Shown in pieces: positions 1-64,000 of a stretch of DNA of 64,000 bases. Below the pieces are notes generated by a model. It saw nothing but the letters and a program-made list of their open reading frames with translations, had not been told where the DNA came from and searched no databases. Source of the stretch: Pomacea canaliculata (lineage: Eukaryota > Mollusca > Gastropoda > Architaenioglossa > Ampullariidae); contig NC_037595.1 in NCBI RefSeq assembly GCF_003073045.1, forward strand, positions 11,028,074 to 11,092,073, given 5' to 3'. Made by a program: the position numbers and the translations under genes. Numbering within the stretch: the first letter of the stretch is position 1; every line of letters starts with the position of its first letter.

Positions 1-2700
1 TGGCCGGCTACAAAAGTCTCCATCATTACCAATTTGAATAATTAACTCAAAACATTGTAAATCTCAGTACCAGCAGAGAGTGTCTTTTATTAGACAATTT
101 ATTCTTCGTTCTTCTCGATATTCCAGACTTTGTCACTTACTGATGATCTCAGTCTACTTTATTATAATGAGTATACAGGACAGTGACGCTCTCTCTGAAT
201 GAAAAACGGAAGCCGTAGACACCTGCCGGAAACACAATGTTTTAATCCGGACAATATCGTCGAATTATGTCTTTAAAAAGTAAAAACAATGGTACGTAAT
301 TGATGTCTATAAAGTCAGCCGTTCTAAAGACTCCTATAAGTGTACAGGCTACATACTCACATGTATGTGTATACAAGAACGAATAAAGTATTGTCAATGT
401 GGCGAACTATAGTCATCACACAGTGCTGTCTGAATGATGAAGAATTTACCTCGTACAGATGGAAGATTGGTTCAATAGATGTAAGGAAGGATTTCAACGC
501 GCTAAAGAAAAAAAAAAGAAAGAAACTCTTGTGTTGTAAGATGTAAGACGTTAGACGATCCTTTGCAGTGTGTTTAAAAAAAAAGCTTGTCAAGTGGTCT
601 GTTGACCTGTGAGAAGCTATACGGGGAGCGAACTCTGCATTATACTTACTATTAAGATTTGACCTACTTGAGTAAGTTGACCGTGAAATGTAAGTCATGT
701 TGTATCAACGGAGCGGCTACATGCTGTCATCAGTGGCCAGATAATCGCAATTAGCTTTGCTACCGACAGTTTGCTCAACATCAATTGCACTTTACAACGC
801 ATCACCCCATCGTCGGCTAATGCGTCGGCGAAGCACAAACCCGTCTTCTCATTCACTCCGGTTGATCACGTGGCAGTTGTATGGCTTCTGCCTCCTATTT
901 CCCTCCTTCCCGCACATGTGGAATTTCCCCGCCGCCCTCATAAGAACTGGAAACTGCACAGTCGCTTCTATATCTGGGTCAGAGACATCAGTTGACGGGG
1001 TAGCTCCGTCCCGTTTTCGTCATCTACCCCGCTCTTCTTTGCCACTATTTGCACCCGACACTGGTTGACCTCTTGACCTATGTGCGCTCGAAGACCAGCG
1101 GTATCGAGGTCGTATTCTACTGACTGTAATGCAAGTTCTTGCTTTCTTCGCCGGTTAAGGACTCTCCCGGAGGTGCCAGTGACCTATTGCACTTTCTTGT
1201 CAAGTCGTTTCATCACAACCATCGCTTGTCGATAACTATATGGGATCACGCACAAGGGCGGACAACTTTACCTGGGCAAACGCCAAGCTGCCACAATGCG
1301 TAGTCTCCCTTTGGCTTACAAGTACGTGTTGCGATATCAGCACACTGTACAGGAAAAGTATCGCAAAACATATTGCTCTGGGGCAAGCTCTGTAGTCTTG
1401 AAAATATATAAGCTTTGATTAATGACAGTCGGCACCAAAAAATCTAAAAAAATTCTTGATGGGATATTTTTATGCACTTTTATTCATTCTGTGCGCTCTT
1501 CCTAGAGTCTGGCGCAGTTCCAAGGAGACTGTATGACATCTGTTATTTACTGGGTGCCCCTAAGAAAGTATTTGTCTGTACTAGTCACAGTCTTCACGCT
1601 CCTTCCTCTGTCCAAGTGTTGTTCGAATGAAAGTACTGGTGAATGATGACGCAGTAAGAATGAAGAGTGTAAATAGGTTATCAGAAAAAACAGGGCTGGA
1701 ATGTAAAGTCGTAATGGATATCATCTGGAACAGTGGGCGAGTGAACATAAAAATTAGCCAACGTGTTTCGGAGAAAATGACTTCATTTCTGTCCGTTTTC
1801 GTGATATATTTTTTCTTCTTCTTCTGGATCTGACAGCGTGAGTTTTACAAAACCACACAGCTCTGCTTTTTTTTCTATTTTATCTATTTTATTCTAACCT
1901 GTGCTATAATTTCGGGTTTGATTTTTTTTTTATTGCGTTCGTGTTTTTGTCTGTTCCCTCGTCAGCTGTAATACTCTTCTATTGTCTATGATAATCTGGT
2001 AAATGAACACTACCTCTTATGCTTGTTGCATTCCTCGTTATATCTAGAATAAAGTTTATTCAGATTAATGCGAAAAGAAATGCACAATATAAAGTTGTTA
2101 AAAATAATTATTTTAATTATTCTTTAGTAAAGTAAATATCTCAGTATAATAAATTTATCATGCAGCTATGTGATATTTTACCTTGAAAAATTACAAAGTA
2201 GGTTTTGACGTGTAAAATAAAATTAAAATTTTAAATAAAACTGTTGTACATAATAAAACAGAAATCTCATTCATTTTGCAATAATATACACTCCTAGCTT
2301 CAGCTAAAGCAACCTTGATTAAAAGTTCGAAAACTTTCGACAACTCGCGCTCCATCCTTTAGGACGACAGAACTCTTCCTCTTATCATCTTGAAGGTATT
2401 GGTGACTATGGAGATGAAAAAAAAAATGATGAAAACCGCGATTAAAATAAAAAAGTTTCCATGCAGCAGCATTGCCCCAAGTGTAACCCAGGGCCTGTAT
2501 TTCTCTTTGTGGTGGTTACGGAAAATGCCAGTGTATGTAGGTCTCATGCACTACAGTGTGAAAGTATATCAGTGCTGCAGTCTGGAAACAAGATGCTTGA
2601 ATGTCCATCACAGATGTTTGCTTACGGTCACAGCACACATACGGCCCGCAAACATTGTTTTGAGCAAGACATGGTCTTTATCCAGACATTCTAAATAGAT
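1..2700. other. No gene recognised
   Basis: I see no exon with plausible splice sites or a recognisable protein family in this stretch. Open frames of up to about 100 codons exist but look like chance frames in AT-rich, low-complexity DNA. Several T- or A-rich runs are present, for example near 1800-1930 and 2100-2250. It could hold upstream regulatory DNA of gene A or the end of another gene outside the window. Confidence 0.5.
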
Positions 2701-2714
2701 GCTATTGCTGTTGT

Positions 2715-2779
2715 CGTTGTTGTGGATTCTGCCGTTGTTGTGGATTCTGTCGTTGTTGTGGATTCTGTCGTTGTTTGTC
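2715..2779. repeat. 18-bp minisatellite, about 3.5 units
   Basis: Units of cgttgttgtggattctgt repeat three times almost perfectly, at 2715, 2733 and 2751, followed by a partial unit. Open frames across it on both strands are by-products of the repeat. Confidence 0.85.
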
Positions 2780-2979
2780 ATTATGGTTGTTATTGTACTT
2801 TTTCGTTTGTTGTTATTGGTTTCGCTGTGGATGCTTCTATTTTTATCATGTTTGTTGTTGCTGCAAAAGCCGATATGGCACAACCCTGGCGACACTTATT
2901 GCAAATAAATCTGAAGTGATGACTTCATGATATGTTCTTGACCTTCTAAACGATAACCCTGTTCCGCCCTCCAACCCCT

Positions 2980-3090
2980 AGGAAAATTTCTACTTCCTTC
3001 CATTGGCTGGGATCTCTCCCCCTCTCCCAACAAGTAGGAAAATTTCTTGTTCTTTTCCACTGGCTGACATGATTTCTCCCACCCCAACCA
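2980..3090. repeat. Imperfect tandem repeat, two units of about 55 bp
   Basis: The motif aggaaaatttc begins at 2980 and again at 3036. Each copy is followed by a pyrimidine-rich stretch, a ttggctg or ctggctg motif, and tctccc. The two units differ at many positions, so this is an old local duplication. Confidence 0.5.
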
Positions 3091-3810
3091 CCCTCAAGCT
3101 CTTGTTTGTTATTTCCTTTTACTATTTGTTGCTACACGCGCGCTGCGCAACACAAGTAGGTCACAGCTGGCTTTGTAGGTCACTGACCTCAGCGGCAGGT
3201 TAGCTAACTCTCTTGGAGTCTATGTTTTTGGTGGTGTAGGAGGCTGGAAGAGCTCATCGCTTGCATTATTTCTCCTGTCGACATCTCGGTGTTGTGTTTA
3301 GTGGCGACGGTGTCAAGGAGTAGAGACCAGCGTTTCATCTTTTCTCTCACAAACAACTACTGCATTCTTCTCGGTTCACCTCAGTTTGCCGTGTTTTCAA
3401 GGGAAACCAGGAATAAAGACATCATTCTAATGAATAAACGTTCCACGACAGATTGCTTCCAGTCAGCAAAAAGTTTTTTCTCGGTAAGCCTGAAACTTTC
3501 ATATTTCATCACAGCAAGTCGTTAAGTTCTTGGACAAAGTTTGCTTATTTAAACATTGAAATTTAGGAGTGAGTGTCACAAACTTCACTCCATTGATGCC
3601 AGCATTGTGTTACACAAGCTGTGACATTCATTCTCACGTTGTTTGTTTATTAGGAACGGACCGTAAAGACTGAACATCTGAGGGAAAGTCGAATCTTGAA
3701 CTTTGGTTTGCCTCCGTCTCACCTCCTCTCCCTGTAAAAACAGCGACTTGCAGTGTCAACACTTTATCTTCTTTCCGAGCAGGACAGACAATTCGTGACC
3801 AGTCTCCAAG

Positions 3811-6800
3811 ATGAAGTTCGACCACATCGTCACAGAGCTTGGCGACTTTGGAACATTCCAGAAGCGCGTGTTGCTGTTGCTAAGTCCCGCCGCCATGTCC
3901 TGCGGCATCCAGATCATGATTTCAGTCTTTAACGTGGGCGTGCCGTGGCACAGGTAAGTCGGTGTCAACATCTCACCTTTCTTTCAATATGACTTTTCAC
4001 ACACACTGCTCACGACAGGACCTTGATATACACGAATGCTCGAAAAAGCGTGATAGACGGCAAAAATAAATTAGTGAAGTTTACAACTTTTATGATGGCC
4101 TGCAATATTTCACCAGTAAATATAAATAAACGTGCTTCAGTGCCCTCCTCGAGATTTTTTACTTCTCAAACGACTGTTCTGTTATACCTGTTATAACACA
4201 TTTTACACACCTTCCTTACAATATTAGTTTATCTCTGGCAGTTGTTATTAGTGAAGACATCGGTGATTTGCTGAACCCAAAATAGTAGAAATGTTTCATT
4301 TATATCCCATAGTTGTTAACGAAAACCTCAAGCTTTTCAAAAATCCTAACATGCTTAATGGTCAGGATTTAGAATTAAATAGTCAGTGGCCTAGTCTCTT
4401 GTGACCTGCACCTATTTGGAAAGGTAATCTCGACAGAAAGGTGAGATTAAAGCATTCGTGTCACAAAGTCACGCTCAAGAACGCATGGGAACACAGTGGA
4501 AAAGCATTGAGGGATGTGCAAGAAGAACAGAAGAGAGCAAACGATAGTTCCTGATCTTTCTATGTGGGAATGAGGTTAGTAGAGCAATGACGGGTGAACA
4601 AATTCCGGATCCACAGCTGGATGAAATATGTGGAGTTACACTGGGTATTGAACTCGCTACAGTGCACACATCTAGTGTGAACCACGTTAGACTAACGACT
4701 CGACTAACCATTACCCCAAAACTCGAATGGAAATATATTGGTGGAGGGGAGACATGTTTACTTCAAACACTTTCGTTCTTACAGTTCAGTAATGAGGGCC
4801 TTGTGTATGACCTCAAACTTTTTCTGGTCATAAACAACATGGAACAACGCGTGCACAAGGCTGCAGCAGAGAAGTACTTTGCTATCAAAGAGTCGGAACG
4901 AGGCTAACAGCTAGGTGAAGGGAGTAGTGCCATCGCTCTACACAATGCCAGACCGGTACAGAAGTCCTCTAATTCGTGTACAGGTACTGCCGTGTGGCTG
5001 CCAGACATTATTCAGCACCCCTACAGCTGTCTGTGGTCTGTAATAATGTAACGTATGATATTACACCTGTTTGTTTCGTGGGTGTAGGGCCTCAAGTAAA
5101 AGGGGTTTTATTATTGTTATCCAAGATTTCCATGTTTTCTGTTTGTAGACATAACCTACATTTTACCTAACATATTTTCACAGGTGTGCATTGCCAGGTT
5201 TCCATGACGACACGTGGGAGCTGCAAGGAGCCGCACATGCCAACATTGTGAACGCTTCCATTCCCTTGGATCCGGACCTCGCTGACGACGGTGGATACTC
5301 TCGCTGCCAGATGCGTTTCCATGACAACGTCACTGCGGAAACAAGTCTGACTTCTTGTTCTCGTTATGTCTACGACCAATCGACGTACGCCTCCTCCATC
5401 GTAACCAAGGTAAATACAAACAATAACCCTCGAAACGTGTAAATGTTTTAACTGAATCAGACAAAACATTCAATAAACGAGGACATAAAATAGAGGACAA
5501 CGCTTCTGTTGACAGTGGGACCTGGTGTGCGACAAAGGACTTCTGCGTTCGCACTGCCGTATGATCGTTATGGCTGGTCTTCTGGTTGGCTCTATCACTA
5601 CAGGTATCATCGCTGACATGTGAGTCAGAAATACATCACATAGCTTTTGACTTGCTTTCGTAGTGCGGTGACAAAGAAGTCTCTGCGTATATATAATTGA
5701 TTACATCGCTTGCTTTCGTTCCTTCTGATCATTGATCATACAGCGATATCCAATCTTAATAAAGTTTTCCTTTAAGAGCATCGAATTTAGGCAAATTATT
5801 ATCTTTCTTTATTTCTCTCCTGACATCAATTATCAGGTTTAAATTTATAGACTATCTGTCTTTTCCACTGAAAATAATCGTGTCTGTCTGAGGGGCTACT
5901 ATCGTATTTATGGGCATCTTGCAAGTTCCGTGCTCTAATTAAATATTGTCTCTCTTGGCTGTTCCCAGGATCGGCCGCAAGAAGGCGCTGATGGCCGTGG
6001 TGGCGCTGCATGCGTCGTCCAGCATCGCTGTGGCCTGGGCTCCGTCCTTCACTGTCTACGTCATCATTCGCTTTCTGACCGGTGTCAGCATCTCGGGAAT
6101 GTTTCTGGTCCTCTTTGTTTTGAGCAAGTGTTGTTACTCCAGTATTCTGCTGTTACAAGAATCGTTACTTTTGTTAATTTGTTAGTCTGTTCTTTTATAG
6201 AGCTCATCATCATCATCATCATCAGACTTATAAGACTTATAAGGTTTGGACAATGAAGGATGCATTTTTGTTGCCATCATAGAATTAGTTCAGCTTAAGA
6301 ACTTGAGTTTTTTTCTTTCTCATCTCTAACTACAGTGATGCAGACGACGTAAAGTGTCCGTTTTTGTTTCTGGCATCAGTTATGGAACTCGTGGGGCCCA
6401 GCAAACGTATGCTCGTTGGCATGGTTGTGATGATCTTCTGGTCGGCGGGGGTGATGATACTTGGCGGAATAGCCTACGCTGTTCGCGACTGGGACAAGCT
6501 GCAGATGATTGTGTCCTTCCCGATCCTCCTGCTGGGAGGGTACTGGTGGTGAGTGGTGGGAACTGGGGACGGGAAAAGATCTAGAATAATAGTGTTAAGG
6601 TTGAGAGTGAAATAGGGCTTTCTTGTTTACTTTAGTAACGGGAGTAATGTGTTCTTAGCTGTTCATTTGTTGTCTGTGCTTGTGTGTCTTTGTGTGGATG
6701 AGCTCATTATTTTATGAGTGGATGTATATTGCTGTTGGGTGATATCTGCTGATATTGATAAAAATGAGAGCTGGACCACGTGAGTGTGTAAAATCACTGC

Positions 6801-8550
6801 ATGCTGCAGGGTCATCCCCGAGTCACCAAGATGGCTGTTGTCCAAGAACCGTGAGGTGGAAGCAGAGGACATCATTCGCCACGCAGCTCGCGTGAACGAG
6901 GCACAACTTCCGCTGAAATTATTTGATGGCAAAAACGGCGATGATGTGAAGGAAACGGAGAAGCTCTGGCATGCATTCACGTCCCCGGTTCTGGTTCTCC
7001 GCTGCACCATCCTGTGTTTGAACTGGTAAAAGACAGGACGATACCTTATACAAATGGCATTTCATGTACTAAAGTTGGTGGTATTTATAATTAAAATATC
7101 ACATACATCTTTGTATAGCATGGCTGAAAATCGAGCCAGGATGACTCAAGTTTAGACTGTCCTTTGCCTTCTACAGGATGGTTTGTTCTTTGGTGTTCTA
7201 CGGACTGAGTCTCAACTCTGGCAATCTGGGTGGCAGCGTCTACGTCAACTTTCAGTTGATGGCCATCGTGGAAGTCATCGCGTACGTCCTCTGCCTGCTG
7301 CTGCTCAATTACGTGGGCCGGAAGTTGATGTACATCACGTGCATGATGACTGGTGGTGTCGCCTGTCTCAGCATCATCCTGCCCGTCCTCTGCTCTAGCA
7401 GCGGTGAGGATGGAGGGGGGAAAGGGGTGGGGTAAGGTAGAAGTATGAAAAATGTGAGTCATATAAAAGAAATAAGCAATGACTTCCCTCTTAAAATTTC
7501 CCTCGTCTTTAATAAGTAGCAACGATCAGCAGCAACTTGCCCTCCACTTGGAGGCGCTTGAGTCACGAACCTTGCGGAAGTTGTTGTTGTTGTTGTTGTT
7601 TACGATCTTTGCTGAATGCGGGACGCCGTCACAAAAGATGTAACTCTAGTTGGCATCTTTACAGAGTTACAACTGTGGCTGACCATCATTCTGGCTCTAG
7701 TGGGAAAGCTGGGGGCCTCGGCGGCCTTTGCCATCATCCACATTTACTCTGCGGAGCTCTCGCCGACTTCCCTCCGGAACTCCCTGATGGGCTTTGCGTC
7801 CCTCTTTGCCAGAGTGGGCGGCATGATCTCCCCTTACATCGCAGACCTCGTAAGTCACCATTTTATTCTTCTGTCATTAAGAATATTTTTTCTGAGAATT
7901 CATTTTACTTAGCATATCGACTAATAAGTAACAGTTGAGTGCAGGTCTTCTGAGATATCTTTGTCTTCATTTGGTTTGTTGTGACGTCAGAATATAGTGT
8001 CGTGTGCAGAAAACACACCTTATACGGACTCTGCGTGCGTGCGTGCGTGTGGGTGTGTGTCTGGAAGGACCGTCTTGTCAACGGTCGTATAGGGCGGGCG
8101 CTGCCGCTGATGGTGTTCGGCTCAGTCACCATAGGAGTCGGACTGTTGTGCCTTTTACTTCCTGAGACTCTCAACAGCCACTTGCCGGAAACCGTACATG
8201 ATGCCAAAATGTTTGGCAGGTGAGTGCCTCATTCCAGTTGGTATTAAATAAGAATAGAATTGAAATGTTGGGTCGTTCTTTCCCTACAATTTCTCTCTGT
8301 AATTTTTTCCCTGTAAAGAGCTAGCCATAATGTCATCACCTGTACATAAATAGTTTGTTGACATTTCAGTGAGTGTGTCGTCCACACTACACAAACCTAT
8401 GATGTAAGACAACATGGCATTCGTTACACTAGGGTCTCCTGTTTCAGAAAACATGTTCGAGATGCCTCGTCTTCGGAAAACAGCGAAGAAAAGGTTAACA
8501 AAGATGACTGCAAGATGAATCAGAAACTTCTAACCGCTTCCCAAGCGTAG
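3811..8550 (+). CDS. SLC22-family transporter, gene A (complete, 559 aa)
   Basis: Major facilitator of the organic cation/anion type, expected in the plasma membrane with 12 helices. The substrate cannot be told from sequence. Exons: 3811-3953, 5184-5409, 5516-5619, 5969-6123, 6380-6548, 6810-7025, 7177-7403, 7665-7849, 8068-8219, 8448-8550. All phases join, giving 1680 nt with one stop. Family marks are a large Cys-bearing, N-glycosylation-rich loop after helix 1 (residues ~45-125), the MIGRKKA motif of loop 2-3 (~160), IMELVGP before helix 5, and PESPRWLL after helix 6 (~270). The C-terminal tail is polar and Ser/Glu/Lys-rich. Intron 4 begins with GC instead of GT. Compared with genes B-D it has an extra intron in the first loop and lacks the intron after the PT-R motif of exon 8. 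The start ATG has a good context (ccaagATGa). The exon 9 acceptor (8067) is the least certain boundary. Confidence 0.92.
4590..4715 (-). repeat. Possible tRNA-derived SINE head in intron 1 of gene A
   Basis: Read on the - strand, a tRNA-like A box (TGGTTAGTCGAGTCGTTAG) lies about 50 bases before a B-box-like AGTTCAATACCC. The spacing and order suit a Pol III promoter of a SINE. The body and tail are not defined and no target duplication was found. Confidence 0.35.
6124..6125 (+). other. Non-canonical GC splice donor, intron 4 of gene A
   Basis: Exon 4 ends ...TTTTGA and the intron begins GCAAGT. The three paralogous genes place a GT donor at exactly this point (CTCA/GTAAGA in B and C, CTGT/GTGAGT in D). 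The phase-1 junction to the next exon (IMELVG) confirms it. GC-AG introns are a known minor class. Confidence 0.8.
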
Positions 8551-9875
8551 GAAACATCAAAATTACGCAATGCGCAACATAATGTAGGTGTTTCAGCAAC
8601 CTGGGTATCCATAACAAAAATGTCGGCAACTTCAGAATATGTTGCTATTGCTGAACGTCGTATGCTGCATATCGTTGGGTATATTTAAAGATATCTATAT
8701 GTATACCATTTAAAGATTTTACAGCTTTTTATATTTGTTTTATATCGCTTTTGGCAATTTTTATGTTTATCATTTTCTGTCCATTGCATCCCCTTAACGT
8801 ACCAAGAATTTCTGCTGTGAAAAGCACCCTCGAGTTTTTTTCTTTCTTTTTTTTTTTTGGTGTGAAAATTATCTTCTCTAAATCGTGTCCCTGCAATCTT
8901 TTGGCCTTTATCACCTGTAATAGTTGGCATCCTTTACCTCGGACCTCAGGTGACTGACTATTCGCTCTTTTTTTGAGACTTGAAAGTAAGACTTCAGAAA
9001 ATGGCTTGACTGATGTACTGAAAATTGTCTGTTAGCAACAAAGTAAAGTGTGTGTACTAACCGTGCAAGTGCACTCATATACGAGTGCGACGTTAACGTT
9101 CGACAAACTGCTGTTGTTGTTTTATTATTAGTATTATTATTAGTATTAACATAGTACTAGCACATGTCTGTGTGGTAATCGACTAATCCTCCTCTAAACA
9201 CCACAGTTTCAAAAGCTGCATATACTAAGTTTTTGTTTATTGTATATTATTTTTATTGTATATCAGTGGGGAGAGCAAAGTTTTCTTTTCATTGGCTTGT
9301 CTCAAAATGCGGAAGGGCCAGTAACATACTTAAAAAAAAACCCCAAAAAACCACTTCGTAACTATACAACAAACCACTCCATCACATACATCAGCCGCGT
9401 TGTTTGTTATTTTCATACTTTGTGTTAGAATATTAAGTACTGTCGATTTATAACACAAAGTATTTATTTGATAAATTTTAATTAAATTATCCTAGGTTAA
9501 AATGAAATTAAGTACACTTCACATTTTGACATCCTCAGGTCATACTTTCCCTGTTGTATATAATTTTCCTATGAAGACACGTTGATCCACATAAACAAAT
9601 AACTTGTTTTTCTTCCGTGAAGAAATCAGTTGTTGTGGACGTGATTACGTCTGATGAACAAACCCTTCATATGTGCGTGTCTGTCATTCCGACTGTTCGT
9701 GAGACTGTCTGATGTTGGATGAAATAACTTGCAGACATCAAGAAAAGTCAGTGCTTGATTGTGAGTGAGAGAAGTGGTATAGCCCTTGGTGACACTCTTG
9801 AAAAATGATGTTTTCACACTATACCTTTCTATGTATTTTATATTTACAACAATGTTTATACACTGTTTGACTCAG
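8551..9875. other. Intergenic, 3' flank of gene A; no gene seen
   Basis: AT-rich sequence with a pyrimidine run near 8836-8860 and a short ATT-type microsatellite near 9120-9150. No convincing AATAAA lies close behind the gene A stop, so its polyadenylation site was not placed. Confidence 0.5.
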
Positions 9876-9879
9876 TGAT

Positions 9880-10165
9880 CATTTTACTCCAAGACACTTT
9901 CTGAACTCCATAGTTGTGACGGACAACTCTTCAACTTTACAAGCATTAGGTTGATGAGGGTCAGCTTTTTGGTGGAGTGGGACGATGTTAGAAAGTTTCC
10001 AAAGGACTGGGATGTGTCCTGTGTAAAAAGAGAGTTGAAACACTCCACACACGTGAACAGCACAGCAGTGCAAGACACGCCCACAGCTCCCATCAGGCCC
10101 CTGAGCCTTGTGAACCTTGACCCGCAGTCAAACAGTGTGAGGAGTGTGGACCCTGGCACAGGAGT
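9880..10165 (-). mobile_element. LINE reverse transcriptase relic
   Basis: The - strand encodes, across more than one frame, fragments resembling the palm/finger part of a non-LTR reverse transcriptase: a GPDG-like piece, then VFQLSFYTGHIPVLWKLSNI and VPLHQKADPHQPN, then a degraded MKCL-like piece. This matches the usual order GPDG...iFnlSl...iPviWK.snivPl.Kk. The fragment is frameshifted and truncated on both sides. Its clade cannot be fixed, but it is not the same family as the LINE at 14.8-18.6 kb. Confidence 0.6.
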
Positions 10166-10393
10166 GAGTTCGAGTCACCAAAGCGCTATGTCTACGAGAA
10201 ACATTCTTTTTTAAAAAAGACGATGTTTTCTTTTACTCATTTATGTGTATTTTTGTTGGACAAATGAACTATTTTATGTGAAGTCAACCAGTAACTATAA
10301 AACTTGAATGAACTTTGTTACAATGTTGTTGGTAATAATTGATGTAAATATTGTGTTTGCTTAATGCTTATACTACGGTTTTGTCCTGTTCAG

Positions 10394-10511
10394 GAAGACT
10401 GCATATGGAGAACACTCCAAGCTCATTTTCTTTCCTTGGAATGGACAAGCTGTCGTTTCCCTTGGAAGTAGTTCTGCTCTTGCAGCACGCCATGCTGAAA
10501 CAAATTTGTAA
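10394..10511 (+). pseudogene. Orphan last-exon-like block, copy 1
   Basis: A 118-bp block follows a TTCAG acceptor and reads in phase 2 as RKTAYGEHSKLIFFPWNGQA... ending AETNL and TAA. The same block, with the same length, acceptor and stop, lies beyond genes C (25041-25158) and D (40366-40483). Gene A's last exon also follows a TTTCAG acceptor in phase 2 and begins RKHVRD, so the block may be the last exon of a lost gene-A-like neighbour. A second frame (GRLHMENTPSSFSFLGMDKL) is also open here and shows more synonymous change between the B and C copies, so the coding reading is unsettled. Confidence 0.45.
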
Positions 10512-11032
10512 AATCCATTTTTTTTACAAGAAATTCCACATGTTTTAGCTTTGTTGGCATGAACCAGACATTACCACAATGTATTGCTTTATATTGTAAA
10601 TGTTCTCACACATTCACCAACATCTCGATCCCCAATAGTAGCAATATCTCTTAAATTTATTATTTAAATAATATGAAACAGAATGTTTCAATCAGCAATA
10701 TAGCAAAAAAGTTCTAGTCTATTATTTTTATGCCGATCTTGCAACCTATATTCATTTTGACATATCGAGATGATATTTTTTCTGCTAATAACGCAGATCT
10801 GACTCAGTTATCTTCTCTGCGATTTTGTATCCAGAATGTCGGCAACAGTCGAGAGTTTTTCAGAATTTAATTTAGAATTCGTGAACAAAAACGTTTATAG
10901 ACAAAAATTGTATGATCATCCTGTGAAAAAAATGTTGAACTGTGAACACACAATCACTTTACCCGTCTTTTACCGAGTGGTCGCCTGTGTCCGCTGAAAT
11001 AGTTCCTGACACAAGCACCAAAAAATTCAAAA

Positions 11033-11038
11033 TTTATT
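11033..11038 (-). terminator. Possible polyadenylation signal of gene B
   Basis: AATAAA on the - strand about 106 bases past the stop codon of gene B. The motif is not kept in the matching place of gene C, so support is weak. Confidence 0.3.
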
Positions 11039-11143
11039 TGGCTTGATGGGCAATAGTTTTACTTCTTTGTGTTAACAGCTACACCACTGCTCATTTCCCT
11101 CAAAAATACAGATACAAAGGTAGCAGCCGGATTAACAGTATTT

Positions 11144-14100
11144 TTACCAGTTATTTCCATAGTCAACATCTTCCAGAAATTGTGGTAGAGGGCGCCCCGA
11201 TGTCTCCGGAAGTAGAAAAGCCAGGGCCGCTCCCAACATGGACAAACCTCCGAATAGCATCATGGGAAGAAATGGAGCAATGTTGGTGGATTCTAGTATC
11301 AAGGGGGCCAGGATATCACCAATCCGAGCTGACATAGAGGAGACCCCCATGCCGATATTTCTGAGAAGAAAAATTAATACAGTAAACGACAGTCAGCTGT
11401 CTGTAATATTATCTTTAGAAAATGCACTAAACATAAACTAGATGTCGGGAACATTATCTTCAGTCAGTAAGTAAAGTAAGGTCGGAAGAGGAAGCTGTTT
11501 AATATGTTTAAATGATGCAGAATGTCGTTGATAATAAGTTTGTCTTTACAGCTAGCACATACTCGCACAAGAATTGAGGTAGACCTCCAGACTGTTGAAA
11601 GATACCCGGGTGCGTAAGGAAACACATTTGTCTGTTTTGTATCTTTTATCTACTAAAACCGGATGCTATAATGTAAATCAATTATATTAAATCTTGGTCT
11701 GCATCTGTTTGAGTGTTCTGAATTAATCTTACAATATCCTGAAACATATTGATATCACAGGAAAGTGATATACGGGTATCAAGTCTCAGAATGAGGACAT
11801 GTCTGTCATGTATCGACTATATCATTCAACACACACAAAATAATTCTGTAGTATTTATAACAGCCACAATTGCAAAATGTATAAATATATACAATAGTAT
11901 TGCATCAAAATCTTTCATATAAAAGTCGTACAAGTGTACCTACCGGACCACAGTAGGAAAGATTTCAGCAGATGCCAGATAGATGGTCCCATATGAAGCA
12001 GAGATGCCGAATTTTGCTATCATTACAAAGACAACCGTAAGAGTTTTCAGATCTGATAAGCAACAAACAATGAAATTAAATAGATAAGAGACCAAAGCAC
12101 TTGAACATACCGATGGGAAAAAACTAAGGTGCGCTTTATTATTATTGACAGATGTGCATACAACGATAGAGATTAAGGTCATGTAATTCAGAAGTGAAAT
12201 TGGCAAAAATCTGTCTAATTGACAACCCGTTTAAATTAGGCCGTTGTTAAGAAATTTTAATAGAATTTATTTCCCGTCAGATCATCTAGGGATGATTTTC
12301 TTGTTCAAATTTTTTTCTCTGATGATCAAAAGACATAATTATAGAAGGTTTCAACGTCCTATAATGTCCAACTTTCTGGTTCTTTCAATTCACACCCTAT
12401 CACATATCAGTTTTAATAATTGAGGTTTTTTCAGGTGAAGACCAAGAATGTTAATGTAGAAAAGGGCAGAGCATTCTACGGTGGTGGGATTGAATATTGA
12501 AAACAAAAACACGCATGCGCGTATCTACTCACTGCTTGAGGTTGTGGGTATAAGGCCCGCCACAACACTCGCAACGCCGCTCACAACCATGGTGACGATT
12601 AAAGGCTTCCGGCGACCCACCCGGTTTACAATTAGAATGCACAGTGCGTAAGCAGGTATTTCCACGGCTCCCACTAAGCAAAAGTTGAGGTAGGGTGAGC
12701 CTGCCAGGTTCTCTGTGTTCAGAGACAGACCGTAATACACCAGCGAGTTGACGAGCCTGAGGACAATAAAACAAGAGACTGAGTGAACACTACTCACCCA
12801 CTCGGCCGCCAGCACACCTACTATGTACCCGTACACTTATGAAGATACCTAGTGAGATCTTAGTTGTTTAGTGTACACCGGCCTTACACAGGCCTGCACG
12901 GCCACCCACCAGTTGAACCACACGTTGAGTGAGAGGCAGGCCATCCGCCGGGTGCGCACACAGTCCAGCACGGTGTAGGTGCGCGTGGCTTTGAGGTTGG
13001 GGTCGTCCTGCAGACTCTTGACCACATCCTCGGGCAGCGCCTTGCCGTTGCGCCTGGCCACCGTCTGCAGCACGCGCCGCGCCTCCTCCGTCTTGTCGTG
13101 CGACAGCAGCCAGCGGAGGGACTCGGGAAGGAGCCTGGTGAAATACAATACAAACATCATCCTGCAATTTTATGTCTGCGTGTAACTGAATGCTCGAGTG
13201 AGTGTTTGACTGCGTGCTTTGAGTGCTCGTGTTGTGGACACCAACAGACTGTTTACTATGGCTGGTCGTGGCTGTACGCACCACCAATAAAACAAGAAGA
13301 GAAGCGATGGAGCCGTTATGGCCAACTCCAAGTATCTCCAGTTGCGGATGAAGTATGCGATCCCAGCTAGAGACACGTAACCAAGACTGCAGAAGATTAG
13401 GATTACAAAGCCGGCGAAGACTCTGTACTTGGGACCAACCAGCTCCATGACTGAAACAATCAATTGATTGCGTTGTTAGAAAAGTCATGCATGTTTGTGA
13501 GAGACAGAGAGAGAATAGAAAACAACTGATCGGTTCTAGGGACTTTTAAAACTGTTTTAGTTTTACACCTGCAGACCTTGGCAGCCTTACCTGGTTAAGT
13601 TGGATACTGTCCCCGCTTCCTTGTGGGAATGGAGAGTGTTAGGGTCAGTCTGTGGTTCTGTACAAAGTCTAGGATTAATATTTCTATTCGTTAGTTATTA
13701 TAATAATAATAATAATAACAACAACAACAATAACAATAATATTAGCAAAATTTGTAAAGTGCATCCTACTAAACGAAGAATAAACTCAAATACAGAAAAC
13801 ACAAAGAGGAACCAAATAACAAGAACAAGAGCTGAGTGTAACATGATATTGAAAAAGGAAGGATGTGAAAAAGGACTAGCATTATGGGAAAGGGTGTTAA
13901 TAATAATGATAAGTGGGAATTGATAATGCAATATCTCGGCCAAAGGCGAACTTATTGCGCTGGACAGGATCATAAAATAGTAACAAAGATGCAGAAAAAA
14001 ATCACAAAATAGTAACAAAGATGTAGAAGGAAGAGCAATGCGAGGACTCGCTGAGTTCCGACAGTAAAGGGAGATAACTGTAGACGTAACGCTAACGACT

Positions 14101-17100
14101 CCAGGGAATAATGTTAGTGACATCAAGAGAATACTAGAATGATATTGAGTAATCTTGAGAATATGAAGAAATGTTGTCACATGAAACAGCAAAAGGTGAT
14201 CATCACTTCAGTTTACTCAGTGCAGCTGAAGGTCGCAGAAGCGAGTGAAGCTAGGGGAATGGAATCCAGTGAATAGATGCAGACAGTTCGCACTTCAAAT
14301 ACAATTATATACATTACATACAGTCCTATTGCAAAACAGAAGAGAAAGAAAACGCAGCAGAAGCACATGTAAACATGAAGGCCCAACACTTTTATCCAAA
14401 TCGAGCCACGACAACAAAACATAAACAATATCAAGGAGAGCCGATCCCCTCAGCCTGTTAGGCGAAGGGACAGAACTCTCTATCTTATGCAAGATGTGCC
14501 AACAGTGTCTAGCCATTATTAGTCTGGCATCATGGCTATCGAGTAAAACTATGATATCCAAGGACTCTCTAATCAAAACATCTGATTATAGACAAAGGTA
14601 ATGTGTATACTGTTTCTTCTTACTGAGTATGTAGGAAATAACGAAAGCTCCTGTGCTGGCGGCACCTTGCAAAAGATACATGGACAGGAAGACGAACACG
14701 TTTGGAGCAGCCGCTGCCACGCCTCCTGTCAGCATCATCATGGCCACGCCCACAAAAAACATAGGCCGACGCCCGAACCTACAAAACACAAACTAAAACT
14801 ACATTTTCATGACTTTTTTCCTCCATTGTGTCATTCCAGACCTCACCGTGAGACCCTGTCATAGTTACATTACTTCTTTCTTGAGCGCCTCGTTGCCGCT
14901 CTATGGTCTCGTAGGCATTCCATGATTCTTAGACGCCGGTTCACAAATTTGCGATACTGCGTACGATCGACCGCCCTGGAGTTCAGGTCTCCGAGAGGCT
15001 TCCCTGTCCATTCGAGCACATTAGTAAGCCAAAGTTTCTTTTGTTTACCTACTCGCCTCTTGCCCCTAACGCTACCCTGCATCGCTAGTTTCGGAATGCC
15101 GTCATGTCGAGTGACATGGCCGAACCATCGTAACTTATAGCGCTTGACGGTTGAGAGAAGTGGTTCTTGGTATCCCACAAGGCTTTGGATCAGGTCTCGC
15201 ACGAACTTGTTCGTCTTTTCTTCTCTGTAGGAGATATGGAGCAATCTCCTATAGCATTTCATTTCGAACGCCGCTATCTTCCTCTCCTGGTCTGACAGCA
15301 GCGTCCAGGTCTCGCAGCCATACGTCAAGACCGGGATGACAAGGGACTTATAAAGTCGGAATTTCGTAGCGAACGAGATCCTTCCGCTGTTCCATATCCG
15401 ATTTAGCCTTGCCATCGCTACGGTCGCGGCTTGCAACCTGGCGTGAACATCGTGTGCACTTGACCCATCCGCCGACATAATGGAACCCAAGTATTTGAAG
15501 GTCTGAACCTGCTCTAGAGTTTTCCCGTTCAGTTTGATGTCAGCCTCTGCTGGGCTGATGGCGTTTACCAGGACTTTACTCTTCTCCGCATTGACGTGCA
15601 TCCCGTACTGGTTAGCGCATGTGTTTACGCGGTTGGTAAGGTCCTGCAATTCTTCGTTGCTGCTCGCTATTAGGGCTATATCATCAGCGAAGCGAAGATT
15701 GCTTATCGGTCTTCCTCCGATCGACACCGAGGATTCGTGGCCTTCCAACGCGTTGCGCATCACCTTTTCCAAATAGATGTTGAACAACGTCGGAGATAGG
15801 ATACAGCCCTGGCGGACGCCTACGGTCATGGGGAACGGCTCCCCCAGCTTGTTATGCAACCGAACGGTACTCGTAGATCCATCATAGAGGCCTATGATGG
15901 TCCGGATCAGACCCTCGTCCACATGGAATGACCGAAGGGTGTCCCATAGCCCCGCGTGCCAGACCCGGTCGAAAGCCTTCTTGAAATCCACAAAGTTTTG
16001 GTGTATTGGAATACCATGTTGCGTGTGTTTCTCCACCAGCACTCTCAAGGTGAAGATTTGTTCTATCGTGCTTCGGCCGGCCCGGAATCCGGCTTGCTCC
16101 TCTGCTAACAGCGGTTCTGCGGCCGCTGTTAGTCTCCGTTGTAGCACGCGCAACATAACCTTGCTAGGATGACAAATCAGGCTCAGCGTCCGGTAGTTCT
16201 CGCATTTGGAGCTATTTCCAGACTTTGGCAGCGGTACAACGACAGACCGTAGCCACTCCTTCGGCCACTGCTTGGTTCGCCAGATTTCGCGACATATTTT
16301 GGTCAGCACGCTCGTCAGCTCCTCGCCTCCACCTTTGATGAGTTCCGCTGGGACATTATCGATGCCAACCGCTTTCCCTGGTCCCTGATTGCTGCTTCCA
16401 CCTCCGCTCGTAGGACTTGTAAGTCCGGTACTTCCTCTGCGGGTGGTGGTGCCCCTTCGAGTACGGTCGCATCTGTTTCGATGGGGGCGTTGTACAGCTC
16501 ATGGCAATATTCCGTGAGTCGATTGAGTATTTCGGTTTTCCCTTTGACCAGCTTCCCGTTCTTATCCTCAATCTTGGTTATGCCTTTTCGCGGACCATCG
16601 TTGGTGAGCGTTTTCAACGCTGCGAATGCTTTCTTATAGTCGCCCCATTTGATTCCCTCGTCGACCTCGTCGCACTTTGCGTTTAGCCACGCCTCCTTCG
16701 CCGCCGCTATGTTTTTCTGCACTTTCCGGTGTACTCTCCTGTATGCCACGTCGGCTTCAGGGCTTCCCCGCCTTTTTGTCTTCAAGGTTTTCCTTAGCTC
16801 ACAAAGTCTGAGAACTTTCTTTGTGATCCAAGGCACCTTGGTTGGCGGCTTCCTCCCTAGCACTTTGTCTGCTGAGGAGTGAAGCACCTGCTTGACGTTT
16901 TCCGCGAGAGCGTCCACGTCAAGGTCGGAATCAAGCAGGTTGAGGGCAGAGAACCTGCCCCCCACCTCGACCTGAAAAGCCACTGCGTGGCCAGGGTTAC
17001 TGAGTTTCTCCGTGCACCAGCGAATGCGTTTGCTGTTCTCCCGTTTCTGCTGCGAGACTTTCAGGCGCAGGGAAGCCATCACGAGTTTGTGGTCTGACCC

Positions 17101-20100
17101 GATGTCCGCACCCGGGTACACTCGTGTCCCTGCCTGCAGTAGGCCTGAACGGCAGCTCTGGGGGATCAGCACATAGTCGATCTGGTTCTTGACCGCGCCG
17201 TCGGGTGAAGTCCAGGTCGCTAACCTTGAAGGTTTGTGCGGGAAGAGCGTGTTCGCAAGGGTCATCTTATGGGTTCCAGCGAACTCAAGCAAGCGCCATC
17301 CGCGGTCGTTGGTCGTTCCTAGACCGTATTGACCCACGGTGCCGGCCCACTTTTCAAATGCATCTGGGCCGACTTTGGCGTTCCAATCTCCCACCACGGC
17401 TAGAAAGTCTTTCTTGGGGATCCCCCTCATCGTTTCCTCCAGCTGCTCATAGAACACCTCTACCTCGTTGTCCCCTCGATCGGCGTGAGGTGCATGAGCT
17501 ACGATGACTGAGACGTTTCGTGGTCGAGCCGCTATACGAATGGTTGCGAGTCTGCTCGAGATGGGCTCCCAACTTAGGACTGCCGCTGCCGCTCTGTTGT
17601 GGACGAGAAAGCCAACGCCTAGTTGCCTGTTCTCACTGCCACTGTAGAACAGCTTGTGTCCGAAGGGAGTACCCTCCTCTCCTGAGCTCGTCCACCGCAT
17701 CTCGGCAAGCCCTATGACGTCCCAGTCGTACCGTTCCAGCTCCAGACAGAGCTCGAGCACTTGACCACACTTGTGGAGCGTACGGACGTTCCACATGCCA
17801 ACCACTATTCTCTTCAACAAATTAAGTGCACGTACCTGCTGAGCGGATGTTTTCACACTCTGATTCTTTTCTGCTGGAGGGCGATGGGCTCGCCGTGGGT
17901 CCCTTGCCTTTTTGGTTCCGGCCACAGTCTGGTGTCGGTCGCGCATCCGACGCCCCAGGAGTCTGTCTTGTCCCGTTGTCCCTTAGACTTGACTTTCTTC
18001 ACCTGCGTTAAGGGTCTTCCGCCTCCGTGTTGGCAGGCGCCAACGGAGATGGCCGACCTTATTATCCTGGGCGACGTCGGTGCCAGTATGAATATTGTGT
18101 GGCTGTAACTGAATCATTAGAATTTAATAGGCTGTTACGTAGTGGTGGTGCCCACTCCTCTCCACTCCGGTTTGTTTGTCGGGGTTTTCTCCCCTAGCCT
18201 GACTAAGGCGGGCGAGTGCAGGTTTAACTAAGTTCTAACTAAGGTCTATGTACACTATTTACATCTATTTACATCAGTCTTCTCAGTAATCATATATACA
18301 CATATTTACAAGAGGCGTGCCAGCGGTACACGGGTACGGGCGCTGGCGAAGGGGGGCGTCCCACCCTGACCTTCGTACGAGTTTCTTCGGCTTTTGGCTG
18401 CCCTCACAGCTCTGCAAGTGCGAAATGGGACTGCCAGCGAGTCTGTGCTTGGAATTTGCTCACAGTCGCGGCCGATCGATTTCAGTGGGGTACCACCGCA
18501 TACCATCACTGTCAGTATAGACGTCCGAGGCCATTGAGGTATAACTTCCCGTTACATCCCTTCCTTCGAGTTTATATGACTTCTAGTGGTTTTGAGTATG
18601 GCCATAGGGGCCCTCTCATTTTGCACTATAAGTTTACGCGCAGTGACCGTCGCGAGACGGACCGCACGCCCATGCCTGAGATCCAACTACGAGCTTTTTA
18701 ATCGCAACGACTTTAATATACGCTATTGGAGCTGGAATTACCGCGGCTGCTGGCACCAGACTTGCCCTCCAATAGATCCTCGTTAAAGGGTTTAAAGTGT
18801 ACTCATTCCAATTACGGAGCCTCAAAAGAGTTCCGTATTGTTATTTTTCGTCACTACCTCCCCGAGCTGGGAGTGGGTAAGTTGCGCGCCTGCTGCCTTC
18901 CTTGGATGTGGTAGCCGTTTCTCATGCTCCCTCTCCGGAATCGAACCCTGATTCCCCGTTACCCGTAGTCAACATGGTAGGCCTATCACGTACCATCGAC
19001 ATTTGATAGGGCAGACATTTGAAAGATGCGTCGCCGGCTCGAGGCCATGCGATCGGCACAAAGTTATCCAGAGTCACCAAAAGGGACGGGGCCGAAACCC
19101 CGACTGGTTTTGAACTAATAAAAGCGCTCTTTCCCGGCTGTGACACCGGGTCGGAGCTGGTTTGCATGTATTAGCTCTAGAATTGCCACAGTTATCCAAG
19201 TAGAAATGGATCATCTAAGGAACCTCGACTGATTTAATGAGCCATTCGCGGTTTCACCGTACGAGGGTGTGAACTTAGACATGCATGGCTTAATCTTTGA
19301 GACAAGCATATGACTACTGGCAGGATCAACCAGAATGCTGTTTGTGGTTTGCAATACCGTAACCCCCACGAAGCAGTCGCCGCGAGGCCGCGGGTTCTGC
19401 ATACGTGGCCGTGCAATTTCATTCGGTAAATGCTTCTCGCTCTTTTTGCAACCGAATCATCGGTTCAAACTTTTCCACTTGCTGAGCGTTCACCCGATCG
19501 ACACGGGCGCGCTCTTTCACTCGAGACACAGTCAAGCGTTATTCGATACGCCGACGCGGCTGGCCGAAAGGAGCACTACGACCGAACCCCTCTCTGCTCA
19601 ACCAGCCCACGCCTGAGCCGTGGGAAACGCGACAGCGAAAGCCGCGCGAATCGCCAGCGAGCCAACCCGTACCACACCTTCTTCGGTCCGCGTAGTAAAC
19701 CGGCTCGCGGTAGGACGGGACGCAGACAACGATCGCTTTCGACCGAGGGCGTCGCACGCCGAGCGAGCACTCATTTGCCAACGATAAAACCACAACTGGG
19801 TGAGCACTGCATGGCTAATGGTAACCTTCCTCCATTTGCCACCTTCACTTTCTAGCGCCTTTCGGCACACCTGCTCCCCATGGCACACCTGCTCCCTGGC
19901 GGCACCTTGCAAAAGATACATGGACAGGAAGACGAACACGTTTGGAGCAGCCGCTGCCACGCCTCCTGTCAGCATCATCATGGCCACGCCCACAAAAAAC
20001 ATAGGCCGACGCCCGAACCTACAAAACACAAACTAAAACTACATTTTCATGACTTTTTTCCTCCATTGTGTCATTCACGCTCTCATAATTCATAGCAAAA

Positions 20101-21020
20101 ATGTCGGTACCCGCTATAACAGAGATAAAGCTTTAATTACTATATACAATGACAGTTCACTATACACAACAACAGCCACTCCTATTGCAAAACAAATCAT
20201 TGAGTGAACATGAACTTTCTATCAATATTGGTACCTCACCTGTCTGAGAGCTGCCCAAACACTGCAGCTCCTAGAAACCTTCCAGCAAAGAACACGCACT
20301 TGGAGATACTTTGGAGAAACTTCTTTGTGCAGACCAGTTTAAACTGAAATATAAATAGTCATAGAGGATATGCAGGTATAAATAGTATATCTATAACAGT
20401 TTAATCTGAAGGACAAAAAAAAAGAGAGAATTCTGAAAATAAAACTTGTGTTTTAGGTATTAGACCCGTCACGACACTCGCAGCCCCGCTTACAACATAT
20501 GTGACGATTGTAGGTTCGTGTGTGTGTGTTTCTCTCTCGCTACCACTCTTGTACTCGTCTTCTCTCCATTTTGATACAATCGGGAAATGTTTGCATTTTG
20601 TTTATTTTACGACAGCGATGTCAGAAAATAACTGCCAACCTCTGAAGTGATGGTGCTGTCGTACTCGTCTGTAGAAAACACGTAACCCGCCGGACATGCC
20701 TCCTGTGCTGCTGTACCGTTAGTGACGTCAGCGTTTACCCACTGAACACTTGTAAGTCTGTGGAGTGAACTGTTCACAGAATACCGCTTGCATCCTTCTC
20801 CTTCTGGAATTAAGAGATCTTTCAGCTGTGATTGGTTGACGCCATACCACGTGGCGTTGACGTCACTAAGAGAGCAGTGGAAGTGAGGTACGGCCCCCAG
20901 GAAGACCATGTTTAGCCCGTGCCATGCGCACAAGATGGCGAAGCCACAGACAAGAAGCAGGTGCACTCGCTGGTACCAACCAAACTCCCCCAGCATTTTC
21001 AGGGCATCGTCCAGATGCAT
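11144..21020 (-). CDS. SLC22-family transporter, gene B (527 aa; split by a retroposed insert)
   Basis: Exons in transcript order: 21020-20640, 20343-20240, 14778-14624 (complete exon 3), 13450-13282, 13134-12910, 12756-12533, 12052-11944, 11360-11144. Phases join to 1584 nt. Marks: start MHLDDALKMLGEF; a large loop with conserved Cys (FHC, GCKRYS, EACPAGY, LVCTKK) and N-glycosylation sites; DRFGRRP in loop 2-3; IMELVGP; PESLRWLL after helix 6; end EDVDYGNNW. A TTTTACCCAG acceptor-like sequence sits directly before the ATG, so a 5' UTR exon upstream is likely. Intron 2 contains a truncated extra copy of exon 3 (20018-19896) followed by a 5-kb rDNA-LINE insert. If the truncated exon were spliced in, the message would run into rDNA. 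If the second acceptor at 14779 is used, the protein is normal. Product type is certain; substrate unknown. Confidence 0.88.
13700..13925 (-). repeat. Interspersed repeat, copy 1
   Basis: The reverse complement of 13760-13920 matches 24178-24330 closely, sharing cctttttcacatccttc-like, ctcagctcttgttcttg and ggttcctctttgtgttttctg segments. It ends in an (AAT/AAC)n microsatellite next to caaaatttgtaaagtg. The copy at 24 kb has about 100 extra bases before that tail. It lies in intron 3 of gene B and is absent from gene C. It looks like a short non-autonomous element; class unknown. Confidence 0.65.
14656..14836. repeat. 181-bp direct repeat flanking the insert, 3' copy
   Basis: Identical at all 181 positions to 19896-20076. 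It contains, in gene B orientation, 58 bases of intron 2 with the TTTTGTAG acceptor and the first 123 bases of exon 3. Sequence on the two outer sides continues the ancestral gene as seen in gene C, so this is a target-site duplication made by the insertion. The lack of any difference between copies means a young event, recent conversion, or an assembly effect. Confidence 0.9.
14870..16383 (-). CDS. LINE reverse transcriptase region
   Basis: Non-LTR reverse transcriptase that would copy its RNA onto nicked target DNA. Motifs in order: GKAVGIDNVPAELIK (finger), VVVPLPKSGNSSKCENYRTL, AGFRAGRSTIEQIF, FVDFKKAFDRVW (motif A with catalytic Asp), GVRQGCILSPTLFNIYLE (motif B), FADDIALIASS (motif C, catalytic FADD), KYLGSIMSADG, then the RTE-type tail with YGCETWTLL and a basic C-terminus ending RRSRKK. 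The catalytic residues are present. It lies in a different frame from the upstream endonuclease. No ATG opens it, so it was part of one polyprotein before a one-base loss near 16380. Confidence 0.9.
16315..17946 (-). CDS. LINE endonuclease ORF (543 aa)
   Basis: Apurinic/apyrimidinic-type endonuclease that nicks target DNA for retrotransposition. The ATG at 17946 starts MRDRHQTVAG; a Lys/Arg/Gln-rich N-terminus precedes the catalytic domain. Motifs: GMWNVRTL, GLAEMRW (metal-binding Glu), FLAVVGDWNAKVG (Asp/Asn pair), GSDHKLVMASL (catalytic SDH). The region after about residue 330 is the helical linker to the reverse transcriptase. The frame closes just after the frameshift near 16380, so the last ~20 residues are out of frame. 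Confidence 0.9.
   Translation of the reverse strand: MRDRHQTVAGTKKARDPRRAHRPPAEKNQSVKTSAQQVRALNLLKRIVVGMWNVRTLHKCGQVLELCLELERYDWDVIGLAEMRWTSSGEEGTPFGHKLFYSGSENRQLGVGFLVHNRAAAAVLSWEPISSRLATIRIAARPRNVSVIVAHAPHADRGDNEVEVFYEQLEETMRGIPKKDFLAVVGDWNAKVGPDAFEKWAGTVGQYGLGTTNDRGWRLLEFAGTHKMTLANTLFPHKPSRLATWTSPDGAVKNQIDYVLIPQSCRSGLLQAGTRVYPGADIGSDHKLVMASLRLKVSQQKRENSKRIRWCTEKLSNPGHAVAFQVEVGGRFSALNLLDSDLDVDALAENVKQVLHSSADKVLGRKPPTKVPWITKKVLRLCELRKTLKTKRRGSPEADVAYRRVHRKVQKNIAAAKEAWLNAKCDEVDEGIKWGDYKKAFAALKTLTNDGPRKGITKIEDKNGKLVKGKTEILNRLTEYCHELYNAPIETDATVLEGAPPPAEEVPDLQVLRAEVEAAIRDQGKRLASIMSQRNSSKVEARS
18637..19335 (-). rRNA. 18S rRNA, 5' part only (~0.7 kb), not a functional gene
   Basis: The - strand starts with CTGGTTGATCCTGCCAGTAG at about 19335 and runs through hallmark segments including TGGCAATTCTAGAGCTAATA and CAGCAGCCGCGGTAATTCCA. 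It stops in variable region V4 after GGTCACTGCGCG, where it meets the LINE. That is about 0.7 kb of roughly 1.8 kb. It is one part of a retroposed chimera and not an rDNA array unit: the rest of 18S, 5.8S and 28S are absent and both sides are gene B sequence. Confidence 0.95.
19336..19895 (-). other. Pre-rRNA 5' external transcribed spacer segment
   Basis: GC-rich sequence directly upstream of, and on the same strand as, the 18S start, with no match to gene B or gene C. Its position makes it the end of the 5' ETS. The 5'-most bases (19861-19895) contain a 17-bp motif twice (ggcacacctgctcc type) just before the 181-bp repeat begins. The sequence cannot show whether the ETS is complete to the transcription start. 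Confidence 0.75.
19896..20076. repeat. 181-bp direct repeat, 5' copy with truncated exon 3 of gene B
   Basis: Same 181 bases as 14656-14836. In gene orientation it contains the intron 2 acceptor and the first 123 of 155 exon 3 bases (DRFGRRP... to LLQGAA), then breaks into the 5' ETS. On its outer side the intron 2 sequence continues normally to exon 2 at 20240-20343. Confidence 0.9.
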
Positions 21021-22659
21021 GCTGGGTAAAACGAAATGGCAGACAATAAGTAATTCTTGAAATATCTTTAACTTCACCTCTCGCTTTTTTTTATAAAAAA
21101 ATGTTCTATGTTTAAAAAAAATAAATACATTAACAGGAACTGAGGAAAAGCGTAAAAATTAGTTCTGAGCAAAAACTTAGGCCAAACAGCACGCCTCATT
21201 TGGAGAGAAAGAGAGGGAGAGTAGGGAGAGAGGGAGAGAGGACGAAACTATAAACATCCTCTATACATTGAGGTAAACCTATAACAAACATGCATTTTGA
21301 TTAGAACATATTGTAAGACTATAAGGAAGAAAGCAGAGCAGACGACAAATATCATGTTCATCAAGAAACAAACGAAAAAAGATGGAGGAGACATGGTGGG
21401 GGATCTTGTCAGGCTCTTGTAGCTCGGCTCCACTTTCATTGTCTAAATTATTGTAAATTGTTATTTCCGCAAGAAGCGGTCATGTCAAAGAGGACTCTGT
21501 CCAGTCTAAGCTCAAATCGTTTCTTCACTTCAACAAGGCTGAGATCATGTTGCTTGTGGTAAGATACAGTGGAAACATTTATCAACACAAGGAGGCTAAC
21601 CCGACTGCTCAGTGAAACTCGTAGAAAATGGGGAATAAAGTAACATATTCCGGTGGTATTTGGAGACGAAGAGGAACGATAAATGTTATATTAATGCTTT
21701 TCTCTTAATCCCATCTGGAATTTTTAGAAGAAAACAGAGAGTTACTAGGAGCTAATGTTTCTAAAATAGTTTTGTCTGCCTGAACTGAATTTGAGGAGAA
21801 GAGATGCAATTGTAGGTTAAAAAAAAAAGGTCAGGAGACAATGCGCTGTTACAGAATGTTCTCTTCATTTGTACAGAGTTTCATCTGCTTATACAGCTTT
21901 CTCCTTTGTTCAAACATGGCGTTGGTCCCTACACCGTACTCAGGAATTTCCTCAAATCATTTCAAAAGCGATTTTTATCCAGTCGTTTATACAGTACACA
22001 CAAGTCTTGGACTGTCAGTAAAACAGGAAATCTTCTCGCTACAGCAAGAATACAAAAGCTCGAGCTATCAAAATACAAATGTTACTCACACGTCCACTCG
22101 CAATCTCGTAATGTCCAACAATCTACAGCACAGCGACACGACAGTAACAGCAACGGCGTACCTGTAACGGCTGTTCATACACGTGACATCACTTACCCTC
22201 CGTCACCGCTGTCGTCTCCTCCACACACACACACAAAGCCACCTAAAATATTCATATCACCTGGTACATTAAAGGCAGTTCACACATGCGCACTATGTCC
22301 CACCGAGGTCCCCCATCAGGAATCGATCCTACTCCCTCTACCATCTGAGAAAGTAACATCAGCTCCGGGGGAGCATACATGCTTGTCACATGTATGTCTA
22401 GGTGTGTTTGTACTTCGTAATGTGATCCTGACCTGCACCCACACATCCCACAGAGGCCACGGATACATTTACACCTCAGTCTGAAACATTCTTCTATCTC
22501 TGACACGTCGATCTGCTTCCTGATAGGTGATCACAATGAGTCTTGTAAGGTCTGATGTGTTTGACAGGGATTCGCCCTTACTTTGTAATAATAATAATAA
22601 TCACATTTACATGGCACCTTTCTCCCACATCACAGCGCTGTACAATATGAGTGCATTTG

Positions 22660-22950
22660 TATCTTACTCAGGATTGCGACAGTGGGCAATGGCTAGACTA
22701 GATAGGTTCTGCCGTAGTCATAAGATAATGTTTACTACCAAGTACAAGCTGTTCAAATCCCTGGTAGTGTCGGTCCTGCTCTACGGATGAGACACGTTGA
22801 CTCAGCAAGCTGAAAAGGAAAGAAAATCAACGCCTTCGAGAACAAATGTCCAGGAGACTGTCCCGATCTCATAAGACCAACGACTTTGTATGAAACAAGA
22901 TGGCCACATTCGTAGGACACCACGAACCTACTATATTTAGAAGTAGATTT
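22660..22950 (+). mobile_element. LINE (RTE-type) 3' relic, copy 1
   Basis: The + strand encodes WAMARLDRFCRSHKIMFTTK, then YKLFKSLVVSVLLYG, then degraded sequence. This is the C-terminal region found after the reverse transcriptase of RTE-type LINEs (compare KFRLYKSLVIPVLTYGCETW in the element at 14.8-18.6 kb). Stops and shifts interrupt it. The same relic lies beyond gene C, so it is older than the segmental duplication. An (AAT)n tract and a cacatttacatggcacctttc segment ending agcgctgtacaata precede it. Confidence 0.65.
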
Positions 22951-23212
22951 TAACAGCACAGATTACTTTATATACCATAGACACAAAATGCAGAACATTA
23001 CAGCTTTTCGTCAAGAGCACGATGTGAAATGGTGCTCCTCCTGTCAGCTTCTTTGGTTACAGTTGTCCGAGTTCCCACACTTCCCAGTGGCATTAACTTT
23101 CCTCCCTCCATTAACCAAAGACGCTGACACTTTAGATGGACGATTAGACGACCACCGGCGATGTACCAGCAGCGCGTGCAATGAGATATCGGTCGACAGG
23201 TCATTATCATCA

Positions 23213-23377
23213 CGGGGTTAGCAGCCCCTAAAGGGCGAGTTGTGCGCACGACTTTGCCGCTCGTCGTTATTCTGCTGCATGACCTTCGTCCCCTGCTTTT
23301 GCTACAAGGCCTTTCTGCGTGCCGTGTGCACAACTCGCTAGGGCCACGCAGGGGCTGCTAACCCCGCTAAGTGCCGA
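23213..23377. mobile_element. Short inverted-repeat element (MITE-like)
   Basis: ggggttagcagcccct near 23215 and its complement aggggctgctaacccc near 23355 form long inverted ends. Inside these, gcgagttgtg and cacaactcgc pair as well, leaving a loop of about 80 bases. The single strand could fold into a strong hairpin. I found no clear target duplication, so the class is open. Confidence 0.5.
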
Positions 23378-23510
23378 CTATTGTCGCGTGAGAATAGACC
23401 TTAACTCTCTACTGGATCATGTTTCCCCCACAAGTCATTTGAACACTCGCTTCCGCAGTGTGCTTTGTACTTTAAACATTCACAGCCATTGTAAAAAAAA
23501 AAATTGAAAA
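23260..23510 (+). repeat. Repeat shared with 37345-37530, copy 1
   Basis: The stretch tactggatcatgtttccccc, with its caagtcatttgaacactcgc and gtactttaaacattcacagc continuation, is present in reverse complement at 37350-37440. The flanking cgtcgttattctgctgcatgac at 23264 matches 37505-37525. The 23-kb copy has about 60 additional bases in the middle, including one arm of the hairpin element. Confidence 0.6.
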
Positions 23511-24164
23511 AAAGTCCCCCTCCCAGTGCCCTGAACAACCTCACAACCGCCACCTTTTTATTTATATATTTTTTTTTATTTTTTTTTTTTTGGTATTTTT
23601 TGCTTTTGTTGAATTTTTTTTTACCCCACTAATATGCAGATTGGTTTCAAATTTTACAGTCTGCCTGCAAAGTTTTGCCTGTTTCATTTGTTTTGGAGAA
23701 CATTTTTTTTCCTTTGATTTCATGACCCTTGGTGCATGTCTACACTTTCTGAATGCTCTTGTTATTTTTGTATATATCTGTATGTAATATTTTTATGTAA
23801 TATGGGGGCCTGTTTTGTGGCCGCTGGTTCAGTTTCCTCCATTTGCAGTAATGCACCATATAAATCCTGGTAAATTTGGTTCTGAAAATATCTTTGGTAC
23901 CAGTTCTCTTGATGACCTAAGTACATGTTAATTTTGCTTAATATTTAATCCATCCTTGGTCATGTGTATGTATTTTGTTTGATTTCAGGGTCAATGACAG
24001 CAAGAGACAAATACCTGTTGGCTCTTTATGACCTGTATAGCAAACAGTAAGTTGCTGAATATGTAACTGTTCCTGTTACTGCTATTCATCATGATAAAAA
24101 CATTTAAATGTAGGGTTTGTAATATGTTTAGAGATGCAATATGTTATCTCATTTGCAAGTCTTC

Positions 24165-24500
24165 ACACCTCTTCTGTAAACATTACTCCTAACAACCTTT
24201 CCCATCATGCTAGTCCTTTTTCACACCATTCGTTTTGCAATATCGTGTTACTCTCAGCTCTTGTTCTTGTTTTTTGGTTCCTCTTTGTGTTTTCTGTATT
24301 TGATTTTATTCTTCGTTTACTATGGTTGTTGATTCTTTTATAGTTCATATTCTATTTGTTTGTTTTCCTGTCCCTCGTATGCTGTCCATGTTTCGTTCTT
24401 GTTCTTAGGCGCTAAGAGCATGGTCCTTAGGAGTGTGAGTATGGGCTTTACAAATTTTGCATTTGTTGTTGTTGTTGGTGTTGTTGAATTGAATCAATAA
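24165..24500 (+). repeat. Interspersed repeat, copy 2
   Basis: Opposite-strand match to 13700-13925. This copy is longer: it continues through tgttcttaggcgctaagagc and ends gctttacaaattttgcatttg followed by (TTG)n, an end common in short non-autonomous elements of molluscs. It lies outside the transporter gene, between copies 1 and 2 of the segmental duplication. Confidence 0.6.
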
Positions 24501-25040
24501 AAAGAGATTACAAACCATGATGTTTTAATAGTAATAGCACTGTTTTAATGATCAGCTTTTTTTCTAAAGACAATTTTCACTCCTGTCTTGTATGGTAACA
24601 TTCTTTAAATTTTTATACATTTATAAACTGATTTACTTAGCTGCTGGTATTATTGCTGTTAAGATTAAAATATTGCAACTGTATATTCTGATTTTGAATT
24701 ACAACTACAACCACAAGAAAAGAGCGATTTATTTTTGCTGCTGAAGAAGAATGCAGGCAAAGTGTGAGGAGTGTGGACCCCGGCACAGGAGTGAGTGAGT
24801 TCGAGTCAGCAAAGCGCTGTAGCTCCGAGAAAAATTATTTTAAAAAGATGTTTTTCTACTCTTTAAAGTTTATTTCTGTTTGACAACTAGACTATTTTAT
24901 GTGCAGACACATTCTTACCCATGTACTGTGACTGGCAACATGTAATTATAGAATTTCATGATCTTTGTTACAATGTTGGTAATAATTGATGTAAATATTG
25001 TGTTTGCTTATTACTTATACTACGGTCTTGTCCTGTTCAG

Positions 25041-25158
25041 GAAGATTGCATATAGAGAACACTCCAAGCTCATTTTCTTTCCTTGGAATGGACAAGCTGT
25101 CGTTTCCTTTGGAAGTAGTTCTGCTCTTACAGCAAGCGATGCTGAAACAAATTTGTAA
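25041..25158 (+). pseudogene. Orphan last-exon-like block, copy 2
   Basis: Same 118-bp block as at 10394, after a TTCAG acceptor, reading RKIAYREHSKLIFFPWNGQA and ending AETNL with TAA. It differs from copy 1 by about ten substitutions and no indel. It sits about 620 bases beyond the stop of gene C on the opposite strand. Confidence 0.45.
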
Positions 25159-25782
25159 CATTCAATTATTTAAGAAATTCCACAAGTTTTAGCTTTGTGG
25201 ACATGAACCAGACATCAACACAATGTCTTGCTTTATATTGTAAATGTTCTCACACATTCACCAGCATCTCCATCCCCAATGAGTAACAATATCTGCTGAA
25301 ATTTATTATTTAAAAAGTACGAAACAGAATGTTTCAATCAACAATATAACAAAAAAGGTTTAGTCTATTTTATTTAATTCCGGATCTTACAACCTGTATT
25401 CATGTTGACATATGAAGGTGATATTTTTCTGCTTATAACGCAGATCTGAATGAGTAACCTTCTCTGCGATTTTGTATCCAAAATTAAGGCAGCAGTCAAA
25501 AGTTTTCCAGAATTTAATTTAGAATTCGTGAACAGAAACGTTTATAGACAAAAGATTGCATGATCATGCTGTGAAAAGAAATGTTGAACAGTGAACACAC
25601 AATCACTTTACCCGTCTTTTACCCGAGTGGTCGCCTGAAATAGTTACTGACACAAGCACCAAAGTATTTAAAACTCATTTTGCTTGATGGGCGATAGTTT
25701 TACTTCTTGGTGTTAACAGCTACCCACTGATCATTTCCACAAAAATACAGAAACAAAGGTAGCAGCCGGATTAATAGTATTT

Positions 25783-28700
25783 TTACCAGTTATTTCCATA
25801 GTCAACATCTTCCAGAAGTTGAGGTAGAGGGCGCCCCGCTGTCTCCGGAAGTAGAAAAGCCAGGGCCGCTGCCAACATGGACAAACCTCCGAACAGCATC
25901 ATGGGAAGAAATGGAGCAATGGCGGTGGAGTCTAGTATCAAGGGGGCCACGATACCACCAATCCGAGCTGACATAGAGGAGACTCCCATGCCGATATTTC
26001 TGAGAAGTAAAATAAATACAGTAAACGACAGTCAGCTGTCTGCAATATTATCTTCAGATGTCGGGAATATTATCTTCAGTCAGTAAGTAAAGGTAAGGTC
26101 GCTAATTATTTTACATTATGCGGAATGACGTTGATAATAATCTTGTTTATGCAGCTAGCACATACTCGTACAAGAATTGAGAGAGACCTCCAGACTGTTG
26201 AAAGATACCCGTGTGCGTAAGGACACACATTTGTCTGTCTTATATTCTTTGTTTGCTAACACCAGATGCTATAATGTAAATCAATTATATTTAGTCTTGG
26301 TCTACCTCATAGCGGCCAAGCAAATAAATATATACAAGAGTATTGCATTAATATCTTTCATACAAAAGTCGTGCAAGTGTACCTACCGGACCACAGTAGG
26401 AAAGATTTCGGCAGATGCCAGATAGAGGGTCCCATATGAAGCAGAGATGCCGAATTTCCCTATCATTGCGAAGACAACCGTAAGAGTTCTGAGATCTGAA
26501 AAAGCAACAAACAATGAAATTTAAAGAGATAAAACACGAAAGTACTTGAACATACCGAAAGGATTATGGTTGAAAAATAAGGTGCACTTTATTATAATTG
26601 ACATGTGAATATAGCGATAGGGGATAAGGTCATGTTCATTAGAAATAAAATTGGCAAAAACATGTCTAATTGATAACACGTTTAAATTAGGCTGTAATGG
26701 AAAAAAAATTTAACAGAATTTATTTCCCGTCAGATCATTTAGGGAGGATTTTCGTGTTAAAATTTTCTCGTTTTACTAAAAGGCATACATAATGTCCTAT
26801 AATATTCTGTGTCGGTTTTAATAATAATGAGGTTATTTTTTAGATAAAGAAAGAGCACGATTGAATCAGTAAGAATCTTAATGTAGATCAAGGCAGTGCA
26901 TTTTATGGTGGTGGGATTGATTATTACACGCATCTACTCACCGCTTGAGGTTGTAGGTATAAGGCCCGATACAACACTCGCAACGCCGCTCACAACCATG
27001 CTGACGATTAAAGGCTTCCGGCGACCCACCCGGTTCAGAAGCAGGATGCACAGTACGTAAGCGGGTATTTCCACGGCTCCCACTAAGCAGAAGTTGAGGT
27101 AGGGTGAGCCTGCCAGGTTCTCTGTGTTCAGAGACAGACCGTAGTACACCAGCGAGTTGACGAGCCTGCGGACAAGAAAACAAGAGACTGAGTGAACACT
27201 ACTCACCCGCTCAGCCACAAAGACACTTACTATATGTACCCCTACATTTATGCAGATACCTAGTGAGATGTAAGGGTTTTAGTGTACACCCGGCCTCAGG
27301 GAGTGCACGGCCACCTACCAGTTGAACCACACGTTGAGCGAGAGGCAGGCCATACGCCGGGTGCGCACACAGTCCAGCACGGTGTAGGTGCGCGTGGCCT
27401 TCAGGTTGGGGTCGTCCTGCAGACTCTTGACCACATCCTCGGGCAGCGCCTTGCCGTTGCGACTGGCCACCGTCTGCAGCACGCGCCGCGCCTCCTCCGT
27501 CTTGTCGTGCGACAGCAGCCAGCGGAGGGACTCGGGAAGTAGCCTGGTGAAATGCAATACAAACATCATCCCGCAATTTTATGTTTGCGTGTAACTGAGT
27601 GTGTATATTTGAATGCTCGAGTAAGTATTTGACTACTGCGTGCTTTGACTGCTTGTGCAACAGACTGTTAACTATGGCTGGTCGTGGCTGTACTCACCAC
27701 CAATAAAACAGGAAGAGAAGAGATGGAGCTGTCATTGCGATTTCCAGGTATCTCCAGTTGCGGATGAAGTATGCGATCCCAGCTAGGGACACGTAACCAA
27801 GACTGCAGAAAATTTGGATCACAAAGCCGGCGAAGACTCTGTACTTGGGACCAACCAGCTCCATGACTGAAACAGTCAATTGATTGCGTTGTTAGAAAAG
27901 ACTCGTGTGTGTGTGTGTGTGTGAGAAAGAGAGAAAACAATTGGCTGCACCTAGGGACTTTTAAAGCTATTTTAGTTTCACACCTGCAGGTTTTATAAGC
28001 TGTTAAGTGTGACATGTCAGACTTACCTGTGTCGTAAACTCCGTGAATGAGCACGCGATCCCCTCAGCCTGTTAGGCGAAAGGACAGATCTCTCTGTCTT
28101 ATGCAAGATGTGCCAACAGTTTCTAGCCATTATTAGTCTGGAATCATTTCTATCGAGTACAACTAAGATATCATTCCCTGATACTGCCTGTAGTAAAGCT
28201 TTGTTTACTGTATCTAGGGGTGGAGAAGAGCAAAACAAACACTGGTCACTTAATTCTCTGGTCTCGTCCGTCTATTGTCCACCAGATTTCATGCCAATCA
28301 AAGTCCAAGAAATTTTTAATCAAAACATCTGATTATAGACAAAAGTAATATGTATACAGTTTCTTCTTACTGAGTGTATAGGAAATAACGAAAGCCCCTG
28401 TGCTGGCGGCACCTTGCAAAAGATACATGGACAGGAAGACGAACACGTTTGGAGCAGCCGCTGCCACGCCTCCTGTCAGCATCATCATGGCCACGCCCAC
28501 AAAAAACATAGGCCGACGCCCGAACCTACAAAACACAAACTAAAAGTTGGTACCGAATATAACAGAGATAAAGCTTTAATCACTATATACAATGACAGTT
28601 CAATACAGACAACAGTCCCCCCTATAGCAATACAAATCATTGAGTGAACATGAAGTTTCTATCAATATTGCTACTTCACCTGTCTGACAGCTGCCCAAAC

Positions 28701-30087
28701 ACTGCAGCTCCAAGCAACCTTCCAGCAAAGAACACGGACTTGGAGATACTTTGCAGAAACTTCTTTGTGCAGACCAGTTTAAACTGAAATATAGTCATAG
28801 AGGACATACACATATAAATAGTATAGTTATATCAGTTCAATCTAAAGGATAAAAGAAAAGAGAAAAATTTTGTACTAGGTATTAGGACCGCCACAATACT
28901 CGCAACGATGGTGACGATTAAAAGTTTCCGGTGTGCGCTTGCATGTGTTTTATTTAAAAAATGTCAGCAAATATACCTCATTTGATAAAGTCTCTTTCTA
29001 TTAGTTTTAAGTAGAAAAAAATTTGTATTTAAAAAATAATTTTAGAACATTTATCTGTTTTTATCATTCCTGCTTTTGTTTTGTTTTTTTTGTTCTCTCT
29101 CTAAATTTGAATAGGTAATAAATCTCCTGTGCAATGTTTGTACAGTCAAATCTCGCTACTATGCCACCTACCGGGGCCGAGCAGAAGTGGCATAGTAGCG
29201 AGACTGGCATAATAACGAGGGTTCGTAAAAACGGCTTTATTTGCTCAAGTTACCCGTCAGTCCAAAGCTCTCAAGAATCGTCTGCTGGCACTAGCTGTCT
29301 CCTCTCATTCTCCCCCTCACCTCTTCATCCTCCACCCCTTCTAACCACATCCTCGCACCTGCATCCTGTCGCTAGTCGAACCCCTCCCGCTCTCCCTCTG
29401 TCACGGGGCTGTCACCCGGCCAGCGACCACCACCCATCGCCAGCCTCCACCCTCCCTGTGTGCGTGCTAGGTTCCACACTACCATATAATAATCGAGAAC
29501 CGCGCGGAATTTCACAACTTGTGTCTTTTAACAATCACACAAAAGTGGCATAGTAGCGAGAGTAGGTGGTGGCATAGTAAATTTATTTTGCATTGAATTT
29601 TGTGGGGACCGAGTAAAAGTGGCATAATACCGAGAGTGGCATAGTAGCGAGATTTGCCTGTATTTTGATTATGTTACGACAGCGATGTTAGTAGATAACT
29701 GTCAACCTCTGAAGTGATGGTGCTGTCGTACTCGTCTGTAGAAAACACGTAACCCGCCGGACATGCTTCTTGTGCTGCTGTACCGTTAGTGACGTCAGCG
29801 TTTACCATCTGCACACCTGTCAGTCTGTGGAGTGTGCTGTTCACAGAATACCGCTTGCATCCTTCTCCCTCCGGAATTAAGAGATCTTTCAGCTGTGATT
29901 GGTTGACTCCATACCACGTGGCATTGACGTCACTGAGAGAGCAGTGGAAGTGAGGTACGGCCCCCAAGAAGACCATGTTTAGCGCGTGCCACGCGTAAAG
30001 AACGGCGAAGCCACAGACAAGAAGCAGGTGCACGCGCTGGTACCAACCAAACTCCCCCAGATCTTTCAGGGCATCGTCCAGATGCAT
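25783..30087 (-). CDS. SLC22-family transporter, gene C (complete, 527 aa)
   Basis: Exons in transcript order: 30087-29707, 28783-28680, 28525-28371, 27866-27698, 27543-27319, 27165-26942, 26495-26387, 25999-25783. These give 1584 nt in frame with GT-AG borders throughout. Marks as in gene B: MHLDDALKDLGEF start, Cys-bearing loop, DRFGRRP, IMELVGP, PESLRWLL, final EDVDYGNNW. It is the cleanest of the three - strand genes. A 518-bp MITE sits in intron 1 only 45 bases past the exon 1 donor. The intron 1 donor is GTTGAC, weak as in gene B (GTTGGC). A TTACCCAG just before the ATG suggests an upstream non-coding exon. Substrate not predictable. Confidence 0.93.
29143..29660. mobile_element. pogo/Tigger-like MITE, 518 bp, TA target duplication
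   Basis: The left end cagtcaaatctcgctactat (29143) and right end, ending gtagcgagatttgcctg (29660), are inverted repeats of about 25 bp with one mismatch, and TA lies on both sides. The CAG start, the TCTCG core and TA duplication fit Tc1/mariner-superfamily pogo/Tigger elements. No transposase is present. Further copies of the terminal motif (gtggcatagtagcgag type) occur inside near 29187, 29545, 29619 and 29636. The site is empty in gene B, so it inserted after the gene B/C duplication. Confidence 0.85.
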
Positions 30088-30152
30088 GCTGGGTAACAAG
30101 AAATGACAGATAAAAGTAATTCTTGAAATATCTTTAACTTAACCTCTGGCCT

Positions 30153-30156
<4 letters not shown>

Positions 30157-30187
<31 letters not shown>
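30157..30187. repeat. Poly(A) run of 31 bases
   Basis: Uninterrupted A run upstream of gene C. The matching place upstream of gene B has only short T and A runs, so it has grown or shrunk since the duplication. Confidence 0.9.
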
Positions 30188-30189
<2 letters not shown>

Positions 30190-32849
30190 TGTTCTATGTT
30201 TAAAACAAGTAAGTACATCAAGAGCAACTTAAGAAAGACGTAAAGTTTAATTCAAACAGCACCCCCTGTTGAGAGAGAGGGAGGAAAAGAAAGAAAAAAA
30301 TCAAAAATCGTTTATTAAGCAAACAATGAAACAAGAAGATTGCAAACGAACCTACTCCGTAATCCAAGAAAATAAAACTAAATTTAAAATTAAAAAGATA
30401 AGCATATATTTGATCATCACCAGGGCTTTGTTACACTCGATGTTGTACGTTACTGTCTGTTGGGTACTAAACTCACAAACCTATTTTTAATGAGGCGCCA
30501 AATATATATTTTAGTTGGCAATTTATTAAACCCATTGTCGTCTCAGCAACAGCAATGGTCACTACTCTTGTGCTTGGTGCGATTTTGTGTGTACCTCGTT
30601 TGTCACATTGGATTTGTTCAGCCATGTTATCAAGTACATCGCTGGTTGTCGACAAGCTGACGTCTGTGCTTATATTTCGGCGGAGAGTGATATAGGTTGC
30701 AATTACAGATATATAAAGCTTCTTTCTTGTATAGAAAATAAATTACTTCATTAATAATAAATTACTTTATTATCTTACAACATATTTTAAATAGAAACCT
30801 CACAGTTCATGTTATAAAGTTAGTTTAATCCCTTCGCTGTTTGTAAGTTACAATGGTAAATAACATGTATTGATGAGTGAGAGCGTCAGCGAGGGAAGGG
30901 AGATCACTCTAGCGAAAAGATAGAGAGAAGCAGACGGCATTGGCGGACATGAGAGCGGAATGATGTTGCGTGAGTATTAATAGTATTTATAGCGTGAGTA
31001 TTGCGTGAGCGTAAATCTTAGAAGTAATTAATTGCCTAGACAAGGTTTCTTTTTTACTCTGTGTACGGGTGATTGTGGTAGGTAGCAACCTTTTGATCGA
31101 GGATTTGTGTAGATCTGATCTTGTCGCCTTCGGTGAAGCGCACAGCAGTGTGTAGACAGTGTGTAGACTGTGTGTACCGTGTGTTTCATTGTCTAAATTT
31201 GATTCCACTACCCACGATGTAATTTGTTATTTCCACAAGAAGCGGTCATGTCAAAGAGGACTCTGTCCAGTCAAAACTCAAATCGTTTCTTCACTTCAAC
31301 AATGCTGAGATCATGTCGCTTGTCGTCAGATACAGTGGAAGTATTTATCGACACAAGGAGGCTAACCCGACTGCTCAGTGAAACTCGTAGAAAATGGGGA
31401 ATAAAGTAACATATTCCGGTGGTATTTGGAGACGAAGAGGCACGGTAAATGTTATATTAATGCTTTTCTTTTAATCACACATGGAATTTTTATAAGAAAA
31501 CAGAAAGTGACTAAAAGCTAATGTTTGTAAAAATTGTGTCGTAGGCATGAGCTGAATTTGAAGAGGAAAGATACAATCCTTGGTTTAAAAAAGAAAAAGG
31601 TCAGGAGACAATTTGCTGTTACTGAATGTTCTCTTCATTTGTACAGAGTTTCATCTGTGTATACAGCTGTCTGCTTTGTTCAAACATGGCGTTGGTCCCT
31701 ACACCGTACTCAGAAATGTCCTCAAATCATTTCAAAAGCGATTTTTATCCAGTCGTTTATACAGTACACACATCATAGTATGGACTGTCAGTAAAACAGG
31801 AAATCTTCTCGCTACAGCAACTATACAAAAGCTCCAGCTATTAAAACCAACTACCATTACAGGTAAAAAGCTGAAACAAAGATCAAGCACCAGACATACA
31901 ACATCCACACTTTCTACAGAGACTGGTCTACAAGGAACATCGTGAATCAGTCGTGTCCTTATCAGCACAATGTGAGGGCATCATTTACACAGCTAAAATA
32001 CAATTGAACCACGTGCGTGTATCAGTAAGTGTATAGTAAATTTTAGATACAGTCAAAAGAGGAAGAATTTTTTTTTTTACTCAACAACATAACAAGTTTG
32101 CAAATCAAAGATAAAGACAGTGTTGTAAATAGAGCAGACACTCCTCAGTATGTAACTTATAGACATATGGTAAGCTCAAAAATCAGTCTTGACCTATACA
32201 AGTCACCCTGTCAAAATCAGAAATGTTACTCACACGTCCTCTCGCAATCTCGTATTGTCCAACAATCTATGGCACAGCGTAACGCACCACGACAGTAACA
32301 ACAACGGTGTACCTGTAGGGGGAGCTGTCCATACACGTGACGTCACTTACCCTCGGTCGTCTCCTGCACACCCGACATTAACATAAATCGCTGTTGAAAA
32401 CAAACAAACACCCCACTACACTCACGTGGTTCATCAAAGGCACTTCACCTATGCGCACTATGTCCCACCGAGCTCCCCTCTCAGGAATCGATCCCTCCCT
32501 CTACCATCTGAGAAAGTAACATCAGCTCCAGGGGCGCATACATGCTTGGCACATGTATGGCTAGGTGTGTTTATATTACGTAATGTGATCCTGACCTGCA
32601 CCCACACATCCCACAGAAGGCACGGATACATTTACACCTCAGTCTGAAACATTCTTCTATCTCTGACACGTCGACCTGCTTCCTGATAGGTGGTCACAAA
32701 CTATGAGTCTTGTAAGGTCTGATGTGTTTGACAGGGATTCGCCCTTACTTTGTAATAATAATCACATTTATATAGTGCCCTTCTTCCCCATCAGCTGGAC
32801 TCGCAGCGCTGTACAATAATAAGTGCATTTGTATAGTCTTACTCTGGCA

Positions 32850-33235
32850 TAGCCATAAGATAATGTTCACTACCATGTACAAGCTGTTGAAGTCCCTGGT
32901 AGTGCCGGTCCTGCTGTACGGATGCGACACGTGGACTGCACTCTCTAAAAAGGAAAGGAGAGTCCAGGCATTGAAGAACTAATGCCTGAGAAGGACGCTC
33001 GGGATCTCATACAGACAACATCAGACGACTTAGCAGGAAACAAGATGGCCACACTTCTAGGACACCAGGAACCTCTACTCTCATCAGTCAAGCAACGTAA
33101 GTTGGTCTTCTTTGACCCGGCACCACTCCCTCTCGAAGACTATCCATAAAGGAGACAAGAGAAAAACTGACTTATGAAGGTCAAAGACTGGACTGGTCGT
33201 CTGGTACAGGACCTGCTGTCTATCAGATGTCATAC
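32850..33235 (+). mobile_element. LINE (RTE-type) 3' relic, copy 2
   Basis: Reads SHKIMFTTMYKLLKSLVVPV, then LLYGCDTWTALSKKERRVQALKN, then broken LLGHQEPLLSSVKQRKLVFF and VKDWTGRLVQDLLS pieces. This matches the C-terminal region of RTE LINE proteins and is somewhat better kept than copy 1 at 22.7 kb. It carries several stops and lacks everything upstream. Confidence 0.7.
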
Positions 33236-33449
33236 CTCGTCTCTAATAAACCAGTGGTCAGTATAACTCCGCAGCCAGCGTCGATGGACACTACCCTGCT
33301 CTACTATGTAACCTCAACTATAGGGAGATTTAAAAGCCTTGACTCAGGCAAGTCTTCTTTCTCTACTATCCCGGGCCTTAGTACCTCTTCAACCTCGTTC
33401 CCGACAAAAATTCTACGGTTGAACCGTTTTCACCTAATATTCCCTGTCC

Positions 33450-34524
33450 CGGTTAACCCTTATCCCTCGGAGGTTTCCAGTGTGATGGATGGCTTGTGTC
33501 CTCCTTCTCCAACCGATGTGTTGATGACGAGGAATTGTTTGGAACGGATCTAGGGGGTTGCATGTTTCTTCTACCCTCTCTGTAGGAAGAAGGGTTCCTG
33601 TAGCCCTGTTTCTTAAGGGATGCTGCCGGGCATCTATCTCTCTGTGACTGCAGAGATGAAGGTTGGGAGTCGTAGCCCACGGTGGCGAACATGGATGTCT
33701 CGGTCCTCCTTGCCAGACACTTATTCGGATGTACCATCCGGTAGTGCTCAGCATGCTCTGCCAAAGCGTCAGCTGTGGTTAAGCCCCTCTCTTGTAGGCA
33801 GACGGATAAGTCTTTTGACAGGCTTTGATAATATTGTTCTTTAAGTAGCAGATCTCTAAGATGTACATAATCCTTCAGTATCTGGCTGCCGGAAATCCGT
33901 TTGTCCACTAGATTGGACATTCTTGCCAAGTAGGCCGTCATGGATTCTGTAGCATGAGGCCGCACAGTTCTAAGTTTTTCTCTGTATTATTCTTCTGGAC
34001 TCTGAAAATTCAATAGTAGTTTCTTTTTTAACATCTCATAACTGGTTTCTCCCTTGAGACTCAATGTATGGTACACATCGAAGGCTCGGCCTTGCAACTT
34101 AAGGGCCAAATTCAGGGACCACATCTCTGTCGACCAGTTCAGTATTCTGTCTTGTGTTTCAAACCTACATATATATGTCTATGTCGTGACTGTCCTCCAG
34201 GAACATGGGAATTTCAGGGATATACTCCTATTATCTCAGCTCCCTTCTCTAATCTGTCCGCTTCTCTCTCACTTGCTATCCTATCAGCTTCTCTCTCTCT
34301 CTCTCTTTCTTGCTATCCTATCCGCTTCCTCTTTTTTGGCTATCCTGTCAGCTTCTTTCTCGCTTTCTAATCTGTATACTTCTTCTCTTTTCGCTAATCT
34401 TTCCACGTCTATCATGACGCTCTGTACCCTGCAGTATGTATCTAGTCAAAGCATCACCTTCTAACCCTATCATTTCACCTTTTTTCTTGCATAAGGCCAC
34501 ATCAAATACTAGTTGGGGATCCAT
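33450..34524 (-). mobile_element. Gag fossil of a Gypsy-type LTR retroelement (SCAN-like, Gmr1-like)
   Basis: The - strand gives a gag start (MDPQLVFDVALCKKKGE), a highly charged Glu/Arg/Lys coiled-coil part, and then a SCAN-like capsid part with MTAYLARMSNLVDK, ILKDYVHLRDLLLKEQYYQS and ALAEHAEHYRMVHP, followed by a basic tail. SCAN domains of vertebrates are thought to derive from gag of Gmr1-like Gypsy elements, which is why I name that group. The copy is broken and partial: I found no integrase or reverse transcriptase and could not define LTRs. Its age is at least moderate, judging from the number of breaks. Confidence 0.7.
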
Positions 34525-36600
34525 GTTACACACAAAGATAGCAAATAATAATAATTTTAAAAAATCACCTAAAATTATCTCACAAATACAATGGGGATAG
34601 CAATGTAATCCCAACGACAAAATGCGTCTTCACAATGATTTTTAAAATCAAAGAGGGAATATCAATCCCTGGGTCAAATACAGACGCAACCACTTCAAAG
34701 CGCAAGCCCTAGCTCAAGACTATTCACGAAACAACTATCCTTTACCATCAATCAAAGCAGTGTACATAAGCACATCTCAAACCCAAATCAAGAAATGTAC
34801 ACAAAAAACCCATAATGCCAGTCTCTAATATCTAGAGGTGCAATAGACACCTATCCAATATCAACGAGGAAATAAAAAACAGTCAGAATATTTGAGTGTA
34901 ATATCAACACTACTGATCAAGGTCTCAAGTTCAAAAAAGACACGAGGAACAGCCGCAATTTCTGTTCTTAAAACAAGAGAAGAGGATACCTAAAGGGAAA
35001 ATAATACTTACACAGTATGACACAAACAACCCTCTTCCAAGAAACACAATGCCCAGGGGTAAGGGAATGGTGGCTGGGAAAGAAAGACAGACTACAGTAA
35101 AGACAGAATCTAATCCCTTACTACGGGTAGAACTTTACAGACCCACAGACCCGTGGAACTGGAGACGGGGGAAACGTGAAAATAAATAAAAAGATTAATG
35201 ATTAGACCACTAAACCATTAAATACAAGACTCGGCGAAGGACAATCCTTCCTCACAACAACTTTTCACACGACACAGCCTCGCAATCACGTCGGGGTCAC
35301 CTAGGTCACGGACGCCGTCTCTCGCACGTGCAACGCACACGTGACGTCTTTACGCGTTTTTTCAACACACAATAAAACCATTGCCTGAGGCTGTCCAAAT
35401 CATCTTCTTTTCGTTATCAAAATGCCCAGGACTTCAAGACACAGAACATATATATATATACAAAGATGTCTCAACGCACAGTTCTTTAGAGAAGATGGTC
35501 AAAATAAGTATGAAATATTTTATAAAAAGGAAATCGAAAAACAAAAAATAAAAACTAGTTACAGGGCGCATCCTGCAGGACCTAAATTTTAGTGATTTTG
35601 CGTACGGCAAAGCTTAATTTAATCTTATGGATACTTCTGCTAAAGTGTGATAAGCTTATCAGGTGGCTGGGGTTTAAAGGTGGCCAACGAAAAGTTGTAA
35701 TTAGACTTTTGCGACAATACAAATGGCCTAAGCTCGATAACATTGAGTACGACGAAAGAACGAACTGACTCCAATATGTACCCATATAGTTATAGACCTA
35801 AGTTCAGTAATATAAATAGAACATGACGAAATAATCAACCGACTCCCCCCGGCTAGTAAGTATTTCCCATTAAAATAAAATAAACATGTTCCGCTGATAG
35901 AACTCCTTAGGATAAAGTGGTTTATAATTCGCTTATTTAATCGACTTGTAAAAGTACAGTATTAAGAGCAAGATATCGAAATGATGTCTTTTGCGACAAA
36001 TCTGTCAGCTAGAGCTTTATATTTCAGACATGACAGCCTACTTGACACGAACTGTCCCTCTTGACATCTGGTTGTCGCTTTTGGCAAATAAGATTCAAGA
36101 CAAAAGCATAAGTAAAGCCGTGATAGTCTTGCACATACTGTACGACCTAAATGAAAGAACGAAAATGGGAGTAGATGTAAGGATGGAGCAAGACATACAG
36201 ACTGTCAATGCTACAAGGCAGAGCAGCGGACGCGCCTAAAGACACAAATGAATTATTGAAATTTCTTTTGTCTTCATCTTCTATTTCCAAAAAACACAAA
36301 TATTTTCCTACAAACCAATGTCAGTTGAATCTGTTAACCATGTTCTCCCGGAAAACATTTTGAAGAATATGATAAGTATTTTGTCACACCCTTTTATTAG
36401 AAGCTATCGGTCGGAGAGAGACACAGAGAGAGAGAAAAGAAAAATACACGCGCTCCTGCTAATGGATTTCAAAACATACATCAGTTAAACTTGGGCGTTC
36501 ATGCGGAGCAGGCCACGAGGAAGGGAAGCAAGTACGTAAGACGATGTTTGTAGAGATTGTACAGTTCTTGACCTTGTCAGGAAAACATGCATTCTCAGCG
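34525..36600. other. No gene seen; may include 5' leader of the gag fossil
   Basis: The part next to the gag start could be the leader and LTR of that element, but no repeat partner exists in the window to prove it. A GC-rich patch near 35290-35360 holds cacgtg and cacgtgacgtc motifs. The remainder is AT-rich without recognisable exons. Confidence 0.45.
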
Positions 36601-36689
36601 GATGAGGCACATTGTTTTGTGGAAGGAATGTCTTAATGTCTTAAGACATAGAAATTTGATATATTGCAAAGAATGGTCTTAAAGAGAAT

Positions 36690-37110
36690 TCGCCACCACC
36701 ACCACCTGCAACGTACCTTGTCGAGGTGTGGTGGCTTGTGCGCCTTGTCCACCACAGAGCTCGGCGGGAGCCTTGTGCTCCTGGCAGGTCTCACCAAGCC
36801 CAACAGGTCTGACAGGGGAGAAGCCAGACTAAAATGTTGCACCCTGGACCTCCAGGTTAGGGGTTTTGCTTTGGGCTAACAACCCACTCATGTAAAAACA
36901 AAAGCTATTACAGAAACCCAACACTACTACAACAGGGGCCTGGTCGGGAAGATTCCTCTCTAGAAGAGATTATGACGCATGTGAAGGCCAGCTTGCCGAC
37001 TCTTCTTTTGACGACCAAGGAAAAATCCAGGATAGGGACGTGGAACATCAGAACCCTCTATGAAAGTGGCAAGTCAGCTCAAGGGGCAAGAGAACTGAGT
37101 AGTGAAGACC
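36690..37110 (+). mobile_element. LINE (RTE-type) 5' relic: leader and start of endonuclease
   Basis: The + strand encodes KSRIGTWNIRTLYESGKSAQ, the usual start of the apurinic-type endonuclease of RTE-like LINEs (GTWNIRTL motif). It is preceded by a GC-rich leader with an open frame (36700-36900). The reading breaks off soon after, at about 37100. No reverse transcriptase follows. Confidence 0.65.
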
Positions 37111-37344
37111 GACGTAAGACAGGGTTGATTATTATCACCAACAATCTTCGTGATGGTCATAGGCTGGATTGTGCGTAACACAACCCAAGCAATAAAGATC
37201 CGAAGAAGAGACTTGTACACATTCAAAAGGTCGGTCGTGTTTTCAGTTGATGTTACGGGTGATGATATTAACTGGTTCACTTTGATCACGCCGATGATGA
37301 TGCTGACAACAGTCACCAGGGAACGGGCGGCATTTTTTTTTTCA

Positions 37345-37530
37345 AAAAATTCTTTACAATGGCTGTGAATGTTTAAAGTACAAAGCACGCTGCGGAAGTG
37401 AGTGTTCAGATGACTTGTGGGGGAAACATGATCCAGTAGAGAGTTAACAAAACACTGCGAAGCTTTGGCAATACCGGAGTCAGTATCAAAAGCAGGTGAC
37501 AAAGGTCATGCAGCAGAATAACGACGAACC
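37345..37530 (-). repeat. Repeat shared with 23260-23510, copy 2
   Basis: Reverse-complement match to 23264-23500, including ttacaatggctgtgaatg, gcggaagtgagtgttcagatg and catgcagcagaataacgacg. It lacks the block of about 60 bases found in the 23-kb copy. No ORF of note. Confidence 0.6.
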
Positions 37531-37849
37531 GGCAGGTGGTGGATTTATTTTTTTTTTTAAGGCCGATTTTTTTAGTTCGAGGTGTTAACAATTGCTATAA
37601 ATCGGGTCTTTAGCGATAATCCACTGCACGAGGTCTTTAAGTGTACTTGCAAAAGTATTCACGGGCATTTCAAGCCAAATGTCGTCTGCTACTAACTGAC
37701 ATAAAACTGTCTTTCCATGGGTCTGCTTCATCAATACCTTTACAGCTATAACAACAATATAACTCAATTCATCGTAATTCATTATATTAACATAATAAAT
37801 CATCGCCAAAGAAACCTCACCTTACATGAAAAACATATCTGATATACAA

Positions 37850-38330
37850 GCAACGGAAAAGGCTTCTTCAAAACTTCTAAGCACAGAGTGATAAACAACT
37901 GCTATACATTAAGGTAAACCCATTACCAACTTATACATTCTGCTTAGCAAATACTGTTTTATAAGCCTTTCTTATATACTTACATCCCAGTTGTTTCCAA
38001 CCTGCTGACTCTTACCTACCCTGAGACACGTGCAACAACTGTTTGACAGAGTTCACCATCCAGGTCCTTAACCGAAAAGCCCTTGCCAGCCTGGTTCACC
38101 GATGTCAAATATCTGGGGTACATACTTGGAACATCGGTGTCTAAGTACGTTTATTTTGCGTAATTCTATCCTGACCTGCATCCACACATCTCCCCCAGAA
38201 GCTTCTAGTACACTGACACCTCATACGGGTACACTCCGTTGTCTGTAATATTTGCGTTCTGACATGTTTCGCATGACTGGTCACAAACTATTGGGTTACA
38301 TCACTCGACACTACTTGCAAGACCAGACGA
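37850..38330. repeat. Diverged third copy of the transporter 5' flank
   Basis: ctatacattaaggtaaaccc at 37903 matches 21260 upstream of gene B. The stretch around 38160-38330 (tcctgacctgcatccacaca) aligns with 22430-22560 and 32590-32730, upstream of genes B and C. Homology is patchy and older than the B/C duplication. No transporter exon was recognised next to it. Confidence 0.5.
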
Positions 38331-39250
38331 TGGCAATCGTTATCAGTTCACACGCTTCTGAGGATACAGCCTATAGATGTGTATCTCCTTTTGTTAAAAT
38401 ATATATATAATAGCAATCACTAAATCCTCAACACATCACATGACAAAGTCTTTTATATTTTCTAGATTTCCTCTCTTATATTTTATAGAGATCCACAAGA
38501 ATTGCAACAAACAATTGTTTAGTATTGACTATTGATTATAATGACTATCAAACAACAGCAGTTCCTGTGAACATTTTTGGCAGCTGGTAACCTGTTGATC
38601 AACGGTATTTCAAAGAAGTGGATAGCCCTAAAGTAATTAATAGATTAATTCATCAGTGCAGAAACCCACATTAATTAACATTCCCTCCGAAAAATAGTCA
38701 TCCTCGTACATCACTTTCCAATGCGGGTGCTTTGAGCCACCCAGAAAGTCGTACAGTTTTCTCCTGCGAAGAAATGAAATAACGTGGACGTCTAACGTGA
38801 ACCGTCAGACAACAAGTAAATGATGACAACATGGAAAACACCAGCTGACCCTGTTATAAAATTGAATTGTATATAGAATGCAGCATGTACGTGTAGAATG
38901 AATTGTATAGTTATTGAATAAATTTTATAAGTATAACATGCATTTTATAGCTAGAGAGAGAATTAGAGACAATTCCTCTCTTGGCGCCTCGGATCAGCCA
39001 GTCAACAGCTGAGGTTGTTTAGAGCTACAATTAGTAGCAAAAGGTAACAACTAAATGGAGGCACTCTTATGATTATGAATTAAGGGTAGTGAAAAGACAA
39101 ACGTGACTCAATGATCTTCCCAATGCCATCGGTGTTGATGTCCTGAGGAGTGTACAACAGGCGTCACGCAGATGTTGTCGCTCTGCTGCTGTGGCTTCTC
39201 TTTGTTGTACTGCGAGCTGCTGGTTTCTTTTGCATTGAATTCGCACCAAC
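38331..39250. other. Intergenic; no gene seen
   Basis: AT-rich sequence without exons that I can support. Short AT microsatellite near 38400. Confidence 0.5.
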
Positions 39251-39276
39251 ACAGGACCTGCTCTCTAAATTATTGT

Positions 39277-39279
39277 TGT

Positions 39280-39332
<53 letters not shown>

Positions 39333-39345
39333 TTACAACAACAGT
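39277..39345. repeat. (TAC/ACT)n microsatellite
   Basis: About 13 triplets of tac followed by cac and tat variants. Open frames through it (poly-Leu, poly-Tyr, poly-Ser) are artefacts of the triplet repeat. Confidence 0.9.
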
Positions 39346-39599
39346 TGTACCCTGACATCCATGTAACCAATCTGACCCTTGGTTTCTTACCAACAAGATG
39401 AGGTCTGCATGTCGACAAACGACCAAAATGGCGGTCACTGAATGGATTTCACGAGGTGAGGTTTGTATGAGAAGACTGCGACAACGGCTAGGCTGTGAGG
39501 TCCAGGTCACGGGGTCTGTGACGTCACAACCACCGATGCTAATTGCTGTCTTTGCTTACAGTCAAGCCTCACATCCGCTCTTAGTATTTTGAAAAAAAT

Positions 39600-39660
39600 G
39601 CACCTTACATGTATGATGGCAGTGTTCGGCAGGTGAGTACCTAAATTCAGTCAATCGAAG
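39600..39660 (+). pseudogene. Possible relic of the gene-A-type exon 9 end and donor
   Basis: tatgatggcagtgttcggcag followed by gtgagtacctaaattcag resembles the end of gene A exon 9 and its intron start (catgatgccaaaatgtttggcag, gtgagtgcctcattccag at 8197-8237). The match is short. It lies about 700 bases upstream of the orphan last-exon-like block at 40366 on the same strand, as expected for an eroded gene-A-like copy. Confidence 0.35.
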
Positions 39661-40365
39661 AAAAAGTAAAAACATAATATTATTGTAATGTCGTTGGGGA
39701 TGTATTTTTCGCTCTCTCGTTTCTGCTCTAAATGTCTTTTCTTTTTTTTTTCTTTTCTATCACTTCTCTCAGCTTAATTAAGTCTAAGATTTAGAGTAAG
39801 TTTATGCTTGTATTAACTGTCACGAAATGAAACGAAAACTATTATTGTTTATTAAAATAATTTCTGATAACCCAGTATCTCCTATAATTTTCTTCAGGAA
39901 AGAAATGGATCTTGTTGCTGTTAAGGAATGTAGGGATTTTGTGAATAATATTGAAAGATGAGTGGAAGTGGAGCGATGTAGTCCTGAGTAACATTTTTGC
40001 AAAGGCAATTTTCTTCTACATCTTCTATCGCGGTGATTCTTCTTCTTCTTGTTTCTAATCACTCACAGAGGAGCATAGGGCCACAACTACATCACGCAAA
40101 ATTGTGTTGTATTTGTGGTTTCTGTAGAAAGGGTGATCTTACAGATGCTAGCTCCACGTCCAACCCTCCTCCCTCATCAGGGCTTGGGACCAGCAGGTTA
40201 CCCGGGGGGGGTTTCCAGACGGAGTTATCCCGGTGAAATGCCCTTTGACCTTCATAGCTGTGATTTCCAGACAATAACTCTAGAATATGCAAGCACACTT
40301 TTTAATTAAAGTTTTGGTAATAAATTATATAAATATTCTGTTTGTTTATGCAAAGTTCTTTTCAG

Positions 40366-40483
40366 AAAAAGTGTGATTCGAGAAGACTTCAAGCTCTTTT
40401 TCTTTCCTTGGAATGGGCAAGCTACCATTTTCTTTGGAACAAGTTCTGCTCTTGCAACACGGATTGCTGAAACAAATTTGTAA
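40366..40483 (+). pseudogene. Orphan last-exon-like block, copy 3
   Basis: Same length (118 bp), TTCAG acceptor, phase and stop as copies 1 and 2. It reads RKSVIREDFKLFFFPWNGQA and ends AETNL, TAA. It lies about 350 bases beyond the stop of gene D on the opposite strand. Although this copy is older and surrounding intergenic sequence hardly aligns, it has no indel relative to the other two. Confidence 0.45.
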
Positions 40484-40829
40484 ATTCAATTTACAAATGA
40501 AAAGCATAAGTATATAATAACACAAAATCTAGACCGTTTAACTTCGTTGACATGAAGCTAGCACTACCATAATGTATTGTTTCTGACTTCAAATGTTCCC
40601 TCGACATTGATTAACCACCCTCAGTGTTTCAGTGAAGATTCTAATTACAGTTATCAATCCAATGACATAAATGTATGTTTACTTTTTTTTAAAGTAGCAT
40701 TACTTAGAGTAAGAGTCTACTCTCAGATTTTTGTGTGACTTGTGGACGTCTAAATATTTTAATTTCTTGCGTGTGGCGCTTGAAGTAGCAGGAATCACAG
40801 TCGAAACGAGCGGAAAAATAAATAAGTGT

Positions 40830-43800
40830 TTACCAGCTCTCCCCATAGTCAACATCTTCCAGAAGTTGAGGTAGAGGGCGCCCCGCTGTCTCCGGAAGTA
40901 GAAAAGCCAGGGCCGCTGCCAACATGGACAAACCTCCGAACAGCATCATGGGAAGAAAAGGAGCAATGGCGGCGGACTCCAGTATCAAGGGGCCAGGATG
41001 CCGCCAATCCGAGCTGACATAGAGGAGACCCCCATGCCGATATTTCTGTCAGGTAAACAGTAAATTACAGTTATTGCCTAGAATATTACCTTCAGTAAAA
41101 TGTGTAAAGGACAATTAGCGGCAGTGTCGATGCCAGTAAGACTTTTGACAAGTTTCCCTTTACATGACTTTCTTAAAAAAATGACTCCTGTTTTTCGATT
41201 AGTTCTAATTGTTTTGTAACTACCGATTCATAACTTCATTCTTTATTGAAAAAAAATCATCTGCACATAATTTTCCCTCGTGTTTTGATAGGATCATTTG
41301 TCTTTCCAGATGTAAAACAAAAGAAGAGTAAATGTGGACAAAGACCTATTTAGTGTACCTTACTAAGTAGTCTCTACGAGGGGTCATTGTGCTGACGGTT
41401 GGCGCAAAATACTTCTTAATAACATCAAATTATTGAAATCACAGAGAATACTGCTTTTAAGACCACATGTCGAACTTCTCTACACCCCCTCCTTTTCTTT
41501 TGACACATGGCAACTTTTACCCTCTGCGTTTGTACCCTGGCAGAAATGTAAGGTAGACGGTCGGTGGAGTCAAAAGGTTATGTGTGTTATCTACAGTGTC
41601 GTCTATGTCAAGTTCTGTAAAGCTAATTGTAAAATATTGTGTGGTATGATCAAAATATGCAGGTGGTCATCGAGAACAGACTCGCTTCTAGAGAGGGGCC
41701 TACTGATAAAGTGTACCGCTGCTGAGGTGAGCTCAGTGTGCAGGACACCACAGCTTGTCTCCCATTATTCTTTGTCTGCTTACATTACATGTACTAGCTT
41801 ACTTACAGCTGAAAAATATGAGTTTCTTATCACTGCACTGCGGAAAGAAATGAGATTATTAAGAAATTATTAGTGTACTTACCGGATCACAGTGGGAAAA
41901 ATTTCAGCAGCTGCCAGATAGATGATCCCATAAGAGGTAGTGATGCCGAATTTCCCTACCATTGCCAAGGCAACCGTAAGATTTTTGAGATCTAAAAAAA
42001 TATTTTAAACCACAAACAATAAGAATAAAAGTGTTAAGACGGGGAGTACTGTAAATACACCGACAAGAAAATGGATGAAGGCATGGCATCAGTATTGTTG
42101 GGTTATCCACACATCGATAGTAAAGCTTGTCAAGCAAGGTAATTTACTGCTAATGACGAATCGACAAAAGGGTATCGACTGGGTCGTTCTCTTTGGGTAG
42201 GCTGTAATAGGAGAAAATGTTAAAGAAACTAAACTTCTAGTCGGACGATTCAGGAACGAGGATAATTTTTCCAATAAGATTTCCCCACTTTGTAAAAGGT
42301 TTAGTTTTAGATATGGACACCCGAGTCCAGCCTTTCTGTAAATTCACATCATTTCTGTTCACTGCCGGGTGGCTGAATGATGTCCCTTCATCCTCTCGAC
42401 CCCTATGTCGTTCACCCCTACTCACCGCTTGATGTCTTGGGTATCAGGCTCGCGGCGATGCACGCTACCCCGCCTATAACCATGGTGACGATGAGTGGCA
42501 TCTTGCGGCCCACCCGGTTCAGAAGCAGGATGCACAGTATGTAAGCGGGTATCTCCACGGCTCCTGCTAAGCAGAAGTTGAGGTAGGGCGAGCCGGCCAG
42601 GTTCTCTGTGTTCAGAGACAGACCGTAATACACAAGGGCGTTGACGAGCCTGCGGACAAGAAAAGGTGAGACCGAGGATATACTACTTACTCTCTCAGTT
42701 ACTTAGTATTCGGGCTTCCGTTCATATACACTTGCACATATATAAACATACACGTAGACATGTAAACATAAGTGACTGCAATGTAAACTGTTTAGACACC
42801 ATCTCATCAAGCGGTACCCACAAATAAAGCCACCCACCAGTTGAACCACACGTTGAGCGAGAGGCAGGCCATCCGCCGGGTGCGCACACAGTCCAGCACG
42901 GTGTAGGTGCGCGTGGCTTTGAGGTTGGGGTCGTCCTGCAGACTCTTGACCACATCCTCGGGCAGCGCCTTGCCGTTGCGCCTGGCCACCGTCTGCAGCA
43001 CGCGCCGCGCCTCCTCCGTCTTGTCGTGCGACAGCAGCCAGCGGAGGGACTCGGGAAGCAGCCTGGTGGACCACAGCCAAACATCTTAGCGGAATTTCCC
43101 GTATGTGTGTGCGTACGTGTGTGTTTATATGTATGTGTGTCTTAAAGGCAAGTCTGTCTCGTGTAACAATAAAAGGTTAACATATTGAATCTCAGTTCTG
43201 TGCTTGGGTTATGGAGTCGTCATGACATTACTGATGAGGCCTCACTCACCACCAGTAAGACACGAAGACCAGCGCTGGAGCTGTGATGGCGACCTCCAAG
43301 TATCTCCAGTTCCGGATAAAGTAAGCGATCCCGGCCAGAGACATGAACCCCAGGCTGTAGAATCCTTGGATCACAAACCCAGCGACGACTCTGTACTTGG
43401 GACCAACAAGCTCCATGGCTGAAACAGTGGGAAATGAATCGTTAGACATGAAGGGACAGTTTCTTTTGCACGTGTGTGTGTGTGTGTTTTTCACTAGCTA
43501 CAAACTTTAGTGTTGCATCTGCAGCCTTATAAGCTGTTTTTTGCATTGGCATTACTCCTGTTACCCGCATCTCTGCATCATTGAAATATCTGCTATACAA
43601 ATACACTTTCTCTTCTACTATTATATGTCAGTGTTTATATCTCGGCATTTTAACTTTTAAATCGTGTATTTGCAATTTTCCTGTGTAATAACGTCTAGAG
43701 ATATTTTTTTCATTCATTTTTCCTCTTTCTTTAATCTTTCCTTCTATAAGTGCGCATTCACTTCAGGAGTTTCCTTCAAATGTTCAGGAGAGTGGCAACT

Positions 43801-46341
43801 CAAAAATGTTACATAGTAATGCAGATGTGTTATTACAGCTTATAGACTAATCGTGACGATGAACTTATAAATAACGAAATTAATAGTGTAACCTAAACTC
43901 ACACAGTGTGTAGGAAACCAGGAAAGCTCCTGTGTGGGCGGCGCCTTGCATAAAATACATGGAAAGAAAGACAATCATATTCGGGGCAGCAGCTGCCACG
44001 CCCCCAGCAAGTAACAGCATGGCCACGCCCACAAAAAACATCGGCCGACGTCCAAATCTGCCAAACAACGAAATCAGAAAAGAACTTCAAAGCGCTTTAC
44101 ATATGTCATACATAGATTAAATTATCAACAACCATGCACCACACTTGAATATAACAGACACGCTCACTTCTACAACAGACACTCATATACAAAGCAAATT
44201 ACAGACACGTTATGCACGCTCATGGTCAGGACAGGGTCACAAGGAGGTCATCGTTCTGAAAAGATACATCTTAAGTGGTAGGAGAATCAAAGTGACGAAG
44301 GTTGACGGGTAATCTGTTCCAAGTTGATGGGGCTTGGTAGGAGAGAGACCTCTGTCCATACATCTTTGTCTTAGTGGGACTCGCAGAAGCTTAGTGTCAG
44401 AAGATGACACAGAAGATGGTCCGTTACTTTAAGGCGGGTCACTTTTAAATGGTCCACCCCGTATAATTAAAGAACATGTGATGGACAGTGTTGCTCGACA
44501 GTGGGCGACCTATTGGGGAGGTAAAGGGCAGTGCAGGGGATTTCTAGCGTAAACGTTTCGCCCGTTGGACACGCTTGAAGATAATTCGTCTTGGACATAA
44601 CCTGCTTGGGATTCATTTGAATATATAACCGGGCAAACATCAGCTCGGGTGCACCACTGTGTTAATAGTTCGCTGCCTTGGATATAATTCACCTGTCAAC
44701 AGTGGGTGGGAAAAACCGTGCCGACGATTCACCGTCTTGGATATAACTCTGTGATGGTCTGTTCGACGGATTTCTGTACCGACAGTGTGGACCGAGGACC
44801 AGTTCGCCTCCGAAACGCAATCATGATTTAAAGTCATGCCTGTGCATGTTAATGGTTATGACATGAGCTTTTATGCAACATCTTTAGTTTCCGCACGGCT
44901 AAAGGTATTTGTTCTTTACAATACTACAGCGGTTACACCTGTCTCCACACTCAGATATTGTATTAAACTGGATTTTCACTGCGACCCCGTCCTGACCGTG
45001 AGCGTATATAATGTGTGTTTGTATTTTACCTTGTGTGTGTGTCAGTGTGTCTTTTGTAGAAGTGCAACGTGTCTGTTTAGTGCAAGTGTGTGGGCATGGT
45101 GTTAGTGATTCCGTTGATGTGGAAAGTTCTGTCTATCACTTCTGTACAGCGCTCTTAGCAAATCATTTGAATAACTGTTCTGATAATGATGCACCAGGCC
45201 ATTTCAGCTGACAAGTCTTACACATGTACATAAGATGCTTGTAAGACGCTTCCAGAGTAGAAGATGAGAGAAAAAACAAAAAAGTAATTCTTCGACAGAT
45301 GATAGAACCCTTTAATTATACAAACTGACTGCTATTCTTGCAATGCAAGGAGTAAGAATAAAACTTCACCTGTTAGAGAAACTACTCACCTGTCTGAGAG
45401 CTGCCCGAACACTACAGCTCCAACCAACCTTCCAGCAAAGAACACAGACTTGGAGGTACTGCGCCAAAACTTCTTCGTGCACACCAGCTTGAACTGGAAT
45501 ACACAACATAATATTATATACTACCGTGGATATACACATCAATGATAGGTACCAGTTCAAAAGAGCGCGTTGAAGCTAATAGCCTTCTTCTTCATAATAG
45601 GAAAATAGATCATCACAATGTGTATAATCATGTATGTGTTTATATATATATATATAATATTAACATTTATTAATAATAATGTATAGAATATACCTCCATG
45701 ATAAAAAAATTGTAAGATTTTCTTAATGATCGGGATTCACGTAAATTATTTTTAAAAATACCTTCTTGGGTAAAAATTGGTTTTAAGAGATTGAAAAACT
45801 TTGACGAAATATTACAATACGTTTTTATACTATGTCTGACTCCCATCCTATTCTGATTTCTAACTAAAACAGGAAGTAGAGTTTTCTTTGTATTCTTTAA
45901 ATTATACGACAGCGACGTCAATAGACAGACGTGAACCTCCGAAGTGATGGTGTTGTCGTACTGGTCTGTAGAAAACACGTAACCCGCCGGACATGCTTCT
46001 TGTGCTGCTGTACCGTTAGTGACGTCATTGTACAGGCCACTACTTCCGCTTTCGTCCACCCACTGCACACCTGTCAGCCTGTCCAGGGTGCTGTTCACAG
46101 AATACCGTTTGCAACCGCCTTCCTCTGGAATCAAGAGATCTTTCAGCTGCGATTGGTTGACGCCGTACCACGTGGCGTTGACGTCACTGATGGAGCAATG
46201 GAACCGGGGCACGGCTCCTACAAAGACCATGTTTAGCGCGTGCCACGCGGACAGGATGGCGAAGCCACAGAGCAACAGCAGGTGCACGCGCTGGTACCGA
46301 CCGAACTCCCCCAGCACTTGTAGAACGTCGTCCAGATGCAT
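40830..46341 (-). CDS. SLC22-family transporter, gene D (frameshift in last exon)
   Basis: Exons in transcript order: 46341-45937, 45493-45390, 44057-43903, 43418-43250, 43062-42838, 42649-42426, 41991-41883, 41045-40830. Marks: MHLDDVLQVLGEF start, Cys-bearing loop with an 8-residue insertion (around DESGSSGLYN) relative to B and C, DRFGRRP, SMELVGP, PESLRWLL. Genes B and C have five G (on the + strand) where D has four, at 40989-40992. The frame therefore ends at a TGA (40985-40987), giving 483 aa instead of about 535 and losing the last helices. Without this loss the exon would read to the usual EDVDYGESW. Either a young pseudogene or a homopolymer sequencing error. Introns align poorly with B and C, so D split off earlier, yet exon 5 is almost identical to gene B. 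Confidence 0.88.
44100..44830. repeat. Degenerate repeat region in intron 2 of gene D
   Basis: A motif of the type cgtcttggatataac recurs at about 44588, 44668 and 44734 with spacing of 65-80 bases, each with variations. It is preceded by a stretch with aagcgctttac near 44090. It looks like a worn tandem or nested repeat of unknown class and is absent from genes B and C. Confidence 0.35.
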
Positions 46342-47970
46342 GCTGGGTAAAGGATGACAACTGAGAGAAAGAGAATATTTTTTTTTTATCCATCATTTGT
46401 TATATCGGTAAACGCTAATTAGTTTGATGCTGCTGTTAGTCTTAATAGCAACAACAACAACAACAACAAATGTATCACAGCTGTTATATTTTCATCCCCA
46501 TGCCTGGATGCACGCAAGCACACCTGTGAACGAAGTACCTCCTATGTGAAGGTTAGATGCTGCTTAAAAAAAAAATAGGGTGCAACGAGTTTCAAACAGA
46601 TGTGATATATTTAGCTTTTTGTCAACCTCGTCAACAAACAAGGGTAGGAAACAGATGCGTTTAAGGTTACTTGTAAACAAACATTCACACAGCACACCCT
46701 ACTCAGGAGAAATCAGTAAAATAATTCTTAATTGAAACAAACACGGAAGTAAACATGCGAATGACGCACAATCAAAACTAAATCGTAATCTAACATTAGA
46801 CTGGGAAAAAAACCGATAAAAATAACAGAAGAAGCTACAGATCAAAACAAAATACTTGACCGATAAAAAAGAGAACAGCATAGAATTGTGTTTACGAATA
46901 CCTCTATAGCGACTAACCTTGCAAAGACAACTTACAGCTTCGGAATCTGTTGTCGTTTGTAATCTCTCCTTGACCGCACGAGCACTCCTCTCCCATGTAT
47001 CACCTTCTACGAGGTAATTCTGTGGCGTGACAGATTTTTACTACCAGCAAACTCAGGCTAGAGTAATGATCCTCTTTTTCTCAGGTGGCAACAGGTCAAG
47101 GAACTGAATCCCTACACTTGGTCAACTCTCGTGGACCTTGACTGTCGGCCCGGGGCAGCAGACGCTCGATCGGATGTAAGCAGAAACCTTTCAGCTCTCG
47201 GTGTGGTTAGGGACTGAGTCGTAAAGACGACAAAGATTGTACTTCCACATCAGGCGACCTCACGGACCTGGGTAGGAGAGGTATGGTGGTTGGGTGGGTG
47301 AATTTCCCGCCGAAAACATCTCGCGTCTTCTGAAAATTATATTAAAAAAAGGGGGTTTTGAAGTTTGGGCTTACACTCAAATTCCAGACTGTGTTATATA
47401 TATTTGTTAAAATGTTTGTCATCTACAGTGGAATAAAGCAAAGTATAAATTAAGAAAAAAAGATTTGTAGTGGTAGCGTGACCGATGGACAGGCTGTGCT
47501 GCGTGGGACTTGTTGACTGTCGCTCAAGAGAGGTCACTGGTCTCCCGCTGCGTCCATTTAGTCATCCCTCCCATCTCCCCCTCCCATTGCTCCCACTTTT
47601 CCCTCTTACTCCTTGACGACTCGTAGGGGTTGATAGCGCAGGTCAGCCAGTACAGGTCAAGAGAGTGAATGAAGAATGAGTTTACGACGTCCTGTCTCCT
47701 TTGCGAATTCGTTTTGGGTTGTCTTCCCATCGTACGCGAACTTATTATCATTAAAAATAATTTTAATGTTTGCAAGAAAATTTCTAAGAATACTTACACA
47801 AGAACGAGGTCGTCTGTAGAAGGCATGTCTATGCCGATGATCGAGTTTTAGAGAACGCGTACTTTAAGGAAAAGATTGCTGTATTTGTAAACTGTTTTGA
47901 ACAGAAAACAAATAAGAGTGTACTCCATCTACAAAAGAATATAACTTTCAAATATATGTAATTGGAATCT
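46342..47970. other. 5' flank of gene D and intergenic DNA; no gene seen
   Basis: Holds a short (CAA)n run near 46450 and otherwise unremarkable sequence. A TTTACCCAG directly before the gene D ATG may be an acceptor from an upstream non-coding exon, as in B and C. No such exon was identified. Confidence 0.45.
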
Positions 47971-47973
47971 CAC

Positions 47974-48159
47974 CACAAGGGTCAGTCAGGTACATTTCAG
48001 ATGCATTTGGTGGCAGGCCGTCAAACAAACACATCATTAAAAATACTTCTTTGTTGTCCAACTTGTCAGCAGGTGATATAAGATGAAGTTCTTTTTCATC
48101 AAGCAAAATTAAGCACTCCAAATTTAACCCATGGGAAAAAGAGGCTGCATCCACATCAA
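47974..48159 (-). CDS. Possible exon of an unrecognised gene
   Basis: A 186-bp stretch on the - strand is bounded by a pyrimidine-rich acceptor (TCGTGTTTTCAAG) and a good donor (TTGTG/GTGAGA). It is open in one frame with phase 1 at both ends. The product contains LNLECLILLDEKELHLISPA and VFLMMCLFDGLPPNASEMYL. I do not recognise the family. A donor-like sequence at about 49073 on the same strand (CAGAAAG/GTAGGT) would match its phase but has no clear exon behind it. It could be a single exon of a dispersed gene, a relic, or chance. Confidence 0.3.
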
Positions 48160-50975
48160 CTTGAAAACACGAGAAAATAGCCTCTGTACCAATTCATGTT
48201 GAGAGGGTTCGCAGAAAGTTTAGTATTTGGCAGTCTAACCCTAACCCAGTCTAAAGTCACCATTGACCTGATGACAACAAAGCCTGGTGGTGATAATCCA
48301 GCCACAAACAGAACAATTTAGCCTTGTTGCTGCATTGAGCTGGTTTCTGGGACTCGGAGTCAATTGTGTTATCTTTACTAGCAATTTAGTAGATTGTGAA
48401 CACGCACGTGTCGAAAACGGATTGCAATCAGCCCAAAGCAGCGGCTCTGTCCATTTCCCATACCCAAGGTTCTCCATCCCCAAAGTTAAGACACTATTGC
48501 TCACCTGGTGTAAGTATTATTTTCGTGTAAATCATTCTTTGTACCTACATATATACAAAATTACCTAGTCACCTGCTCAATACCCACATATTCACGTATC
48601 TATCTACCAATAATATAATTGGCTGCATCCTATACTAGCCCAACTCCTTTATCAACTATAACAGCCAAAATATCAGCCAAAATATATGTACAGTCAGGTC
48701 AAGCATGTTTTCTTTATTTTTTTCTTGTTTATTGTTTTAGTCGTGAGGTTTATTTCGTTGTATCACTCCGTTAGCAGCCAGTCCACTAGCAGTGCATGTT
48801 ACCAAGGATACAGCCCAAACATACACGCTCTCTCTTGTATACACACACACAAGACATCCCCTTACCACAAACGTTTAATAATGAAAAAAATGATGAGTTC
48901 ATTATATATTCAATGTGAAATTGCAGATAGTCTTTCTAAAGCATTTCATTCATTGCATATTTAATATGCAGCTTTGCAAACATCACGTTCAACAAATTTG
49001 ACCAACAGACGGGAAGAAAAATGAACACGCAAACAAAACAGTTTAAATAAATAAACTTAACATTAATAAGACCTACCTTTCTGACTTCTGGTCTGCTTTG
49101 AAGTCAAAGGTGTGTCGAGCTCACACCACAGGTTTCCGCTCGTTCCGTCCAACTACTCCCCTGCAGCAGTGTATGATCGACAGCGTCGACGTTGTCAACG
49201 TCGTTTGTAATGAAGTACCGGTCGCGAGTACTTAATATTACGTACACAGAAAAAAACTTCACCTGGCCCAAGCTGGCTGAGCCACTCTCAATCTTTTATG
49301 CACTGTGAGCATATAATAAGTTCTTAATTTCCATGATCACTTTAATTTCATTTATTTCGTCCGTCTCTCTTTCTCTTGTCTTATTTTCCCCTCCCTCCCA
49401 CTTTCAAACGCCTCATCTGGGTTCGACCGAAAGGTCAAAGTGCGACCCAGTTCAACACGCGCACGACTGATCATGAAGCGAGTACGGACTCGATCGCAGT
49501 AGCATGCAATAGTTAAGTACCGTTTTTTTTTTCCCTTAGAAAAGGTCTTGTGCCTGCATTGATCAGGAGCCGGGTGCATGGTACCCGAGTAAACCGCTAG
49601 TTGTTTTAGTAACGAAGACTCCGACATGTTGAAAGGTAGCGCTGAAACCAGTTTTAGTCTGACTGGACTTATCATTCCTCGGGTGTCCATACACTTTTTG
49701 TTTGTTTGACCGACTGCCTGCTTGAAGGGGGTAGACGAGAAAAAGAGAGACATGCGCCGGAGCACGCGCGATCCCAACCATGGGATATGGCAACCAGTAC
49801 AGGAATCCTCCAAGCTGAGATTTCAACTCTGTGTGGGTGTGTGATTAGGTCTCACCATCGATCTTGCGTAATGACTTGAACTATTAGTGCGGTTTCTTCA
49901 CTTGTACACACCTCACACCCACCCGTCCACCTCTTTCTTTCACCGTCAGAGAGAGAAAGAACAGGAAGACAGAAGAGTTATGATCGACCCACTGACACTT
50001 CAGTCATCGCAAACAATTGTCAGCAGAAGCGGTCGACATGGTTAATGTTAGATGTTGCCAGCGATGCCACGGATCAAAGTTGGTCGGGTACACCTCTTAA
50101 AGCCGTTCTTAACTGGCCAAAGTGCTAAGATTCAAGACTCGAGACTCCTTATTCTGTCACACTCTGTGGGGTATTGAGATATTAAATAAAATTTTTAAAA
50201 AATCCTTACATGTTCACACACATTCCTATCTTCATAAATAGTATTTATCTTGACATACACTCACTGGTTGGTTTATGACAGCTAATTAGAAACCACCACA
50301 AGCATGTAAAGTCTATGGAGCCATTCATTTCTAGGGGTGTCTGCCTTAATGTTTGAACGGAGTACAATCACATGCACAGAGCCAAATCGCATTTCAAGGA
50401 GAGAAGGGTATGTGGCTTAGGGTGGATTGTTGTTGTCGGCTCGTCAAAACTAAAATATTCAGTCATACCATCTTTTGCATAACGGTGTCGCCCGGCAACT
50501 GACCGACAGAGAGAATTTTCTTATTGCTTTGTTGAGCCGCCCTAAGGGTTAAAGTTCAAAGTCTTTGTAACAAACAAATGTTGCGATTTGGGCGAAGGTG
50601 TTCACATAAGATTCACAGGGAACCAATGGCTTGGGGGCAAACGCTCAGAGCATTGAAACTTTGGTGAAAAAGTGAGTAACAAGAAACGTAGGTCCAGTTA
50701 AAAACCTTTATAATTTGACTTTTTATCATGTGATGATACATTTCCACTCAATAATTAACGTAGGCTGAACAGAAGGCCTACTTTATTTTTAATTTTAAAA
50801 AAATGTGTATCGTTAGTGTCAGTATGACAAACAATTTAAGCTCTAATAAATGTTGCTGCTTGGATTTTACCCTCTTATAACCTACACTTCTTTATCGCGC
50901 TTCTTCCTTCAGTCGCGGTGTGTGCGAATAAAGTTACAAATTATTAGAATTTGGGAGAGAAAGGGAGAAGAAATT
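48160..50975. other. Intergenic; no gene recognised
   Basis: Open frames of 80-150 codons occur (for example 49352-49813 on the - strand) but lack family features, convincing splice sites or codon bias. A poly(T) run lies at about 49524. Confidence 0.45.
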
Positions 50976-51141
50976 GGTGTTTACGCCGAACCAGCAACTA
51001 AGGCTATATCACGGCAAGCAGGCACCAATATATATGGATGCCACATGTTGAGAAAGAACAGCGTGCCCGAGACGAGAACTGAACCGAGGAAAGCCAACCT
51101 TTAGTTTGGCGACAGGCGCTAACAGCTGCGCCACCGGGCCA
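50976..51141 (-). repeat. tRNA-derived SINE
   Basis: On the - strand GGCCCGGTGGCGCAGCTGTT begins a tRNA-like head with an A box (TGGCGCAGCTGTTAGCG). A B-box-like GGTTCAGTTCTCG follows about 50 bases further. A body of about 100 bases then ends in gctggttcggcgtaaacacc. Part of the body recurs at 51469-51567, which supports a repeat family. The element is short and without a clear tail. Confidence 0.7.
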
Positions 51142-51468
51142 CCCACATTAGAGGACAGCTAATAGCGAACTCGACAACTGATGCTGAAAGCTGTCCGCAA
51201 GTAAACTATTAGTTACACCAATGTGTAGGAAATTTATGTTTTCATATAAATGTAAATCTGGTGTGACTTCTGACGTCACTAACTCGCAACATATGCAGGA
51301 GCCGCTGTTGCTACTGAAGTGTTGCACAACCAGCGAGTCGACCGTTGTCCCCGGGAAGAGGTCACAACCTTTTCTAAGCCCAGACAAGAACTTCAGTGCT
51401 CACGTGCTTGGATCTCGTTAGCGGAATAAACTTCTTCGATCATAATTTGAAAGGTAGTGGTGATATGT

Positions 51469-51567
51469 GTGTGTTTACGCCGAGCCAGCAACTAATGTTA
51501 GATCATGGCGAGACAGGTAGCCCTGTAAACAGATACAAGCAGAGAAAACCAGCGTGCCCGAGACTAG
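51469..51567 (-). repeat. SINE body fragment, second copy
   Basis: gtgtttacgccgagccagca through gcgtgcccgagac matches the body of the SINE at 50976-51141 in the same orientation. The tRNA head is missing. Divergence is high, so the fragment is old or belongs to a sister subfamily. Confidence 0.6.
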
Positions 51568-51569
51568 AG

Positions 51570-54050
51570 TATATGAATAATTTTGCATGAGGATACAATA
51601 TACGAAGTATCATAATTACCCACGTTAATAATGTGTATATATATAAGCTGCACATTTAAATTTAAAAAGACGCCAATTGCAGTTCAAGAGTTTGTAGCGA
51701 GGTTCTAACCTATGGTGTAGGTGTGAACACTGTCGGAATGCCCCGTTGCTAAAGTGAACTAGTTTCGCAATCCTGTCAACAGTGCAAGCCGCGTGTTCTC
51801 CCTGACATTGGTGCTGTGAGAACATTCTCGCACACAGTGAATCCCGTGCACCAGTGACTAAGGGATCTGCCAAGATGTTTGGGCCCGTCTCCAAGGCCTG
51901 CGGAAAATGTTTGCACTATTGATTCCAAGAGTCCTGCGGGTCAATGGAAAGGTCAATCAGGGAATATTGCGAACACATTCAGCACGCTGCGGTTCCAGGT
52001 GACATGCTTTGCACACGACTGAAAAGACGCGGCGGCAAATGTCTACCAACATTTCACAATAAACTCAGACCAGTCATTAAAGTCAAACTTCGTGTCTAAC
52101 TTCATTCACACACGCACACACACACGCGCGCACAGAGAGGGTTCTTCTGAACATCAAAACAAGTCAAATTCTTTAAAAAATATTTACATCTTAGTTCTTG
52201 ATTTCTGTACATCATAAAACACATTATTGAAAGAACTTGACTCTTGAACTGACAGCTTTGATTTGGCTCATCCCAGTGAGGGGAGATGCAGAAAATAGGG
52301 GGAAAATAAACTCCTATGAGGTATACCGAGTATATGAACAAATAATGAATTGCATGACAGGATAAATATGCTATATAACACAGAAAACACAGCATCAACA
52401 CAAAAAAGGGTACAATTTTAAACTTTTAAAAAGCCAAAAAGTTTGTAATCTAAGGGAAAGTTAGTTGAGTGGCCAAGGAACAAACTGCATTTCCCTGTTG
52501 TTCAAGAGATCTTCATGCATGCATGTACATACTAACGCGTACACACTCACACACTGTGTTAACAGCAAGCATTAAAGTGTCCAGTGCCCTACATGACAAA
52601 CAGAAAGCCATGTCCTGTACTGTAGCTCCTTTACTTCAGAAGCGTCCCTGCATTATCATTAGAGCTTGCCACAAGCTTAAGCTTAGTATTAGTCCCTTGT
52701 TCGATGAGGTCAAAGGGCAAATGGGGAGGTGGACTGGATGAGAGAGAAATGTGACGTGTGCAAAGTTTAAAAGAATTACTAGGAAGGGGGAGGGGAGTGG
52801 AAGCATCTGAAATATGCGCTTAGCGGGAAAGAAAATTATCTAGAGCTTTGAGTCCTGAGAATGTAAGCAAGTCTTATCTTTTTATAATTTGTGGGCATCA
52901 CTCATAAGTTCCTGGGTGGACGAAATTTTTTCCTGAATTTGGTCAATTTTTGAATAGGTGGCGTTGTAAAATTATTGTCTTACCAACATGCTCCCAACTA
53001 CAATTACTGAACACGTCTTTTATGAAATGTTAAACAGGCATAAGAAGCCTGGCTTGAGGGACTGCAAATGGATGGCTTTTACTGATCTCATCCTGATGTT
53101 GAAGCACTGATGGGAAAGTTAAAAAAAAATCTGCTTGAAGTAAGGGTTCTATGACATATCAATAACAGACTGAACAATATCAAAAACACAAGACACTAAT
53201 GATGTGCTTATCACAGGCAGGGTACTTACAGCCCAGCTGATCTATTGTCTATTTAAGGCAATCTGTTTCGCACTGATGCATGTACGCATGACAGTATATG
53301 GAGGATGTATCGCTCTGTGTACTGATATGCAGGTGTTGACAATATATGCATACACAAATACATACACAAAACAAGTAACACTCCGCTTCAAACAAAACAT
53401 GATGATGCCATGTAAAGAGACCTATGTACTTAAGAGATATTTTATGGTAAATCAAATCTTAAAAAAAAAAAGCAATCTATATTTGGTGCTGGCACCAATG
53501 TAAAGACTTTCACAATACCATACATGACTTTTACATGCATTCTGAGAGACAAGCATTTCACCATTAATATTTCTACACTGAAACTGAATCATGATAGGCC
53601 TGTATATAGTCAATGGTATTAAATGGTCCTTGTGATAGCAACTGTTTCACAAACACACCCATTAAATCATCTATTACAATCACCTCAACATATGAAGACC
53701 AAAGAAGCACCTGTGACTATGCAAAGTTTTCCCCTGGAGGGTGCTCTACAAAAACTTTTCAGTGTTTTCCAAATGCTAGGACAGTTCAGATAACAGATAA
53801 ACATCTGCCCTTTGATAGGAAAGAAGGGAGACAAATGCGGGAAGGGAGGTAAGGGTGCTTGTCAGGCTAGATGAAAGCAGGTAAGCAAACATGACCATTA
53901 TTGTATGTGCTCCTCACCTCCCTCCCATTGGTCAAACTGTACTTTGCCACATGGTAGAAGTTTGGTCTTTAAATAAAACAGCATATGTCACTCAGATCTT
54001 ATAACTTTGATTAAAAGCAGTTCATACATTACTACAGTGTCTATAAAGTC
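51570..54050. other. Intergenic; no gene recognised
   Basis: AT-rich sequence with a (CA)n run near 52110. It forms the upstream flank of the Rab-like locus. I could not place a promoter or a better P-loop exon for that locus here. Confidence 0.45.
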
Positions 54051-54054
54051 AAAC

Positions 54055-57000
54055 ATGACAGAAAACAAAGCACTGGTAAGTATTCTCTAGTTGCTGCTGT
54101 AGCTTCTTAGAAATAGCCTCAAGAGTTTGCAAACCACAGAAAATTCAATTACTATGGATGAAACATCTTTCAAAATAACTAGGAAAACAGTATTAAGAAC
54201 AATTTTGAGCACAATCGTTTTACAGGAGGAAGAACTAGATCATCATTCTCATCAAGAGAACATTGATGAGATACCTCATGAAAATGAGGCGAAAATCAAG
54301 TAGAATGTGTGCATTGATGACCCATAAGCAAATGACAGAGAAGCATGTACTGGACAGGTGGAGAAGAACTCCAGGTGATTTGCAGGAGGCTGACTGCACC
54401 TGCAGGATCGATCGAGGCATATACAGTACCAGATGTGATCATTAAAGTCTAGTGTCATCATCCAAACCTAGAGCAATGCTTGAAATGTTTACATGTAGAC
54501 TTGTTCTGGAAATAAACTGAATGATCACATTGTTATATTTGGACCATTGCAGGGAAAACGTCTATCATTCGGCGATACACTGAGGGTAAAGTTTATCAAA
54601 TCTGAATTTGATTTTTTTATTTATCATCTGGCATAAATTAAAATATTTCTTTATTTCCTTATTCTGTATTAACAAAGCTATATTTTACATTTTCCTTCCC
54701 CTTTCTGTTTGTTTTTATTTTTTTAAATAGAAGGCAGATTTTGAAATAAATGTTGCCCCTAACTTTGATATTAAGAATTTATTGATATATTAGAATTTCA
54801 ACAGCCAGTCCACAATTGAGAGCATAAAGTATTTTCATTGCACAATCACTGATGACAAAAGTTGATGAAAAACATTCCCCCCTCCCCCGGAAGCCAGCAA
54901 TCATAATCCTTGCTAAATAGAAAGATATACTTGTCTAGTTATCTTTTCTTCATTCTTTCCCTTGTCATTTTTTAAGGCTACTTCTCCCCCAATTACAAAC
55001 TGACCATTGGAGTGGATTTTGCCCTGAAGAGCATTGACTGGACTGAATCGACCAAAGTTAGCTTACAGCTGTGGTCAGTATAGATATCTTTTTTACTATT
55101 CATCTCTTCGGATGAAATTAATCTTGCAAGGTAGCTTTTTAATATCAGTGTGTTGATCACAAAAGTCAAATTCATGTACATAATATTCTGCTCATCATTT
55201 TATTAGTTTCCACATATTGTTTACAGGCTCTCACATAACAATAATATTAAAGAGAACATTTTCTTTTTTTAGAGTTGGGGAAGGAAAGCATTTAAATTTT
55301 TATTTTATTTTTATATTGAATTATGTCTTGATATTTAAAAAAAGTTTTGCTTTAGGGATATTGCTGGACACGAGCGTTTTGGACACATGACCTGAGTATA
55401 CTACAAATATGCGTAAGTATTTGCTTTAAACTTTCTCTTTTTTGAACAGTTGAAAATTACATTTACTTACTGAGATTTGTTAAAGCTCGTACACATAACC
55501 ACTTGGCCTTATGATGAAATCTAGTCATCATTTTGTGACAGGTGATAAATTCAGGATCATTATTATTTGAGCATGAAAAGGTTGGTTTTCTGGAAAACTT
55601 GACACAACTTCAGCTTGCAAAAATTTTAAGACCTGTCTGCATTTTTGTCTTGGATGCTTTAGCACTATCTACATGAACTGTTTTGATGAGAAAAATTGAT
55701 TTTCCTAGTTACAGTATGAGATAAAAAAACTAGACCAAAACTTACCCCAGCTAAACAGTTTGATTGACAAGGATTTTTCATATAGATATAATTATATAAC
55801 AGATGAATAGGATTATGAATTAAGAATTATTTAACTTTCAGAATTGCTGCCATTGTTGTATTTGATTTGTCCAGGTAGGTGCATCATTTCATTTTCTTTC
55901 AAAAATCATAATTACAGATCAGTAAGTCTATCAACCTACAGCAAAAATTGTAAATTTCATATTCCACGTTTACATTCAAAAAATGATACTGAGAAAACAT
56001 GTAACTTGAAACTGTCTTTAGCAGTATGGGAAGAGGGATAGCGGCTTCATCTTCTCAAGTGGAAAATGTGACTGATACTATCAGTATTACATATAGCCAG
56101 TAGGAGTCTATGTGTTCTACTCCATAAAGCACCTTTTATTACGGAAATTACATGATAGAGTGGAAGACATGACCGTGACTGAGATTCTCATTCACAACTT
56201 TTTGAACACTGTGAAATTGTGATTAATACATAAGAATATGTTATAAACTGCCTCTGCCTTGACAGTGCCATTTCACGAATAAAAGGGAGATAAAACAATG
56301 ATGAGATAGACAGCAGGAGAGAAAATGGGATGAGAGGGAGTGGGAGATTGTGTACAAGTATGAGTAGTTTTCTTTGATACATAAAGTACTTTTTATGTGT
56401 TTTCGCTCTCAGACCAGCAACATTTGATGCTGTCATAAAGGTGAGCACTGTTTATTTCCAGCAGTCTTCGAGCTTATTGTTCAGAATAAGTATTTGTTGA
56501 TGGTTTGTTTCTTGAGTCATAATTGTCTTGTTTTATATATCTCAGCATACTAATTCCATGATTTTAGACACTTAGGCAACTTGTTAAATCATTCCATGGC
56601 AAATGAAATATCAAGATCGGAAAGGATGTCATATTCTGGTAAAATTTTTTTGAAAAAGTCATTTCCTGTTCATTATATGTATTTATTAATCTTAATGCTT
56701 CATATTAAATAATCCTAGACATCAAAATACTATTATAACTATACATATTTCTGCCTGCAGTGGCTGGATGATGTAAACTCCAAGGTGATGTTAGCCAACG
56801 AACAACCAGTACCTGTCCTGCTACTAGCAAACAAGGTACCATTCTTATTTTATCTGTGAGGGATCAATATAATAATTAACAACCTGCTCTTAATGAAGAA
56901 AAAAAGTAAAGGTCATTCCCTGACCTTTTCAGGTCATTGGGGCACGTGGTGTTCGAGACTCTTTTTTTTCTGCTTGCCAGCGTTAGGTGAGGGCAGTGTC

Positions 57001-58907
57001 CATCTTCTCTTCCCTCTGTCTTACCTTCCCCAATCCTCTTTGGAGTCAGGTACCCATTACCGCTAGCTGGGTCAACTAAGAGAAGTTTTCTGTGCTATGC
57101 TCTTAATGTGCACATCATTTGACACTCCTATATTGCTGTGAATGTCACAAGTATAGTTTGCAATCATGAAACAATTACGAGTAACACCTTTTAAAGAGTT
57201 TTGATACTGCAATGTTCAACATAGCTAGTAATTTATCTGATAATTTATGAGATTATTTCATCAACTTAAAAAAAAAACCTTTATAATTTATTCCACATTT
57301 AGTTGTTATATATGATCAGTTTTCTATTTTTAATTTCTACTGTGTAAACAGATGTATACTGCACATTTTGGACCTTGTGGACTTGTACATAATTTACATT
57401 AAATGGCATTGAGGTCACATAATCAACAATGGACACATCAGTCTTCAATGTACATCACAGAATTAACAGTTATGCTATTTTTTTTTTAATACCACTTAAC
57501 TACATCAGAGTTCACATTTGCACACAATATATTTACACCTTAGAACTAGATATTTACTGTTATGTTGAAATGTTGATTATAAATACCAAAACAATAAGAA
57601 GTCTTATGCTGCACCAGGGTCAGAAACTAGACTTTTGTCCAACACAGGACACACATACATGTTATCATCTGAAAATGTATGATACAAGTAAACGCCACTT
57701 TTAATTTTCACTAGAAGTTTACAGTCTCATAGTGAAATGTTATGGATCTAGGGGCAATGAGCTGAAGGAAAATTATTCTATGAGAAATGCTTACATTTCT
57801 TAAAAACAATAATCAGAAATGCATGCACCTCTTTCTGCCTTTATGAAGAGGTAATATTCTTAATTTGATGAATTTCAGAGTGACATTGAAGAAGTCAGTA
57901 TAAATACGGAGCAAATTGACAAGTTTTGCAAAGAACACAAATTCATTGCTTGGTTTCCAACATCAGCAAAAACAAACACAAATATTGGTGAGTCACATGT
58001 TATTTCTCTACTTTTCTTCGCTAGTTATGCATTGGAAATGTGTGAAAATACTGAGTACAACATAATAATAATCTGGTAACATATAGCCATATGTTTCCCA
58101 ATTAAAATCACGCCCGCAATGCTTTACAAAAGCTACCAATTTACTAATTGAAAAATATTCCATGCACCATCATCGTCCCTCCCTGACTGACACACATACA
58201 CACCACAGACCCATCTACAACCTAAGGAATCATCTTGTTAAAGCCACACATAGGCACAATGCACACAAAGCATTCATGAGTTATCATTTTTCATGGGCTA
58301 ATGAAGTGGGACAGTGGTAAACAAGATCACAACTGACAGGGTGTTTTCCCTACCCTAAGGGCAAGCTCAAGTGCTTCACAAAAATAAATTTTTACTGCAC
58401 AGTCTACAGAAAATTTGATATCCAGATTTTCAGCTGTGTGGACAGTTTCCTGATATGATGTTGCATGTTATTCCCTCAGAAATGCCAATAATAATAATTC
58501 TGGAATTGAGGTAACTGATGTGCCTCCTGTTTCAGTGCATTTACAAGGTAAACACAAAATACAAGTCTTAGTGCATGTGAAGATTCTAATTTAAATATAT
58601 TGGTATTTTTGAACTATTTTCATTATCAATAAGACTATATATCACTGTCTGATGGAAAAATTATCCTTATATAGTTCTTCTACATTCTGCTAAGTAAATC
58701 GGCCTCCCCATCTGCTTGTTGAACACTGTTGCAGATGAAGCCATGAACTTCCTGGTTAAGTTTATCTTGGACCTTCCAGAAGAAAGTCATCTGCCAGCTC
58801 CTGATCGACATTCATTGCCCAACTCTCTCGTTTCCTCCATGGATAATTCCTATACCAGAAGTCTGACTGACAAAGACATGCCAAAAAGATGGTACTGCTG
58901 CAGCTGA
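54055..58907 (+). pseudogene. Rab32/38-like small GTPase locus, probably a pseudogene
   Basis: Exons that join in frame: 54553-54585 (GKTSIIRRYTEG), 54977-55073 (YKLTIGVDFALKS, effector region typical of Rab32/38), 55356-55412 (WDIAGHERFG), 55842-55874, 56413-56440, 56761-56835 (WLDDVN...LLLANK), 57879-57987 (SDIEEV...PTSAK), 58735-58907 ending KRWYCCS with Cys for prenylation. Possible first exons are 54055-54075 (MTENKAL) and 54226-~54335. The latter should carry the start of the P-loop but reads KIK, stop, NVCIDDP, stop. A further in-frame TGA (55393-55395) replaces the Arg of the MTRVYY motif, most simply by CGA to TGA. The switch II Gln is His. All downstream splice sites and phases are intact, so loss is recent or a real first exon was missed. 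Confidence 0.75.
56925..57100. repeat. Possible interspersed repeat in the Rab-like locus
   Basis: Inside the intron after 56835 lies a compositionally distinct, GC-richer stretch containing ttggagtcaggtacccatta and agctgggtcaactaagagaa. Such a CAGGTACCCAT...CTGGGT arrangement is common in dispersed repeats of marine invertebrates. There is no second copy in the window to confirm it. Confidence 0.3.
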
Positions 58908-59801
58908 GAGTACATTGCATTGCCTGTTTATACTGAGAATTCTTGTGCTTTTGCTTTGGAAATGCTAGTGTATGCTCTTTTTCTTGTTATTCTTTTATGT
59001 CTTCAGGTAATGAAGGCACTTGAAAATTAAAATATTTATGTAACTGATTGAGCCATAAATACATATTTAATATATATCTTGTTACTTTTACACAGAAACA
59101 TGACATCTAAAATTATATAGCTCTATATATATGTATACACGTGTTGTAGGTCACAATGTAATTATACTACTTGTGGGGGTTTTCCAGAAAAGCAAGTAAG
59201 TAAATTTACATCTCATTGAGAGCCTCTGATGATAAAAGACTTGAATATTGCTTGTTGCAATCAAGGACAAGCAAAGCCTAGTGCTTTCAAACAAACTCTA
59301 AAGGCCAGACTTCAAAAATACAGCAAGTTATGCTTGAAAAGAAACAAAAAGAATTTATAATGAAGCTCATGTGATAAAATATTTCTAACTTGGCATATAC
59401 CCTACTGTTTACTTCTTTTTATTTTTCCTTGGTTTTGAAAGAAGCACAGCAATAAAATTGCTTTGAATATGAAATGAATTAAACAATTTACTTGAAACGG
59501 TAGAGAATTATTTTACAAACTTTTTCCTTTTGGTTGGTCTGTACTGCATACTCAATAAATGTACTGAGAAAATTGTATCAACAGCTTTGATGTCTGAAGT
59601 CTATGTTACCTATGGAGATCTCATTTTGTAGATTTTCAGTTTAGTAATTATAAAAAATTGCCTAACATGAATTTCTAATTTATGGTTTTGTGACTGTACT
59701 GATAAAGACATTACTATTTTTAAGGAAAAGAAGAAAACACAAGGTATTTGATGTTCTTACACAAAGATATAAAGCACTATCTTGAATTGCCCCTTGGGAT
59801 C

Positions 59802-59807
59802 AATAAA
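59802..59807 (+). terminator. Possible polyadenylation signal of the Rab-like locus
   Basis: AATAAA in the context ccttgggatcaataaagttg about 900 bases after the last exon. An earlier AATAAA lies near 59450. Either could end a transcript. Confidence 0.35.
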
Positions 59808-60711
59808 GTTGTAATCAAATACATGGTGTAGGCCCCCTCAGCAAGCTTTCTGAGTGTAAAAATAGTTTTATGTGAACGACATATTTATAGGTTGTGCTTG
59901 AGTACAGAATTTTTTTAATCTGTACATTTAAAAATGGCTCTTTATGTTTAAAAGTGTGGAATTATTTACTTTATTTTTTGGGGTGGGAGGGAGGAGGTGG
60001 GAGGTAGAGTCTGGTCAAAGTGACAAATTGATCCAGTTTATTTTTAGATTTCTACTTTTGGAAGGGTGTGACCAAATGGCAGTGGGCTTGCAGACCACTG
60101 AGTTTCAATATCTGGCGATTTGTGCCACTGGTGAATGATTGATTCTGTTATGATGGTGCTTATCTACATTGTGCACACATCTGTTATTTGTTGACCTCAA
60201 AGCTTTTCTTTTTTTTTCTTTTCACGTGTACCAAAAAAAAAACAAACAAACAAAAAAATAACCAACATTTATGTAAAAATACAACCGATGCATGTTGTTG
60301 AGAGTTTGAAGTGTGACAGACTTTTAATAAAATGCATGCCATCATCAGGATTTCCTGTTGTGATCTATTTCAAATATATACTTCCATGCACTTTCGGGCA
60401 TATGAACACAAACTTTCATGCTAAGAATGCACAATACTTTATAAACTCCTCTAAAATAATTTCCTGCTATTTTCAAATAGTTTATCTTGGTTGTACTTCA
60501 TCCCCCACTCATTTTATGGTTAATCTTCGTTTTAAATATATTTGTACTTCTGGAATTCATTTCATCATCATTCAAGATCACCAATACACATCTCACTTTG
60601 ATAGCCAGAAGATAGCAAGCATATTTTGGTTTAAAGACTAATTTTATGCTTATAAATACTGTCTACATTTACAATGCATGCCATTAAAATGAAACGTTTG
60701 TTAAAAGCCAA

Positions 60712-60717
60712 TTTATT
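60712..60717 (-). terminator. Possible polyadenylation signal of the C1orf198-like gene
   Basis: Overlapping AATAAA motifs on the - strand (60712-60721) about 230 bases past the stop codon at 60942. Confidence 0.4.
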
Positions 60718-60941
60718 TATTATTTAAATACACATTATATACAATTGACACTGTAAGTTATTTTTATCAACATATGTAATTATTGAGTACAATGTTCAGG
60801 AACCTGGAATGTTGCAAAGGAGAGATAGATATGGCCATCATTGGAGACAGTCTGTATGATAAGCAATTCTAAGTAAAATATTGCACATAAATTACATATA
60901 GTCTATTTCTAAACTCTGTCCAAAGGCATAGTTACAAACTG

Positions 60942-63294
60942 TCACCAGTTATCAAGGAAATCAAAGCCTGTCTTGGGAAGTTCAATGTCATCTGTGGAGC
61001 TCTGTAACAATATATACATAAAATGGTATTATTACTAAGCACATGAGTATATCTTTTTTTTTTTCTTACTCTCATGGTCTGCAAGTACAAATTACTACTT
61101 TTTTAAAGGTTGTGTTGCCTGCAGTAGCCATATTTTCCATTTTATTAGTCCTCTATTATAGCTTGAATTTTACCACTATATCAGTGAAACTAAAAGAAAT
61201 ATTATCTTAACAGTTAGTGTTGAGAAGATGTATAAATTACTATTATCAAATGAACAAGACTGGTTTCTTATGTTTGTTAGCATAATGGCTAAAAGAAGAG
61301 TTCTTTTACATAACATAAATTGAATAGCCAGCATGTAACTGAGATATGTCTGGAATGAAAGGACATACACTTAATGCGATGTTCTGAACGAAACATATTT
61401 AAGAGTTTTAAGCAAAATGTTCTACTCACACTGTTTTGTGCAGACAGCAATACTCCAGCCTGCCCCTTTACAATATACAGTACCTCCTCTTTATCTAACT
61501 CCTCTGAATCTGCACTTGATGGCTTTAAAAGTTGTGTGGTGTGGTCTGGACTGCTTTCTGCTGATATCTTGCCAGTAGTTTCGCCACGTTCCATCTCCAT
61601 GGTATCAGGCTCTTTTACTGAAGATATGATTGACTGTTTTAAAACAGGCACTGTCTGCTTTATGTCGTCATCAGAATCTGTAGATGTCTGCCCAACAAAA
61701 TTTGACCACATGACTGGATTGCTGAATGCATTCCTGTCCTCTTCTTTTGAGTCCTTTATAAGTAACTGTTGGGCAGCATCAGCAGATGACTTCCCTTTAT
61801 TAGTATCTTTTTTAAAACTGCCAGTCTGATGAGTCTTGTTTGGAGAAGTAGTCTTTTTTCCCTTGTTAACTTTTGCTGATGACACCTGAATGTCTGACTG
61901 CTTGTCGGTGGTTATATTTTGAAGTGTCTTCACTTCTGGTGAAGTAAGCACCACCCCATGGGATGGGCTTGCAGAAGCAGAGAGGTCATTAACACTTCCT
62001 TCAAAAGCTGGATTAACTTCCTCTAGCAGACTCTCCACCAAACTGGCCGATCCAGATGGACTATGCACAGGTGTTTGAAATTCTAGACATCCACACCCAC
62101 TGTATTCTTCTAGCACTACTTGTGTCCATGTAGGTGCATTTAGTGAAAAATATTTATCATTTCTAATGACTTGGTCTGTTTCCTGCTCCTCTGTTTCTGA
62201 CTTGACACATCTATTATGTTGCTTTGTAAGGTTTTCATTGTCCAAATCTAAAAATGTGAGATCCTGCTGACTCTGAAGATCACAAGTGTTAAGAAAGTCA
62301 GATGCAGACAATCACTGCAAAGGTTATATCTAGCAGAACATTTGCAACTGACACATTAAATATCAAAATAAATTACAAAATAAAACAATTGAAGAATAGC
62401 AAGCAACTATCTTCTAAGATTATTACTGGACAAAATACTTAAAACATAAACACTTTTTATCATCCCATTGTTCAAGAGAATGCACTACACATGAGCGAGT
62501 ACACAAATATACACTCTTAATGACAAATGCATGGCTCACCTTGGACTTCCATGAGAAAGGACCAGAGTGCTCATCACGCCATGTCCATATCTAAAAAACA
62601 AAAGTATAGATTGAAACAAATATTTATTCCAGAAATGGGACAGAATACTGGATGATTAGACAGTCTTTTATTGTTTCTCTAGAGCAAAGCTATATCAAGC
62701 ACATCAAAATCGAAATCAGATTTTAAGACTCTTTATAAAGCGAAGCAAGAGATAACCGTACATTTGTATCATTACATTGCTTTACATAAAATTAAGTATG
62801 TTTGTGCACTAATTGTAACACATCTGTTGACTGGCGGGAACAAACAAAAATATCATACTCTGAATGAAGAATGAATAAAATTTTATAGTGCACTAATCAT
62901 TGCACACAGACGCATACACAACATGCATATCTGTCTTTTTCTCCCAAGAAGCGCGCATGTCATTCACAATCAAATGGCTGCATAAAGTTATATGTATATG
63001 GTATGATATTACATCGTTTTCGTCCACCATAATCTTTTCTCCTGACGATAATTTGAGTACTGGCCAACACTGTTTCATTTTCTCGTTCCCTTCCTTGTCT
63101 GAAGCTTTGGAAGGATACAGCTGGCGTATTGAGTAGGGTACATACAGGTCGTTGAGTAATTCTTCTTGCTGTTCGGGTGAATATTTTGTCCACCTGTTTC
63201 CTAAATATTTGATTAAAGACTTTTCACGCAAAGCTATTTTCTTAGAAATGTGGTTGAAAGAAGCAAAGTACGAGAGAATTTTCAGCTCCTCCAT
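60942..63294 (-). CDS. C1orf198-like protein (DUF4706), 411 aa, complete
   Basis: Exons in transcript order: 63294-63013, 62590-62540, 62272-61430, 61001-60942. All are phase 0 with GT-AG borders, 1236 nt. Exon 1 holds LSYFASFNHISKKI and WTKYSPEQQEELL, which align with the start of vertebrate C1orf198 (FTYFSSL...KI, WARLPPAQQDEII). Exon 2 gives IWTWRDEHSGPFSWKSK against its TWQDEHSAPFSWETK. The C-terminus KTGFDFLDNW is almost identical to the human end. The long third exon is Ser/Thr/Glu/Lys-rich and likely disordered. At 411 aa it is longer than the human protein (about 327), through the middle. Function is unknown in the family. The start ATG is the only in-frame ATG at the 5' end of exon 1. 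The gene is convergent with the Rab-like locus. Confidence 0.92.
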
Positions 63295-63312
63295 GTCGCT
63301 CTGATCGTCATG

Positions 63313-63337
63313 TGCGCATGCGCATCTCAACTTCCGG
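63313..63337. promoter_or_regulatory. NRF1-like and ETS-like core promoter motifs
   Basis: The palindrome tgcgcatgcgca (63313-63324) matches the NRF1 consensus, and acttccgg (63330-63337) is the reverse complement of an ETS site. They lie 19-43 bases upstream of the C1orf198-like start codon, in the GC-richest spot of the region. This is a common housekeeping promoter pattern. A divergent + strand transcript is possible but no gene was identified. Confidence 0.55.
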
Positions 63338-63339
63338 CG

Positions 63340-64000
63340 AGGCCATGGAGGACTTCAGCGCGAACGGCTCGAAGTGAAAGTGTGATCTACGTTCATGGTG
63401 TGAGTGTCAGACCTACAAGTCGTAAATCAGTTAAATTTACATTAAAACTTGCTGACAGAAACAACATAGTTATCTCATGGTACTGAAGTAAGACGCAAAT
63501 AAAATGTGAAACGACAGGATTGTTGATAGGCTTGACATCAGCACCAGACTGGAGAGCAGAGATAAGCTGATATAAATTCGCATTAGGCAAACATCTTGTG
63601 TCAGGGATTCGTCATTAGCTGCATTTAATTTACTAAGTAAGTAGAGAAGCCCAAGAAAAACAATGTCCTGCGGATTGGTTTTCATGAAAACCTAAAAACC
63701 AGTTTTATTTTTGTTTTCCAAATTCGATATAACCATGAACGTAGATCTACGTCCATGATATAACAAAGGATAGATTAAAAAAAATAGACAACATTGTGTC
63801 TGTTCTTACCAAGAATCAGAATACCACATTAACCTTGGCTTTTAAGAATATGCCACTTTGGAAACCAGGCAGTTGTGTTATTCAGTTGTAGTCACATTGG
63901 CATAAATAAGTTATTGCTGAGTTAATGGCACAGTATTAGCATGCTTACATAATGAAAGAGGTAATATATAAGTAGCAGCATTTGTTGCTTTTTGAAGCAT
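63340..64000. other. No gene recognised; contains a 24-bp near-palindrome
   Basis: The sequence catgaacgtagatctacgtc with catg after it (63734-63757) is its own reverse complement except for one mismatched pair. Its half gatctacgttcatgg also occurs at 63384. A short ATG frame of 10 codons starts at 63344 on the + strand. Nothing else could be supported. Confidence 0.4.

Follow-up and report, generated by a model that had tools for sequence, protein, structure and literature searches.

A pre-rRNA/LINE chimera with a 181-bp target-site duplication in Pomacea canaliculata and the putative residence of its LINE in 18S rRNA genes

R7 of mosquitoes is an R1-clade LINE of the apurinic endonuclease (APE) type that inserts in 18S genes, and in elements of the R1 clade the ORF for APE and reverse transcriptase (RT) is preceded by a separate first ORF. 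The LINE described here, from a 64,000-nt stretch of Pomacea canaliculata DNA (the window), is likewise of APE type and would likewise have its home in 18S genes, but its leader holds no such ORF of at least 80 aa. R8 of Hydra, a member of the R2 group, is a non-LTR element found in 18S genes (PMC5035012, PMC3636483). The window LINE resembles it as a non-LTR element with a location, here putative, in 18S genes, whereas R2-group endonucleases are PD-(D/E)XK-like and follow the RT (PMC3636483) and that of the window LINE is of APE type and precedes it. R2 owes its expression to co-transcription with the rDNA unit (PMC3954772), and an HDV-like ribozyme releases its RNA (PMC3774820). Co-transcription would be common to both, but no ribozyme match was obtained at the head of the window LINE (18000–18900, up to E 10), which retains its rRNA leader, nor, at the gathering threshold, at the 18S/LINE joints in L002 and L041–L046.

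RTE-related elements have also been connected with rDNA. For Rex3 in Erythrinus, the authors hypothesised insertion in 5S rDNA and spread with it (PMC2944182), and in Lepidoptera a 588-bp fragment of an RTE LINE lies in the rDNA spacer (PMC10257491). Both resemble the window LINE in this respect, but the former case concerns 5S rDNA and FISH co-localisation, and the latter a spacer fragment rather than 18S. Chimeras of LINE-1 with 28S rRNA have the rRNA at the LINE 5' end and mostly in sense orientation, as in the window (PMC13174262); their 28S pieces measure 50–482 nt, whereas the window leader extends from the putative transcript start to 18S nt 698 and is joined to a LINE head that recurs behind 18S. 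Neither an RTE-like element in 18S nor a pre-rRNA/LINE chimera was found in the literature searched, which included PMC5035012, PMC3636483, PMC10257491, PMC2944182, PMC3585787 and PMC13174262, with subscription papers mostly outside its coverage.

Structure of the insertion and type of the LINE

Two direct repeats (14656–14836 and 19896–20076, identical at 181/181 positions) flank a 5,059-bp insert which, read from 19895 to 14837 on the minus strand, passes from the 5' external transcribed spacer (ETS) through 18S nt 1–698 into the LINE and on to its 3' end. An earlier note on this DNA had described both the repeats and this order on one strand; both descriptions were borne out, the latter by the Rfam match, the ETS candidates and the endonuclease and RT ORFs. 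The features are:

14656–14836, minus strand: target-site duplication, LINE-3'-end copy, from its identity to 19896–20076; includes most of a transporter-like exon and a stretch resembling a splice acceptor
14837–18636, minus strand: LINE, 3,800 bp, with a leader of ~690 nt, endonuclease ORF, reverse transcriptase ORF and short 3' UTR with terminal GGTGAGGTCTG
14870–16309, minus strand: reverse transcriptase ORF, 479 aa (Pfam RVT_1, E 9.1e-40)
16315–17946, minus strand: apurinic-type endonuclease ORF, 543 aa, in a frame different from that of the RT ORF (Pfam Exo_endo_phos, E 9.3e-11)
17947–18636, minus strand: LINE leader (head), whose matches elsewhere are all behind 18S sequence
18637–19334, minus strand: 18S rRNA, local nt 1–698, of functional-type sequence (RF01960; comparison with the C8 chimera and other records)
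19335–19895, minus strand: 5' ETS from the putative Pol I start, its first 14 nt duplicated
19896–20076, minus strand: target-site duplication, ETS-end copy (direct repeat, 181/181); exon interrupted by the insert

The Rfam match of the 18S part (RF01960) runs over 19333–18715 (E 4.6e-171); its extent of 698 nt (19334–18637) was set against the majority of array copies, and the joint with the LINE falls between 18637 and 18636. The ETS upstream of it (19895–19335) has counterparts in 39 other ETS candidates that were scored, out of 105 genome-wide, and the insert opens with 14 nt (19895–19882) that repeat the ETS start directly following them. The insertion appears to have landed in an exon of another, transporter-like gene, of which an intact exon copy lies downstream of the insert (about 14778–14624).

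With an APE endonuclease preceding the RT and a target duplication around the insertion, the element is an APE-type LINE (non-LTR retrotransposon). From its motifs we take it to be RTE-like; RTE elements have APE and RT in a single ORF, with neither a separate first ORF nor RNase H, and in the window copy the two domains occupy two frames. No first ORF of at least 80 aa was found on the LINE strand within the leader (17947–18636), and no Pfam match to RNase H was obtained in the LINE at E 0.001. In phmmer searches the RT ORF matched structures of an RNA-directed DNA polymerase and of LINE-1 ORF2p (E 7e-24 to 3e-23), and chains named R2 at E 1.3e-15 and weaker. Membership of the R2 group (R2, R8, R9) was rejected on the APE upstream of the RT and an RT ORF free of Pfam nuclease matches, and membership of the R1 clade (R1, R7) on the leader, from which truncation could have removed a separate first ORF.

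For C. elegans Rte-1, to which the earlier note had pointed, target duplications of about 200 bp are reported. Duplications of 10–12 bp have been reported for SR3 (PMC1291365), and a literature search for long target-site duplications in RTE and non-LTR elements found no paper. Nine LINE copies outside rDNA are 5'-truncated, starting at LINE nt 712 to 3610, and no rRNA match was found in their loci. Long duplications as a family trait were not supported by the seven 5'-truncated copies compared: those on C4, C1, C14, C5 and C7 gave short or low-complexity matches only, C2:21250601 only a 1.1-kb segmental duplication, and C2:21254542 a 37-bp match at 78%. At C10, a 30-bp match at 80% lies away from the insert edge and was not accepted as a duplication. 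By eye, the C4 copy has a duplication of ~8–11 bp.

A second chimera and the common 5' end

A second chimera lies on C8 (28355671–28364546), with its own flanks and its own duplication (70/72 bp matching). Its LINE is 81–85% identical to the window LINE, and its 18S aligns gap-free to that of the window with 2 differences over 697 nt; the 18S of 34 other locus records (35 tried; some overlapping, some shorter) is 86.8–95.0% identical, with gaps. To judge from their differing flanks and duplications, the two chimeras are independent insertions. This second case adds to the good support for the earlier reading, in which the window insert is a retroposed chimera of pre-rRNA and LINE flanked by a target duplication. 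Fusion of rDNA and LINE pieces by an assembly error or DNA repair might be considered, given that rDNA-like repeats are common here and the junctions are known from the assembly alone. The exact 181-bp duplication, ends that coincide with the putative transcript start and the 3' end of the LINE, and another locus of the same anatomy with its own duplication make such a fusion scarcely credible.

Both chimeras begin at ATGGGGAG, within a few bases. A ATGGGGAG-type start is present in 41 of the 47 locus records searched, with a CGCTATATATAT-type motif upstream in 37 (several records overlap); of the four that have the start but lack the promoter-like CGCTATATATAT motif, three overlap and belong to the window place, and the fourth is L002 (C8). 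Because the chimeras have this promoterless 5' end in common, a Pol I co-transcript is the suggested source: each resembles a reverse transcript of an RNA that runs from the putative Pol I start through 18S into the LINE.

LINE heads behind 18S and the origin of the leader

The LINE head was found in eight candidate places, and in all eight (C10 being a weak case) it is preceded by 18S sequence of the same orientation. Spacer repeats in five of the eight mark decayed rDNA-like units, three of them with a promoter motif upstream of the 18S. Relatedness among these five array places, three of which lie in tandem, leaves few independent events.

The 18S side extends to AGGAATTGACGG in 6/8 places (four exactly, two with one change), the C8 sequence being altered immediately ahead of this motif; it ends at nt 698 in the window and nt 694 on C10. 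On the LINE side, window 18S nt 698 is followed by LINE nt 1, and AGGAATTGACGG on C8 by about LINE nt 86, while in the five array places AGGAATTGACGG is followed by 84–110 nt for which blastn gave no counterpart in the window LINE. For L043, none of 200 shuffles aligned as well as this stretch does with the 18S sequence past the motif, and the joint in the arrays may therefore sit further downstream; for L041, L042, L044 and L045, 41 to 112 of 200 shuffles equalled or beat that alignment. A constant joint directly after AGGAATTGACGG was not supported, as the joint varies on both sides, and the constant 18S breakpoint among LINE copies that the earlier note had contemplated gave way to differing ones (698, 694, AGGAATTGACGG). 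Also raised there was a LINE family clean elsewhere with a unique 18S joint: the family is not clean, with heads behind 18S in 8/8 places, and the exact joint at 18636 had no other instance in the search beyond the window.

Two origins had been proposed, a LINE resident in an 18S gene or a jump of the enzyme to pre-rRNA, and the former is preferred because LINE heads follow 18S in all eight places; five of these are rDNA-like units that contain spacer repeats, three with the promoter motif upstream. In a template jump or RNA ligation, the LINE would sit elsewhere; the enzyme would copy LINE RNA and then, to its 5' end, a pre-rRNA fragment joined during or before copying. LINE-1 does form chimeras with abundant RNAs; 18 of these contain fragments of 28S rRNA, 83% of them in sense orientation (PMC13174262). 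The joints of the present chimeras lie at different 18S and LINE positions, and the 14-nt repeat at the window 5' end resembles such a jump. However, heads behind 18S in units with spacer repeats, three of five with the promoter motif, are not expected from copying of pre-rRNA, and an 18S-free head-bearing place was not found among the eight candidates, which leaves this origin weakened and rather unlikely.

Residence in 18S genes is further supported by the recurrent reach of the 18S side to AGGAATTGACGG, by the nine 5'-truncated copies outside rDNA, whose loci lack rRNA matches, and by C2:18326179 and C2:18462324, where 18S sequence (local nt 950) adjoins the 3' end of the LINE; by this order, both are DNA-level insertions of the LINE into 18S, probably one duplicated event. 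It is improbable that the LINE made a single entry into a decayed rDNA-like satellite and that the chimeras derive from satellite transcripts rather than functional 18S genes. Every promoter-bearing 18S/LINE unit seen is decayed, and the window ETS is 95–97% identical to several array copies, but the chimera 18S sequences are 99.7% identical mutually and at most 95.0% to other aligned records. Functional rDNA is apparently absent from the assembly, the best other match to a C8 V4 query reaching 92% over most of it and up to 96% over about half (40 of 77 candidates scored).

The proposed cycle and its significance

We consider it probable that an RTE-like APE-type LINE uses 18S genes as its insertion target, shares a transcript with pre-rRNA and at times moves with that leader. 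The LINE would insert into 18S rRNA genes, presumably functional ones, and its transcription would begin at the Pol I promoter as part of pre-rRNA. On two or more separate occasions, target priming at a site outside rDNA would have let reverse transcription of an uncut ETS-18S-LINE co-transcript run from the 3' end of the LINE as far as the Pol I start; the 181-bp duplication of the window and that of about 72 bp on C8 would be the traces of these events. The window joint at nt 698 would stem from loss of 18S and LINE-head sequence. Against this account, the joints vary on both sides and nt 950 is a different 18S site. The ETS of the window and C8 chimeras is only 84% identical, which also counts against it, because one homogenised array would not predict such divergence. 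It is conceivable, if doubtful, that this LINE lineage is specialised for 18S genes and has no promoter of its own, its mobile RNA being the whole Pol I co-transcript with pre-rRNA as a regular 5' leader, transferable to new sites including protein-coding exons.

If the account is true and the LINE indeed belongs with RTE, a further LINE lineage, besides R8 of the R2 group and R7 of the R1 clade, would have taken up residence in 18S genes. The two copies flanked by target-site duplications would then be physical records of read-through pre-rRNA, and the expression of rDNA-dwelling LINEs and their exit from rDNA would become testable. It would also provide a route by which pieces of ETS and 18S may enter coding genes.

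Anatomy of the insert and its target exon

Direct comparison within the window showed that 14656-14836 and 19896-20076 are identical 181-bp repeats enclosing 5,059 bp, as the earlier note had claimed. The one-strand order that it proposed, ETS, 18S from nt 1 to about 700 and then a LINE, was likewise found, on the minus strand:

Components of the window insert
19895-19335, minus strand: ETS
19334-18637, minus strand: 18S nt 1-698
18636-14837, minus strand: LINE

The LINE has a leader of ~690 nt, one ORF for an APE-type endonuclease and, in another frame, one for RT, and it ends in a short 3' UTR. Most of an exon for a transporter-like segment (Pfam MFS_1, E 0.004, below cut-off) lies within the 181-bp duplication, together with a splice-acceptor-like stretch; a neighbouring exon matches Sugar_tr above the Pfam cut-off (E 1.1e-5). 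Beyond the duplication copy at the LINE 3' end lie the remaining exon and a donor-like GT, so that the gene may, as judged from sequence, still be spliced around the insert. One intact exon copy lies downstream of the insert (14624-14836, minus strand), its acceptor-like stretch and exon start being in the duplication.

A second chimera and a common 5' end

The genome searched comprised 440 Mb in 24 contigs, with the window at C6:11028074-11092073. On C8 (~28355671-28364546; locus records L002, L040, L060, L053), the window's order of ETS, 18S and LINE recurs, with a LINE of the same family, between direct repeats matching at 70/72 bp. The C8 flanks are unlike those of the window, and this chimera is therefore a separate event; with two loci of this kind, an assembly error is very unlikely to have produced the chimera. 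The C8 LINE is 81.1-84.9% identical to that of the window in four partly overlapping pieces (LINE nt 160-3793), and the chimera is interrupted twice, by ~262 bp within the 18S and ~3.1 kb within the LINE. The 262-bp insert (L002 ~1931-2193) has a T-run, lies between short repeats and is SINE-like.

The two chimeric 18S segments differ at 2 positions over 697 nt, without gaps, against 86.8-95.0% identity with gaps for other 18S records (34 aligned of 35 tried, some shorter and some overlapping). When the C8 V4 region was used as query (40 of 77 candidates scored), the best other matches reached 92% across most of it and up to 96% across about half. Since the other records are so much less similar, functional rDNA is probably missing from the assembly. 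Derivation of the chimeras from decayed satellite units is at odds with this 18S identity and seems doubtful. Many decayed rDNA-like units are present (L003-L038), with promoter motif, ETS, 18S and spacer, and 5.8S in a few; their 18S often has a V4-region deletion. The units often lie far from chromosome ends, and some are in tandem at ~3 kb (for example L027, L034, L035 and L032 at C10:15.52-15.54 Mb); in L008, L021 and L045 28S-like pieces adjoin the 18S.

In rDNA-like copies, GGCGCTATATATAT or a similar motif precedes the ETS start, GGGGAGCAGG. The ETS start was found in 41 of 47 locus records searched and the upstream motif in 37 of these 41, several records overlapping; the four without it are the window place (L001, L009, L039) and C8 (L002). 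We infer that the Pol I start would lie at GGGGAGCAGG and that both chimeras are likely copies of RNA. In the window chimera the first 14 nt are duplicated ahead of the ETS start, a pattern expected of an end-to-end template jump. The ETS (window 19335-19881 against L002) is 84% identical, against 99.7% for 18S, pointing either to source units with divergent spacers or to events of different age.

LINE heads, 3' ends and joints

A query from the LINE head, the 5' leader of the window LINE (window 18000-18636; more distant heads would escape it), gave nine matches at eight places, all eight candidates being scored: C6 (the window), C8, C14:17815345, C14:16120579, C2:18325654, C14:17812325, C14:17808974 and C10:18399677. 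18S lies upstream on the same strand in all eight. The four C14 places and the C2 place sit in decayed rDNA-like units with exact spacer repeats (5/5 records). C14:16120579, C2:18325654 and, through neighbouring record L044, C14:17815345 also have a promoter motif upstream of their 18S. Since three of the five stand in tandem at ~3-kb intervals and the five resemble one another, they represent few events. At C10:18399677 the 18S piece is just 60 nt and the LINE match 59 bp at 85%, and Rfam called nothing there at gathering threshold. A template jump or RNA ligation, by which LINE-1 forms chimeras with 28S fragments (PMC13174262), would account for both chimeras but leaves the heads in rDNA-like units unexplained; we regard it as possible, though unlikely.

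The LINE 3' end matched the genome 36 times. At C2:18326179 and C2:18462324, probably a single duplicated event, 18S (local nt 950) comes after the LINE end, and near C2:18323800 18S is followed by a deleted LINE starting at nt 1311. Nine copies lie outside rDNA, and the other matches are short or distant.

LINE start (nt) of copies outside rDNA
C4: 712
C5: 2478
C1: 1064
C14:14364313: 931
C7: 2499
C2:21250601: 966
C2:21254542: 721
C13: 1455
C11: 3610

The loci of these nine gave no rRNA match at gathering threshold; the association of LINE copies with 5' 18S, which the earlier note wished counted, thus holds for head-bearing places and not for these. C2:21250601-21257588 (L056, L057, L082, L083), with two LINE copies and flanks 95% alike across 1,138 bp, is a tandem segmental duplication.

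The 18S side reaches AGGAATTGACGG in 6/8 places (four exactly, two with one change). At C8 the LINE, from ~nt 86, begins within ~8 nt of this motif, and in the five C14 and C2 array places 84-110 nt lie between it and the point where blastn first matches the window LINE; this stretch may be LINE head or decayed 18S. Compared with 18S beyond AGGAATTGACGG, this stretch outscores all 200 shuffles in L043, while 41, 45, 112 and 53 of 200 scored equal or better in L041, L042, L044 and L045; compared with the window LINE head, 5-11 did so in L041, L042, L043 and L045, and 56 in L044. In the window, 18S nt 698 passes directly to LINE nt 1 with no clear microhomology, and sequence may have been lost around an older 18S/LINE joint. 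The joints differ among places, and no constant 18S breakpoint emerged: the window breaks at nt 698, C10 four bases off at nt 694, and the other six reach the motif.

Known systems and a possible residence in 18S

R7, of the R1 clade, is an 18S element. So is R8, of the R2 group (PMC5035012 and PMC3636483); the anatomy of the window LINE fits neither. This LINE is provisionally called RTE-like from its motifs, and searches of open-access literature showed no RTE-like element in 18S. RTE-related Rex3 has been tied to 5S rDNA by FISH (PMC2944182), and moth rDNA spacers contain an RTE fragment (PMC10257491).

The reading that we favour, with some reserve, is that the LINE would have been resident in 18S genes and that Pol I would have read through from pre-rRNA into it. 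The joints vary and independent events are few, which counts against this, as do the ETS divergence between the chimeras, a C8 18S altered before its joint and the lack of a functional rDNA unit to inspect. In its favour, this reading would explain why LINE heads occur in rDNA-like units, why both chimeras share a start and why their 18S is of functional type.
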